Of a stretch of DNA of 46,910 nt, positions 1 through 46,910 are shown piece by piece. This DNA is from Streptantibioticus silvisoli. Its GTDB lineage: Bacteria; Actinomycetota; Actinomycetes; Streptomycetales; Streptomycetaceae. Numbering within the stretch: the stretch's first letter is position 1; each line of letters opens with the position of its first letter. The stretch lies in contig NZ_JAAGKO020000061.1 of the NCBI RefSeq assembly GCF_027947535.2, positions 1 to 46,910 of the forward strand. The letters are read 5' to 3'. The translations under genes were made by a program, and so were the position numbers. Below the pieces are notes generated by a model. That model saw only the letters and a program-made list of their open reading frames with translations. It ran no database searches and was not told the origin of the DNA.

Positions 1-7
1 TCTTGCC

Positions 8-29
8 GGGTTCCCGGGCCCGGGAACCC
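8..29 (-). terminator. Palindromic terminator candidate of the DUF3830 gene
   Basis: A perfect 22-base palindrome (arms GGGTTCCCGGG / CCCGGGAACCC) begins nine bases past the stop codon of the minus-strand DUF3830 gene. It can form a GC-rich hairpin, the usual form of intrinsic terminators in streptomycetes, which often lack a T tract. Because it is symmetric it could also stop transcription entering from the left of the window. Confidence 0.55.
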
Positions 30-37
30 CGGGGGCG

Positions 38-538
38 TCACACCTGCCGGACGGTGAACGTCTCACCGAGCGCGCCGCCCCGCCACAGGTCGTGGGCGGC
101 CTCGGCCATCACGTCCAGGCCCTCCACGACGCTGCCCCACACGGTGCCGGGCACCCAGCCCGCGTCACCGTTGATCAGCAGGTTGTTGCGGCCGTAGAAC
201 AGCGCGAGGTCGACGACCTTGCGGTGCCCGGCGTGGCCGGTCTGCTCGCCGTAGCCGTAGCCGGGGTTGCCCAGGATGGTGTCGGTGAACGAGAAGTAGC
301 ACAGGTCGCCGGGGATCGGGGTGATCGTGGTGTTCTCCGGCGGCGGCTCCTGCTCGGCGAAGGCGGGCAGCAGGGTGTAGATCTCGTTGCGCGCGTACTT
401 GGCGTGGTACACGTCGCCGGCGTGCGGCAGCGCGTCCCAGACGGCGGCGCAGGTGAGCGGGGCCAGGTCGTCCAGCAGCTTCACCGTGCACGAGACCGCC
501 CGCTTGGCGAGGCCGACTTCGACGAACCGTTCGGTCAT
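38..538 (-). CDS. DUF3830 family protein (cyclophilin-like fold)
   Basis: The 166-residue product matches the DUF3830 family in length and layout: an N-terminal strand with a KLLDDLAP stretch, an AVWDALP segment and the later segments PIPGDLCYF and YGRNNLL. The family is small, cytoplasmic and predicted to be cyclophilin-like; no reaction is established, though members sit beside amide or amino-acid catabolic genes. The ATG at 538 is chosen because GGAGGAGATCCC lies directly upstream; the open frame extends further but is GC-driven. It follows gabD on the same strand after 131 bases, so the two are probably co-transcribed, suggesting a role in degrading a nitrogen compound that feeds the GABA shunt. 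Family assignment is by motif memory, not a search. Confidence 0.75.
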   Translation of the reverse strand: MTERFVEVGLAKRAVSCTVKLLDDLAPLTCAAVWDALPHAGDVYHAKYARNEIYTLLPAFAEQEPPPENTTITPIPGDLCYFSFTDTILGNPGYGYGEQTGHAGHRKVVDLALFYGRNNLLINGDAGWVPGTVWGSVVEGLDVMAEAAHDLWRGGALGETFTVRQV

Positions 539-669
539 GGGATCTCCTCCGTGGGGTGAGGGGGGCCGTGCGGGGGCGGGGCGGGGGTGACGCGGGTGTC
601 CGGCGGGGCCGGGCCCGGACGCGGTGCGGGGCGGGCGTCCCGGTCGGGCCTGCGGATCGGGCGTGCGGG

Positions 670-2148
670 TCAGGCGTCCAGCGCGACGTACTTCGTCTCC
701 AGGAACTCCTCGATGCCGACGCGGCCGCCCTCGCGGCCGAGGCCGGACTGCTTGATGCCGCCGAAGGGCGCCGCGGGCGTGGAGACGACGCCCTTGTTGA
801 GGCCGACCATGCCGGACTCCAGGCGCTCGGTGAACCACAGGGCGCGGCGCAGGTTCTCGGTGAAGACGTAGGAGACCAGGCCGTGCTCGGTGTCGTTGGC
901 CAGCGCGAGCGCCTCCTCGTCGGTCTCGAACGGCACGACGGGGGCGACCGGGCCGAAGATCTCCTCGCGCAGCAGGCGGGCGGTCGCCGGCACGTCGGCC
1001 AGCACGGTCGGCGGGTAGAAGTAGCCGGGGCGGTCCTCGATCGGGGCGCCGCCGAGCACCGGCTTGGCGCCCTCGGCGACGGCGTCCTCGACGAGCCGGG
1101 CGACCTTGTCGCGGCCGGCGGCGTCGATGAGCGGGCCGACGACGACGTCCGGCTCCGTACCGCGGCCGACCTGCATGGCGCCGAGCCGGACCGCGAGGCG
1201 GGCGGTGAACTCGCCGGCCAGTGAGGCGTGCACGTACATCCGGTTCGCGGCGGTGCAGGCCTCACCGATGTTGCGCATCTTGGCGGCGGCGGCGCCGGCC
1301 ACCGCCTTGTCGAGGTCGGCGTCCTCGCAGACCACGAGCGGGGCGTTGCCGCCCAGCTCCATGGAGGTGCGCAGCACCTGGTCGGCGCACTGCGCGAGCA
1401 GCAGCTTGCCGACCTTGGTGGAGCCGGTGAAGGACAGCTTGCGGATGCGGCCGTCGCGCAGCAGCGGCTCGCAGACCTCGCCGGGGCGGGTGGTGGTCAG
1501 CACGTTGAGCACGCCGGCGGGCAGGCCCGCGTCCTGAAGGATGCCGGCCAGCGCCAGCATGGACAGCGGCGTCTGGTGGGCCGGTTTGATGATCATCGTG
1601 CAGCCGGCCGCGATCGCCGGGCCGATCTTGCGGGTACCCATGGCCATCGGGAAGTTCCACGGGGTGATCAGCAGCGCCGGTCCGACCGGCTGGCGCATGG
1701 TCCAGATCCGGCCGTTGCCGTCCGGGGAGGTCTGCCAGCCGCCGTCGATCCGGACGGCCTCCTCGCAGAACCAGCGGAAGAACTCGGCGGCGTAGGCGAT
1801 CTCGCCGCGCGACTCGGCGACGGGCTTGCCCATCTCCAGCGTCATCAGCAGCGCCAGGTCGTCCTGCCGGCGCATCAGCTCCTGGTAGGCGCGGTAGAGG
1901 ATGTCGGCCCGCTCGCGGGGCGCGACGGCGGCCCAGCCGGGCTGGGCGGCGTGCGCGGCGTCCAGGGCGTCGAGCGCGTCGGGGGTGCCGGCGTCCGGCA
2001 GCGAGCACAGCGGTTCGGCCAGCGAGGGGTCCTCGACCTGGAACTCGCGCGGCCCGTCCCCGGGCGCCGCCTGTGGGCGCCAACTCCCACCGATCAGGAG
2101 GCCCTTGGGGACCCGCTCGACGACATCGGTCTCGTTGTGGTCGGTCAC
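670..2148 (-). CDS. gabD: NAD(P)-dependent succinate-semialdehyde dehydrogenase
   Basis: A 492-residue aldehyde dehydrogenase. Visible family features are PWNFP with Asn165, IIKPA with Lys188, the NAD-binding FTGSTKVG near 240-247, Glu264 in MELGGN, the catalytic Cys298 in GEACTAANR, and EIFGP towards the C terminus. Length and motifs fit succinate-semialdehyde dehydrogenase, which oxidises succinic semialdehyde to succinate in the GABA shunt. The start is the GTG at 2148 (reads TDHNETD after the initiator), preceded by GGGGAAAGGG. It is divergent from gabT across a 94-base promoter region, a pairing that supports the substrate. Another semialdehyde as substrate cannot be excluded from sequence. 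Confidence 0.9.
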   Translation of the reverse strand: MTDHNETDVVERVPKGLLIGGSWRPQAAPGDGPREFQVEDPSLAEPLCSLPDAGTPDALDALDAAHAAQPGWAAVAPRERADILYRAYQELMRRQDDLALLMTLEMGKPVAESRGEIAYAAEFFRWFCEEAVRIDGGWQTSPDGNGRIWTMRQPVGPALLITPWNFPMAMGTRKIGPAIAAGCTMIIKPAHQTPLSMLALAGILQDAGLPAGVLNVLTTTRPGEVCEPLLRDGRIRKLSFTGSTKVGKLLLAQCADQVLRTSMELGGNAPLVVCEDADLDKAVAGAAAAKMRNIGEACTAANRMYVHASLAGEFTARLAVRLGAMQVGRGTEPDVVVGPLIDAAGRDKVARLVEDAVAEGAKPVLGGAPIEDRPGYFYPPTVLADVPATARLLREEIFGPVAPVVPFETDEEALALANDTEHGLVSYVFTENLRRALWFTERLESGMVGLNKGVVSTPAAPFGGIKQSGLGREGGRVGIEEFLETKYVALDA

Positions 2149-2242
2149 GACCCTTTCCCCTGTCTCTTGCGGACAGTACCCGGCACCGCCATGCTTGCAC
2201 GCGGAAGAGGTTGTCGACAATCCTACGATTTCGAGGAGACCC
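2149..2242. promoter_or_regulatory. Divergent gabD/gabT promoter with palindromic operator candidate
   Basis: The 94-base gap between the divergent gabD and gabT starts holds a perfect 10-base palindrome TTGTCGACAA at 2211-2220. A -10-like TACGAT lies at 2224-2229, about 14 bases before the gabT start, so the palindrome would sit between the -35 and -10 boxes. The dyad looks like an operator for a dimeric regulator; the nearby IclR gene is one candidate, but the TTGT/ACAA form also resembles GntR-type sites, so the binder is open. Confidence 0.5.
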
Positions 2243-3514
2243 ATGACCGCCTTGTCCCCGCAGCTCAAACAAGCCACCCCGGTGCTGGCGGAACGCGGTG
2301 AGGGCGTCCACCTGTACGGCGCCGACGGCCGCCGGTACCTGGACTTCACCGCCGGGATCGGCGTGACCAGCACCGGGCACTGCCATCCGCGGGTGGTGGC
2401 GGCGGCCCAGCGCCAGGTGGCCACCCTCATCCACGGCCAGTACACGACCGTCATGCACCGGCCGCTGCTGGAGCTGACCGACCGGCTGGGCGAGTTCCTG
2501 CCGCCCACCCTGGATTCGGTGTTCTACCTGAATTCGGGCAGCGAGGCGGTCGAGGCCGCGGTCCGGCTGGCCCGGCACGCCACCGGGCGGCAGAACATCG
2601 TGGCCTTCCACGGCGGATTCCACGGCCGCACCATGGGCGCCGGCGCGCTGACCACCTCGGCGAACAAGTTCCGCGCCGGGATCGGGCCGATGATGCCCGG
2701 TGTGGCGCTGGCGCCGTTCCCGACCGCGTTCCGCTACGGCTGGCCGCAGGAGCAGACCGTCGACTTCGCGCTGAACGAGCTGGACTACCTGCTGGCCACC
2801 GCCACGGCGCCGGACGACACGGCCGCCTTCATCGTGGAGCCGGTGCTCGGCGAGGGCGGCTACGTGCCGGCCGACGAGCGGTTCCTGCGCGGCCTGCGGG
2901 AGCGGGCCGACCGGATCGGGGCGCTGCTGATCCTCGACGAGGTGCAGACCGGGGTGGGCCGCACCGGCAGGTTCTGGGGGCACCAGCACTTCGTGCCGCA
3001 GGGTCCGCTGGCCGACATCCTGATCACCGCGAAGGGGCTGGCCTCCGGTTTCCCGCTGTCGGCGATCGCCGCGTCGCGCGACCTGATGGCGCAGGCCCGG
3101 CCGGGTTCGCAGGGCGGCACCTACGGCGGCAACGCGGTCGCCTGCGCGGCGGCGCTGGCCACGCTGGAGGTCGTGGCGCAGGAGAAGCTGGTGGAGAACG
3201 CCGCGGAGCAGGGCGACCGGCTGATCGCCGGGCTGCGGGCGGTGGCGGAGCGGAACAAGGCGATCGGTGACGTGCGCGGGCTGGGCCTGATGTGCGCCAG
3301 CGAGTTCGTCGACGCGGCCGGCAAGCCCGACCCGGCGACCGCCGCCCGCGCCCAGCAGGAGGCGTCCGCCCGCGGTCTGCTGCTGCTGACCTGCGGCGCG
3401 ACCGGCAACGTGGTGCGGATGATCCCGCCGCTGGTGGTCGACGCCGGGCAGATCGACGAGGGCCTGGCCCTGTGGGAGGAGTCGGTGGAGGCCGCGGTGG
3501 CCACCGGCGCCTGA
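2243..3514 (+). CDS. gabT: 4-aminobutyrate aminotransferase family (class III, PLP)
   Basis: A 423-residue class III aminotransferase. Seen: YLDFTAGIGVTSTGH near 32-46, NSGSEAVEAA at 97-106 for the cofactor phosphate, FHGGFHGRT at 122-130, LDEVQTGVGRTG with Asp232, and the Schiff-base lysine Lys264 in ITAKGLASGFPL. These are the hallmarks of GabT, which moves the amino group of GABA to 2-oxoglutarate and gives succinic semialdehyde, the substrate of the divergently encoded GabD. Start ATG at 2243 has GAGGAG seven bases upstream. Related ornithine or acetylornithine aminotransferases share these motifs, so the GABA role leans on the gabD context. Confidence 0.88.
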   Translation: MTALSPQLKQATPVLAERGEGVHLYGADGRRYLDFTAGIGVTSTGHCHPRVVAAAQRQVATLIHGQYTTVMHRPLLELTDRLGEFLPPTLDSVFYLNSGSEAVEAAVRLARHATGRQNIVAFHGGFHGRTMGAGALTTSANKFRAGIGPMMPGVALAPFPTAFRYGWPQEQTVDFALNELDYLLATATAPDDTAAFIVEPVLGEGGYVPADERFLRGLRERADRIGALLILDEVQTGVGRTGRFWGHQHFVPQGPLADILITAKGLASGFPLSAIAASRDLMAQARPGSQGGTYGGNAVACAAALATLEVVAQEKLVENAAEQGDRLIAGLRAVAERNKAIGDVRGLGLMCASEFVDAAGKPDPATAARAQQEASARGLLLLTCGATGNVVRMIPPLVVDAGQIDEGLALWEESVEAAVATGA

Positions 3515-3525
3515 CGGACGGCTCC

Positions 3526-3557
3526 CGGGGCGCCCGGCGGCATCGGCCGGCGCCCCG
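3526..3557 (+). terminator. Intrinsic terminator after gabT
   Basis: Eleven bases after the gabT stop the arms CGGGGCGCCCGGC and GCCGGCGCCCCG can pair over twelve base pairs with one bulged C and a short GGCATCG-side loop. No T tract follows, as is normal in this kind of genome. Confidence 0.6.
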
Positions 3558-3782
3558 CGTCCGCCCGACCGGCCCGGCCGGCGTGAGCCCCGGTGGACGG
3601 CGTCCGCGGCGGCGTCGACCGGCGTGGACGGGCCCGCCCGGAACGGGTGGCGTGCGGGCATACGCCGAGGTGGGGAGCCCCGCGAGGCGGGCAAGCGGAT
3701 GCCGGCGAAAGTGCCCGGGGGGCGTGGCGGCGCGGCGGCCGGGCGCTATCGTTGGGCGGGCCCGACTGCCGAGGGGGACACC

Positions 3783-4538
3783 GTGGCGCTGGAAGACCGG
3801 ATGATCCCGCCCGCCTTCGCGATCACCTACGCCATGCGCGTACTGGAGACCGTCGACCGGCACGGCTCGGGGGTGACGCTCGATCAGCTCTCGCGTGAAC
3901 TCGGCGTTGCGCGGGAGTACTTGACCCCGATGATCGACATGCTCCGGCACGAGGGCTATCTCACGTGCGAGGAGGGCGGGTTCGTGCTCGGCGACTCGGC
4001 GATCGTGCTGGGCGGCGGCGGGCGGCGCCAGGCGATCGGGGCCAAACTCCAGTCGGTGCTGGAGCAGTTGCGGGACGAGGTGGACGCGGCGGTCTACTTC
4101 GGGCGCTACGACAAGGGCGAGCTGCGGGTGCCGGCGGTGGCCGACTCCGAGGCAACCCCGCGGGTCAACGAATGGGTGGACTTCCGCTCCGCGGCGCACG
4201 CCACCGCGCTGGGCAAGTGCCTGCTGGCGCAGCTGGACCTCGACGGGCGGCGCGACCACCTCACCCGGCACCGCACGCCGCGGTTCACCTCCAAGACGAT
4301 CACCAGCGCGAAGACGCTGTTCGACACCCTCGACAGCCAGCCGCCGACCGCGCCCTGCCTGGACCTTCAGGAGTACGCGCTGGGCACGGTGTGCGCGGCG
4401 GTGCCGGTGACGGTCGGCAGCATGGTCGGGTGCCTGGCGGTGTCGATGCCGCTGGACCAGGTGCACCGGCTGCGCGCCGCCGCCGATCTGCTCAACAGAC
4501 GCTGCGGGCCGGTCATGTTGTCGCACGCCATCCGGTGA
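3783..4538 (+). CDS. IclR family transcriptional regulator
   Basis: A 251-residue protein with the IclR layout: an N-terminal winged helix-turn-helix (about 10-60, including VTLDQLSRELGVAREYLTPMI) and a C-terminal effector domain (about 80-245) that includes FRSAAHATALGKCLLAQL, a typical IclR stretch. The GTG at 3783 is chosen because GAGGGGG stands six bases upstream; further upstream the frame is Gly/Arg/Pro-rich and unlikely to be translated. IclR proteins bind small carboxylic or aromatic ligands and act as repressors or activators near their own genes. It lies 268 bases beyond gabT on the same strand and is the natural candidate to control the gab genes. Confidence 0.85.
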   Translation: MALEDRMIPPAFAITYAMRVLETVDRHGSGVTLDQLSRELGVAREYLTPMIDMLRHEGYLTCEEGGFVLGDSAIVLGGGGRRQAIGAKLQSVLEQLRDEVDAAVYFGRYDKGELRVPAVADSEATPRVNEWVDFRSAAHATALGKCLLAQLDLDGRRDHLTRHRTPRFTSKTITSAKTLFDTLDSQPPTAPCLDLQEYALGTVCAAVPVTVGSMVGCLAVSMPLDQVHRLRAAADLLNRRCGPVMLSHAIR

Positions 4539-4583
4539 CGTGCGAACCGACCGGCCCGCTCACGTAGTCGACCTGCCGTCGGA

Positions 4584-5861
4584 TCAGCAGGAGCCGTCGT
4601 CGGTCCACACGCCGGAGCCGCCGGTGGAGGGCGCCTCGCCCTGGGTCCACCACTTCGCGGTCCACACGTGCCCGTTGTACGACACCTGGTTGCCGGCGGT
4701 GTAGACGGCCGTCGCGCTGTAGGCGGCCACCGTGCAGGTGCCGCCGCCCGGCGGGGGGCTGGTCGGCGGAGGGGTCGGGGAGCTGGGCGGGGTGGCGCCG
4801 GCGAACTGGGTCGCGAACTTGGTGAAGTCGTAGGCGCCCTGGGTGACGCTGCTGCACGTGCCGGACGTGGTGCCGTTGTTGTCCGGCGGGCTGCACTCGC
4901 GGTCGCGGTTGACCGACCAGAAGGTGTAGCGCGCCATGTGGTTGGACTCGGCGAAGTTCAGCACCGTCTGGAAGTCGGCCTGGTAGAAGTACTCGCCGGA
5001 GTCCGAGCGGCCGTTCATGCCGGAGTAGCCCTCGTGGGCGTAGGCGGTGGCCGCGTCCCAGCCGAAGGTGGTCTGGAGGATCTGGTTGAACGCGGTCAGC
5101 GCCGCGGTCTGCGAGGCGGCGCCGGAGAAGCCGCCGTCGAACGGCATGATGGAGAAGTTGTTGGGCGTGAAGCCCAGCGACTTGGCCTCGTCCAGCATCT
5201 GGGTGCCGAACCAGCCGGTGCCGGCCGCGGTGCCCGGGGTGGTCACCGAGATGTACAGGCCCGGGTTGCTCTGCTGGAGGATCTGCGCGGCGCCGAGCTC
5301 GTTGGCGATCGCCGCGGTGTTCTCGTACTCCGGCTCTTCGAGGTCGAAGTCGATGGCGTGCAAGCCGTACTTGGTGACGACCTGCTGGTACGCGGCGGCG
5401 GTGGCCGAGGCGCTGCCGCACTCCTGGCCGAGCTTGGTGCCGCCGTAGCCGCCGACCGAGACCGACACGTCGCCGCCCTTGGCCCGGATGGCGTTGATGA
5501 CGGACGTCACCTGGGTGTCGGAGGAGACCGCGTCGGTGCCGCCCCAGGTCGGCGTGCAGCCGCCGCCGGTCGGGGCGAGGATGAAGGCCAGCTGGAACGC
5601 CTTCATGCCGGTGGCGTCCATCACCGAGCCGGCGTCCGGCGGGTCGTTGTCCAGCGGCATCAGGTAGGGCGCGGCGGCGTACCAGTTGTCGCCCAGCGCG
5701 GCCGCCTTGGTGACGGTGGTGCCGGCGTGCGGTGCGGCGCCGGCGAACGCGTGCGGGGTGGCGGCGGTCGCCGAGGCGGCGCCCATGGCGGCCAGCGCGA
5801 GTGCCGCCGTGGACACCGCGGCGGCCAGCGGCCGGAGTCTGCGGAACGTTTCGCGGGACAA
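4584..5861 (-). CDS. Secreted chitinase, GH18 catalytic domain plus CBM5/12
   Basis: A 425-residue exported enzyme that cleaves beta-1,4 bonds in chitin. An Arg-containing n-region, a hydrophobic core (about 12-28) and an Ala-rich cleavage region make a signal peptide ending near residue 34. The GH18 barrel carries SVSVGGYGG (133-141) and the catalytic strand HAIDFDLEEPE, with acid/base Glu175 and Asp171/Asp173; the first Asp of the classic DxxDxDxE motif is not kept. A Pro/Ser/Thr linker (about 355-375) leads to a C-terminal carbohydrate-binding module with the diagnostic AKWWTQGE and end cysteines. The start is a TTG at 5861, eight bases from AGGAGG; no better start is seen. Two dre boxes upstream indicate DasR control. 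Confidence 0.92.
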   Translation of the reverse strand: MSRETFRRLRPLAAAVSTAALALAAMGAASATAATPHAFAGAAPHAGTTVTKAAALGDNWYAAAPYLMPLDNDPPDAGSVMDATGMKAFQLAFILAPTGGGCTPTWGGTDAVSSDTQVTSVINAIRAKGGDVSVSVGGYGGTKLGQECGSASATAAAYQQVVTKYGLHAIDFDLEEPEYENTAAIANELGAAQILQQSNPGLYISVTTPGTAAGTGWFGTQMLDEAKSLGFTPNNFSIMPFDGGFSGAASQTAALTAFNQILQTTFGWDAATAYAHEGYSGMNGRSDSGEYFYQADFQTVLNFAESNHMARYTFWSVNRDRECSPPDNNGTTSGTCSSVTQGAYDFTKFATQFAGATPPSSPTPPPTSPPPGGGTCTVAAYSATAVYTAGNQVSYNGHVWTAKWWTQGEAPSTGGSGVWTDDGSC

Positions 5862-5916
5862 CGGTCCTCCTGAACGGGGATCGGAGGCGGACCGGCCGAG
5901 CCGGACCACGGGAGCA

Positions 5917-5987
5917 AGTGGTACAGACCAATGCCCCACAGGGTGGCCGCGTGACGCGACCACGTCAATACATTGGACTGGACCAAC
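5917..5987 (-). promoter_or_regulatory. Chitinase promoter with two DasR-type (dre) boxes
   Basis: Two sites resemble the 16-base DasR-responsive element ACTGGTCTAGACCAGT known from streptomycete chitin genes. Box 1, AGTGGTACAGACCAAT at 5917-5932, matches 12 of 16 positions; box 2, ATTGGACTGGACCAAC at 5972-5987, matches about 12 of 16. Between them, on the minus strand, TTGACG (5968-5963) and CACCCT (5945-5940) are spaced 17 bases like -35 and -10 boxes, so box 2 would lie just upstream of -35 and box 1 at the start of the transcript. Repression by DasR, relieved by GlcN-6-phosphate, is inferred. Confidence 0.65.
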
Positions 5988-6151
5988 TCCGGCCAACTTT
6001 CCGCTCCCCGGCCCGCGCGGAGCCGGCGGCCGGCCCGGGCGCCGGGCGAGAACCGGGCGGGCGGCCGGTCGGTTCCGCCCCTGCTTGAGAGACCTCCGAG
6101 CCCGACCGGTCACCGTGGTGTCAGCATCCGGTTGACGAAAGGCAGACAGCC

Positions 6152-7477
6152 ATGACCACCACGCCCGACGTTGCGGCGGAACAGGCCGCCGCGATGCTGG
6201 AGCTGGCACGCGCCTACCACCGCACGGTCACGGCGCCGAAGCCGTTCGAACCCGGTGTCACCCCGATCAACCCGGCGGGCGCGGTCTTCGACGAGGACGA
6301 CCGGGCCGCGCTGGTCGAGGCCGCGATGGAGATGCGGATCACCGCCGGCCGCAGCACCCGCTCCTTCGAGGCCGCCTTCGCCCGGCGCTTCAAGCTGCGC
6401 AAGGCCCACCTGACCAACTCCGGCTCGTCCGCCAACCTGCTGGCCGTCACCGCGCTGACCTCGCACCGCCTGGAGGACCGGCGGCTGCGCCCGGGCGACG
6501 AGGTCATCACGGTGGCGCCCGGCTTCCCCACCACCGTCAACCCGATCGTGCAGAACGGCCTGGTGCCGGTCTTCATCGACGTGGAACTCGGTACGTACAA
6601 CACCACGCCGGAGCGCATCAAGGAGGCGATCGGCCCGAAGACCAAGGCCGTCGTCATCGCGCACGCGCTGGGCAACCCGTTCGCCGCCGACGAGGTCGCG
6701 CGGCTGTGCGACGAGCACGACCTGCTGTTCGTCGAGGACAACTGCGACGCGGTCGGCTCCTCCATCGGCGACCGGCTCACCGGCACCTTCGGCGACCTGT
6801 CGACCGTCAGCTTCTACCCGGCGCACCACCTGGCGATGGGTGAGGGCGGCTGCGTGCTGACCGCCAACCTGGCGCTGGCCCGGATCGTGGAGTCACTGCG
6901 CGACTGGGGCCGCGACTGCTGGTGCGAGCCGGGCGAGGACGACAAGTGCCTCAAGCGCTTCGACCAGCGGATGGGCACCCTGCCGCACGGCTACGACCAC
7001 AAGTACATCTTCTCGCACGTCGGCTACAACCTGAAGGCCACCGACCTGCAGGCCGCGCTGGGCTTCAGCCAGCTCAACAAGCTGGACGCCTTCTGCGCGG
7101 CCCGCCGGGCCAACTGGCAGACGCTGCGTGAGGGTCTGGACGGCGTGCCCGGCCTGCTGCTGCCGCGCCCGACCGCCGGCACCGACCCGAGCTGGTTCGG
7201 CTTCGCCATCACCGTGCAGCCGGACTCCGCCTACACCCGCAAGGAGCTGACCGACTTCCTGGAGTCGCGGCGGATCAACACCCGGCGGCTGTTCGCCGGC
7301 AACCTCACCCGGCACCCGGCCTACCTCGACAGCGAGTTCCGGGTGGTGGGCGACCTGGCCAACAGCGACGTCATCACCGACAGCACCTTCTGGATCGGCG
7401 TGCACCCGGCGCTGACCCCGGAGATGACCCAGTACATGATCGACAGCATCCGGGACTTCGCCGCCCGCAAGCGCTGA
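6152..7477 (+). CDS. RfbH/E1-type NDP-4-keto-6-deoxyhexose 3-dehydratase (PMP, 2Fe-2S)
   Basis: A 441-residue protein of the DegT/DnrJ/EryC1 aminotransferase fold. Where aminotransferases hold PLP on a lysine, this one has His225 in SFYPAHHLAMGEGG, as in the CDP-sugar dehydratase E1 (AscC), RfbH and SpnQ. It also has the [2Fe-2S] cysteine set of those enzymes: Cys198, Cys256, Cys258 and Cys266, spaced C-x57-C-x1-C-x7-C exactly as in E1. This combination marks a PMP-dependent C-3 deoxygenase that works with a separate ferredoxin-type reductase to make 3-deoxy or 3,6-dideoxy sugars. Start ATG at 6152 follows AAAGGCAG. No sugar nucleotidyltransferase, 4,6-dehydratase, glycosyltransferase or E3-like reductase lies in the window, so its substrate and target are unknown. 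Confidence 0.85.
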   Translation: MTTTPDVAAEQAAAMLELARAYHRTVTAPKPFEPGVTPINPAGAVFDEDDRAALVEAAMEMRITAGRSTRSFEAAFARRFKLRKAHLTNSGSSANLLAVTALTSHRLEDRRLRPGDEVITVAPGFPTTVNPIVQNGLVPVFIDVELGTYNTTPERIKEAIGPKTKAVVIAHALGNPFAADEVARLCDEHDLLFVEDNCDAVGSSIGDRLTGTFGDLSTVSFYPAHHLAMGEGGCVLTANLALARIVESLRDWGRDCWCEPGEDDKCLKRFDQRMGTLPHGYDHKYIFSHVGYNLKATDLQAALGFSQLNKLDAFCAARRANWQTLREGLDGVPGLLLPRPTAGTDPSWFGFAITVQPDSAYTRKELTDFLESRRINTRRLFAGNLTRHPAYLDSEFRVVGDLANSDVITDSTFWIGVHPALTPEMTQYMIDSIRDFAARKR

Positions 7478-7484
7478 CCGCTCG

Positions 7485-7518
7485 GCGGGCGTTGACCGTA
7501 CACGGGGTCGACGCCCGC
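7485..7518 (+). terminator. Terminator after the RfbH-like gene
   Basis: Arms GCGGGCGTTGACC (7485-7497) and GGTCGACGCCCGC (7506-7518) pair over 13 positions, one as G-U, around an 8-base loop, and two T residues follow. It starts eight bases past the stop codon. Confidence 0.75.
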
Positions 7519-7571
7519 TTCGGCATGGGGCGTCGGTCGTGCCGTATCACCGCCACCGGCTGACGGCGGGA

Positions 7572-7600
7572 CCAACGCCCTTGGTGACGCCGGGCGTTGG
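7572..7600 (-). terminator. Terminator of the fusion-P450 operon
   Basis: Perfect 9-base arms CCAACGCCC (7572-7580) and GGGCGTTGG (7592-7600) flank an 11-base loop, 19 bases beyond the P450 stop codon on the minus strand. Together with the hairpin at 7485-7518 it insulates two convergent genes. Confidence 0.65.
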
Positions 7601-7618
7601 CGGCCTCGACTTCGCCGG

Positions 7619-8827
7619 TCACCGGGTGACCATGAGCTTCTTGACGGCGTAGTTGGTGCCGTGGGTGTCCATCGGGACCTGGTCGGCGGGGACGGCCAGG
7701 CGCAGGCCGGGGAAGCGGGCCAGCAGGCGGGGCAGGACGGTCGTCAGCTCGGCGCGGGCGATGTTCTGGCCCAGGCACTGGTGGACGCCGAAGCCGAAGG
7801 CCAGGTGGCGGCTCATCCGGCGGTCGAAGTCCGGGCTGTCGGGGTCGTCGAAGGCGCGCGGGTCGCGGTTGGCGGCCGGCATCGCGACCACCACGAGGTC
7901 GCCCCGGGCGATGTGCTGCCCGGCGAACTCCAGGTCCTCCAGGGCGACCCGGCCGAGCCCGAACTGCACGATGGTCAGGTAGCGCAGCAGTTCCTCGACC
8001 GCCTGCCCGGTCTTCTCCGGGTGGGCGGCCAGGTCCGCGCGCTGCTCGGGGTGGGTGAGCAGGGTGAAGACCGACAGGCCCATCATCGCGGCGGTGGTGT
8101 CGTGCCCGGCGAACAGCAGCAGCACGCCCATGCCGATGAGTTCGTCGTCGGTCAGGAAGCCGTCCTCGCCGTCGGCGACCGCGATCAGCTCGGCCAGCAG
8201 CCCGTCGGCGGCGCCGGTGCGGCGCTTGTCGGCGACCAGCCGGGTGATGTAGTCGATCAGCCACCGGGCGCCGCGGTCGCGCTCGGCCCGGCTGTTGGCC
8301 ATGTCCATCATCGCCTCGGTGGCGTGGTGGAAGCCGTCACGGTCCGCGTAGGGCACCCCGAGCAGTTCGCAGATCACCAGGCACGGCACCGGCAGCGCCA
8401 TGGCCTGCACGAAGTCGAAGGTGGCGGGCCCGGCCGCGATGGCGTCCAGGTGCTCGTCGACGATCCGGTCGATGTACGGCTGGAGGGTCCGCCGCACGCT
8501 CTTCGGGGTGAACCGCCCGGCCAGCAGCCGGCGGTAACGGCCGTGGTCCGGCTCGTCCATCATCACGAAGGTCGGGTTGAACGGTGCCTCCTCACCCGCC
8601 TCGGAGACCTCGCCCTCGGGTGTGTCGTGCCGGGGGCGGCGGGCGCTCAGCCGCGGGTCGGCGAAGACCGCGCTGCCCTCCTCGAACCGGGTGACCAGCC
8701 AGCCGGAGGTGCCGTTGGGGAAACGGACCCGGGTGACCGGCTGCTCCTCGCGCAGCCGGTGGTACTCCAGCGGCGGGTCGAGCGGGGCGGCACGGTGGAC
8801 GGGCATCGCCGGAAGCGTCTCGGTCAT
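7619..8827 (-). CDS. Cytochrome P450 (bacterial class I type)
   Basis: A 402-residue soluble P450. It shows the I-helix oxygen-binding AGHDTT (240-245), the K-helix ExxR as E279-R282, and the heme-ligand loop FGFGVHQCLG with Cys351. The sequence style (FVMMDEPDHGRYRRLL, LGQNIARAEL) is that of actinobacterial enzymes such as CYP105 or CYP107 relatives that hydroxylate small or secondary metabolites with electrons from a ferredoxin; no ferredoxin gene is adjacent. Start ATG at 8827 overlaps the stop of the upstream fusion gene in ATGA, so translation is coupled and the two products probably act on one pathway. The substrate cannot be told from sequence. Confidence 0.93.
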   Translation of the reverse strand: MTETLPAMPVHRAAPLDPPLEYHRLREEQPVTRVRFPNGTSGWLVTRFEEGSAVFADPRLSARRPRHDTPEGEVSEAGEEAPFNPTFVMMDEPDHGRYRRLLAGRFTPKSVRRTLQPYIDRIVDEHLDAIAAGPATFDFVQAMALPVPCLVICELLGVPYADRDGFHHATEAMMDMANSRAERDRGARWLIDYITRLVADKRRTGAADGLLAELIAVADGEDGFLTDDELIGMGVLLLFAGHDTTAAMMGLSVFTLLTHPEQRADLAAHPEKTGQAVEELLRYLTIVQFGLGRVALEDLEFAGQHIARGDLVVVAMPAANRDPRAFDDPDSPDFDRRMSRHLAFGFGVHQCLGQNIARAELTTVLPRLLARFPGLRLAVPADQVPMDTHGTNYAVKKLMVTR

Positions 8828-10665
8828 CGTTGCTCCGTGGGGGTGGTGGGGGCGGTGTCGGTGTTCGGGTCGGTGGCGGTGCTGGCGGCGGTGTCGGTGC
8901 TGGCGGTGCTGGGAGCGGCGTCAGCGGTGGTGGCCGCGTCGGCGGTGCCGGTGCCGGTGCCGGCTGCGTCGGGCGTGGCCGCGGCGTGGTCGGCCAGGGC
9001 GGCGGTGACACCCTGGTGAGTGGCGGTGGCGTCGCACCAGCCGACGTACAGGGCGAGGTGCAGCACCGCCTCCCGCAGCTGCGGGGCGGTCAACTCCCCG
9101 CTGTCCAGGGCGCCGGCGGCCTGGATACGGATCAGGTCGGCGCGGCCGGTGGCGGCGGCCACGCCCAGGGTGAGCAGCCGCCGGTCGCGCACCGACAGGT
9201 CCGGGCGGCTCCAGACGTCGGCGAACAGGTAGTCCACGGTCTGGGTGGTGAAGGGGTCGGCCGGCTCCCCGAGGCCGCCGAGACCGGGGTAGACCCGGTC
9301 CATCATCGCCAGACCGCGCTCGCGCCGGTCCGCCGGCAGGGCGGAGGAGGGCTCCGCGGGCCCGGGTGCGGTCGGCGGTGCGGTCGGGTCGACGGACCCG
9401 GGCGCGGTCGGCGGTGCGGCCGGGCCGGCGGACTGGGGCGTGGCTGGCGGTGCGGCCGGGGCGACGGACCCGGGCGTGGTCGGCGGTGCGGCCGGGCCGG
9501 CGGACTGGGGCGTGGCTGGCGGTGCGGCCGGGGCGACGGACCCGGGCGTGGTCGGCGGTGCGGACCCGGGCGCGGCTGGCGGTGTCGCCGGGTCGGCGGC
9601 GGCGTCCGGCAGGCCGAGGGTGTGCCGGACGCGGTCGCGGGTGACGTCCACCAGGGGGACGCCGACGCCCAGGTCACCGGCGAGTTCGCGGGCCGCGTCG
9701 AGGTCCTTGCGCATCAACACCTCGATGCGCCCCGCGAGTTCGGCGGGCAGGCCGTCGCGCCGCATGCGCAGCAGCTGGAGCAGCGTGGCACCCTCGGGGT
9801 CGGCGGCGTCGATGACGCCGGCCAGCGTGCCGGGGTCCACCCCGGCCGCCCGCACCAGGGCGGCCGCCTCGGCGACGGTGCGCCAGCCGCCGTAGGTGAT
9901 GACGTTGCGGGCGATCTTGGTGGCCATGCCGGCGCCGGTCGGACCGCAGTGCACGATCTTCCTGGCCCAGCCGTCGAGGACCGGCCGCGCCGCCTCGACG
10001 ACGCGCTCGTCGCCGCCGACGATGGCGACCATGCCGTGCTCGGCGGCCCGGTCGCCCGGGGTGACGCCGCAGTCCAGGAACCCGGCGCCCGACGCGGCGC
10101 AGGCGGCGGCCAGTTCCCGCACCACGGGCAGCGCGACGGTGCTCAGCAGCACCACCGTCAGGCCGGGATGGGCGGCGGACAGCAGGCCGTCGGCACCGGT
10201 GATCACCTGCCGCGCCTGGTCGGCGTCGAGCACGGCGACCATGACCACGTCACTGCTCCGGGCGACCTCGGCCGGCGAGGCCAGTGGCCCGGGCACTCCG
10301 GCGAGCGCCCCTGCGGCGTCCGGGCGGATGTCGTACACCTGCGGCACCAGCCCGCCGCGCGCCAGGCTGACGGCGACCCCGCCCCCGATCGCGCCCAGAC
10401 CGACGACCCCGGCCCGCGGGACGGCGGTTGCGGGGTGCGGGTCGCCGGCGCCGGCGCCGGCTGCGGGGTGCGGGCCGTCGGCTGCGGCACCGGATTCGGC
10501 TGCGGCTGCGGCTGCGGCTGCGGGGTGCGGAAGGCCGGCTCCGGCGGCGGCTCCGGCTCCGGGACGCGGACCGTCCCCTCCGGGACGCGGGCGATCGGCT
10601 CCGGGCCCTGCCTCACCGGCCGCGAGGCCGCCGGCTCCGGCCCCTGGTGGGTTGCCTTCGGACAT
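8824..10665 (-). CDS. Fusion: beta-hydroxyacid dehydrogenase + carboxymuconolactone decarboxylase domain
   Basis: About 613 residues in four parts. Residues 1-84 are Ala/Gly/Pro-rich. Residues 85-355 form an NAD(P)-binding beta-hydroxyacid dehydrogenase of the 3-hydroxyisobutyrate/imine-reductase type, with GLGAIG at 90-95 and the family's catalytic lysine in GAGMATKIARN (Lys251, Asn255, counted from the GTG). Residues 356-440 are a Pro/Ala/Ser linker with a 24-residue repeat. Residues 445-565 resemble carboxymuconolactone decarboxylases (ending EAVLHLALYVGWCDATA), without the CxxC of AhpD. A C-terminal Thr/Ala tail follows. Start ATG 10665 or GTG 10668; GGGAGG suits both. The stop overlaps the P450 start. 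Oxidation followed by decarboxylation of one substrate is an inference from the fusion. Confidence 0.82.
   Translation of the reverse strand: MSEGNPPGAGAGGLAAGEAGPGADRPRPGGDGPRPGAGAAAGAGLPHPAAAAAAAAESGAAADGPHPAAGAGAGDPHPATAVPRAGVVGLGAIGGGVAVSLARGGLVPQVYDIRPDAAGALAGVPGPLASPAEVARSSDVVMVAVLDADQARQVITGADGLLSAAHPGLTVVLLSTVALPVVRELAAACAASGAGFLDCGVTPGDRAAEHGMVAIVGGDERVVEAARPVLDGWARKIVHCGPTGAGMATKIARNVITYGGWRTVAEAAALVRAAGVDPGTLAGVIDAADPEGATLLQLLRMRRDGLPAELAGRIEVLMRKDLDAARELAGDLGVGVPLVDVTRDRVRHTLGLPDAAADPATPPAAPGSAPPTTPGSVAPAAPPATPQSAGPAAPPTTPGSVAPAAPPATPQSAGPAAPPTAPGSVDPTAPPTAPGPAEPSSALPADRRERGLAMMDRVYPGLGGLGEPADPFTTQTVDYLFADVWSRPDLSVRDRRLLTLGVAAATGRADLIRIQAAGALDSGELTAPQLREAVLHLALYVGWCDATATHQGVTAALADHAAATPDAAGTGTGTADAATTADAAPSTASTDTAASTATDPNTDTAPTTPTEQR
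9411..9554 (-). repeat. Two perfect 72-bp tandem repeats inside the fusion gene linker
   Basis: Bases 9411-9482 are repeated without change at 9483-9554, and weaker copies extend to about 9365 and 9590. Seventy-two bases keep the frame and add 24 residues each, rich in Pro, Ala, Thr and Ser, to the linker joining the dehydrogenase and decarboxylase domains. Perfect identity points to recent expansion. Confidence 0.9.
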
Positions 10666-10703
10666 CACGCGGTGCCTCCCGGAAGCGAGGGGATGTAGTT
10701 GCC

Positions 10704-10728
10704 TCAGTCACCTAACTAAGTTCACTGA
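10704..10728 (-). promoter_or_regulatory. Candidate operator upstream of the fusion-P450 operon
   Basis: In a locally AT-rich patch between the TetR gene and the fusion gene, TCAGT (10704-10708) and ACTGA (10724-10728) form an inverted repeat around a smaller dyad AACT-A-AGTT (10714-10722). The site lies about 40-60 bases upstream of the fusion start and is a plausible binding site for the neighbouring TetR protein; the two dyads are not concentric, so the exact site is uncertain. Confidence 0.35.
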
Positions 10729-10869
10729 TGACGTTAGACCTCCGCCGTTCACGTCGTCCACCCGGTGGGGAACCGGATCAAGCCACGCTGCGGGCGCCCC
10801 GAATCACCGCATAACGGCGGGAGTTGACGCATGGTCGGCGCCGGCCGGGCCACGGCGGGCGGCCGGAGG

Positions 10870-11613
10870 TCAGCGTTCCGCGGCCGGAACCGGCGCTTGC
10901 GGGTCGAGGACCGTGGCGTGGATGACCCGGAGCACGCCGGGGTCGCCGTGCTCGGCCAGCGCGGCCCTGGCGGCGGCGTCGCCCGGCAGCAGGGAGCCGA
11001 GGAGTCCGTCGGCCAGCCCGAGGAGGAGCCGCTCCTCCTCCAGGTCGGGCGAGAGCGTGTGGCTGAGCGAGACGATGCCGTGCAGGCCGGCCCACAGGGT
11101 GTGCGCAGCCTGCTCGACCGGCAGCGACACCGTGAGCCCGGCGTCCCGGCAGCACGCCAGCGCCTGGCGCAGGCTGCCCGACACCAGCCGGGCCGGGTGG
11201 CGGCGGATGCGTTCCGCGTCGACGGCGGGCTGGCGCACCTCGTACATCAGCCGGTAGTGGCCCGGGTCGACCAGCGCGAACCGGCAGTAGGCGTGCACCT
11301 GGGCCCGCAGCCGGCCGGCCGGTCCGCCGGCCTCCGCCGCCGCGTCGGCGGCCCGCATCAGGGCGGCCAGTTCGGCGTACTTGCCCTCCAGTGCCGCCCA
11401 CACCAGCTCGGCCTTGTCCGGGAAGTGCAGGTAGATGCTGGGGGCCGCGACGCCGGCCTCCCGGGCGACCGCGCGGATCGTCAGCTTCTCGGCGCTGCCC
11501 CACTCCACCAGCAGCCGGTCCACCGCCGCGAGGATCTCGGTCCGCAACCGCTCGCCCTGGCCCCGGCGGCTGCGGGGCCGCCCGGCGGCGGACGGTGTCG
11601 GCTGCTCACCCAT
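10870..11613 (-). CDS. TetR/AcrR family transcriptional regulator
   Basis: A 247-residue regulator. The N-terminal TetR helix-turn-helix spans about 22-68 (RTEILAAVDRLL, then LTIRAVAREAGVAAPSIYLHF, where the recognition helix ends in the family-typical SIYLHFPDKAEL). The C-terminal part resembles the WHG-type ligand-binding domain (HAYCRFALVDPGHYRLMYE, AAHTLWAGLHGIVSL). Proteins of this kind repress nearby genes until a small hydrophobic ligand binds. It lies directly upstream of, and in the same direction as, the fusion-P450 pair, separated by 204 bases with an operator candidate, so it probably controls them. A start at 11613 gives the normal short, basic lead before helix 1. Confidence 0.9.
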   Translation of the reverse strand: MGEQPTPSAAGRPRSRRGQGERLRTEILAAVDRLLVEWGSAEKLTIRAVAREAGVAAPSIYLHFPDKAELVWAALEGKYAELAALMRAADAAAEAGGPAGRLRAQVHAYCRFALVDPGHYRLMYEVRQPAVDAERIRRHPARLVSGSLRQALACCRDAGLTVSLPVEQAAHTLWAGLHGIVSLSHTLSPDLEEERLLLGLADGLLGSLLPGDAAARAALAEHGDPGVLRVIHATVLDPQAPVPAAER

Positions 11614-11880
11614 GACCGGTCCCCCATCGCTTTGGCGACGATGCTAGCCGCCGGCCCGCGGTGCCGTCGGCACGGCGGCGGGGGTACGGCGGCGGCACCG
11701 GGAGCGACGGGCCCGCGGGGGCCACGGCTCCGCGGGTCTGCGGGGCCGCGGGTCTGCGGGGCTACGGGCCGGCGGACTCACGGGGCCACGGGCGGCGGGT
11801 CAACGGCCCGCGGACTCACGGGTCCACGGGCTCACCGGCTCACCGGCTCGCCGGCTCACCGGCTCAGGAAGTCCGCCGGC
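11614..11880. repeat. Non-coding repeats between LCP and TetR genes
   Basis: No gene is seen in this 267-base gap. It contains a perfect 16-base tandem duplication (11731-11746 and 11747-11762, unit CGCGGGTCTGCGGGGC) and a run of 8-base units GGCTCACC/GGCTCGCC at 11829-11868. A further GGCTCAC at 11878-11884 overlaps the LCP stop codon. Confidence 0.8.
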
Positions 11881-13548
11881 TCACGGCGCGGAGTCGGGGA
11901 CATCGGGGCTGATGGCGTAGGCGTGTTCGGGCGACATGCCGTAAGGCGTCGGCGCGGTGGTGATCCGGCCGGTGGCCGTCGCACCGATGAGGGTGTCCGC
12001 CGTGCCGACCTGCGCGCACTTCCCGGTGTCGCCGCCGTTCTGCTGGCTGGCGCCGCCGAGGGCCGCCGCGGTGTCGACCGGCGCCGGGGTGCCCCGGTGG
12101 CCGGGGAAGGCGGTGCCGGTGGGCCAGTCGGCGCCGACCAGCAGGGTGAACCCGGCGCCGGTGCCCTGCTTGAGGGCGGCGGACGGCAGGCCGAGGGCGC
12201 CGGCCACGGCCTTGGCCTGCGGCTGCTGTCCGGCCGGGTAGGTCAGCGTGGTGGTGGACGCCGAGGGGCCGTTGCCGGCGGTGGACGCCGGGCTGAAGCC
12301 GTCGGCGACCAGGGCCGTGCGGATGCCGCCCGCGCGGCCGGGTGCCAACGTGCCGTTCTCCACGTGGACCGCGATGCCGCCGGTGGGTATCGCGGTGGCG
12401 GACGCGGCGGCGGCGGACTTGCCGCCGCCGGCGGTGGTCAGCGACTGGTCGTCGGCGATGGCCTTGAACAGCGTCTGCGCGTTGGGAGCGGCGAGCAGCC
12501 GGCCGCTCTCATCGGGGTCCGGGTCGTCGTAGGTCTGCATGGTGGTGAACGTGATGCGGTCGGCCGGCACCTTGTTGACGTCCTGGGCCAGGCCGGTCAG
12601 CTTGCCGATGCTGCCGATGCCGTTCGGCCCGCCGTCCACCGTCAGCGACTTGGTGGCGGCGGTCGCCAGCTTCCACACGGCGGCGGGGTCGGTCAGGGTG
12701 CCGGCGCTCTTGAGCTTGTTGATCAGGCTGGTGAGGTACCGGTGCTGCGCCACCGTGCGGCCGGTGTCCGTACCGCCGCCGAACCCGTGCCGGGTCCGCA
12801 GGAACTCCAGGGCCGCGACGCCCTGGAGGGTGTGGCCGCCGCTCTTGAGCTTCAGGTGCGAGTAGGGGTCGTAGATGTTGTGGTCGACGCAGATGTGCAC
12901 CCCGCCGACCGCGTCGGCCATGTTCACCACGCCGGAGAAGTCGACCATCATGAAGTGGTCGATGGGGATGCCGGTCAGCTGCTGGACCGCAAGCACGCTG
13001 CATCCGGGGCTGTAGCCGAGCGCCGAGTTGATCATGTCGGTGCGCGGGCCGACGCTGGTGTGGTTGTCGTCGTCGGTGCAGGCCGGCAGCGCCGTCTCCA
13101 GGTCGCGCGGGATGCTGAGCACCGTCGCGTTGGAGCGGTCGGCGGAGATGTGCAGGACCATCTCGACGTCCGCGCGGGCCCCGCCGTCGCCGCCCTGGCA
13201 GGCGCCGCCGATCGCGCAGTCGGCCTTGTCGGTGCGGGAGTCCGAGCCGATCACCAGGATGTTGATCGGGGTACGGCCGAAGGCGTCGGCCTTCTCGTGG
13301 AGCGTGTCGCCGCCCTTGCCCGCGTACAGGTCGTCGGACTTGATGTTGCCGTTGAGCTTCTCGTACGCCCACACGCCGCCGACGCCGGCCACCACGACCA
13401 CGAAGCCGGTGACCAGCCCGGCGATCTTCAGCCCCCGGCGGCGACCCCGGCGGCCCCGGCGCCCGGGGGCGAAGTCGCGCTGGTCGCCCGGCGCGCCGCT
13501 CCCGCGTGACGCGGACCGGTCCCGCGGGGTGTGGGACGGCTTCGCCAT
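11881..13548 (-). CDS. LytR-CpsA-Psr (LCP) family protein with C-terminal LytR_C domain
   Basis: A 555-residue membrane-anchored enzyme of the family that transfers polyprenyl-linked glycopolymers (teichoic acids, arabinogalactan-like chains) to peptidoglycan. An Arg-rich cytoplasmic lead (about 27-38) precedes one membrane segment (about 40-62). The outer LCP domain (about 95-245) shows NILVIGSDSR, MVLHISADR, LSIPRDLE and DHFMMVDFSG, with arginines and aspartates expected to bind pyrophosphate and metal. Residues about 400-490 (IAVHVENGTLAPGRAGGIR) match the LytR_C domain. The ATG at 13548 is preferred over the in-frame GTG at 13554 because GAGGAA lies six bases before it. Actinomycetes carry many LCP paralogues; which polymer this one handles is not visible. 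Confidence 0.92.
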   Translation of the reverse strand: MAKPSHTPRDRSASRGSGAPGDQRDFAPGRRGRRGRRRGLKIAGLVTGFVVVVAGVGGVWAYEKLNGNIKSDDLYAGKGGDTLHEKADAFGRTPINILVIGSDSRTDKADCAIGGACQGGDGGARADVEMVLHISADRSNATVLSIPRDLETALPACTDDDNHTSVGPRTDMINSALGYSPGCSVLAVQQLTGIPIDHFMMVDFSGVVNMADAVGGVHICVDHNIYDPYSHLKLKSGGHTLQGVAALEFLRTRHGFGGGTDTGRTVAQHRYLTSLINKLKSAGTLTDPAAVWKLATAATKSLTVDGGPNGIGSIGKLTGLAQDVNKVPADRITFTTMQTYDDPDPDESGRLLAAPNAQTLFKAIADDQSLTTAGGGKSAAAASATAIPTGGIAVHVENGTLAPGRAGGIRTALVADGFSPASTAGNGPSASTTTLTYPAGQQPQAKAVAGALGLPSAALKQGTGAGFTLLVGADWPTGTAFPGHRGTPAPVDTAAALGGASQQNGGDTGKCAQVGTADTLIGATATGRITTAPTPYGMSPEHAYAISPDVPDSAP

Positions 13549-13580
13549 GGTCACTTCCTCGGAACACGAGCCCGGGGGCT

Positions 13581-13601
13581 CCCTGACGACAAAAGTCAGG
13601 G
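13581..13601 (-). other. Stem-loop in the LCP leader
   Basis: CCCTGAC (13581-13587) and GTCAGGG (13595-13601) form a perfect 7-bp stem with an A-rich 7-base loop, 33 bases upstream of the LCP start. It may lie in the untranslated leader; function unknown. Confidence 0.4.
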
Positions 13602-13667
13602 CCTAGGACTTCGCGGACGGTGATTCGGTTGCACGACACACGCACATGCCGACCATTTCTCCATGCG

Positions 13668-13686
13668 ACCTTCACGCCGTGAAGGT
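13668..13686. promoter_or_regulatory. Perfect dyad ACCTTCAC-gcc-GTGAAGGT
   Basis: A 19-base dyad with 8-base perfect arms lies 120 bases upstream of the LCP start and 116 bases past the stop of the Gfo/Idh gene. Its short 3-base spacer is more like an operator than a terminator hairpin, but either is possible. Confidence 0.4.
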
Positions 13687-13750
13687 TTCATCCCCGCCCG
13701 GCGCGTCGGCGCGGCGCGGCTCCGTCACGGCGTCGGATCCGACCGCGTCG

Positions 13751-13830
13751 GCGTCACGACGTCACTTCGTCAGGTACGTCCGCGGTCTCGGCGTCACGAC
13801 GTCACGGCGTCAGGTACGTCCGCGGTCTCG
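13751..13830. repeat. 40-bp tandem duplication overlapping a gene end
   Basis: Bases 13751-13790 and 13791-13830 are direct repeats that differ at only two adjacent positions (TT versus GG). The right copy contains the stop codon and the last eight codons of the Gfo/Idh gene; the left copy is a downstream, untranslated duplicate of that gene end. Confidence 0.92.
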
Positions 13831-14818
13831 GCGCGAACCCCGCCGCCCGGTACGCGGCGTCGATCAGCTCCATGGTGGCCACCGCGTCGTCGGCGCCGGT
13901 CGGCAGTGCGGCGCCGTCGCGCAAGTGGGCGGTGAGGGCGGCCAGTTGGTGGGCGAAGGACGCGGTCCGGCCCAGGTGTTCGGTGCGTTCGCCGGCGGCG
14001 GTGCGGATCGTGAGGCGGTCGTCACGCTGCGGGAGGACGAAGTTGTGGACGAACGCCTCGCCCAGGGAGCCGGTGACCCGCAAGGTCATCAGGTCGTCGG
14101 GGGCGGCCATGTGGCAGCGGACGGCGGCCGTCGCGCCGCCGGGGTAGACCAGGTCGGCCGCCAGCCACTCGTCGACACCGGGGGCGCCGGCCCGTTCGCC
14201 ACCCCGGGCCGCGGCGACCGCCGGCTCACCGCCGCCGAACCGGGCCAGCGAACGGGCCGCGTGCAGGCCGTAGCAGCCCACGTCCATCACCGCGCCGCCG
14301 GCCAGCTCCAGCGACCAGCGCGGGTCACCGTCCGGGCAGCGACCGCTGAGCACGGCCTCGACGTGCCGCAGTCCGCCCAGTTCACCGCTGTCCAGCACGG
14401 CGCGCAGCCGCTCGTTGACCGGGTGGTAGTACGAGTGCAGCGCCTCCATCACCACCACCCCGGCCCGCGCGGCGGCGTCGCGGACCTCGGCGGCCTCGGC
14501 GGCGTCGCTCGCCGACGGCTTCTCGGTCAGCACGTGCTTGCCGGCGGCGATCGCGGCGAGGTTCCACGGGCCGTGCAGGCCGTTGGGCAGCGGGTTGTAG
14601 ACGACCTCGACGTCCGGGTCGGCCAGCACGCCGGCGTAGGAGTCGTGGACCCGTGCCACGCCGTACTCGGCCGCGAACGCCTCGGCCCGGCGGCGGTCCC
14701 GGGCCGCGACCGCGACCAGCCGGTGCCCGGCGTCACGGGCCGGGCCGGCGAGCGCGGCACCGGTGATCCGGGCGGCTCCCAGCACTCCGAAACGCAGCGG
14801 CCGCTCCACCGTGGTCAT
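13802..14818 (-). CDS. Gfo/Idh/MocA family oxidoreductase
   Basis: A 338-residue NAD(P)-dependent dehydrogenase of the glucose-fructose oxidoreductase/inositol dehydrogenase family. The Rossmann motif is FGVLGAARI near residue 10; TEKPSA (about 95-100) carries the family's conserved lysine; a second alpha/beta domain follows with GGAVMDVGCYGLHAAR. Such enzymes oxidise hydroxyls of sugars, inositols or dihydrodiols. Two starts compete: ATG at 14818, which sits directly against GAGGAG, and GTG at 14809, for which GAGGAG is nine bases away and better spaced; the difference is three residues. The gene is alone on its strand with 374 non-coding bases upstream. The substrate is not apparent. Confidence 0.88.
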   Translation of the reverse strand: MTTVERPLRFGVLGAARITGAALAGPARDAGHRLVAVAARDRRRAEAFAAEYGVARVHDSYAGVLADPDVEVVYNPLPNGLHGPWNLAAIAAGKHVLTEKPSASDAAEAAEVRDAAARAGVVVMEALHSYYHPVNERLRAVLDSGELGGLRHVEAVLSGRCPDGDPRWSLELAGGAVMDVGCYGLHAARSLARFGGGEPAVAAARGGERAGAPGVDEWLAADLVYPGGATAAVRCHMAAPDDLMTLRVTGSLGEAFVHNFVLPQRDDRLTIRTAAGERTEHLGRTASFAHQLAALTAHLRDGAALPTGADDAVATMELIDAAYRAAGFAPRPRTYLTP

Positions 14819-15192
14819 CTCCTCACGTCCGGGACGCCCTGCGGGGACGTCCTGCGCCGAGCAGCCTGGCAGACGGGGGCCGGGCACCGCGAGGCGGCCG
14901 GGCCGAGTCCGGGGCGATCGGTTCGACGGGGCCGGTGACGTTCCTACCGGGCCGGCGTCGGAAGCGGTGACCGTTCCGAGCGGGCCGGTGACGGGGGTCG
15001 GGGTGCGGGGTTCGGGGCGCGGAGGTCGGGGCGCGGGGTGCGGTCGTCCGGCCAACGCGCGTGCACCGGGGCGCTGTTGGAGGGGCGGGCGGGGACGGAC
15101 GCGCCGCCCGGGCTCGTCGGCGTACCGAAGTCAGGCTGTCGGCAGGCCCGTTGCGTACGCCGCGCGGCACGACGGCCCGCGGCGGCCGTCGT
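14819..15192. other. Intergenic, no gene seen
   Basis: No convincing reading frame. The stretch is GC-rich with loose repeats of GGGCCGGTGACG and GGGCGCGG-type motifs near 14930-15040 and presumably holds the Gfo/Idh promoter; no clear -10/-35 pair or hairpin was recognised. Confidence 0.6.
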
Positions 15193-15759
15193 TCAGGCGC
15201 CGCGTCCCGCCGGGCCGCTCCACTCGTCCTCCAGCACCGAGTACGTCACCGAGTCCCGCCACGCACCGTTGACGAACACGTGCTCACGGATGCGGCCCTC
15301 CTGCGTCATGCCCGCCCGCAGCAGCGTCCTGGCCGACGCGGTGTTCAGCGGCGCCCGCGCGGCCCACAGCCGGTGCAGGCCCAACTCGTCGAAGGCCAGG
15401 GCGCACAGCAGGTGCACCGTCTCCGTGCCGAGGCCGGCGCCCCAGGTGTCGGGGCGCAGCGCGAAGCCGATCGTCGCCGCGCGCTGCTGGTGCGGGTCCA
15501 GCGCCAGCCGGGCGAACCCCACCACGTCGGCGGCGGCGCCGGCCCGCGTGACGGCGACGGCGTACTCCGAACGCGGCCGGGCCGCCGCCGAGGCGATCGA
15601 CCGCGCGACGATCTCCTCGACCTGCCGCGGCGTGCGCGGTGCGAAACTCAGGTGCCGGGTCGCCTCGGCGTCGCCGTATATCGCGAGCACGGCCGCCGCG
15701 TCCTCGTCGGTGAACTCGCGCAACTGGAGCCGGGGTCCGGCGATGTCGACGGGATGCAT
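15193..15759 (-). CDS. GNAT family N-acetyltransferase (RimJ/RimL type)
   Basis: A 188-residue acetyl-CoA-dependent transferase. The order LQLREFTDEDAAAVLAIYGD, FARLALDP, IGFALRPDTWGAGLGTETV (acetyl-CoA loop, variant of QxxGxG), then NTASARTLLRAGMTQEGRIREHVFVNG and DSVTYSVLEDEW is characteristic of the RimJ/RimL branch that acetylates N-terminal or small-molecule amines. Start ATG at 15759 gives a standard N terminus; the ribosome site is weak (AGGGT eight bases upstream). It lies 26 bases behind the XRE/TPR regulator on the same strand and is probably translated from the same message. The substrate is unknown. Confidence 0.88.
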   Translation of the reverse strand: MHPVDIAGPRLQLREFTDEDAAAVLAIYGDAEATRHLSFAPRTPRQVEEIVARSIASAAARPRSEYAVAVTRAGAAADVVGFARLALDPHQQRAATIGFALRPDTWGAGLGTETVHLLCALAFDELGLHRLWAARAPLNTASARTLLRAGMTQEGRIREHVFVNGAWRDSVTYSVLEDEWSGPAGRGA

Positions 15760-15785
15760 GCGCCGGACCCTACCCGCCGCGGCGG

Positions 15786-17192
15786 CTACCTCGGCAGGGC
15801 GGCGGCCGGGGTCGCGGTGAACGCCTCGATCTCGCCGCGGACCGCGCGCGCCTCGGCCGCGTCGAGCCAGCGGGGGTCGCGCAGGGCGGTGTGGATCTGG
15901 CGGACCGAGGCGACGACACCGTTGATGCGCTGCTCGGCGGGCAGGTCCAGCACCGGCCGCAGCGCGTCCGCCACCCCGTCGAGCGTGCCGGCCCTGACCC
16001 GGGCGAGCGCGAGGTCGGTCTGGGAGCCGGCCTGGTCGCCGAAGGCCCACTCCTGCGGGGTGGCCTGCTCGTAGGCGGTCACCGCGGCCCGGGCGGCCCG
16101 CTCGGCGTCGGGCGCGTGCGGCAGCCAGGCCAGGGTGTCGGCGGCGTAGTACAGCCGGCGCGGTTCGGAGAACGTCATGATGCCGCTGAAGTCGTCGAGG
16201 TCGTCGCGGGTGACGGCGGCGCGGGCCTCCTCGGCGCGGTGGATCGAGGCGCGGGCGGTGTCGGCGTCCCCGAGGGCGGCGCTGGCGCGGGCGTGCAGGC
16301 CGGCCAGCCAGACGGCGGTCGTGCCGGTGGTGGGCATGCCGGTGCCCAGCGCCGCGTAGTGCGCGGCGTCCTGGTGGCGGCCGGCCCAGTAGGTGATGAG
16401 CGACTGGAGTCCGCGCACCCAGGCGCGCATCGCGGGGTGGTCGGCGTTGTCGGCGCAGACGTAGGCGGTCCTGGCCTGCGTCATGGCGGAGTAGGTGTCG
16501 CCCAGGTCGTGACTGGCCTTGGCGAGCATGCCGGAGGTGATCGCGGACAGCAGGTACAACTCCCGTGCCTGGCGCGGCTGGACGCGGCCCTGTTCCAGCA
16601 GCCGGAAGGACAGGTCCTGCATCTCGACCAGGTCACCGAGCAGGGTGGTCAGCGGTGTGCACGGGTAGGCGACGGTCAACCGCCGTACCTCCTGCTGGAG
16701 TTGGTCCAGCGTCTCGCGTCCGACACTGCTGCCTTCCGTCATCGCGCTGAATCGGAACGCACGACGAGCCGCCATGACGACCTGCCTTTCTATGGTGTCC
16801 CGGCCGGCGGCCTCGCCGGCCCGGGGACGGGCGGTGAACTCGGCACTGGACAGGGCGCGTCGGTCCACCGGCGGAACGACGTGCCGTAACGGTGTGACGG
16901 GTCGGGGCCGTGGTGGCGCCCGCCGGGCGGCGGGCGCCAGGAGCGCGTCGACCGGTTCGCCGAACATCGCCTCCAGCACCCGGCACAGCGCCGGATACGG
17001 CCGGGTCTTGATCTCACCGCCGTACCAGCGCTCGAACTGCCGCTTGGAGACGGTCAGTCCCTCCAGCGCGGGGTCGCCCTCGCGCTCGGCCAGTTCGTTC
17101 GCCGCGCGCTCGAACTGGCGCCGGAAGGTCTCGAACACCTGCCAGTGACGGCTGGTGACCAACGCCCGGAGCATGGTGGGTGGTTGAGCCAT
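15786..17192 (-). CDS. XRE-type regulator with C-terminal TPR-like region
   Basis: A 468-residue protein. The first about 85 residues form a Cro/XRE-like helix-turn-helix (LEGLTVSKRQFERWYGGEIK, then RPYPALCRVLEAMFGEPVDALL), the arrangement common in streptomycete cytoplasmic regulators. The rest is helical and Ala/Arg-rich with TPR-like spacing (ARELYLLSAITSGMLAKASHDLGD, AGLHARASAALGDADTARA), probably a peptide or protein sensing domain. The ATG at 17192 is preferred over GTG 17204 because GGGGGA is four to five bases upstream. It is divergent from an RsbW-like ATPase gene. Such pairs are frequent in this group of bacteria and probably tune developmental or stress genes; that role is inference. 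Confidence 0.85.
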   Translation of the reverse strand: MAQPPTMLRALVTSRHWQVFETFRRQFERAANELAEREGDPALEGLTVSKRQFERWYGGEIKTRPYPALCRVLEAMFGEPVDALLAPAARRAPPRPRPVTPLRHVVPPVDRRALSSAEFTARPRAGEAAGRDTIERQVVMAARRAFRFSAMTEGSSVGRETLDQLQQEVRRLTVAYPCTPLTTLLGDLVEMQDLSFRLLEQGRVQPRQARELYLLSAITSGMLAKASHDLGDTYSAMTQARTAYVCADNADHPAMRAWVRGLQSLITYWAGRHQDAAHYAALGTGMPTTGTTAVWLAGLHARASAALGDADTARASIHRAEEARAAVTRDDLDDFSGIMTFSEPRRLYYAADTLAWLPHAPDAERAARAAVTAYEQATPQEWAFGDQAGSQTDLALARVRAGTLDGVADALRPVLDLPAEQRINGVVASVRQIHTALRDPRWLDAAEARAVRGEIEAFTATPAAALPR

Positions 17193-17441
17193 CGCGTCCC
17201 CCACAGTGGGTTGTGGATCAACTCGTCGAGCCCGACCGTAGTGCGAACCGCCCAGGTCAGGGCAGGTGATTCACCCTTCCGGCGGCAGACGGCGGTGCAG
17301 ACGGCGTCACCATGACGGTACCCACGGCGGGCGGTCGTCCACCCCGGACGAAGACGTCGGCATCCGCGTCGTTGCGCCGCCCCTGACGAACCGTCACGCT
17401 CGAATCCGCATCTCCACGAAGCGATGAGGCGGTGATCCACC

Positions 17442-17996
17442 GTGCCGGACGAGGCCATCAGGACACGGCAGTCGAGCGGCACGCGGGCCGGCACGGGGCC
17501 CGCGCCGGCCGCCGCCCCCCGGCACCGCCGGCGCTCCTTCGCCCACCGCGGGGAGTCGGTCGCCGAGGCGCGGCGCTTCGCCGACGAGACGCTGGCCGGC
17601 TGGGGCGTGACCGACCGGCTGGACGACATGCGGCTGTGCCTGTCGGAGATCGCCACGAACGCGGTGGTCCACGTGGCGCCTCCGGCGGTCGGGGGGACTT
17701 CGGCGGTCGGGGCGGTCCCGGCGGTCGGGGGAGGCGGGGCGTCTTCAGTGGTCGGGGCGATCGGGGCGGGCGGGGTGGCCGGCTTCACCGTCACGTTGAT
17801 CCGCGACGCCGCCGGCGTGCTGGTCGAGGTGCGCGACGCCGGTGACGGCCGACCGGTCCGGCACCGCCCCGGCGCGCAGGACACCTGCGGCCGCGGCCTG
17901 CTCCTGGTCGGCGCGCTCGCCGACGGCTGGGGCGTACGGCAGGACCCCGCCGGCAAGACGGTCTGGCTCCGCTTCGCGCTCGCTCCGGAGGGGTGA
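17442..17996 (+). CDS. RsbW-like ATP-binding protein (GHKL, anti-sigma type)
   Basis: A 184-residue single-domain GHKL ATPase. The N box LSEIATNAVVH contains Asn73, the G1 box is VRDAGDG (130-136) and the G2 region is GRGLLLV (150-156). These small kinase-like proteins act as anti-sigma factors or as partners of regulators rather than as full histidine kinases. Between N and G1 boxes, about residues 80-112, lies a Gly/Ala/Val-rich insertion (GGTSAVGAVPAVGGGG and beyond) that replaces the usual short strand and looks like repeat expansion. The start is GTG at 17442; GAGG is about twelve bases upstream. Divergent from the XRE/TPR regulator gene, which suggests a functional pair. Confidence 0.85.
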   Translation: MPDEAIRTRQSSGTRAGTGPAPAAAPRHRRRSFAHRGESVAEARRFADETLAGWGVTDRLDDMRLCLSEIATNAVVHVAPPAVGGTSAVGAVPAVGGGGASSVVGAIGAGGVAGFTVTLIRDAAGVLVEVRDAGDGRPVRHRPGAQDTCGRGLLLVGALADGWGVRQDPAGKTVWLRFALAPEG

Positions 17997-18072
17997 GCCT
18001 CCGGCGGGGTGGTCCTCCGGCGGGGTGGTCCTTCGGCGGGGTGGTCCTTCGGCGGGGTGGTCCTCCGGCGGA
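17983..18072 (+). repeat. 16-bp tandem repeat spanning the ATPase stop codon
   Basis: Four near-identical 16-base units (CTCCGGCGGGGTGGTC or CTTCGG variant) run from 17999 to 18062, with a partial unit after. The preceding unit, 17983-17998, is diverged (CTCCGGAGGGGTGAGC) and contains the stop codon of the ATPase gene. Confidence 0.92.
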
Positions 18073-18192
18073 GGAACGGTTGGCGGCGGAGGCGGCGCGG
18101 TCGACGGAGGCATGTGGGCGGCACCGCGATCCCGGAGGCAGGCACGGTCGGCGGAGGAACGGTCGGCGGCGCGATCCGCGAGGATGGCGGTC

Positions 18193-18690
18193 ATGGACGA
18201 CCGCCCCGCTCCCGCACCGCCCGCCACCGCCGCCATGACGCTGCTCGTCGGCGCCGTCATCGTGCACGACCGGGAGCGCGAGCGCGTCCTGCTGCTGCGG
18301 CGGGGCGCCGGTGCGCGGTTCGCGGCCGGGCTGTGGGACCTGCCGTCCGGCAAGAGCGATCCCGGCGAACCGGTCACGACGACGGCCGTGCGGGAGCTGT
18401 ACGAGGAGACCGGCGTCGTCGTGGCGCCGGAGTCGCTGCGGCTGGCGCACGTCATCCACGGCGCGTGGGGCGTGGAGTCGCCGAACGGCTTCCTGACCGT
18501 CGTCCTCGCCACCGACACGTGGACCGGCGAACCGGTCAACCGCGAACCGGGGAAACACGCACGGGTCGCATGGGTGCGCACCGACTCCGTCCCGGAGGAG
18601 TTCGTCCCCTCGACGGGCGCGGTCCTGCGGGAGTACCTCACCGGTGCGGACCCGGGGGTGCGTTTGCAGGGGTGGGACCGGCGGGGGTGA
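18193..18690 (+). CDS. NUDIX hydrolase
   Basis: A 165-residue NUDIX pyrophosphohydrolase. The full Nudix box Gx5Ex7REUxEExGU is present at residues 53-75, from GKSDPGE to RELYEETGV, with the metal-binding glutamates Glu68, Glu71 and Glu72. Upstream, LLVGAVIVHD and LLLRRGAGARFAAGLWDLPSG give the usual strands. The family hydrolyses nucleoside diphosphates linked to other moieties; the specific substrate is not visible. ATG at 18193 is chosen over ATG 18184 because GAGG stands nine bases before it. The last codons and the stop lie inside a 15-base repeat array, so the C-terminal tail is repeat-derived. Confidence 0.9.
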   Translation: MDDRPAPAPPATAAMTLLVGAVIVHDRERERVLLLRRGAGARFAAGLWDLPSGKSDPGEPVTTTAVRELYEETGVVVAPESLRLAHVIHGAWGVESPNGFLTVVLATDTWTGEPVNREPGKHARVAWVRTDSVPEEFVPSTGAVLREYLTGADPGVRLQGWDRRG

Positions 18691-18785
18691 GGACCGCGGG
18701 GGTGGGACCGGCCGGGGTGACGTCGGCCGGGGTGACGTCGGCCGGGGTGACGTCGGCCGGGGTGACGTCGGCCGGGGTGGCCCGG
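18666..18785 (+). repeat. 15-bp tandem repeat spanning the NUDIX stop codon
   Basis: Eight units of 15 bases: three diverged copies (from 18666, 18681 and 18696), four identical copies of GCCGGGGTGACGTCG (18711-18770) and a final diverged copy (18771-18785). The stop codon at 18688-18690 falls in the second unit. The array ends about 110 bases before the PRPP synthetase start. Confidence 0.93.
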
Positions 18786-18893
18786 GCCGGCAAGCACGGC
18801 GGCTACCGGCGCGGTCCGGCACCCGTGACGGTGCCGGGCGGCCGGTAGGCTCCGCGGCGAGCCGCCCGTACCGACCCCAAAAGGATCGTCCCT

Positions 18894-19838
18894 GTGCGCG
18901 ACATCGCCGTCTTCAGTGGCAGTGCCCATCCGGAACTCGCGGCGGAGGTCTGCTCCCATCTGGGGGTGCCGCTGCACCCGGTGCGGGTCAGCCGGTTCGC
19001 CAACGACTGCCTGGAGGTGCAGCTCCAGGCGAACTGCCGCGAGCGCGACGTCTACCTGATCCAGCCGCTGGTCGCCCCGGTGCAGGAGAACCTCGTCGAG
19101 CTGCTGCTCATGCTGGACGCCGCGCGCGGCGCCTCCGCGGCCCGCACCACGGTCGTCATGCCGCACTACGCCTACGCCCGGTCCGACAAGAAGGACGCGC
19201 CGCGCATCTCCATCGGCGGCCGGCTGGTGGCCGACCTGATGGTGGCGGCGGGGGCCAGCCGGGTACTGGCGATGACGCTGCACTCCCCGCAGGTGCACGG
19301 CTTCTTCAGCGTCCCCGTCGACCACCTGCACGCGCTGCGCGAACTGGCGGCGCACTTCCGGCACTCCGACCTGTCCAACGCGGTCGTCGTCTCCCCCGAC
19401 CTGGGCAACGCCAAGGAGGCCGCCGCGTTCGCCCGCATGCTGGGGGTGCCGGTGGCGGCCGGCGCCAAGCAGCGGTTCAGCGACGACCGGGTCAGCATCG
19501 CCTCGGTCATCGGCGAGGTCGCCGGGCGGGACGTCATCGTGCTGGACGACGAGATCGCCAAGGGCAGCACGGTCCTCGAACTCCTGGAACGCCTGCGGGA
19601 GTTGGGCGTCGCCTCGGTACGGGTGGCCTGCACGCACGGGTTGTTCTCCTCCGGTGCGCTGGGCCGGCTCGGCGCGCAGCCGGAGGTGCGGGAGATCGTC
19701 TGCACCAACACCGTGCCGGTGCCCGCCGACGACCGCACCGACAAGCTGACCGTGCTGTCGATCGCGCCGGCGCTGGCCGAGGCGATGCGCCGCATCCACA
19801 ACGGCGAGTCGGTCAGCGCGCTGTTCGACGAGAACTGA
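18894..19838 (+). CDS. Ribose-phosphate pyrophosphokinase family, divergent PRPP loop
   Basis: A 314-residue homologue of PRPP synthetase, which transfers pyrophosphate from ATP to ribose 5-phosphate. Seen: an N-terminal AVFSGSAHPELA, SRFANDCLEVQL, VMPHYAYARSDKKDAPRISIG for ATP, TLHSPQVHGFF in place of the usual DLHAxQxQGFF, and VVVSPDLGNAKEA. The PRPP-binding loop is LDDEIAKGST (218-226), unlike the usual DDMIDTGGT, with Lys replacing a conserved Thr/Gly position. It is therefore a family paralogue whose activity or regulation may differ from the housekeeping enzyme. Start GTG at 18894 follows AAAAGGATC. A terminator directly follows the stop. Confidence 0.85.
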   Translation: MRDIAVFSGSAHPELAAEVCSHLGVPLHPVRVSRFANDCLEVQLQANCRERDVYLIQPLVAPVQENLVELLLMLDAARGASAARTTVVMPHYAYARSDKKDAPRISIGGRLVADLMVAAGASRVLAMTLHSPQVHGFFSVPVDHLHALRELAAHFRHSDLSNAVVVSPDLGNAKEAAAFARMLGVPVAAGAKQRFSDDRVSIASVIGEVAGRDVIVLDDEIAKGSTVLELLERLRELGVASVRVACTHGLFSSGALGRLGAQPEVREIVCTNTVPVPADDRTDKLTVLSIAPALAEAMRRIHNGESVSALFDEN

Positions 19839-19859
19839 CCGGGCGATCCGGCCGCCCGG
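19839..19859 (+). terminator. Terminator of the PRPP synthetase gene
   Basis: CCGGGCG (19839-19845) and CGCCCGG (19853-19859) pair perfectly around a 7-base loop, starting at the base after the stop codon. Confidence 0.6.
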
Positions 19860-20000
19860 CGACCCGCGTTCGTCGCGTGGGCCTCCGGCGGGGACGAATC
19901 GTAGATGCCGCCCGGTGTGACCGGCCTCCACGAAGCAGCCCCGCACGGCCGTCCCCATCGCCGCCCCCGATCACCACTGTCAGCGTTCCGACCCCCGCCG

Positions 20001-20060
20001 CCCTCACCCCCGCCGCACCGGCCACCATCAGCACCCTCACCCCCGCCGCACCGGCCACCG
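20001..20060. repeat. 33-bp direct repeat in the gap before tRNA-Lys
   Basis: The segment CCCTCACCCCCGCCGCACCG plus six further bases at 20001 recurs 33 bases later at 20034. The surrounding 19860-20120 stretch has no gene. Confidence 0.75.
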
Positions 20061-20144
20061 GTGCCGTCGCCCTGCTCCGGCCCACCCGGCGCACCGCTCG
20101 GCGCGCGCCGGCCTCCGCCCGGTCCTGAGCACCCCTGACCATGG

Positions 20145-20150
20145 GATAAA
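20145..20150 (+). promoter_or_regulatory. -10 box candidate for tRNA-Lys
   Basis: TAAACT stands 17 bases before the tRNA in an AT-rich patch (GGGATAAACTTCTTCTCG). The -35 region is unclear; CCTGAG at 20122-20127 has 17-base spacing but is a weak match. Confidence 0.4.
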
Positions 20151-20167
20151 CTTCTTCTCGTCGGTGA

Positions 20168-20243
<76 letters not shown>

Positions 20244-20248
20244 CACGG

Positions 20249-20276
20249 AAGGCCCCCCGGTTCACCGGGGGGCCTT
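20249..20276. terminator. Bidirectional terminator tRNA-Lys / ABC permease
   Basis: Perfect 12-bp arms AAGGCCCCCCGG and CCGGGGGGCCTT around the loop TTCA. The flanking A and T residues allow termination from both sides, serving the tRNA and the convergent ABC permease gene. Confidence 0.9.
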
Positions 20277-20303
20277 CGTGCTGCCCGGTCCCTGCCCGGC
20301 CCG

Positions 20304-21173
20304 TCACCGCGCCAGCCGGCCCAGCAGGCTGGACGCCGCGGTGATGCCGGCGAGGGCGGCCACAAGCAGGACGCCGAAGTCGAGCAGCAGGTGGGCGTGG
20401 GTGCCCAGCAGCAGGCCGCGCAGCGCGTCGACCTCGTAGCTGAGCGGGTTGATGCGGCTGAGGACCTGGAGCCAGCCGGGCATCACCGCGACCGGGTAGA
20501 GGGCGTTCGACGCGAAGAACAACGGCATCGTGATCGCTTGTCCAATGCCCATCAGCCGGTCGCGGGTCAGCACGATGCCGGCGATCGACATCGACAGGCA
20601 GGAGAAGAACGCCGAGCCGAGGATGACGGCCACGACGACGCCGAGCAGCTTGAGCGGGTTCCAGGTCAGCGAGACGCCGAGGATCGCGGCGAGCACCACC
20701 ACGACCACCGCCTGGATGACCGACTTCACCCCGGCCGCGAACGCCTTGCCGGTGATGAGCGCGGCCCGCGGGGTCGGGGTGACCAGGAGTTTCGTCAGGA
20801 CGCCGGCGTCGCGTTCCCAGATGATCATGATGCCGTAGAAGATGGCGATGAACATCGCGGACTGCGCGATGATGCCCGGCGCCAGGTAGTCGAGGTACGG
20901 CACGCCGGGCGTCGGGATGGCGTGGATGCGGGTGAACGTCTCGCCGAAGATCAGCAGCCACAGCGCCGGCTGCACCGCCCGGGTGTACAGCTCGGTGCGG
21001 TCGTGGCGCAGCTTCTGGAGTTCGACCAGGCACATCGCCCAGGCCCGCGCGGCCGGCACCCGCCAGCCGGAACGGGGGGTGGGCGGGGTCAGCAGCAGGT
21101 CGAGCTGGTCGACGGGCCGGGCGGTGGTGGCGTCAGCCGACCCGGGTCGCGGTGCGGCGGGTGCTTCGGACAC
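20304..21173 (-). CDS. ABC-2 type transporter permease (DrrB-like)
   Basis: A 289-residue integral membrane protein with about six hydrophobic segments, including LWLLIFGETF, IIAQSAMFIAIFYGIMIIW, VIQAVVVVVLAAILGV and ILGSAFFSCLSMSIAGIVL. The signature region MPLFFASNALYPVAVMPGWL followed by INPLSYEVDALRGLL is typical of ABC-2 permeases of the daunorubicin exporter (DrrB) group. The cytosolic lead of about 60 residues is Ala/Pro-rich. GTG at 21173 is preferred (GGGAGGGG nine bases upstream), giving a 41-base overlap with the ATPase gene; ATG at 21194 is an alternative. With that ATPase it forms a small-molecule exporter, controlled by the MarR protein at the head of the operon. Confidence 0.88.
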   Translation of the reverse strand: MSEAPAAPRPGSADATTARPVDQLDLLLTPPTPRSGWRVPAARAWAMCLVELQKLRHDRTELYTRAVQPALWLLIFGETFTRIHAIPTPGVPYLDYLAPGIIAQSAMFIAIFYGIMIIWERDAGVLTKLLVTPTPRAALITGKAFAAGVKSVIQAVVVVVLAAILGVSLTWNPLKLLGVVVAVILGSAFFSCLSMSIAGIVLTRDRLMGIGQAITMPLFFASNALYPVAVMPGWLQVLSRINPLSYEVDALRGLLLGTHAHLLLDFGVLLVAALAGITAASSLLGRLAR

Positions 21174-22239
21174 TGCGGAAATCCCCTCCCTCATCGCCGA
21201 GCCCACTGCCGGCGACGTCGCGGAAGACGTCCTCCAGGGTCGGCTCGGAGTCGTCGGCGCGGCGTTCGCGCAGGTCGGCCTTGAGTTCGCCGGGCGTGCC
21301 GAGCGCGCGGATACGGCCCCGGTGCATGAGCGCGACCCGGTCGCAGTACTGGTCGGCCTCGTCCATGTAGTGCGTGGTGACCAGCACCGTCATGCCGGTG
21401 GCCCGGCGGACCGCGTCGATGTGCTCCCAGACGCTGGTGCGCGCGATCGGGTCCAGGCCGATGGTCGGCTCGTCGAGCATCAGCAGGCGCGGCGCGCTGA
21501 CCAGGGCCTGCGCGAGTTCGAGGCGGCGGACCATGCCACCGGAGTACGTCTTGGCCAGCCGGTCGGCGGACTCCAGCAGGTCCACCGCCTCCAGCGCCTG
21601 CTGGACCCGGGCGGCCCGTTCCTTACGGGAGACGTCGAAGACCCGGGCGAACAGCGTGACGTTCTCCCGCCCGGTGAGCCCGCCGTCGGCGGACAGCTGC
21701 TGGGGGACGTAGCCGAGCAGGCGGCGCACGGCCATCGCCTCCTTCGCCGCGTCGTGGCCGAAGACGGTGACCTTGCCGGACGGCACCGGCAGCAGCGTCG
21801 TCATGCAGCGGATCACGGTGGTCTTGCCGGCACCGTTCGGCCCGAGCAGCCCGAAGACCTCACCGGCGCCGACCCGCAGGTCGACCCGGTCGACGGCCCG
21901 GGTCTCCCCGAAGACGTACGACAGGCCCGCACAGACGACGGCGTCGGGCGAGCCGGGGGCGGGGCGCTCCGCGGGGGTGGCGGGGCGCTCCGCGGGGGTG
22001 GCGCCGGTACGGGTGGCGCCGGTACGGGTGGCGTCCGCGGCGGTCGGGGTGGCAGCGTCCGCACCGGTCGGGGTGAGGCTGCCGGGGTCGGCGCCGGCTT
22101 CCGTTTCCGCGCCGGTGGGGTTCCCGTTCGCGCCGCCGCCGGCGTTCTCGTTCGCGTTCGCGCCGCCGCCGGCGTTCCCGTTCACGCCCGCGCCGACGTC
22201 GGCGTTCGCGTCGGCGCGGGGGCGCTCTTCGTCGCTCAT
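21133..22239 (-). CDS. ABC transporter ATP-binding protein (DrrA-like)
   Basis: A 368-residue ATPase. Residues 1-98 are low-complexity Ala/Gly/Asn/Thr with short repeats (AGGGANAN, AGGGANGN; TPAERPA twice) and no known role. The nucleotide-binding domain has Walker A GPNGAGKTT (133-141), Q-loop YVPQQ, signature YSGGMVRRLELA, Walker B LLMLDEPTIGLD and the switch histidine in VTTHYMDEAD, followed by the DrrA-type C-terminal extension (EPTLEDVF). It powers the permease encoded just downstream. ATG at 22239 overlaps the MarR stop in ATGA, so translation is coupled. The exported compound is unknown; drug or antibiotic efflux is the usual role. Confidence 0.92.
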   Translation of the reverse strand: MSDEERPRADANADVGAGVNGNAGGGANANENAGGGANGNPTGAETEAGADPGSLTPTGADAATPTAADATRTGATRTGATPAERPATPAERPAPGSPDAVVCAGLSYVFGETRAVDRVDLRVGAGEVFGLLGPNGAGKTTVIRCMTTLLPVPSGKVTVFGHDAAKEAMAVRRLLGYVPQQLSADGGLTGRENVTLFARVFDVSRKERAARVQQALEAVDLLESADRLAKTYSGGMVRRLELAQALVSAPRLLMLDEPTIGLDPIARTSVWEHIDAVRRATGMTVLVTTHYMDEADQYCDRVALMHRGRIRALGTPGELKADLRERRADDSEPTLEDVFRDVAGSGLGDEGGDFRSVRSTRRTATRVG

Positions 22240-22691
22240 GTCCCCTCCACTTCCTCGTGCAGGCGCTGCGCGAGCCTGCGCAACGCGGGCAACGCGGCCG
22301 CCAGGAGCGCCTGGTCGGCGCCGGACATCGCGGCCACCTGGCGGGCGACGAGTTCGCCGCGCCGGGCACGCCAGTCGGCCAGCCGGGCCAGCCCGTCCGC
22401 CGTGGGGCGCAGCAGCGCGGAACGCCGGTCGCCCGGGTCGGTCCCGCGGCTCAGCAACCCGGCGGCGGTGAGCTGGTTGACCAGCGTCGAGACGGAGTTC
22501 CCGGCGAGGTACAGCTCCTTGGCCGCCGCCGAGACACCGATCCCCGGCCGTTCCGCGACCAGCGCCAGCAGCTCGGTCTGCGCGCCGCGCAGCCGGGGCC
22601 CGGCCACGTCGCGGCGAACCCGCCGCCGCACCAGCCGCTGAATGCCGGCCAGCACCTCCGCGAGCCCACTGGGAAGCTCCGCCGTCGTCAC
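22236..22691 (-). CDS. MarR family transcriptional regulator
   Basis: A 151-residue winged-helix regulator. The helices PRLRGAQTELLALVAERPGI and VSAAAKELYLAGNSVSTLVNQL are the MarR DNA-binding core, and the wing is GLLSRGTDPGDRRSALLRPT, with the DxRxxxLxLT-type motif. MarR proteins repress transport or stress genes until a small ligand binds. It heads a three-gene operon with an ABC ATPase (4-base overlap) and permease, so it probably senses the exported compound. The start is GTG at 22691; no Shine-Dalgarno site is evident, and a -10-like box six bases upstream suggests a leaderless transcript. Confidence 0.9.
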   Translation of the reverse strand: MTTAELPSGLAEVLAGIQRLVRRRVRRDVAGPRLRGAQTELLALVAERPGIGVSAAAKELYLAGNSVSTLVNQLTAAGLLSRGTDPGDRRSALLRPTADGLARLADWRARRGELVARQVAAMSGADQALLAAALPALRRLAQRLHEEVEGT

Positions 22692-22697
22692 ATCTTC

Positions 22698-22703
22698 ACG
22701 TTA
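22698..22703 (-). promoter_or_regulatory. -10 box suggesting leaderless MarR mRNA
   Basis: On the minus strand TAACGT lies six bases upstream of the MarR GTG start, the distance expected when transcription begins at the start codon. TGGTCA 18 bases further up is a weak -35. The box is part of an AT-rich GTTAAC dyad that could be the MarR operator. Confidence 0.45.
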
Positions 22704-23090
22704 ACTCTTTGTCCGAGGTAATGACCAGAGCTCCGCTGCCGGACCCCACCGGAGGCACGCCTCGGGACCGGGCACCGGGCTCCCACCTGCGGTGAAGCCG
22801 ATGCGGCTCCCGGGCCTCCCCCTCAGCGGTGCGCCCCTCCAGGCCGCCGCTCTCCGGCAGCCACCGAGTACCCCGCAGGCCCTCGCCGCCGCGCACCCAT
22901 TCCGCCGCCGCGTCCTCCCCGTTCCCCGACCCCTCCGGCGCTCCCCCATCCAACGTGGTACCGCACGCGGCCGAGTTGGGCGAGGCCCCTCCGCGCCGAC
23001 GGCGGACCGCTCACCAGTGGGTCGGACGGTTCCCGGTGCCACGGTTTGCGCGCCGGAGGCACGACATGACACCTCCGGAGACGCGGCGAC
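22704..23090. other. Intergenic, no gene seen
   Basis: No reading frame with a credible start site or family likeness is found between the MarR gene and the collagen-like gene. The stretch reads as uniform GC-rich sequence apart from the MarR promoter at its left edge and the terminator at its right edge. Confidence 0.55.
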
Positions 23091-23118
23091 GCCCCGCCCG
23101 GAGTGTTCCGGGCGGGGC
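23091..23118 (-). terminator. Terminator of the collagen-like gene
   Basis: Twelve-bp perfect stem (GCCCCGCCCGGA with TCCGGGCGGGGC) around GTGT, 43 bases past the stop codon on the minus strand. Confidence 0.85.
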
Positions 23119-23160
23119 TGCCGTTCCACGCTTTGACGGTCGGGTTCCCTGGACCTGGAA

Positions 23161-24138
23161 TCAGCCCTGGTCCAGCATCGCGTCCAGTTCGTCATCGACC
23201 GACCGGACACGGTGGCCGAGCTCCGGGAAGTCCACGTTCACCTGCTCCCACCCTCCTTCGCAGATGTCACCCACGCCGCTGCACGGCGCGTTCTCCGCGC
23301 GGTAACCGAACATCAGCTGTTTCCAGCCTCCTTCGCAGATGTCGCCCAGGCCACCACACGTCGCCCTCACCGCGCCCGGCCGCACGGGGCCTGCCGGGCC
23401 CCGCTCCCCCCTGGGTCCGGCCGGACCCGCGGGACCGGCCGGACCAGCCGGACCAACGCGTCCACGGCCTGCCGGACCGGCGGGGCCCATCGGGCCGCGT
23501 TCACCCCGGCCCACCGGACCGACCGGACCCATCGGGCCGCGTTCGCCCCGGCCCACCGGACCCGCCGGGCCCCGTTCGCCCCTACCGACCGGCCCCACCG
23601 GACCGCGAGGACCCCTCGGCCCCCGTTCACCCCGGCCCACCGGACCCACCGGACCGCGAGGGCCCCTCGGGCCGGGAGGGCCGTCATGGCCGTTTCTTCC
23701 CGGCAGCCCGGGGAGGCCGTGCCCGGGGTGCGGGATTCCCCCGTGGTGGTGCGGGATTCCCCCGTGGTGGTGCGGCATCCCGCCGTGGTGGTGGGGCATC
23801 CCGCCGTGATGACGCGGCTCACCGAAGTGGTGCGTCCCCGCGTGGTGGTGAACGCCTCCGTGGTGATGAGGCTCCCCGTAGTGGTGCGTCCCCTCGTGGT
23901 GGCGAGGCTCTCCGTAAGGGTGCGTCCCCTCGTGGTGAGGAACATCCCAGTGGGGGCGGGGCTCGCCGTCGTGACGGGTTCCCACGTGGTGGCTGTCATT
24001 GGCGGCGGCCGGGCCTTCGAACGCGGCGACGGCACCCGACAGCGCGACGAGGAGAGCAATCATGGCACCGCTGCCCCGCCTGACGGCGCGCTTGGAGCGC
24101 CGGGCATCGGAGGATTGGCCTTGGCGACGAGGGTTCAT
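23161..24138 (-). CDS. Secreted His-rich collagen-like protein with twin C-x6-C-EGGW motif
   Basis: A 325-residue exported protein of unrecognised family. Residues 1-47 form a signal peptide: Arg/Lys-rich lead, hydrophobic [16 protein letters not shown], and a cleavage region AAAND. Residues 48-140 are His/Gly-rich with repeats such as [12 protein letters not shown] and, four times, a (M/I)PHHHGG-like unit, a likely metal-binding region. Residues 141-255 are about 38 Gly-X-Y triplets, Pro-rich with many GERGP and GPVGPVG blocks, able to form a collagen-type triple helix. The tail (261-325) has two copies of C-x-G-[LV]-G-D-I-C-E-G-G-W, with Cys261/Cys268 and Cys286/Cys293, then an acidic end. 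ATG at 24138 has GGAG eight bases upstream. It has its own AT-rich upstream region and terminator, so it is a single-gene unit. Function unknown; surface adhesion or metal capture is a guess. Confidence 0.88.
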
Positions 24139-24758
24139 ACGTTGCTCCAGTCCGCCGTTGATCGATTGGTTGATCCGATATTTCCTTAATGTTTTACAAT
24201 CAGACGAACGCCTCGCCGGAATAATCACCGCAATGGACGCAAGCCCGCACGGAAATCTGATACGACGTGCGATTCCTTCGTATGCGAGGCATGAGAACAC
24301 CTGCCTGCGCCGTTGCCCGGCGGGCAGGGCAGGGTGGGAAACGGTGGCAGCAGGGCGTTTCCCCCGGACCTCGCCCGGCAGGAGAACGCCGCCCACCATG
24401 CGGCCCTGAGGGGGCATCACCGCTCGCCCCGCCGCCCGGCCGCCCGGCCGCCCGGCCGCCCGGCCGCCCGGCCGCCCGGCCGCCCGCAGCGGAATCGCGT
24501 TGCGGGATTTCCGGGAACCGGCTGTTCACGGTGCACGGCTCCGTTTACCCTGCTTGCCCTGCTTTCCTCGCCGCACCGACCGCGATGAATTCCGCGCGAG
24601 TACCGGGGAATCCGCAATGGCATGAGCGCGTTGGGGGAATTCCGCACGGCAAGTCCCGTCCACGCGGACGCATATTGGTCACCCGGCCGGGCAACTGCCG
24701 TCCCCGTTACGCCCTTTCGGATATGCCGCAGCTCATCGCGACGAATACGGCCGGCGGA
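24139..24758. other. Long AT-richer intergenic region upstream of the collagen-like gene
   Basis: No gene is seen in 620 bases. Bases 24150-24300 are markedly AT-rich for this chromosome (GATATTTCCTTAATGTTTTACAAT style) and probably hold the collagen-gene promoter; a direct repeat GTTGATC (24158 and 24170 region) lies 20-40 bases upstream of the start. An 8-bp satellite occupies 24433-24487. Bases 24560-24660 carry scattered GGAATTCCGC-like motifs. Short frames here lack start sites and family likeness. Confidence 0.65.
24433..24487. repeat. 8-bp microsatellite (CGCCCGGC)
   Basis: Six perfect head-to-tail copies of CGCCCGGC and a seventh partial copy. The unit contains a CCGG-centred dyad, so the array can also fold on itself. 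Confidence 0.97.
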
Positions 24759-25961
24759 TCACTCCTCCGCCTCCGCCCCCGCCTCCTCCTCGTCGGACGG
24801 TCCCTCCCCCGTCCTCGCGGCCAGCGTCACCCCGACGGCCACCGCCAGTGCGCAGATCACGCCGGCGCAGGGAACGGCGGCGCGGCCGGTGAACGTCACC
24901 GCCAGCACGGCGACCGACGTCACCGGCAGAACCGCCTGCTGGAGCGGGCCGCGCTTGTAGTGGCGGGCGTGCAGCAGCCAGAGGGTGAGCAGGTAGACGG
25001 CCGTGGGGACGGTCACCGCGGCGGAGGCGGCGGTGACGTCGAGCCGCGTGGCGCCGACCGCCTGCTCGACGGAGACCTCGATGCCGGCGCCGATCGCGGC
25101 GGCGGAGGCGAAGACGGCGTAGTGCCCGTAACCCCAGGGGATCGCCTGCCGGTTGGAGCGCAGGTGACCGTGGATCGGCACCGCGAAGTAGATCCACCAG
25201 GCAGCGAAGACGATGAGCAGTCCGCCGGCCGCGATCGGCAGCAGGCGGTCCAGCGCGTCGTGCTCGTCCAGCGCGGACTGCACCGCCAGCGTGGCCGCCG
25301 ACACCGTCTCGCCCAGCACGATCAGGGTGAACAGCCCGTACCGTTCCGCGATGTGCTCCGGGTGCCAGGGGGTGGTGTGACCGCGTTCCGCCAGCAGCGG
25401 AACCGACAGTTCGGCGACGATCAGCACCACGAAGCAGACCGGCTGCCAGCGGCCGGCCGGCACCCACAGCAGGCCCACCCAGCCCAACTGGCACGCCACC
25501 ACCCCGGCCGCGTAGACCAGCGCCGTCCGCCGCGCCGGACCGTTCGCGGCGCGAGCCGCCCGCAGCCACTGGAACGTCAGCGCCAGTCGCATGATCACGT
25601 AACCGATGACCGAGATCAGCCAGTCACTCCGGTCGAACGCGCTCGGCACCCCGGCCGCGAAGACCAGCACCCCGGCGATCTGCACCAGCGTCGCGACCCG
25701 GTACGGCACGTCGTCGGTGTCGTAGGCGGAGGCGAACCAGGAGAAGTTCATCCAGGCCCACCAGATCCCGAAGAACGTGAAGACGTAGCCGGCGGCCCCG
25801 TGCCCGGCGTGGTCCTCGGCCAGCGCGTGCACCAGCCGGGAGCCGGCCTGCGCCACGGCGACCACGAAGCACAGGTCGAACAGGAGCTCCAGCGGGGTGG
25901 CCGCCCGGTGCGGCTCGTCCCGGCGGCGGGGGGTCATGCGGCGCAGCGTCGAGGCGGTCAT
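24759..25961 (-). CDS. LtrA family membrane protein (low temperature requirement A)
   Basis: A 400-residue polytopic membrane protein with roughly ten hydrophobic segments. Recognisable LtrA features are the N-terminal ATPLELLFDLCFVVAVAQ, GIWWAWMNFSWFASAYDTDD, and ERYGLFTLIVLGETV in the middle. The family was named from a Listeria mutant that grows poorly in the cold; its biochemical role is not known. The C terminus is acidic (SDEEEAGAEAEE). ATG at 25961 is chosen (GAGAG upstream); a second ATG in frame nine codons later is also possible. It stands alone, with no operon partner, so context adds nothing about function. Confidence 0.9.
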   Translation of the reverse strand: MTASTLRRMTPRRRDEPHRAATPLELLFDLCFVVAVAQAGSRLVHALAEDHAGHGAAGYVFTFFGIWWAWMNFSWFASAYDTDDVPYRVATLVQIAGVLVFAAGVPSAFDRSDWLISVIGYVIMRLALTFQWLRAARAANGPARRTALVYAAGVVACQLGWVGLLWVPAGRWQPVCFVVLIVAELSVPLLAERGHTTPWHPEHIAERYGLFTLIVLGETVSAATLAVQSALDEHDALDRLLPIAAGGLLIVFAAWWIYFAVPIHGHLRSNRQAIPWGYGHYAVFASAAAIGAGIEVSVEQAVGATRLDVTAASAAVTVPTAVYLLTLWLLHARHYKRGPLQQAVLPVTSVAVLAVTFTGRAAVPCAGVICALAVAVGVTLAARTGEGPSDEEEAGAEAEE

Positions 25962-26092
25962 GCGGGCCACTCTCGACCACCGCACCCACCGGGAGCACCC
26001 CCGGCACGCCGCACCCGGCCGCCGGTCCGGTCTCCTCGAACCCGGCTCTCCGGAAAACCGTTGACTACTCGTTGACACTCACAACGGTATTC

Positions 26093-26182
26093 CGAACAGG
26101 CACACCGGTCCGCTGCCCGCCGCACGGACCCGACGCGATGACCGAGAGGCTCGAACCGGCACACCGGCCGGCTGCCCGCCGC
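26093..26182. repeat. 31-bp direct repeat with 59-bp period
   Basis: Bases 26093-26123 and 26152-26182 match except at about three positions (CGAAC-[AC]-GGCACACCGG core). The right copy ends 12 bases before the stop codon of the HAD gene. The 26041-26090 stretch beside it has two GTTGAC motifs 12 bases apart, perhaps in the LtrA promoter region. Confidence 0.8.
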
Positions 26183-26194
26183 TCGAAGGGCGCG

Positions 26195-26986
26195 TCAGGC
26201 GTCGGGGCCGACCAGGGGGATCAGGTCGGCGATGGAGTCGACGACGCGGGAGGGGCGGAACGGGAAGCGGTCGATCTCCTCCGGGCTGGTCAGGCCGGTG
26301 AGGACGAGGAACGTCTCCATGCCGGCCTCCAGACCGGCCTGCACGTCGGTGTCCATCCGGTCGCCGATCATGGCGGAGGTCTCGGAGTGCGCGCCGATGG
26401 CGTTCAGTCCGGCGCGCATCATCAGCGGGTTGGGCTTGCCGACGAAGTACGGGTCCTTGCCGGTGGCCTTGGTGATCAGCGCGGCGACCGAACCGGTGGC
26501 CGGCAGCGCGCCCTCCGCCGACGGGCCGGTGTGGTCGGGGTTGGTGGCGATGAACCGGGCGCCGTCGTTGATCAGCCGGATCGCCCGGGTCAGCGCCTCG
26601 AAGCTGTAGGTGCGGGTCTCGCCGAGCACCACGTAGTCGGGTTCGGCGTCGGTCAGCACGTATCCGATGTCGTGCAGCGCGGTGGTCAGCCCGGCCTCGC
26701 CGATGACGTAGGCGGTGCCGCCGGGGCGCTGTTCGTCGAGGAACCGGGCGGTGGCCAGCGCGGACGTCCAGATGTTGGCCACCGGGACGTCCAGGCCCAT
26801 CCGGGCCAGCCGGGCGTGCAGGTCGCGCGGGGTGTAGATCGAGTTGTTGGTCAGCACCAGGAACGGCTTGCCCGACTCGCGCAGCCGGCGCAGGAACTCG
26901 TCCGCGCCCGGGATCGGTACGCCCTCGTGGGTCAGCACCCCGTCCATGTCGGTCAGCCAGGACTCGATCGGCTTGCGCTCGGGCAC
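26195..26986 (-). CDS. HAD-IIA family phosphatase (NagD-like)
   Basis: A 263-residue hydrolase. Motif I is LTDMDGVL with nucleophile Asp13 and Asp15; motif II lies in [14 protein letters not shown]; the C2-type cap follows ([20 protein letters not shown]); motif III lysine is in [10 protein letters not shown]; motif IV is [18 protein letters not shown]. This is the NagD/4-nitrophenylphosphatase branch that dephosphorylates nucleotides or sugar phosphates, often as metabolite clean-up. GTG at 26986 is preceded by AAGGAG at ideal spacing. A monocistronic unit is likely. Confidence 0.93.
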
Positions 26987-27060
26987 GGAGGGGTCTCCTT
27001 CGACGGCGGAACGCGGACGTGGTGACGGTCGCGCTCCCCAGCGTAGTACGGGACCGCCGG

Positions 27061-27786
27061 TCAGTCCCGGGGGCGCCGGGCTCCGACGACCAGCGCGGTG
27101 CCCAGCGCGATCAGGGCGGCCGCCGCCGCGCCGGTGGCGAACAGCGCGCCGTCCGGGCGGCCGGAGCCGGCGCCGGTGTCGGCCAGCGTCGGCGGTGCCG
27201 GGACGATGTCGAACGGGTAGTGGTTGGACTCCGCGACCCACGAGCCGTCCTGCCCGCGGCGCTGCATGGTGGTCGCCGACGCCACCACCCGGTCCGCCGG
27301 TGCGCTCGGCGCGAACCACAGCTGGAGGCGCACGGTGACCGTGGCACCGGCCGGGATCGTCAGGCCGGGACCGTTCTGGCCGCCGGGGATGCCGACGAAC
27401 TCGCCGCGGTCCGTGCTCTCGAACGGCACCGCCCGCCAGTCGCCGCCGGGCGGCCGGTAGCGCAGGGTGAACTGGTCGCCGGTCAGCGTGCCGTCCCGGT
27501 CGACCAGGATGACCAAGGGGTGGACGTCCCGGCAGGCGCCGTCGGTGGTGTTGGTCAGGTCCAGCGCGAAGCCGTCCGCCTCCAGCCCCGGCGCGTACCC
27601 CGAAGGCCCGTCGTGCAGGCGGGAGTCGATGGGGAAGCCGCGGGCCGCCGGGTTCCCGCACACCGGCGCGCGATCGGCCGGCGGCGCGGCGGAGTTGCCC
27701 GGCGCCGGGGCGGCGGCGGTCAGCAGCGGAACGGTGGCGGCGATGACGGCGGTGGCGGCGAGGGCGAGGGCGCGGCGGGGGTGCAT
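27061..27786 (-). CDS. Cell-wall anchored protein with LAxTG sortase signal
   Basis: A 241-residue exported protein. A signal peptide ([22 protein letters not shown]) ends near residue 27. The middle domain (about 40-195), with two cysteines near 43 and 85, is predicted beta-rich and is not recognised. The C terminus is a sortase signal: LADTG at 201-205, a hydrophobic segment (about 213-233) and the basic tail RRPRD. LAxTG is the motif of class E sortases in streptomycetes, so the protein is probably cut after Thr and attached to peptidoglycan. ATG at 27786 has AAGG nine bases upstream. No sortase gene is in the window. Confidence 0.85.
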
Positions 27787-28226
27787 GGGCGGAACCTTCG
27801 GCGTCGGCGGTGCGGCGCCGGACCGGCCGGGCGGGCGGCACGGCGGGACCGGACGGACACACCGGACGGGATGGACACACCGAATGTCGCATCAGCCGAT
27901 CATCACAACACCGCGCCGCTCCCTCAGCCCCCCGCGATCCCAGCCGAACAGCCCAACGAACCCCACCGCTCAGCCTCAAGTCCCCGGCCCGGACCCCGGA
28001 CCCCGAACCCGGCCCCCGCACGCGGCGTGTCACCCCTCCGAGGACGGGACCGCCCGGAGGGGGCCGGGATCACTCTCCCGGCCCCACGTCACCGGCCGGA
28101 GCACCACCGGCCCTCACGCCACCGCCCGCCACTCCGCCGCCCGGAACGCCACCCGCCCGGAACGCCACCCCACCGGCCGACGCGCCACCCCCACCGGCAA
28201 ACGCGCCACGCCCCACCCCTCCCCAC
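27787..28226. other. Intergenic, no gene seen
   Basis: No credible gene in 440 bases. The right half is C-rich with loose tandem motifs (GCCCGGAACGCCACC near 28139-28170). It lies downstream of the FAD monooxygenase gene and upstream of the LAxTG gene on the same strand; no clear terminator hairpin was found. Confidence 0.6.
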
Positions 28227-29432
28227 TCAGCCGATCAACGCCCGTCCCCCCAGCGGCAGTTGCCCCGGAATCGCGGCCCACCAGGCGTGCAGCGCGTCCT
28301 GGTCCATCGCCGCCCAGTCGGGGGTGTCGAGGACCTGCGCGGTGCCCAGGCCGCGGCCGAGGGCCACCATCGCGCGGCCGATCGGGGCGCGGCGTACGTC
28401 GTAGGCGAGCAGGGCCGCGTCGAGGTCGTCGGTGCCGGACAGCGCGGCCTCCAGCGCGATCGCGTCCTGGAGGGCCTTCACCGCGCCGCCGCCGGTGTGC
28501 GGGCGCACGACGGCGGCCGCGTCCCCCGCCAGCGCGAGCCGGCCGGCGGCGAACGAGCCGGACTGGAGGTCGTAGATCGGCTGGACGAAGATCTCGGGCG
28601 CCGGGGTCAGCCGGACCAACTCGGCCCAGTAGGGCGGCAGTTCATCAATGAGGAGATCGAGGTGGGCCAGCAGGTCGGCGGTGACGGTGCCGGGCGGCAG
28701 GCTGGTGGGGTCGGCCGGGTCGAGCACGGCGGACGCCGGGGGCCGGGAGTACAGCGCCCAGTTGACGACCTGCTCGCCGCCGTCCCGGTCCGGGATGAGG
28801 AAGACCATCGCGTGGCCGCCGGGGAAGCCGATCATCGCCGCGTCCCCGTCGCGCCACCCGGTCTCGCGCGGCGGCATCAGCCGGGCCGGCGCGATCCCGC
28901 GCCACAGCAGGTAGCCGGCCCACTGCGGCCGTACGCCGGGGAACATCGCCTCGCGCACCACCGACCGGTAGCCGTCGGCGCCGACCACCAGGTCGAACCG
29001 TTCGGCCGTGCCGTCGGCGAGCGCCACCCGGGCGCCGTCCGTGCCGGCGGTGACCGCGGCGACCGGGGTGTCGCGGCGGTAGTCCACCCGCTCCGGCACC
29101 CGGTCGCGCAACGCCCGCCACAGCAAACCCCAGTTGTAGGCGCGGAAGGAGAACTCCATCGCACCGACCGCCCGGCCGGTGCGGCTGCCGTCCGCGGTGA
29201 ACCAGGCGCGCCGGTCCAGCCGTACGTACTGCGCGTCGTCGCCGAGGTAGCCGGCGCCGGCCAGTTCCTCGTAGAGGTCGGCGCGCACCCCGACCCCCAC
29301 CCCGCGGTCCTCCAGCCGGCCGGGGGTGCGTTCGAAGACGACCACCTCCGCCGCGCCCGCCCGGTGCGCCGCCATGGCCACCGCACATCCCGCGATGCTG
29401 CCGCCGACCACCGCGACCCGTCCGCCCCGCAT
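28227..29432 (-). CDS. FAD-dependent monooxygenase (aromatic hydroxylase type)
   Basis: A 401-residue flavoprotein. The FAD-binding Rossmann motif is VAVVGGSIAGCAVAMAAH, the middle DG-type motif is VVGADGYRSVVRE, and the second FAD motif is RLALAGDAAAVVRPHTGGGAVKALQDA. This is the layout of class A hydroxylases such as 2,6-dihydroxypyridine or salicylate hydroxylases, which add oxygen to aromatic rings using NAD(P)H. ATG at 29432 follows a GGGGGCGGG site. The FAH-family gene lies 161 bases upstream on the same strand; hydroxylase and FAH-type ring-product hydrolase together suggest a short aromatic or heterocyclic breakdown route, which is inference. Confidence 0.88.
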   Translation of the reverse strand: MRGGRVAVVGGSIAGCAVAMAAHRAGAAEVVVFERTPGRLEDRGVGVGVRADLYEELAGAGYLGDDAQYVRLDRRAWFTADGSRTGRAVGAMEFSFRAYNWGLLWRALRDRVPERVDYRRDTPVAAVTAGTDGARVALADGTAERFDLVVGADGYRSVVREAMFPGVRPQWAGYLLWRGIAPARLMPPRETGWRDGDAAMIGFPGGHAMVFLIPDRDGGEQVVNWALYSRPPASAVLDPADPTSLPPGTVTADLLAHLDLLIDELPPYWAELVRLTPAPEIFVQPIYDLQSGSFAAGRLALAGDAAAVVRPHTGGGAVKALQDAIALEAALSGTDDLDAALLAYDVRRAPIGRAMVALGRGLGTAQVLDTPDWAAMDQDALHAWWAAIPGQLPLGGRALIG

Positions 29433-29593
29433 GTCCCGCCCCCTGAACCGTCCTCGTGGCCGCGCCCGCCGGACGGCCCTGACCGCCCGGCCCCGCGGCC
29501 GCCTTGCCGACGCCGGGGAGCCCCGGCGCCCCGGGCGGCCCCCACCACCCGAAGATCACGAACTCCCCGAAAGCCCGTCAGCCTGACAGAGAG

Positions 29594-30448
29594 TCAAGCG
29601 TTGACCAAATCCTGCCGCTGGCGGCCGAGTTGCTCGATCTCCAGCTCCACCACGTCGCCCGCCCGCAGGAACGGCCGGGGCTCCGGCCGCCCCCACGCCA
29701 CCCCGGCCGGCGTACCGGTGTTGATGACGTCGCCGGGGCGCAGCGTCATGAACCGGCTGATGTACCGCACCACTTCGGCGACCGGGAAGATCTGGTCGGC
29801 GGTGCGGCCGTCCTGCATGAGGGTGCCGTTGACCCAGGTGCGCAGCCGCAGCGCCTGCGGGTCGGGGATCTCGTCGGCGGTGACCAGCCAGGGGCCGAGC
29901 GGGTTGAACGTCTCGCAGTTCTTGCCCTTGTCCCACTGGCCGCCGCGTTCGTTCTGGAACGCGCGTTCGCTGACGTCGTGCGACAGCGCGTAGCCGGCGA
30001 CGGCCGCCATCGCCTCGGCGTGCGAGTCCAGGTAGCGGGCGGTGCGGCCGATGACGACGGCCAGTTCGCACTCCCAGTCGGTCTTGACCGACCCGCGCGG
30101 CACCAGGACGGTGTCGTGCGGGCCGACCACGGTGTCCGGCGCCTTCATGAACAGCACCGGTTCCGCCGGCGCGGCGGCCCCGACCTCGGCCGCGTGGTCG
30201 TGGTAGTTCAGCCCGACGCAGACGATCTTGCCGATCCGGGCCAGCGGCGGCCCGACCCGTTCGGCGGCGTCCAGCACGGGCAGCGTGCCGGACGCGGCGG
30301 CCTCGCGCAGCCGGGCGAGCGCGGCGTCGTCCGCCAGCAGGCCGCCGTCGATGTCGGCGACCAGGCCGGACAGGTCACGCCGGGTGCCGCCGGCGTCCAG
30401 CAACGCCGGCCGCTCCGCACCGGCCGGTCCGACACGCAGCAGCTTCAT
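29594..30448 (-). CDS. Fumarylacetoacetate hydrolase family protein
   Basis: A 284-residue enzyme of the FAH family, which cleaves C-C bonds or decarboxylates 2-oxo and 2,4-dioxo acids. The N-terminal part is short; the catalytic domain begins IGKIVCVGLNYHDHAAE, and the metal ligands are in KTDWECELAVVIG (two Glu) and SHDVSERAFQ (Asp), followed by GKNCETFNPLGPWLVT and INTGTPAGVAWG. These stretches are typical of the 2-hydroxyhepta-2,4-diene-1,7-dioate isomerase/ureidoglycolate-lyase-like subgroup. ATG at 30448 has GGGAG seven bases upstream. Substrate not determinable; see the downstream monooxygenase for possible partnership. Confidence 0.9.
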   Translation of the reverse strand: MKLLRVGPAGAERPALLDAGGTRRDLSGLVADIDGGLLADDAALARLREAAASGTLPVLDAAERVGPPLARIGKIVCVGLNYHDHAAEVGAAAPAEPVLFMKAPDTVVGPHDTVLVPRGSVKTDWECELAVVIGRTARYLDSHAEAMAAVAGYALSHDVSERAFQNERGGQWDKGKNCETFNPLGPWLVTADEIPDPQALRLRTWVNGTLMQDGRTADQIFPVAEVVRYISRFMTLRPGDVINTGTPAGVAWGRPEPRPFLRAGDVVELEIEQLGRQRQDLVNA

Positions 30449-30618
30449 GCGGGCTCCCTCGTCCGGCTCACCGGCTCATCCGGTTCGCCTTCACGTTCAC
30501 GTTCATATGCATGTTCACGGTCGCGGTCGCGTCCGGCGGCGTGGGACGGCCGGACGGCCACCTCCATGATCCCCCGCGGACCGCGGCGCCGGCGTCCGCC
30601 ACGGCCCGGCACCCGGCC

Positions 30619-32223
30619 TCACCCGCCGACCAGCCGGGAGACCGCGTAGATCACCAGCCCGGCCAGCGCGCCGACCACCGTGCCGTTGATCCGGATGAAC
30701 TGGAGGTCGCGGCCGACGTGTGCCTCGATCTTGCGGGAGGTCTGCTCGGCGTCCCAGCCGGCCACCGTTTCCGAGATCAACGAGGTGATCTCGTCGCGGT
30801 AGGTGGTGACCACGTAGACCGCGGCCTCCTCCACCCAGCCGTCGACCTTGGCGCGCAGCGCCGGGTCGGCGGCCATCCGGGCGCCGAGGCCCAGCAGCGA
30901 GGCCCGCACCCGCAGCCGCAGTTGGCTGCGGTCGTCGTCGGCGGCGCTGACCACGGTCGAACGCACCGCGTTCCAGGTGGAGTTGATCAGGTCCTGCACC
31001 TCGTCGCGGGCCAGCAGGTCGCGCTTGAGGCGTTCCACCCGCTCGCGGGTGTCGGGGTCGGTGCGCAACTCGCCGGCGAAGTCGCCGAGGAAGCGGTCCA
31101 GCGCCTGCCGGGCCGGGTGCTGGGGCATGTCGCGCATCTCGCGGACGAAGCGCACGAGTTCGCGGTAGACGCGTTCGCCGATGCGGCGGTCCACGAACCG
31201 CGGGGTCCAGCCGGGGGCGCCGCCCTGCACGGCGTGCATGACGGAGTCGTCGTGCGCCACCAGCCAGTCGTAGCCGCGGGCGCACACCAGGTCGACGATC
31301 CGGTGGTGGCCGCCGTCGGTGACGATCCGCTCCAGCGTCCGGCCCAGGCCCGGCGCGATCTCCACGCCCTCCGCACGCCGGGTGATCGCCTCGCCGACCA
31401 CCGCCCGTACGTCGGAGTCGCGCATGACGGTCAGCGCGCCGCGCAGCGCGGCCGCCGCCTGCTCGGTGACCCGGTCGGCGTGGTCGGGCTCGGCCAGCCA
31501 CGCGCCGGCCCGCGCGCCGATGCCGACCGCCCGCAGCCGGGTGCGGACCACCTGGGCGGACAGGAAGTTCTCGCCGACGAAGTCGCCCAGCGAGCGGCCC
31601 AGCACGTCCTTCTTCGTCGGGATGATCGCGGTGTGCGGGATCGGCAGCCCCAGCGGCCGCTTGAACAGCGCGGTCACCGCGAACCAGTCGGCCAGCGCGC
31701 CGACCATGCCCGCCTCCGCGGCGGCCGCCACGTAGCCGCTCCAGGCGCCGGCGCCGGAGGCTCCGGCCCACTTCGCCAGCGCGTAGACCACGGTCGCGGT
31801 CAGCAGGAACCCGGTCGCGATCAGCTTCATCCGCCGCACGCCACGCCGCCGTTCCTCGTCGGCCGCGGTCAGCGCCATCCCCCGCCCGAACCGGTTCCCC
31901 GCGGGGGCGGCCGGCGCGCCCGGCTCCGGGTCGGGTGGGCCGCCGGGGCCGGGGTCCGAGGACGGCGAGCTGTCCGGGGCCGGATCGGGCGACGTACCGC
32001 CCGGGCCCGAGGACGGCGTACCGCCCGAAGCCGAAGCCGACGCCTGCCGCGCGCCGCCCGGGTCCGAAGCCGAAGCCGACCGCGTGCCCCCTGAAGCCGA
32101 CGACGCACCACCGCCCGGTCGTGGGTCGCGCCCGGCGTCCCGTGCGCCGCCGGCCTTCCGTGGGTCGTGCCCGGCCTTCCGTGCGCCGCCGGGGCCGGTG
32201 GCCCCTGGTTCCGCGTCCGTCAC
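30619..32223 (-). CDS. DUF445 membrane protein with long low-complexity N terminus
   Basis: A 534-residue protein. Residues 1-115 are Gly/Pro/Ser/Ala/Asp-rich with SASASGG-like repeats and no domain. From about residue 120 the DUF445 family begins: RRMKLIATGFLLTATVVYAL (membrane segment), EAGMVGALADWFAVTALFKRPLGLPIPHTAIIPTKKD (the family's hallmark), long amphipathic helices, and a final membrane segment GTVVGALAGLVIYAVSRLV. Both ends are in the membrane with a large soluble part between. Function is unknown. GTG at 32223 is well supported by GGAGGA seven bases upstream, so the odd N-terminal extension is probably really translated. Confidence 0.87.
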   Translation of the reverse strand: MTDAEPGATGPGGARKAGHDPRKAGGARDAGRDPRPGGGASSASGGTRSASASDPGGARQASASASGGTPSSGPGGTSPDPAPDSSPSSDPGPGGPPDPEPGAPAAPAGNRFGRGMALTAADEERRRGVRRMKLIATGFLLTATVVYALAKWAGASGAGAWSGYVAAAAEAGMVGALADWFAVTALFKRPLGLPIPHTAIIPTKKDVLGRSLGDFVGENFLSAQVVRTRLRAVGIGARAGAWLAEPDHADRVTEQAAAALRGALTVMRDSDVRAVVGEAITRRAEGVEIAPGLGRTLERIVTDGGHHRIVDLVCARGYDWLVAHDDSVMHAVQGGAPGWTPRFVDRRIGERVYRELVRFVREMRDMPQHPARQALDRFLGDFAGELRTDPDTRERVERLKRDLLARDEVQDLINSTWNAVRSTVVSAADDDRSQLRLRVRASLLGLGARMAADPALRAKVDGWVEEAAVYVVTTYRDEITSLISETVAGWDAEQTSRKIEAHVGRDLQFIRINGTVVGALAGLVIYAVSRLVGG

Positions 32224-32736
32224 CGCGTTCCTCCGTTCACCGTGCCCCGGAGTGACCGGGCGCGTACCATCCGTCGATCGTCGCGGGACCGGCCGGACTC
32301 CGGGGTGACGAAATGATCACCATCCGGCCCGGAAAGATCACCATCCGGAAAAATATCCCTTCGATTCCCCGAACGGGGGAACGAACCGGCCCCCGCCGCC
32401 GTCTTCATCGCCGGAGACCGTGATGAAGCCGGCGAAGAAGCCGGTGACGAAGCCCCTGACACAGGCCATGACGCAGACCGTGACGCAGACGATGACGACC
32501 GGCGATGCCGGCGACACCAGTGACGATGTCGCCGAGCCGGGCCACCGGGCGGACCCCGCACGGTCCATGGGATCATGGCAACCGGCCCGGACCGGTGGGC
32601 GGGGAGCCCTGGTAACTCCCTGATTCCGACCCCGAGAATCCCTGAGCGGTGCGTCGCGGCACAGCCCGAGCGCGTTTTCCCGCTCAACGGGATCCACCGG
32701 TTCCGTCCGCTCGAACACCCGAGGAGAAGGCGCCGC
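32224..32736. other. Divergent intergenic region; only weak small-ORF signals
   Basis: This 513-base gap separates the DUF445 gene from the SGNH hydrolase gene. A 66-codon frame at 32423-32623 (MKPAKKPVTKPL start, GGAG six bases upstream) is made of ATGACGCAG-type repeats; its other strand would read as one hydrophobic stretch (VVIVCVTVCVMACV). Neither resembles a known family, and both probably reflect repeat sequence. A helical-phase direct repeat is listed separately. Confidence 0.5.
32315..32348. promoter_or_regulatory. Direct repeat GATCACCATCCGG with 21-bp period
   Basis: The 13-base motif occurs at 32315-32327 and 32336-32348. The 21-base step is two helical turns, so both copies face the same side of DNA, as at sites bound by tandem regulator dimers. 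It lies about 90-125 bases upstream of the DUF445 start and next to an AT-rich AAAAATAT. Confidence 0.5.
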
Positions 32737-34068
32737 ATGACCCGCACGTCCGGTTATGCCCTGCTCGCCGCCGTGACGGCGGCCGTCGTCGCGATCTGCG
32801 CCGCCATCGTGCTGGGCGTCGGCACCGGCGGCGGCGCCGCCGTCGAGGCGGCCCGGCCGCACACCTCCGCCACCGCGGCCACCGGCGCCGCGCCCGCGGA
32901 ACCCGCCGACTCCGGCGACTGGGTCGGCACCTGGGCCACCGCGCCCACCGCCGCCGAACCCGGCACCCCGAACGGCCTGCCCGGCCTGTCGGTGCGCAAC
33001 GTGGTGCACGCCTCCGCCGGTGGCACCGCCGCCCGGGTCGTGCTGTCCAACCTGTTCGGCACCGTGCCGCTGGTCCTCACCCACGTCACGCTCGGCGTGG
33101 CGGCCGGCCCCGGCGACCCGGACGCAGTGCCCGGCGCCATCACCACCCTCACCTTCGGCGGCCGGGACGCCATCAGCATCCCCATCGGGCACGACGTCAC
33201 CTCCGACGCCGTGCGGCTGCGGGTGCCCGCCGAGTCCGACCTGCTGATCAGCACCTACACCCCGTACGCCTCGGGCCCGGTCACCTTCCACCCGCACGCC
33301 CGGCAGACCTCCTACGTCGCGCGCGGCGACCACACCGGCGACACCGACGGCACCGCGTTCACCGGCCAGGACCCGTACTGGCGGTACGTCACCGGCGTCG
33401 ACGTGTGGACCGACGACGCACGCGGCTCGGTCGTCACGCTGGGCGACTCCATCACCGACGGCATGACGTCCACCATGGGCGCCAACCACCGCTGGCCCGA
33501 CTACCTCGCCGAACGCCTCCAGGCCAGCCGGAACGGCCCGCGCCTCGGCGTCCTCAACGAGGGCATCAGCGGCAACCGGCTGCTGACGAACGCGCCGGCC
33601 GGCACCCTGTGGGGACCTAACACGCTGTCGCGGCTGGACCGTGACGCGCTGTCGGCCCCCGGGGTGCGCACGCTGGTCGTCGACATCGGCATCAACGACA
33701 TCCTGGAAGCCCCGCAGCGCAGCACCGCCGCCCAGATCGTCGCCGGTCTGCGGCAGATCACCCGGGAGGCGCACGCGCACGGCGTCCGGGTGGTCGGCGC
33801 CACCCTCACCCCGTTCGGCGGCCACGTCGGCTGGACCGCGCGGCTGAACCTGGAACGCGAACAGGTCAACGCCGCCATCCGGGCCGGCCACGTCTACGAC
33901 GCCTACGTCGACTTCGACCAGGCGCTGCGCGATCCGGCCGCCCCGTACCGCCTGCTGCCGCGCTACGACTCCGGCGACCACCTGCACCCCAGCGACGCCG
34001 GCTACCGCGCCATGGCCGACGCCGTCCCGCTGCCCCTGCTGACCGGCCCCGCCCCGGCCGGCGTCTGA
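32737..34068 (+). CDS. Secreted SGNH/GDSL-type hydrolase
   Basis: A 443-residue exported esterase-like protein. The N terminus has a membrane/signal segment (about 7-30), then an Ala/Thr-rich spacer. A beta-rich domain (about 60-225, WVGTWATAP start) precedes the SGNH domain: block I VVTLGDSITDG with Ser238, block II NEGISGNRLL with Gly, block III IGINDIL with Asn, and block V SGDHLHPSDAGYRAMAD with the Asp-x-x-His pair. All four catalytic/oxyanion residues are present. Such proteins deacylate sugars, lipids or cell-wall polymers outside the cell. ATG at 32737 has GAGGAGAAGG upstream. Monocistronic; substrate unknown. Confidence 0.92.
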   Translation: MTRTSGYALLAAVTAAVVAICAAIVLGVGTGGGAAVEAARPHTSATAATGAAPAEPADSGDWVGTWATAPTAAEPGTPNGLPGLSVRNVVHASAGGTAARVVLSNLFGTVPLVLTHVTLGVAAGPGDPDAVPGAITTLTFGGRDAISIPIGHDVTSDAVRLRVPAESDLLISTYTPYASGPVTFHPHARQTSYVARGDHTGDTDGTAFTGQDPYWRYVTGVDVWTDDARGSVVTLGDSITDGMTSTMGANHRWPDYLAERLQASRNGPRLGVLNEGISGNRLLTNAPAGTLWGPNTLSRLDRDALSAPGVRTLVVDIGINDILEAPQRSTAAQIVAGLRQITREAHAHGVRVVGATLTPFGGHVGWTARLNLEREQVNAAIRAGHVYDAYVDFDQALRDPAAPYRLLPRYDSGDHLHPSDAGYRAMADAVPLPLLTGPAPAGV

Positions 34069-34211
34069 CCCACCCCGGGCCCGGCACCGCGGGGCACCTC
34101 CGATCCACCGCACCGTCGGCCCGCTCACCGCTCCGCGCCAGCCGCGCCGCCGAGCCGCCGCACCGCCCATCCACCGCACCGCCGGCCGGAACACCGTCCG
34201 CCGGCCCGCGT

Positions 34212-35216
34212 TCACAGCGACGCCCGGTCCCCGTACAGCCGGGCGATGACCTCCTCGATGGCCGGTTCGCGGACCGACAGGTCCACCAGGGGGTACCGGG
34301 CGGCGACCTCGGCGACCAGGGGTGCGGCGCTGGCCGAGGCGGGGAAGGACAGCCACTGGCGGGGGCCCTCGACGCGGACGGTGCGGGCGCCGGGGACGTC
34401 GACGGCGGGCAGTTCGCGGGCGAAGTCGACCACCAGGACGCGTTCGCTGGCGCCCACCGCGTGCAGGCCGGCCAGGTCGCCGTCGTGCACCAGGCGGCCG
34501 TGGTCGATGACCATCACCCGTTCGCACAACTGCTCGATGTCGGTGAGGTCGTGCGTGGTCAGCAGTACCGTCGTGGCACCGGCCGCCTTCACCTCCGCCA
34601 GGAACTGCCGCACCTTCGCCTTGCTGATGACGTCCAGACCGATGGTCGGCTCGTCGAGGTAGAGCACCTCCGGGTCGTGCAGCAGTGCCGCCGCGATGTC
34701 GCCGCGCATCCGCTGGCCCAGCGACAGCTGACGCACCGGCACCTCCAGCAGCGGCCCGAGGTCCAGCAGGTCCACGCAGCGGTCCAGGTTGGCGCGGAAC
34801 CGGGCCGGCTCCACCCGGTACATGCGGCGCACCAGGTCGTAGGAGTCGCGCAGCGGCAGGTCCCACCACAGCGTGGTGCGCTGCCCGAAGACCACGCCGA
34901 TGCGCCGCGCCAGCCGGGTCCGCTCCCGCGACGGATCGATCCCGGCCACCCGCACGCTGCCCCCGCTGGGCACCAGGATGCCGGTGAGCATCTTGATCGT
35001 GGTGGACTTGCCCGCGCCGTTCGGCCCGATGTAGCCCACCGTCTCGCCCCGGGCGACCTCGAAGGAGATCCCGTCGACCGCCCGCACCTCCCGCCGCTCC
35101 CGGCGCAGCAGCCCGGTCCTGCGGTACACGTCGAAGACCTTGCACACCCCGTCCAGCCGGATCACCGCGTCACCGGTGCCCCCGGTGCCGTCACGTACCT
35201 CGGTACGACCCATCAT
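34212..35216 (-). CDS. ABC transporter ATP-binding protein (NatA-like)
   Basis: A 334-residue ATPase with Walker A GPNGAGKST (64-72), Q-loop VVFGQRTTLWWDLP, signature LSLGQRMRGDIAAALL, Walker B VLYLDEPTIGLD and H-loop TTHDLTDIE. The Q-loop and signature wording is that of a distinct group of uncharacterised exporters whose permeases are encoded beside it. An additional C-terminal domain (about 245-330) follows. The ATG at 35216 shares its A with the TGA stop of the upstream permease gene (TGATG); GGGGAG precedes it. It is the third gene of an overlapping three-gene operon that makes one exporter with two different permeases. Confidence 0.92.
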   Translation of the reverse strand: MMGRTEVRDGTGGTGDAVIRLDGVCKVFDVYRRTGLLRRERREVRAVDGISFEVARGETVGYIGPNGAGKSTTIKMLTGILVPSGGSVRVAGIDPSRERTRLARRIGVVFGQRTTLWWDLPLRDSYDLVRRMYRVEPARFRANLDRCVDLLDLGPLLEVPVRQLSLGQRMRGDIAAALLHDPEVLYLDEPTIGLDVISKAKVRQFLAEVKAAGATTVLLTTHDLTDIEQLCERVMVIDHGRLVHDGDLAGLHAVGASERVLVVDFARELPAVDVPGARTVRVEGPRQWLSFPASASAAPLVAEVAARYPLVDLSVREPAIEEVIARLYGDRASL

Positions 35217-36112
35217 CAGCTCCCCGTGCTCCGGTACGACCGCAGACCCGCCTGCCACGCCACCGCGGCCGCCGCGCACACCGCGGCGGCCACCAGCGGC
35301 GACACCCAGTCCACCCACCGCGGCAGCCCCAGCGGCTGGGGCGTGCCCAGGATCAGCGTGGCGGGCAGCCAGTTGACGAAGGCGAGCGGAACGACGAACG
35401 TCGCCCCGCGCACCAGTTCCTTCGCGAACACCGTCGGCGGGTACTGCGTCAGCGCGTTGCCGCCGTAGGTGAACGAGTTCTGCACCTCCGAGGCGTCCCC
35501 GAAGCGGAACTGGAACGCCGCGCCCAGGGTGAAGACCGCCGAGAAGATCGCCGCGCCGCTGACCAGCATCACCGGCAGCAGCAGCACCGTGCCCGGTGTC
35601 CACGCCACGTCCAGCCGCGACAGCGACCAGGCCAGCACCAGCGCCGCCTGACTGACCCGGCCCAGCCGCCGCAGCGCGAACCGGTCCGCCGCGACCTGCA
35701 CGAACACCGGCACCGGCCGCACCAGCATGGCGTCCAGCGTGCCGTCGCGTACCCGCTGGCCCAGCCCGTCCATGCTGCCCAGCAGCAGGTCCGCCAGTCC
35801 GATCGCCATCCCCGAGGTGCCGTACAGGAACGCGGTCTGCGCCAGCGAGAAACCGCCCAGCCGGGTGGTGTGCCCGAAGATGATCGCCACCGCCGCGAAG
35901 TCCAGCGCCGTCAACGCACCGTTGCCGAACGTCATCATCACGAAGGACAACCGGTACGCCAGCGCCGAACGCGTCCACATCCCGACGATCAGGCCGTACG
36001 CCCGCAGCCCGTCCGCCGGCCGCCGCCACGCCGGCTCCTCCGGCGGCACCGGCTCCCCCGGCGGAAACGGCCGCACCGGCCGCCCCGCCCGCGGCACCCC
36101 CGCGTCAGCCAC
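35216..36112 (-). CDS. ABC-2 permease subunit (DUF990-like)
   Basis: A 298-residue membrane protein with six or so hydrophobic segments after a Pro-rich cytosolic lead (PVRPFPPGEPVPPEEPAW). YRLSFVMMTFGNGALTALDF, TSGMAIGLADLLLGSMDGLG and RDGTLDAMLVRPVPVFVQV are typical of the DUF990/ABC-2 permeases paired with NatA-like ATPases. The GTG start at 36112 overlaps the end of the first permease gene by eight bases, and the stop overlaps the ATPase start, so the three genes are translated as a chain. Substrate unknown. Confidence 0.9.
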   Translation of the reverse strand: MADAGVPRAGRPVRPFPPGEPVPPEEPAWRRPADGLRAYGLIVGMWTRSALAYRLSFVMMTFGNGALTALDFAAVAIIFGHTTRLGGFSLAQTAFLYGTSGMAIGLADLLLGSMDGLGQRVRDGTLDAMLVRPVPVFVQVAADRFALRRLGRVSQAALVLAWSLSRLDVAWTPGTVLLLPVMLVSGAAIFSAVFTLGAAFQFRFGDASEVQNSFTYGGNALTQYPPTVFAKELVRGATFVVPLAFVNWLPATLILGTPQPLGLPRWVDWVSPLVAAAVCAAAAVAWQAGLRSYRSTGS

Positions 36113-36908
36113 CCTGGACCACCACCTTGCGCGTCGCCACCGACTGCATCAGCCGCCCGGCGCCCAGCAGCACCGCCGCCCACGCCGCCTGGAACGCCAG
36201 CCGGCCCAGCACCCCGGCCGCACCGCCCGCCCGGCCCAGGAAGACGTCGGCCGGCACCTGGAGCAGCGCCGACCACGGCAGCACCCGCGCCGCCGTCCCC
36301 AGCGCGCCGGGGAAGACGGTCAGCGGCAGCACCATCCCGGAGAAGAACAACGCCACCAGGTTCGACAGGATCACCACCCCGGCGCCGTCCAGCAGCCAGA
36401 ACGCGACCAGCGCCACCAGGTACCGCACCGCGAAACTCACCACCACCCCCAGCGCCACCGCCACCAGGAACGCCAGCCACACCAGCGGCGACGACGGCCA
36501 CGCCAGCGGGAACAGCAGCGCCGCCACCGCCATCGGCAGCACCCCGCGCCCCACGACCTGGAACGCCGCCCGGCCCAGGTCCGTCGCCAGCCACCACCCC
36601 TGAAGGTCCACCGGGCGGTACAGGTCGATCGCCACGTCACCCGTACGGATGCGGTTGATCAGCTCCGTCTCGCACCCGCCGCCCATCAGCGCCGTCGTCG
36701 TCAGCAGCGCCTGGCCCAGCCAGACGAACGTCACCGCCTGCGTCTCGTCGTAACCGCCCAGATGCGGCCGCACCCGCCACAGCGCGATGTAGGTGTACGC
36801 CATGATCATGCCGAAGACGGCATTGGTGAACACCCCCGCCAGCGTCGCCACCCGGTACGTCGCGTACCGCCGGAAGCCGCCCGCGAGCACGGCTCGGTAC
36901 ACCCCCAC
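36105..36908 (-). CDS. ABC-2 permease subunit (first gene of exporter operon)
   Basis: A 267-residue membrane protein homologous in style to its neighbour: RYATYRVATLAGVFTNAVFG, FVWLGQALLTTTALMGGGCE, INRIRTGDVAIDLYRPVDLQ, then four hydrophobic stretches. The motif IRTGDVAIDLYRPVDLQ parallels RDGTLDAMLVRPVPV of the second permease, so the two are distant paralogues forming a heterodimer. The GTG at 36908 is chosen because GGAGGGG stands six bases upstream. It is divergent from the penicillin-binding protein gene across 292 bases. Confidence 0.88.
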   Translation of the reverse strand: MGVYRAVLAGGFRRYATYRVATLAGVFTNAVFGMIMAYTYIALWRVRPHLGGYDETQAVTFVWLGQALLTTTALMGGGCETELINRIRTGDVAIDLYRPVDLQGWWLATDLGRAAFQVVGRGVLPMAVAALLFPLAWPSSPLVWLAFLVAVALGVVVSFAVRYLVALVAFWLLDGAGVVILSNLVALFFSGMVLPLTVFPGALGTAARVLPWSALLQVPADVFLGRAGGAAGVLGRLAFQAAWAAVLLGAGRLMQSVATRKVVVQGG

Positions 36909-37200
36909 GCCATGCCCCTCCGTCCCCCGGAACCCTCGCCGGAACCCGCTTCGCCGAAAGCGCGCCAGCCTAGGAGAGCCGACGACGGCGCGGCCACCGG
37001 TTTTTCCGCCGTTCCGGTCAAAGGACCAGCCGTTAGCCGCCGCCCGGGGGGCCGTCGTGATGCCCGTCAACGCGACGGATGAAACAGTGATTTCCGGTCA
37101 TATGACGCGTCGAACAGTTCCCGGACACCGCAGGCAGCCACCGGACCGCACCCCCGACCGCACCGCCGCCGGACGCGGCGGCCGAGGAGCCCGAACCGAC

Positions 37201-39534
37201 ATGAGCAGCGACGATCCGCCCCCACCGCCCGCCCGGCCCCCGAGCCCGGAACCCGGCCGGGCCGACCGGCCCGCCCGCCGCGCGGCCCGCCGCGCCGCCC
37301 GCCGGCGCCACGGCTGGCGGCGGCTCGTGCCCACCTGGCGGATCGTCACCGGCGGCCTGCTGCTCGCCGCCCTGCTGCTCGGCGGCGCGTTCGCCGCCGG
37401 ATACCTGCTGGTCGGCATCCCCGCCGCCAACGCCACCGCAACCGCCCAGAGCAACGTCTACCTCTACGCCGACGGCCGCACCCAGATCGCCAGCAGCGGC
37501 GCGGTCAACCGGGAGAACATCCCGCTGCGCGAGGTCCCCGCGACCATGCAGCGCGCCGCGCTGGCCGCCGAGGACCGCGACTTCTACCACGAGGACGCCA
37601 TCGACCCGCGCGCCATGCTACGGGCCGGCTGGAACACCGTCAGCGGCAAGGGCAAGCAGTCCGGCTCCACCATCACCCAGCAGTACGTCAAGAACTACTA
37701 CCTCAACCAGGAGCAGACCGTCAGCCGCAAGGTCGAGGAGTTCTTCATCTCCCTCAAGCTCGACCACGAACACACCAAGGACGACATCCTCCAGGGCTAC
37801 CTCAACACCAGCTACTTCGGCCGCAACGCCTACGGCATCCAGGCCGCCGCCCAGGCCTACTACCACCTCGACGCCGCCCACCTCGACACCGCCCGCGCCG
37901 CCTACCTCGCCTCGCTGCTCAACGCCCCCAGCGCCTACGACGTCGTCGCCAACCCGCAGAACCGCGACCGCGCCGTCGCCCGCTGGAACTACGTGCTGGA
38001 CGGCATGGTCAAGGAACACTGGCTCGCCCCGGCCGCCCGCGCCCGCATGCGCTTCCCCGCCCCGGACCAGGTCCACGTCCCGCCGGGGCTGTCCGGCCAG
38101 CGCGGCTACCTCGTCGAAGCCGTCCGCGCCTACCTGCTCGACCACCACGTCCTCGCCGAGAACTCCCTGGACTCCGGCGGCTACCGCATCACCACCACCA
38201 TCGACAAACCCCGCCAGGACGCCTTCTCCGCCGCCGCCCGCGCCCAACTGCTCAACCGGCTGCGCACCACCGGCCCCGACCGCTACGTCCGGGTCGGCGG
38301 CGCCTCCGTCGACCCCGCCACCGGCCACGTCGTCGCCCTGTACGGCGGCGTGGACTACACCCGGCAGTTCGTCGACAACGCCACCCGGCGCGACTACCAG
38401 GTCGGCTCCACCTTCAAGCCCTACGTCTTCGCCGCCGCCGTCCAGCACCACGCCCGCACCCAGGACGGCCGGATCATCAACCCCGGCACCCACTACGACG
38501 GCGCCAACCACCGCCCCGTCGACGGCGCCCGGATCGCCTTCGCCCCCGCCAACGAGGACAACCGCTCCTACGGCGACATCACCGTCTCCGACGCCACCAA
38601 CAAGTCCGTCAACGCCGTCTACGCCCAGATGGCCCAGGACGTCGGCCCCGCCAACGTCGAGGACACCGCCGTCGCCCTCGGCATCCCGCCCGGCACCCCC
38701 AGCCTCAGCCCCTACCCCTCCATCGCGCTCGGCGTCGCCACCGCCAGCCCGCTGGACATGGCCCAGGGCTACGCCACCCTCGACAACCACGGCGTCTACC
38801 GGCCCGACATCCTCGTCACCCGCGTCGAACGCGACGGCCGCACCGTCAAGCTGCCCGACGGCACCCCGCAGCGCGCCATCTCCCGCGAGGCGGCCGACAC
38901 CACCACCGCCATGCTGGAGGACGTCGTCGACGCCCCCGACGGCACCGGCACCGCCGCCCAGGACGCCGACCGCCCGGCCGCCGGCAAGACCGGCACCGCC
39001 GAGGACGACAAGGCCGCCTGGTTCGCCGGCTACACCCCCGACCTGGTCACCGTCGTCGCCGTCATGGGCCAGGACTCCACCACCGGCCGCCAGGAACCGC
39101 TCTACGGCGCCACCGGACTGGGCCGGGTCAACGGCGGCGGCTACCCCGCGCGGATCTGGGCCGACTACACCGCCGCCGCCCTCGGCGACCGCCCGTCGCA
39201 GGACTTCGACCTCGACATGATGCCCGGCGCCGACGACGGCTACGACGAACCCTGGGGCGGCGACGACCCCACCGACGGCCCCTCCGACGACCCCTCCGAC
39301 ACCCCCGGCGACGACACCACCCCCCGCCACCACCACCGCCCCACCGCACCGCCCACCGACGACCCCACCGGCGGCGACAACGGCGACGGCACCGGTGACG
39401 ACAACGGTGACGACAACGGTGGCGACGGCCGCACCGGTGACGACTACGGCGGCGGCGACTACGGCGGGAACGGCGCCAACGGCGGGGACTCCTCCGGCGG
39501 CTACGGCGACGGCACGGGCGGCGACGACGGCTGA
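37201..39534 (+). CDS. Class A penicillin-binding protein (GT51 + transpeptidase)
   Basis: A 777-residue bifunctional peptidoglycan synthase. A Pro/Arg-rich cytosolic lead (1-45) precedes one membrane segment (about 48-72). The GT51 glycosyltransferase shows AAEDRDFYHE with Glu124, GSTITQQYVKNYYL (155-168) and LNTSYFGRNAYGI. The transpeptidase has the active-site SxxK as Ser403-Thr-Phe-Lys406, the SxN motif in TNKSVNAVYAQ and KTGTA near 640. After about residue 675 comes an acidic, low-complexity tail (Asp/Gly/Asn with HHHRP) unusual in length. ATG at 37201 follows GAGGAG eleven bases upstream; an upstream frame exists but reads Arg/Pro-rich. It elongates and cross-links the cell wall. Confidence 0.94.
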   Translation: MSSDDPPPPPARPPSPEPGRADRPARRAARRAARRRHGWRRLVPTWRIVTGGLLLAALLLGGAFAAGYLLVGIPAANATATAQSNVYLYADGRTQIASSGAVNRENIPLREVPATMQRAALAAEDRDFYHEDAIDPRAMLRAGWNTVSGKGKQSGSTITQQYVKNYYLNQEQTVSRKVEEFFISLKLDHEHTKDDILQGYLNTSYFGRNAYGIQAAAQAYYHLDAAHLDTARAAYLASLLNAPSAYDVVANPQNRDRAVARWNYVLDGMVKEHWLAPAARARMRFPAPDQVHVPPGLSGQRGYLVEAVRAYLLDHHVLAENSLDSGGYRITTTIDKPRQDAFSAAARAQLLNRLRTTGPDRYVRVGGASVDPATGHVVALYGGVDYTRQFVDNATRRDYQVGSTFKPYVFAAAVQHHARTQDGRIINPGTHYDGANHRPVDGARIAFAPANEDNRSYGDITVSDATNKSVNAVYAQMAQDVGPANVEDTAVALGIPPGTPSLSPYPSIALGVATASPLDMAQGYATLDNHGVYRPDILVTRVERDGRTVKLPDGTPQRAISREAADTTTAMLEDVVDAPDGTGTAAQDADRPAAGKTGTAEDDKAAWFAGYTPDLVTVVAVMGQDSTTGRQEPLYGATGLGRVNGGGYPARIWADYTAAALGDRPSQDFDLDMMPGADDGYDEPWGGDDPTDGPSDDPSDTPGDDTTPRHHHRPTAPPTDDPTGGDNGDGTGDDNGDDNGGDGRTGDDYGGGDYGGNGANGGDSSGGYGDGTGGDDG

Positions 39535-39568
39535 CCCGCCGCGCCGCGCACGGCGGCGCGCCACGCAC

Positions 39569-39609
39569 GAGGGGCGGGCGGCGGCCACCCGGCCACCACC
39601 CGCCCCCTC
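39569..39609. terminator. Bidirectional terminator between PBP and GroES-like genes
   Basis: GAGGGGCGGG at the left pairs with CCCGCCCCCTC at the right, with further pairing inside (GGCGGCGGCC with GGCCACCACC, two mismatches) around ACCC. A second, smaller hairpin (39540-39560, GCGCCGC/GCGGCGC) lies just after the PBP stop. Confidence 0.7.
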
Positions 39610-39620
39610 AGGCGGACACC

Positions 39621-39722
39621 GTCACAGACACGGACCCGTCACGCAAACGGACCCGTCAGCGATACGGGCCCGTCACCGACGCGGGCCCGTCACGGAAAAG
39701 AACCCGTCACAGATACAGGCCC
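39621..39722. repeat. Six 17-bp tandem repeats overlapping the GroES-like gene end
   Basis: GTCA begins at 39621, 39638, 39655, 39672, 39689 and 39706, an exact 17-base period, with consensus GTCACNGANACGGNCCC. The last unit (39706-39722) contains the stop codon and final codons of the GroES-like gene. Copies differ at several positions, so the array is not newly made. Confidence 0.95.
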
Positions 39723-40075
39723 GTGGAATCCTCCGAGCCACCCAGCCGCTCGGCGGCCACCGCGTGCAGGTCGCGCTCGCGCATCAACACGTACGCCACC
39801 CCCCGCACCTCGACCTCCGCGCGGTCCTCCGGGTCGTACAGCACCCGGTCACCGGTCTCCACGGTCCGGACGTTCTGCCCCACGGCGACCACCTCGGCCC
39901 ACGCCAGACGGCGGCCCACCGCGGCCGTCGCGGGGATGAGGATGCCGCCGGTCGACCGCCGCTCCCCCTCCGGGATGTCGGTGCTCACCAGCACCCGGTC
40001 GTGCAGCATGCGGATCGGCAGCTTGTCGGAGGAGTTGTCGTCCCCACCGATGGACGTATGCGAGCTCACGGGCAC
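39707..40075 (-). CDS. GroES/Cpn10-like protein
   Basis: A 122-residue (120 if GTG 40069 is used) protein with a Cpn10 domain over about 18-108: LPIRMLHDRVLVSTDIPEGERRSTGGILIPATA (the domain start and mobile loop region), WAEVVAVGQNV and TGDRVLYDPEDRAEVEV. The classic co-chaperonin caps GroEL, but this copy is away from any groEL gene and its mobile-loop sequence differs from the usual one, so it may have another partner or serve as a divergent paralogue. Its N terminus is Ser/Asp-rich. A TAACGT box lies seven bases before the GTG at 40069, which could give a leaderless message. The last residues lie in a 17-base repeat array. Confidence 0.8.
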   Translation of the reverse strand: MPVSSHTSIGGDDNSSDKLPIRMLHDRVLVSTDIPEGERRSTGGILIPATAAVGRRLAWAEVVAVGQNVRTVETGDRVLYDPEDRAEVEVRGVAYVLMRERDLHAVAAERLGGSEDSTGLYL

Positions 40076-40174
40076 GACGTTACCCGGCCCGGCGGCGGGC
40101 CCGGACCCCGGACCCGTCCGCCGGAACCCGGGACCGCGCCCGGGGCCGCGCCCGGCACACCGCCGGCGCGGCCG

Positions 40175-40498
40175 CTAGCGCCGCCTGCGCCGCGACGACA
40201 GGCTCGCGACCACCACGATCAGCGCCACCGCCGCGACCGCCACCGGCACCACCCGCTCCAGCCGCGGCGCACCGTCCGGGCCGACCAGCTGGCCCCGCAC
40301 ATTCGTCACCGCCCGGTTGACCGCCACGTAAGCGCGGCCCGCGCTGCGGTCCACCGCCTGGCGCACCGAGTCCTGCGCGACACCGACGATCGTCTTCGGA
40401 TGCACCCGGACGCCGATCTCGTCCAGCGTCGCGGCAAGGTCCGCCCGCCTGCGGACGATGTCCGCCTCGATCTCCGCCGGAGTCCTGCTGTCCGACAC
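40175..40498 (-). CDS. DUF3618 membrane protein
   Basis: A 107-residue protein of the DUF3618 family, recognised by its start RTPAEIEADIVRRRADLAATLDEIGVRVHPK. A single C-terminal membrane segment (PVAVAAVALIVVVASL) is followed by an Arg-rich end (SSRRRRR), so the N-terminal part faces the cytosol. The family is common in actinobacteria beside membrane or stress genes; its role is unknown. GTG at 40498 has GGAGG eight bases upstream. Divergent from bcp; the GroES-like gene lies 99 bases downstream on the same strand. Confidence 0.88.
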   Translation of the reverse strand: MSDSRTPAEIEADIVRRRADLAATLDEIGVRVHPKTIVGVAQDSVRQAVDRSAGRAYVAVNRAVTNVRGQLVGPDGAPRLERVVPVAVAAVALIVVVASLSSRRRRR

Positions 40499-40578
40499 CG
40501 CGCCGCCTCCGTCTCGTGCCGTCACCCCGGGGCCGAACACCCCTGGGCCGATATCCATACCGTTGTCCAAACCGTGCG

Positions 40579-40589
40579 GACAGTCTGTC
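40579..40589. promoter_or_regulatory. Dyad GACAG-T-CTGTC between DUF3618 and bcp
   Basis: An 11-base palindrome in the 205-base divergent region, 81 bases from the DUF3618 start and 115 from the bcp start. A -10-like TAGGCT for bcp lies at 40635-40640. It may be an operator for a redox or stress regulator, but nothing further supports that. Confidence 0.3.
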
Positions 40590-40703
40590 AGCTCACCCCC
40601 CGCCTTGCCGCCCGGCACCCCGTCCCAACCCGTCTAGGCTCAACCCCTACATACCGTTCACGACACCCGCCGTCCCGCACGGCAAGGTCACAGGAGCAGC
40701 GAC

Positions 40704-41171
40704 ATGAGCGAACGCCTCAACCCCGGCGACACCGCCCCCGCCTTCACCCTCCCCGACGCCGACGGGAAACCGGTCTCGCTCGCCGACCACCACGGCCGCA
40801 AGGTCATCGTCTACTTCTACCCCGCCGCCCTCACCCCCGGCTGCACCAAGCAGGCCTGCGACTTCACCGACAACCTCGCCCTGCTCACCGGCGCCGGCTA
40901 CGACGTCATCGGCGTCTCCCCCGACAAGCCGGACAAGCTCGCGAAGTTCCGCGACCAGGAGAACCTCAAGGTCACCCTGGTCGCCGACCCCGACAAGAAG
41001 GTGCTGGAGGCCTACGGCGCCTACGGCGAGAAGAAGCTCTACGGCAAGACGGTGACCGGCGTCATCCGCTCCACCGTCGTCGTCGACGAGAACGGCGCCG
41101 TCGAACGCGCCCTGTACAACGTGAAGGCCACCGGCCACGTGGCCAAAATCATCAAGGACCTCGGTCTGTAA
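40704..41171 (+). CDS. bcp: Thioredoxin-dependent thiol peroxidase (BCP/PrxQ)
   Basis: A 155-residue peroxiredoxin that reduces hydrogen peroxide and alkyl hydroperoxides. The thioredoxin-like fold shows GDTAPAFTLPDADGK, VIVYFYPAALTPGCTKQACDF with peroxidatic Cys47 and resolving Cys52 (the PrxQ spacing of five), VIGVSPDKPDKLAKFRD and the C-terminal GKTVTGVIRSTVVVDENG. ATG at 40704 has AGGAG seven bases upstream. It is a monocistronic housekeeping defence gene, divergent from the DUF3618 gene. Electrons are expected from thioredoxin. Confidence 0.95.
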   Translation: MSERLNPGDTAPAFTLPDADGKPVSLADHHGRKVIVYFYPAALTPGCTKQACDFTDNLALLTGAGYDVIGVSPDKPDKLAKFRDQENLKVTLVADPDKKVLEAYGAYGEKKLYGKTVTGVIRSTVVVDENGAVERALYNVKATGHVAKIIKDLGL

Positions 41172-41269
41172 AGACACTCTTCGGACAACCCGGGTTTACC
41201 TCCCCGCGAATTGCGCAGACGTTCCCCTTGCCGTAAGTGGAAGTAGGACGGACGAGAGGAATCCCCGCC

Positions 41270-42766
41270 GTGATGCCCGAGGACACGCCCGATCAGGCCG
41301 CGTACCGCCGGCACCGGACCCTGTTCGCCGCCATCGAGCGGCGCAGACACCCACGTCTGCGCCGCACCGACATCACCGTGACGGACGAGAGCGCCGTGCG
41401 CCGCGCCGTGAAGGCCGCGGCGCTCGGCAACGCCATGGAGTGGTTCGACTTCGGCATCTACAGCTATCTCGCCGTCACGCTCGGCAGAGTCTTCTTCCCG
41501 TCCGGGAACGCCACCGTCTCGCTGCTGTCCTCCTTCGCCACCTTCGCCGTCGCCTTCCTCGTCCGGCCCGTCGGCGGCGCGGTCTTCGGGCCGATCGGCG
41601 ACCGCATCGGCCGCAAGAAGGTGCTGGCCGTCACCATGATCATGATGGCGATCGGCACCTTCGCCATCGGTCTGATCCCCAGCTACGCCGCGATCGGCTT
41701 CTGGTCGCCGACCCTGCTGATCCTCTTCCGCCTCGTCCAGGGCTTCTCCACCGGCGGCGAGTACGGCGGCGCCTCGACGTTCATCGCCGAGTACGCCCCC
41801 GACAAGCGCCGCGGTTTCTTCGGCAGCTTCCTGGAGTTCGGCACCCTGGCCGGCTACGTCGGCGCGTCCGGCCTGGTCGTCGTGCTCACCGCCACGCTCA
41901 GTGACAGTTCGATGCAGGCGTGGGCCTGGCGCATCCCCTTCCTGGTGGCCGGTCCGCTCGGCGCGGTCGGCCTCTACCTGCGGCTGCGGCTCGACGAGAC
42001 GCCGGCGTTCCAGCGCCTGGAGGCCGAGACGCTGACCCGGGTACGGGCCACCGAGGCCGCGCACGGCACCGAGACCTCCGCCAAGGGCGAGTTCCGCGGC
42101 ATCTTCGTCGAGCACTGGCGCCGCATGCTGCTGTGCGTCGCGCTGGTCGCGGCGTACAACGTGACCGACTACATGCTGCTGTCCTACATGCCGACGTACC
42201 TGTCCGACGAGCTGAAGTACAGCGTGACCAACGGCCTGGTCATCCTGCTCGCCGTGATGGCCCTGATGATGCTCGTCATCAACCAGGTCGGCCGGCTCAG
42301 CGACCGCTTCGGCCGGAAACCGCTGCTCATGGCCGGCATGCTCGGCTTCCTCGTGCTGTCCGCGCCGAGCCTGCTGCTGGTACGCCTCGGCGGCCCCTTC
42401 TGGGTCAGCCTGGGCATCCTGATGCTCGGCCTGTCCCTGGTCTGCCTGCTCGGCACCATGTCCGCGGCGCTCCCGGCGCTCTTCCCCACCCAGATCCGCT
42501 ACGGCGCGCTGTCGATCGGCTACAACGTCTCCACCTCGCTGTTCGGCGGCACCACCCCGCTCGTCATCACCGCGCTGATCTCCCTCACCGGTACGAAGAT
42601 GATGCCCGCGTACTACTGCATGTTCTTCGCCGTCATCGGCGTCATCGCGGTCGCCCTGATCCCCGAGACCGCCGGCAAGCCCCTCGACGGGTCGCCCCCG
42701 GCGGTCGGCACCAAGCAGGAGGCCGTCGACCTCGTCGAGGCCCAGACCCACGACCCGAAGTTCTGA
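41270..42766 (+). CDS. MFS transporter of the metabolite:H+ symporter (ProP-like) group
   Basis: A 498-residue transporter with 12 predicted membrane segments. The first, GNAMEWFDFGIYSYLAV, is the hallmark of the MHS group (ProP, KgtP, citrate and shikimate carriers). Loop 2-3 has GDRIGRKK and loop 8-9 SDRFGRKP, the two copies of the MFS motif. A cytosolic N-terminal lead of about 45 residues and a long central loop (RLEAETLTRVRATEAAHGTE) are present. The start is GTG at 41270 with AGAGGA nine bases upstream; ATG at 41273 is next to it. Osmolyte or organic acid uptake with protons is likely. A strong hairpin begins 31 bases after the stop. Confidence 0.92.
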   Translation: MMPEDTPDQAAYRRHRTLFAAIERRRHPRLRRTDITVTDESAVRRAVKAAALGNAMEWFDFGIYSYLAVTLGRVFFPSGNATVSLLSSFATFAVAFLVRPVGGAVFGPIGDRIGRKKVLAVTMIMMAIGTFAIGLIPSYAAIGFWSPTLLILFRLVQGFSTGGEYGGASTFIAEYAPDKRRGFFGSFLEFGTLAGYVGASGLVVVLTATLSDSSMQAWAWRIPFLVAGPLGAVGLYLRLRLDETPAFQRLEAETLTRVRATEAAHGTETSAKGEFRGIFVEHWRRMLLCVALVAAYNVTDYMLLSYMPTYLSDELKYSVTNGLVILLAVMALMMLVINQVGRLSDRFGRKPLLMAGMLGFLVLSAPSLLLVRLGGPFWVSLGILMLGLSLVCLLGTMSAALPALFPTQIRYGALSIGYNVSTSLFGGTTPLVITALISLTGTKMMPAYYCMFFAVIGVIAVALIPETAGKPLDGSPPAVGTKQEAVDLVEAQTHDPKF

Positions 42767-42797
42767 CCCTCCCCCGTCCCCACTCCCGGCGTGACCC

Positions 42798-42860
42798 GAG
42801 CCCCCTCCGGCTCGTTGATGTGTGCGAAGACGGCATACGTGAACGAACCGGAGGGGGTTC
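42798..42860 (+). promoter_or_regulatory. Long imperfect hairpin covering the HNH ribosome binding site
   Basis: Two 28-base arms (42798-42825 and 42833-42860) around a 7-base loop GAAGACG can form 26 of 28 pairs as RNA, three of them G-U, with only one C-A and one G-G mismatch. The right arm contains GGAGGGGG (42850-42857), the Shine-Dalgarno site of the HNH gene that starts at 42865. A competing small hairpin CGAGCC (42797-42802)/GGCTCG (42809-42814) uses the left arm and would free the site. It could equally terminate the MFS transcript. Confidence 0.8.
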
Positions 42861-42864
42861 CGTC

Positions 42865-43494
42865 ATGGGGACGCGGTATACGCGGGAGGGGCTGGCGGGG
42901 GCGGTGGCGGGGGCGCGCAGGGTGTCGGAGGTGATCACCGCCCTGGGCGGCGAGGTCACCGACGGCTCGCGCGCTTACGCCTGGCGGCTCATCCGCGCGT
43001 GGGGGATCGACGCCACGCATCTGGAACGGGAAGGGATGCGGCACACGGAGGAGCGACTGCGGAAGACGGTCGCGGCGTCGGTGAGCATCAATGAGACCGT
43101 GCGGCGCCTCGGCATCGACCCGGTCGGCGGGAACCAGGCGCACATCGGCCGGCGCATCGCCCGCCTGGGCATCCCCACCACGCACTTCACCGTCAGCGGC
43201 CGGCGTTCGCGGCGGTCCGCCGGACGCGATCTGCTCGTGCTCGATTCCCCGGACCGCGGGCGCCGGCCACCCGGCCGGCTGCGCACGGCACTGCTGGCGG
43301 CCGGGGTGCCCGAGGAGTGCGGGATGTGCGGGGTGGGACCGGTGTGGTGCGGCAAGGCGCTCCGCCTGGAGGTGGATCACGTCAGCGGCGACTGGTGGGA
43401 CAACCGTCCGGAGAACCTGCGGTTGCTGTGCCCCAACTGCCACGCCACGACGGACACGTACCGGGGACGCAAACGCGCGGCGGTGGCCAGATGA
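42865..43494 (+). CDS. HNH endonuclease with two N-terminal DNA-binding modules
   Basis: A 209-residue protein. Residues about 6-53 and 61-108 are two copies of a helical module ending GID-AT-HL and GIP-TT-HF (YTREGLAGAVAGARRVSEVI; TEERLRKTVAASVSINETVR), probably DNA-reading helix-turn-helix units. The C-terminal HNH nuclease has zinc cysteines Cys152, Cys155, Cys189 and Cys192, the EVDHVSGDWWDNRPENL core with Asp171-His172 and Asn180, and His193. ATG at 42865 has GGAGGGGG seven bases upstream, inside a long hairpin. The stop overlaps the next HNH gene in ATGA. Proteins of this kind occur singly in many streptomycetes; their role (selfish, defensive or repair) is not known to me. Confidence 0.88.
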   Translation: MGTRYTREGLAGAVAGARRVSEVITALGGEVTDGSRAYAWRLIRAWGIDATHLEREGMRHTEERLRKTVAASVSINETVRRLGIDPVGGNQAHIGRRIARLGIPTTHFTVSGRRSRRSAGRDLLVLDSPDRGRRPPGRLRTALLAAGVPEECGMCGVGPVWCGKALRLEVDHVSGDWWDNRPENLRLLCPNCHATTDTYRGRKRAAVAR

Positions 43495-43985
43495 CACCGC
43501 GCAGGACGTACGCGCCGGTGGAACCGGAGGCGCTGCGCGCAGCCGTGGCCCGGTCGGTCAGCGTGGCCGGGCTGCTGCGCGAGTTGGGGTTGCCGGTCAG
43601 CACGGCGACCAGACGCCACATCAAGCGGTGCCTCACGTCGGCGGCCGTCCCGACGGACCACTTCACGGGTCAGGGGCACTACCGGGGCACCGTTTCACCG
43701 CACCGCTGGTCGGCGGAGACGATCCTTCGCCGGCTGGAGCCCGGCTCGGCACGCCGCAGGACACGGCTGCTCGACCGGGCACTGCGGGAGGTGGGCGTGC
43801 CGTACCGCTGCGGCGGCTGCGGACTCGGGAACAGCTGGCAGGGGCGGCGTCTCGTGCTGGAGATCGACCACGTCAACGGCGACAGGCTCGACAACCGCCG
43901 GGAGAACCTGCGGTACCTGTGCCCGTCGTGCCACAGCCAGACCATGAACTTCGCCCGGCGGCAACGGCAGCCGATACAATCGTGA
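43491..43985 (+). CDS. Second HNH endonuclease with one DNA-binding module
   Basis: A 164-residue paralogue of the preceding protein. It keeps one copy of the helical module (about 11-60, LRAAVARSVSVAGLLRELGL to VPTDHF) and an HNH domain with Cys107, Cys110, Cys144, Cys147, the EIDHVNGDRLDNRRENLRYL core with Asp126-His127, and His148. ATG at 43491 overlaps the upstream stop by four bases, so it is translated in a coupled way and the two proteins may form a heterodimer. The stop codon ends two bases before a tRNA, and the last codons contain that tRNA's -10 box. Confidence 0.88.
   Translation: MTPRRTYAPVEPEALRAAVARSVSVAGLLRELGLPVSTATRRHIKRCLTSAAVPTDHFTGQGHYRGTVSPHRWSAETILRRLEPGSARRRTRLLDRALREVGVPYRCGGCGLGNSWQGRRLVLEIDHVNGDRLDNRRENLRYLCPSCHSQTMNFARRQRQPIQS
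43950..43980 (+). promoter_or_regulatory. tRNA promoter inside the end of the second HNH gene
   Basis: TACAAT (43975-43980) is a near-ideal -10 box eight bases before the tRNA's first base; TTCGCC (43950-43955) is a fair -35 at 19-base spacing. Both lie within HNH codons, the -10 in the last residues (Pro-Ile-Gln-Ser). Confidence 0.6.
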
Positions 43986-43987
43986 GC

Positions 43988-44061
43988 GGGCCTGTACCCC
44001 AGCGGCTAGAGGGAGCGGTTTTAGGGACCGCGTGTCGTGGGTTCGAATCCCACCAGGCTCA
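43988..44061 (+). tRNA. tRNA with anticodon TAG (Leu by anticodon) but class I shape
   Basis: A 74-base cloverleaf: acceptor GGGCCTG (43988-43994) with CAGGCTC (44054-44060), discriminator A, no encoded CCA; anticodon stem GCGGT/ACCGC with loop TTTAGGG, giving anticodon TAG that reads CUA leucine codons; variable region of five bases GTGTC; T arm GTGGG-TTCGAAT-CCCAC. Bacterial leucine tRNAs normally have a long variable arm, absent here. The D stem pairs only three clean positions with one mismatch. A promoter and strong terminator suggest it is expressed; charging identity is uncertain. Confidence 0.85.
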
Positions 44062-44070
44062 CTCACCACC

Positions 44071-44103
44071 AGGCCGGCCCCCGCACCTCGCGGGGGCCGG
44101 CCT
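44071..44103. terminator. Terminator after the TAG tRNA, shared with rdgB
   Basis: Perfect 14-bp arms AGGCCGGCCCCCGC (44071-44084) and GCGGGGGCCGGCCT (44090-44103) around ACCTC, followed by T. It also lies 10 bases beyond the rdgB stop on the other strand. Confidence 0.92.
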
Positions 44104-44112
44104 TCGGCGTGG

Positions 44113-44727
44113 TCAGCGCAGCAACTGCGCCACCAGCGGCGCCAGTTCGCGGAACGCGATCCCCCGGTGGCTGATCGCGTTCTTCTGCTCCGCGGTCAGC
44201 TGCGCGCAGGTGACCGTGTGGCCCTCCGGCTGGAGGACCGGGTCGTAGCCGAAGCCGCTGGTGCCGGCCGGGGTGTGGCGCAGGGTGCCGCGCAGCCGGC
44301 CCTCGACGACGCGGGTGGTGCCGTCGGGCAGGGCGAGCGCCGCCGCGCAGGCGAAGTGCGCGGCGCGGTGCGGGGTGTCGATGTCGGCGAGCTGGGCGAG
44401 CAGCAGGCTGAGGTTGGCGGCGTCGTCGCCGTGCCGGCCGGCCCAGCGGGCGGAGAAGATGCCGGGGGCGCCGCCGAGGACGTCGACGCACAGGCCGGAG
44501 TCGTCGGCGACGGTCGGCAGCCCGGTGGCGGTGGCCAGCGCCTCCGCCTTCAGCAGCGCGTTCTCCGCGAAGGTGACGCCGGTCTCCTTGACGTCGGGGA
44601 TGTGCGGGTACGCGTCGGCGCCGACGAGTTCGACGCCGAGTCCGGTGTCGGCGAGGATCGCGCGCAGTTCGGTGACCTTGTGCGCGTTGCGGGTGGCCAG
44701 GACAAGGCGCGGGGTGGGCACGGTCAT
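44113..44727 (-). CDS. rdgB: Non-canonical purine NTP pyrophosphatase (XTP/dITP)
   Basis: A 204-residue Ham1/RdgB protein that hydrolyses XTP, ITP and dITP to monophosphates and keeps deaminated purines out of nucleic acids. Motifs are LVLATRNAHKVTEL (nucleotide binding), VTFAENALLKA, TVADDSGLCVDVL with the general-base Asp, FGYDPVLQPEG and the C-terminal ISHRGIAFREL. ATG at 44727 overlaps the stop of the lipoprotein gene in ATGA; a GTG at 44721 with AAGGG at better spacing is an alternative that changes two residues. Last gene of the MBL-rph-lipoprotein-rdgB run. Confidence 0.95.
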   Translation of the reverse strand: MTVPTPRLVLATRNAHKVTELRAILADTGLGVELVGADAYPHIPDVKETGVTFAENALLKAEALATATGLPTVADDSGLCVDVLGGAPGIFSARWAGRHGDDAANLSLLLAQLADIDTPHRAAHFACAAALALPDGTTRVVEGRLRGTLRHTPAGTSGFGYDPVLQPEGHTVTCAQLTAEQKNAISHRGIAFRELAPLVAQLLR

Positions 44728-45107
44728 CCCTTCGTGGGGCAGGCGGCGGTCAGTGCGGCGGAGCCGCGGGTGACCGGGGTGATGTCGGGGTGGCGGACGC
44801 CGTTGTCGAGGTCGTTCTTGACGTTGGAGACCGCCAGGGACAGGTCGCCGACGGCCTTGGTGGCGGCCGCGTCGCCGTTGGTGCGGCCGGCGATGTCGTC
44901 GAGGTGCTGCTGGATGCGGCGCAGCGCGGTCGCCGCGTCGCGCGGGTCGGCTGCGGCGGTGCCGATGGAGGAGCGCAGCGCGTCGACCTGGCCGGAGACG
45001 TCGTGGGCGACGGTGGGGCAGTCGGCGCTGGAGCCGTCGGAGCCGCAGCCGGTGAGCAGCGGGGCGGTGAGCAGGCCGGCCGCGGCGAGGGTGACGAGGC
45101 GGCGCAC
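44724..45107 (-). CDS. Small secreted lipoprotein, unknown function
   Basis: A 127-residue lipoprotein. The signal peptide ends in the lipobox LLTGC with Cys21, which would be lipidated and anchor the protein on the outer face of the membrane. The mature part is mostly helical (VAHDVSGQVDALRSSIG, TALRRIQQHLDDIAG, KAVGDLSLAVSNVKNDL) and has two further cysteines (Cys30 and Cys123) that could pair. No family is recognised; the gene is commonly seen between rph and rdgB in streptomycetes as far as I recall. GTG at 45107 follows AGGA and starts three bases after the rph stop, with a 4-base overlap into rdgB. Confidence 0.82.
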   Translation of the reverse strand: MRRLVTLAAAGLLTAPLLTGCGSDGSSADCPTVAHDVSGQVDALRSSIGTAAADPRDAATALRRIQQHLDDIAGRTNGDAAATKAVGDLSLAVSNVKNDLDNGVRHPDITPVTRGSAALTAACPTKG

Positions 45108-45110
45108 GGG

Positions 45111-45848
<738 letters not shown>

Positions 45849-45912
45849 GCGGGGAGCCTATCCCGGTCGGCGCGGCGTCCTCCGCCGTGGTGGCGGGGGC
45901 GCCGCGCCGGGG

Positions 45913-46665
45913 TCAGACGTGGTAGACGGCTCCGGCGCGGGCGAGTTCGGCGGGGCCGCGGTAGGCGGCGCGGGCGTCGGCGAGCGCGGTCTTCGGGTCG
46001 GTCCACGGCGGGATGTGGGTGAGCACGAGGCGTTCGGCGCGGGCGCGGGCGGCGTACTCGCCGGCTTGGCGGCCGGTGAGGTGCAGGTCGGGGACGTCTT
46101 CCTTGCCGTGGGTGAAGGAGGCTTCGCACAGCAGGAGGTCGGCGCCGTCGGCGAGCCGGCCGAGGGCGTCGCAGGGGCCGGTGTCGCCGGAGTAGGTCAG
46201 CACGCGGCCGTCGTGTTCGACCCGGATGCCGTAGGCCTCGACGGGGTGGCTGACCTGGTCGACGGTGAGGTCGAAGGGGCCGACGCGCAGCCGGCCGGGG
46301 GTGAGGGTGCGGAAGTCGAAGACCTCGCTCATGCACTTGTCGTCGGGCAGGTCGCCGTGGGCGGTGACCAGGCGGGTCTCGGTGCCCCGGGGGCCGTGCA
46401 CCGGGATGGGCGGGGCCATGCCGCCGTCGTGCCGGTAGTAGCGGGCGACGAAGTAGCCGCACATGTCGATGCAGTGGTCGGAGTGCAGGTGGCTCAGGAC
46501 GATGGCGTCCAGGTCGTACAGGCCGCAGTGGCGCTGCAACTCGCCGAGGGCGCCGTTGCCCATGTCGAGGAGCAGCCGGAAGCCGTCGGCCTCGACGAGG
46601 TAGCTGGAGCAGGCCGATTCCGTGGAGGGGAACGATCCCGAGCAGCCGACGACGGTGAGCTTCAT
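45913..46665 (-). CDS. MBL-fold metal-dependent hydrolase (RNase Z-like group)
   Basis: A 250-residue metallo-beta-lactamase-fold protein. The metal site is SHLHSDHCID (His59, His61, Asp63, His64), followed by GDTGPCDAL with the bridging Asp, ASFTHGK and LTHIPPW with a late histidine. The start MKLTVVGCSGSFPSTESACSSYLVE is typical of a cyclic-nucleotide phosphodiesterase/RNase Z-related subgroup found next to rph in actinobacteria. A role in RNA or nucleotide processing is suggested by that context only. ATG at 46665 has GGAGG eight bases upstream. Confidence 0.9.
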   Translation of the reverse strand: MKLTVVGCSGSFPSTESACSSYLVEADGFRLLLDMGNGALGELQRHCGLYDLDAIVLSHLHSDHCIDMCGYFVARYYRHDGGMAPPIPVHGPRGTETRLVTAHGDLPDDKCMSEVFDFRTLTPGRLRVGPFDLTVDQVSHPVEAYGIRVEHDGRVLTYSGDTGPCDALGRLADGADLLLCEASFTHGKEDVPDLHLTGRQAGEYAARARAERLVLTHIPPWTDPKTALADARAAYRGPAELARAGAVYHV

Positions 46666-46910
46666 GCAGGAGCCTCCAGGGGTCCGGGGGGCTTGCGTGT
46701 TCGGTGGCGTGCGCCGGGGCCCGGTCGGGCGCGACGCGGGTGGCGGCGCGGTGCTGCCGGGCGGCGCCGTGCAGTCGAGGGTAAGGCGCGGGCGGGTCGG
46801 CGGGTCCTTCACGGGGCGCTGTTGTGGGCGGAATCACCAGTACGGGCGGGCGTGGCGGGTGAGGGGGTGAACGCGAGTGCGCCCCCGGCGGGCGGGCCGG
46901 GGGCGCGGGG
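46666..46910. other. Window end, no gene seen
   Basis: The last 245 bases upstream of the MBL-fold gene contain no credible start or family likeness. This should hold the promoter of the MBL-rph-lipoprotein-rdgB run; no clear boxes were recognised. Confidence 0.5.

Follow-up and report, generated by a model that had tools for sequence, protein, structure and literature searches.

Collagen-like proteins with a stalk of Gly-X-Y triplets flanked by non-collagenous domains are described in PMC8968730, examples being Scl1 and Scl2 of Streptococcus pyogenes and Bcl of Bacillus (Pfam PF01391). According to the same source, interruptions of the triplet pattern are known from animal and bacterial collagens. 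In the preCol proteins of the mussel byssus, as PMC6477608 describes them, His-rich terminal domains (about 20 mol % His) lie beside collagen and bonds between His and metal cross-link the thread. These are animal proteins with silk- or elastin-like flanks, and their His-rich domains are found at both ends. Mannan-binding lectin, in turn, carries lectin heads. Its stalk contains a Gly-Gln-Gly (GQG) interruption, and peptide work described in PMC9898670 found that with this break the peptides melt at about 30 °C (29 and 32 °C) instead of 64 °C. A triple helix is still permitted in those peptides and is bent by 11 to 85 degrees, depending on the residues neighbouring the break (PMC9898670).

We analysed a 46,910-nucleotide stretch of DNA from Streptantibioticus silvisoli (hereafter the window), which contains a predicted collagen-like gene at 23161..24138 on the minus strand. 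Judged by its Gly-X-Y region and layout, the translated product of 325 aa is a bacterial collagen-like protein. It has an extended Gly-X-Y region of 33 triplets and a final GPV, with five breaks, and both a signal sequence and non-collagenous domains on either side of the stalk were seen in the sequence and its hydropathy. In contrast to Scl1/Scl2 and the Bcl proteins, it combines a tail without relatives, a His-rich arm and five Gly-X-Gly breaks, and there is no LPXTG-like motif (L[PA]xTG) anywhere in the 325 residues to serve as an anchor. The NCBIfam Scl2/SclB model gave 47.6 bits against a cut-off of 325, and an LPXTG-anchored Scl adhesin was ruled out on these two grounds. The pairing of a collagen stalk with a His-rich terminal domain recalls the mussel preCol proteins. 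Here, however, 32 of 93 residues are His and the domain is found at one end only, and the likeness is meant as an analogy of design only. The breaks likewise recall mannan-binding lectin, although they read GRG rather than GQG and number five, whereas a single break is described for the lectin (PMC9898670).

Signal sequence and His-rich arm

Residues 1-47 (23998..24138, minus strand) read as an N-terminal signal sequence, with a charged start, a hydrophobic core and the residues AAA-ND. The best 19-residue hydropathy window begins at residue 22, with a mean of 1.95. Residues 48-140 (23719..23997, minus strand) form the His-rich arm, in which sequence and repeat analysis showed 32 His residues arranged in units such as GGMPHHH and GEPRHH. 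A preliminary description of this DNA had listed a signal peptide and about 90 residues of His/Gly repeats; both were found, and its coordinates and list of parts for the gene are correct. It had also proposed a surface-attached fibre, a claim left without support: in addition to the missing LPXTG-like motif, there is no second hydrophobic segment, as no 19-residue window past residue 47 has a mean hydropathy above 0.36. From these features, the protein is apparently secreted and un-anchored.

A collagen-like stalk with repeated breaks

The stalk covers residues 141-252 (23383..23718, minus strand), as defined by Gly spacing and Pfam PF01391. From residue 141 onwards the sequence contains 33 triplets with a Gly directly after each, then a final GPV, and it is interrupted by five two-residue Gly spacings; elsewhere Gly is kept at every third residue. 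The approximately 38 unbroken triplets of the preliminary description therefore do not exist as such. All five of the two-residue spacings are Gly-Arg-Gly, four of them standing before GER and one before GRV, and the runs of triplets between them number 9, 5, 3, 4, 4 and 8 (the last becoming 9 if GPV is counted). Pro occupies X in 23 of the 33 triplets and Arg occupies Y in 10. Both preferences favour a triple helix without hydroxyproline.

Tandem repeats in the stalk have units of 33, 42 and 51 bp, together with others of 9, 18, 24 and 84 bp. The first three correspond to 11, 14 and 17 residues, each of which is a number of triplets plus one two-residue step, and the break thus seems to be part of the repeat unit. 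It seems, from these lengths, that the Gly-Arg-Gly break was copied along with the unit. The Pfam Collagen model (PF01391) scored the protein as a whole at 36.6 bits, above its cut-off of 27.2, with no single stretch passing even E 1, and the gene was not among the 11 Pfam Collagen matches (E ≤ 0.001) of its own genome.

For comparison, 41 loci (30 from the family and 11 from the same genome) were searched for arrays with a minimum length of 18 triplets and a Pro content above 10%. None of the 36 other arrays, which came from 25 of the 30 family loci and from none of the 11 own-genome loci, contained a Gly-X-Gly break, in a set that is biased towards regular stalks by its selection as best Pfam Collagen matches, that includes some arrays representing the two strands of one DNA stretch, and for which the pattern used detects a break only if at least three triplets stand on either side of it. 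Because a Gly-X-Gly break destabilises and bends the model helix (PMC9898670), a long, straight and stiff stalk is unlikely here. The stalk is likely to be either hinged or unstable.

A doubled Cys tail

Residues 253-325 (23164..23382, minus strand) make up a tail with four Cys and, on translation, no significant match to a known family. Two copies of the motif C-x-G-[LV]-G-D-I-C-E-G-G-W lie 25 residues apart, as reported earlier, at 23323..23358 and 23248..23283 (minus strand, located by DNA pattern match). Searched for as a DNA pattern, the motif occurred twice in the window and not at all in 100 dinucleotide shuffles. The two tail units are identical at 12 of 28 aligned positions, including both Cys and GDICEGGW, and most of the remainder differs. 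No significant match to the tail was found in Pfam (best E 0.46, with no carbohydrate-binding family among the matches), no match up to E 1 in NCBIfam, and the best match among PDB-chain sequences was an L-rhamnose-binding lectin at a non-significant E of 0.92. A structure model of the tail, built from the single sequence, was too poor to serve as a search query (mean pLDDT 54.1). The conserved Cys and GDICEGGW would suit a small module, held by disulfides or metal, that sets the register of a trimer or locks it.

Reading frame

The minus-strand frame is open from the ATG at 24138 to the stop at 23161-23163, giving 325 aa. A plus-strand antisense frame (23212-24189) is also open over the same stretch, and a crude gene caller favoured it. 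GC by codon position was 0.83/0.61/0.78 in the minus frame versus 0.77/0.61/0.82 in the antisense frame, so that the two are not separated by this measure. The GC3 of 0.78 is lower than in most neighbouring genes.

The frames were compared through the differences, by codon position, between similar 24-nt (and 30-nt) stretches within the gene, all of which proved to be in the same phase. At minus-frame codon positions 1/2/3 the 24-nt stretches gave 12/183/263 differences in the His part, 132/185/612 in the stalk and 34/1/54 in the tail; the stretches overlap, so these counts are not independent, and the contrast is weakest in the tail. Differences peak at minus-frame position 3, which is antisense position 1, in all three parts (263 vs 12, 612 vs 132 and 54 vs 34). 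A GGAG sequence resembling a ribosome-binding site lies 6 nt 5′ of the ATG (24145..24148, minus strand). Beyond the stop, at a distance of 42 nt, is a perfect 12-bp hairpin with a 4-nt loop (23091..23118, minus strand), a likely end of transcription, and the 81-nt stretch containing it has a folding z of -4.12. The hairpin has no T-run and is consequently absent from a consensus terminator scan. Together, the repeat differences by codon position, the GGAG before the ATG and the hairpin past the stop favour the minus frame as the predicted coding frame.

Search for relatives

A peptide-pattern search for the tail in a collection of 84,980 species, each represented by one genome and with records close to the window's own possibly omitted, returned 250 stretches, none of which was confirmed. 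In the same collection the DNA pattern C-x-G-x-G-D-x-C-x-G-G-W, which recovers both copies in the window, was found at 20 loci. In the matching frame, no locus had a Gly-X-Y run longer than three triplets, and a second copy was absent from all 20. Within the family (394 genomes), only 2 of the 393 others gave a tail match at E ≤ 0.001 (3.0e-4 over 37 residues and 6.8e-4 over 51 residues); both lack a stalk and were taken for chance. The 29 loci from this search (L002-L030) had Gly-X-Y runs of at most four triplets in the frame of the match. Three loose look-alikes among them were also judged to be chance, namely CGSLGDFCQGG in L002, CGRAGCLCNGGW in L006, where the frame contains stops, and a repeated RGRGDHCAGG in L029. 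The only match at E ≤ 0.001 in the gene's own genome was the gene itself, with one further match at E 0.118.

No match of the tail at E ≤ 0.003 was found in the 393 other genomes of a class-wide set of 394, and a two-row profile of the tail units found none at E ≤ 0.001 in the 296 others of 297 family genomes. Plasmids and phages yielded one tail match each (E 1 and 0.9, neither accepted), and none of 14 stretches from viral contigs was confirmed. The N-terminal part and the stalk had no match in 149 other family genomes at E ≤ 1e-8 and E ≤ 1e-12, respectively, strict limits that would miss weak relatives. The best reading of these searches, in which no relative of the tail was accepted, is that the gene is lineage-specific, where the lineage may extend to close species sharing the gene, the genus being represented by the window's genome alone.

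Among the open-licence papers listed by literature searches, none concerned a collagen-like protein of the same build. The preliminary description had recognised neither the tail nor the three-part build as a whole. Its view of the tail agrees with the lack of significant Pfam, NCBIfam and PDB-chain matches and of any collagen-linked relative in the searched collections. As for the build, a His-rich stretch beside the stalk is not unique: among 27 family loci with an array of at least 15 triplets, 5 reach a His content of 15% or more in the 60 residues flanking the stalk on one side, and in 4 of these 5 the stretch is C-terminal. Thus the pairing of a His-rich stretch with a collagen stalk is not in itself new. 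Some family proteins that join an Ice_binding-like domain to a collagen stalk (L056, L065, L077, L078) carry a His/Gly-rich segment beside the stalk, a grouping based on a common VFWQVGSSATI stretch, Pfam Ice_binding itself being confirmed in L071 only. In these, however, the His segment is C-terminal, there is an extra front domain, the stalks are longer and no Gly-X-Gly break was counted. The loci L071, L077 and similar encode long proteins with a common front domain and a stalk of 67 to 119 triplets, some with a His/Gly-rich end. What sets the present protein apart is its doubled Cys tail, together with breaks that seem to have been copied with the repeat unit.

Genomic slot

The neighbours of the collagen gene lie on the same strand: LtrA is found 620 bp upstream, and 469 bp downstream there follow a MarR regulator and a pair of ABC-2 type transporter genes. 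LtrA matches occurred in 18 of 26 genomes, the gene's own included. LtrA stood beside the MarR and transporter genes in two (L101 and L105) of the eight LtrA regions compared, and in the other six there was no MarR match at E 1e-5 within the stretch compared. In L101 about 70 bp separate the LtrA stop from the MarR match and the slot is nearly empty. In L105, from the same family, the interval is about 944 bp and encodes an LPMO_10 protein (8537-9136, minus strand). Across the three genomes compared, the slot between LtrA and MarR is therefore nearly empty in one, occupied by an LPMO gene in another and by the collagen gene in the third. Genes for secreted proteins may use it as a small accessory slot.

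Possible roles of the protein

To the observed sequence, layout, genomic slot and rarity, and the support for the reading frame, the explanation we tentatively place first, with somewhat less than even confidence, adds the following. The gene would encode a lineage-specific, secreted and apparently un-anchored homotrimer with a hinged stalk, His arms that bind metal, and a Cys tail that aligns or locks the chains. The gene probably has its own transcript, and export would follow the general secretory route. Three chains would probably come together as a homotrimer with a flexible stalk, built of triple-helical blocks (3 to 9 triplets each) that are separated by Gly-Arg-Gly hinges. The three His-rich N-terminal arms could bind Zn, Cu or Ni, in the manner described for the His ends of preCol (PMC6477608), and might thereby cross-link molecules outside the cell, which would amount to a role in a matrix. 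The four-Cys tail may align the chains or lock them by disulfides. In favour of this explanation are the open frame with its signal sequence, the backing of that frame by repeat differences, GGAG and hairpin, the Pro and Arg content of the triplets, the His-rich arm, the positions shared by the two tail units, the lack of an LPXTG-like motif or second hydrophobic segment, the triple helix that lectin peptides still form despite a GQG break (PMC9898670), and the LPMO_10 gene in the same slot of a relative. A bolder version, which we think unlikely to hold in full, would make the protein a bacterial counterpart of the mussel byssal design, in which a secreted collagen hinged by Gly-Arg-Gly carries metal-cross-linking His arms and the doubled C-x6-C-EGGW tail is a new small module for register or locking.

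The stalk itself counts against the homotrimer, since no proline hydroxylation is known here and a helix with five breaks may not be stable enough without it. Also on that side are the absence of an accepted homologue in the collections searched, the poor tail model, upstream metal-regulator boxes at background level, the missing sigma-70-like promoter and a GC3 below that of most neighbours. We consider it possible, if rather doubtful, that no stable triple helix forms and that the product is a secreted, largely disordered His/Arg-rich repeat protein that ends in a small Cys-linked tail and either condenses or binds metal. The five phase breaks fall within only 112 residues, no single Pfam Collagen stretch passes, and such a break was absent from the 36 other arrays of the comparison set, biased as that is to regular stalks. 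Gly nevertheless recurs at every third residue except at the breaks, and the frequent Pro at X and Arg at Y speak for a helix. The literature points both ways, since one break sufficed for the fall in peptide melting point given above (PMC9898670), yet collagens of animals and of bacteria are both reported to have interruptions (PMC8968730).

The tail and the slot bear on two further explanations. A young or decaying orphan gene, in which GC-rich repeats expanded within a lineage-specific insertion under little or no selected function, would fit a gene found in one genome only among the collections searched, a GC3 below that of most neighbours, an open antisense frame and a slot that is nearly empty in one relative. 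We think this unlikely in view of the repeat differences by codon position, the signal sequence, the ribosome site and the hairpin past the stop, as well as the retention of the motif in both tail units, most other positions of which have diverged. The same pair of small Cys/Trp motifs would fit a compact binding module, and the slot is occupied in a relative by LPMO_10, a polysaccharide-acting enzyme family. The tail could on that account be a tip that binds, for instance, chitin or a wall polymer, with the stalk as a spacer, in an adhesin or exported binding protein. This appears the least probable of the explanations, since the Pfam matches of the tail include no carbohydrate-binding family and the match to L-rhamnose-binding lectin is not significant. 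Should the homotrimer be correct, it would provide a natural bacterial collagen with phase breaks built into the repeat unit, a means of studying the tolerance of a triple helix lacking hydroxyproline for repeated hinges, and possibly a metal-linked collagen amenable to genetics. If there is no trimer, the gene would offer a clear example of an accessory slot occupied by an orphan repeat protein.

Upstream region

No sigma-70-like promoter turned up 5′ of the collagen gene. Over the 620 bp that precede it, Zur, Nur and DmdR1 boxes, scored with consensus sequences, were no better than in shuffles (147, 295 and 292 of 300 shuffles, respectively, reached the observed score). The region 24125-24350, 5′ of the gene, is locally less GC-rich and is a likely promoter region. 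Further upstream, at 24425-24486, an 8-bp unit (CGCCCGGC) is repeated in tandem almost perfectly, with 7.8 copies and 98% matches, and the array is possibly variable in length.
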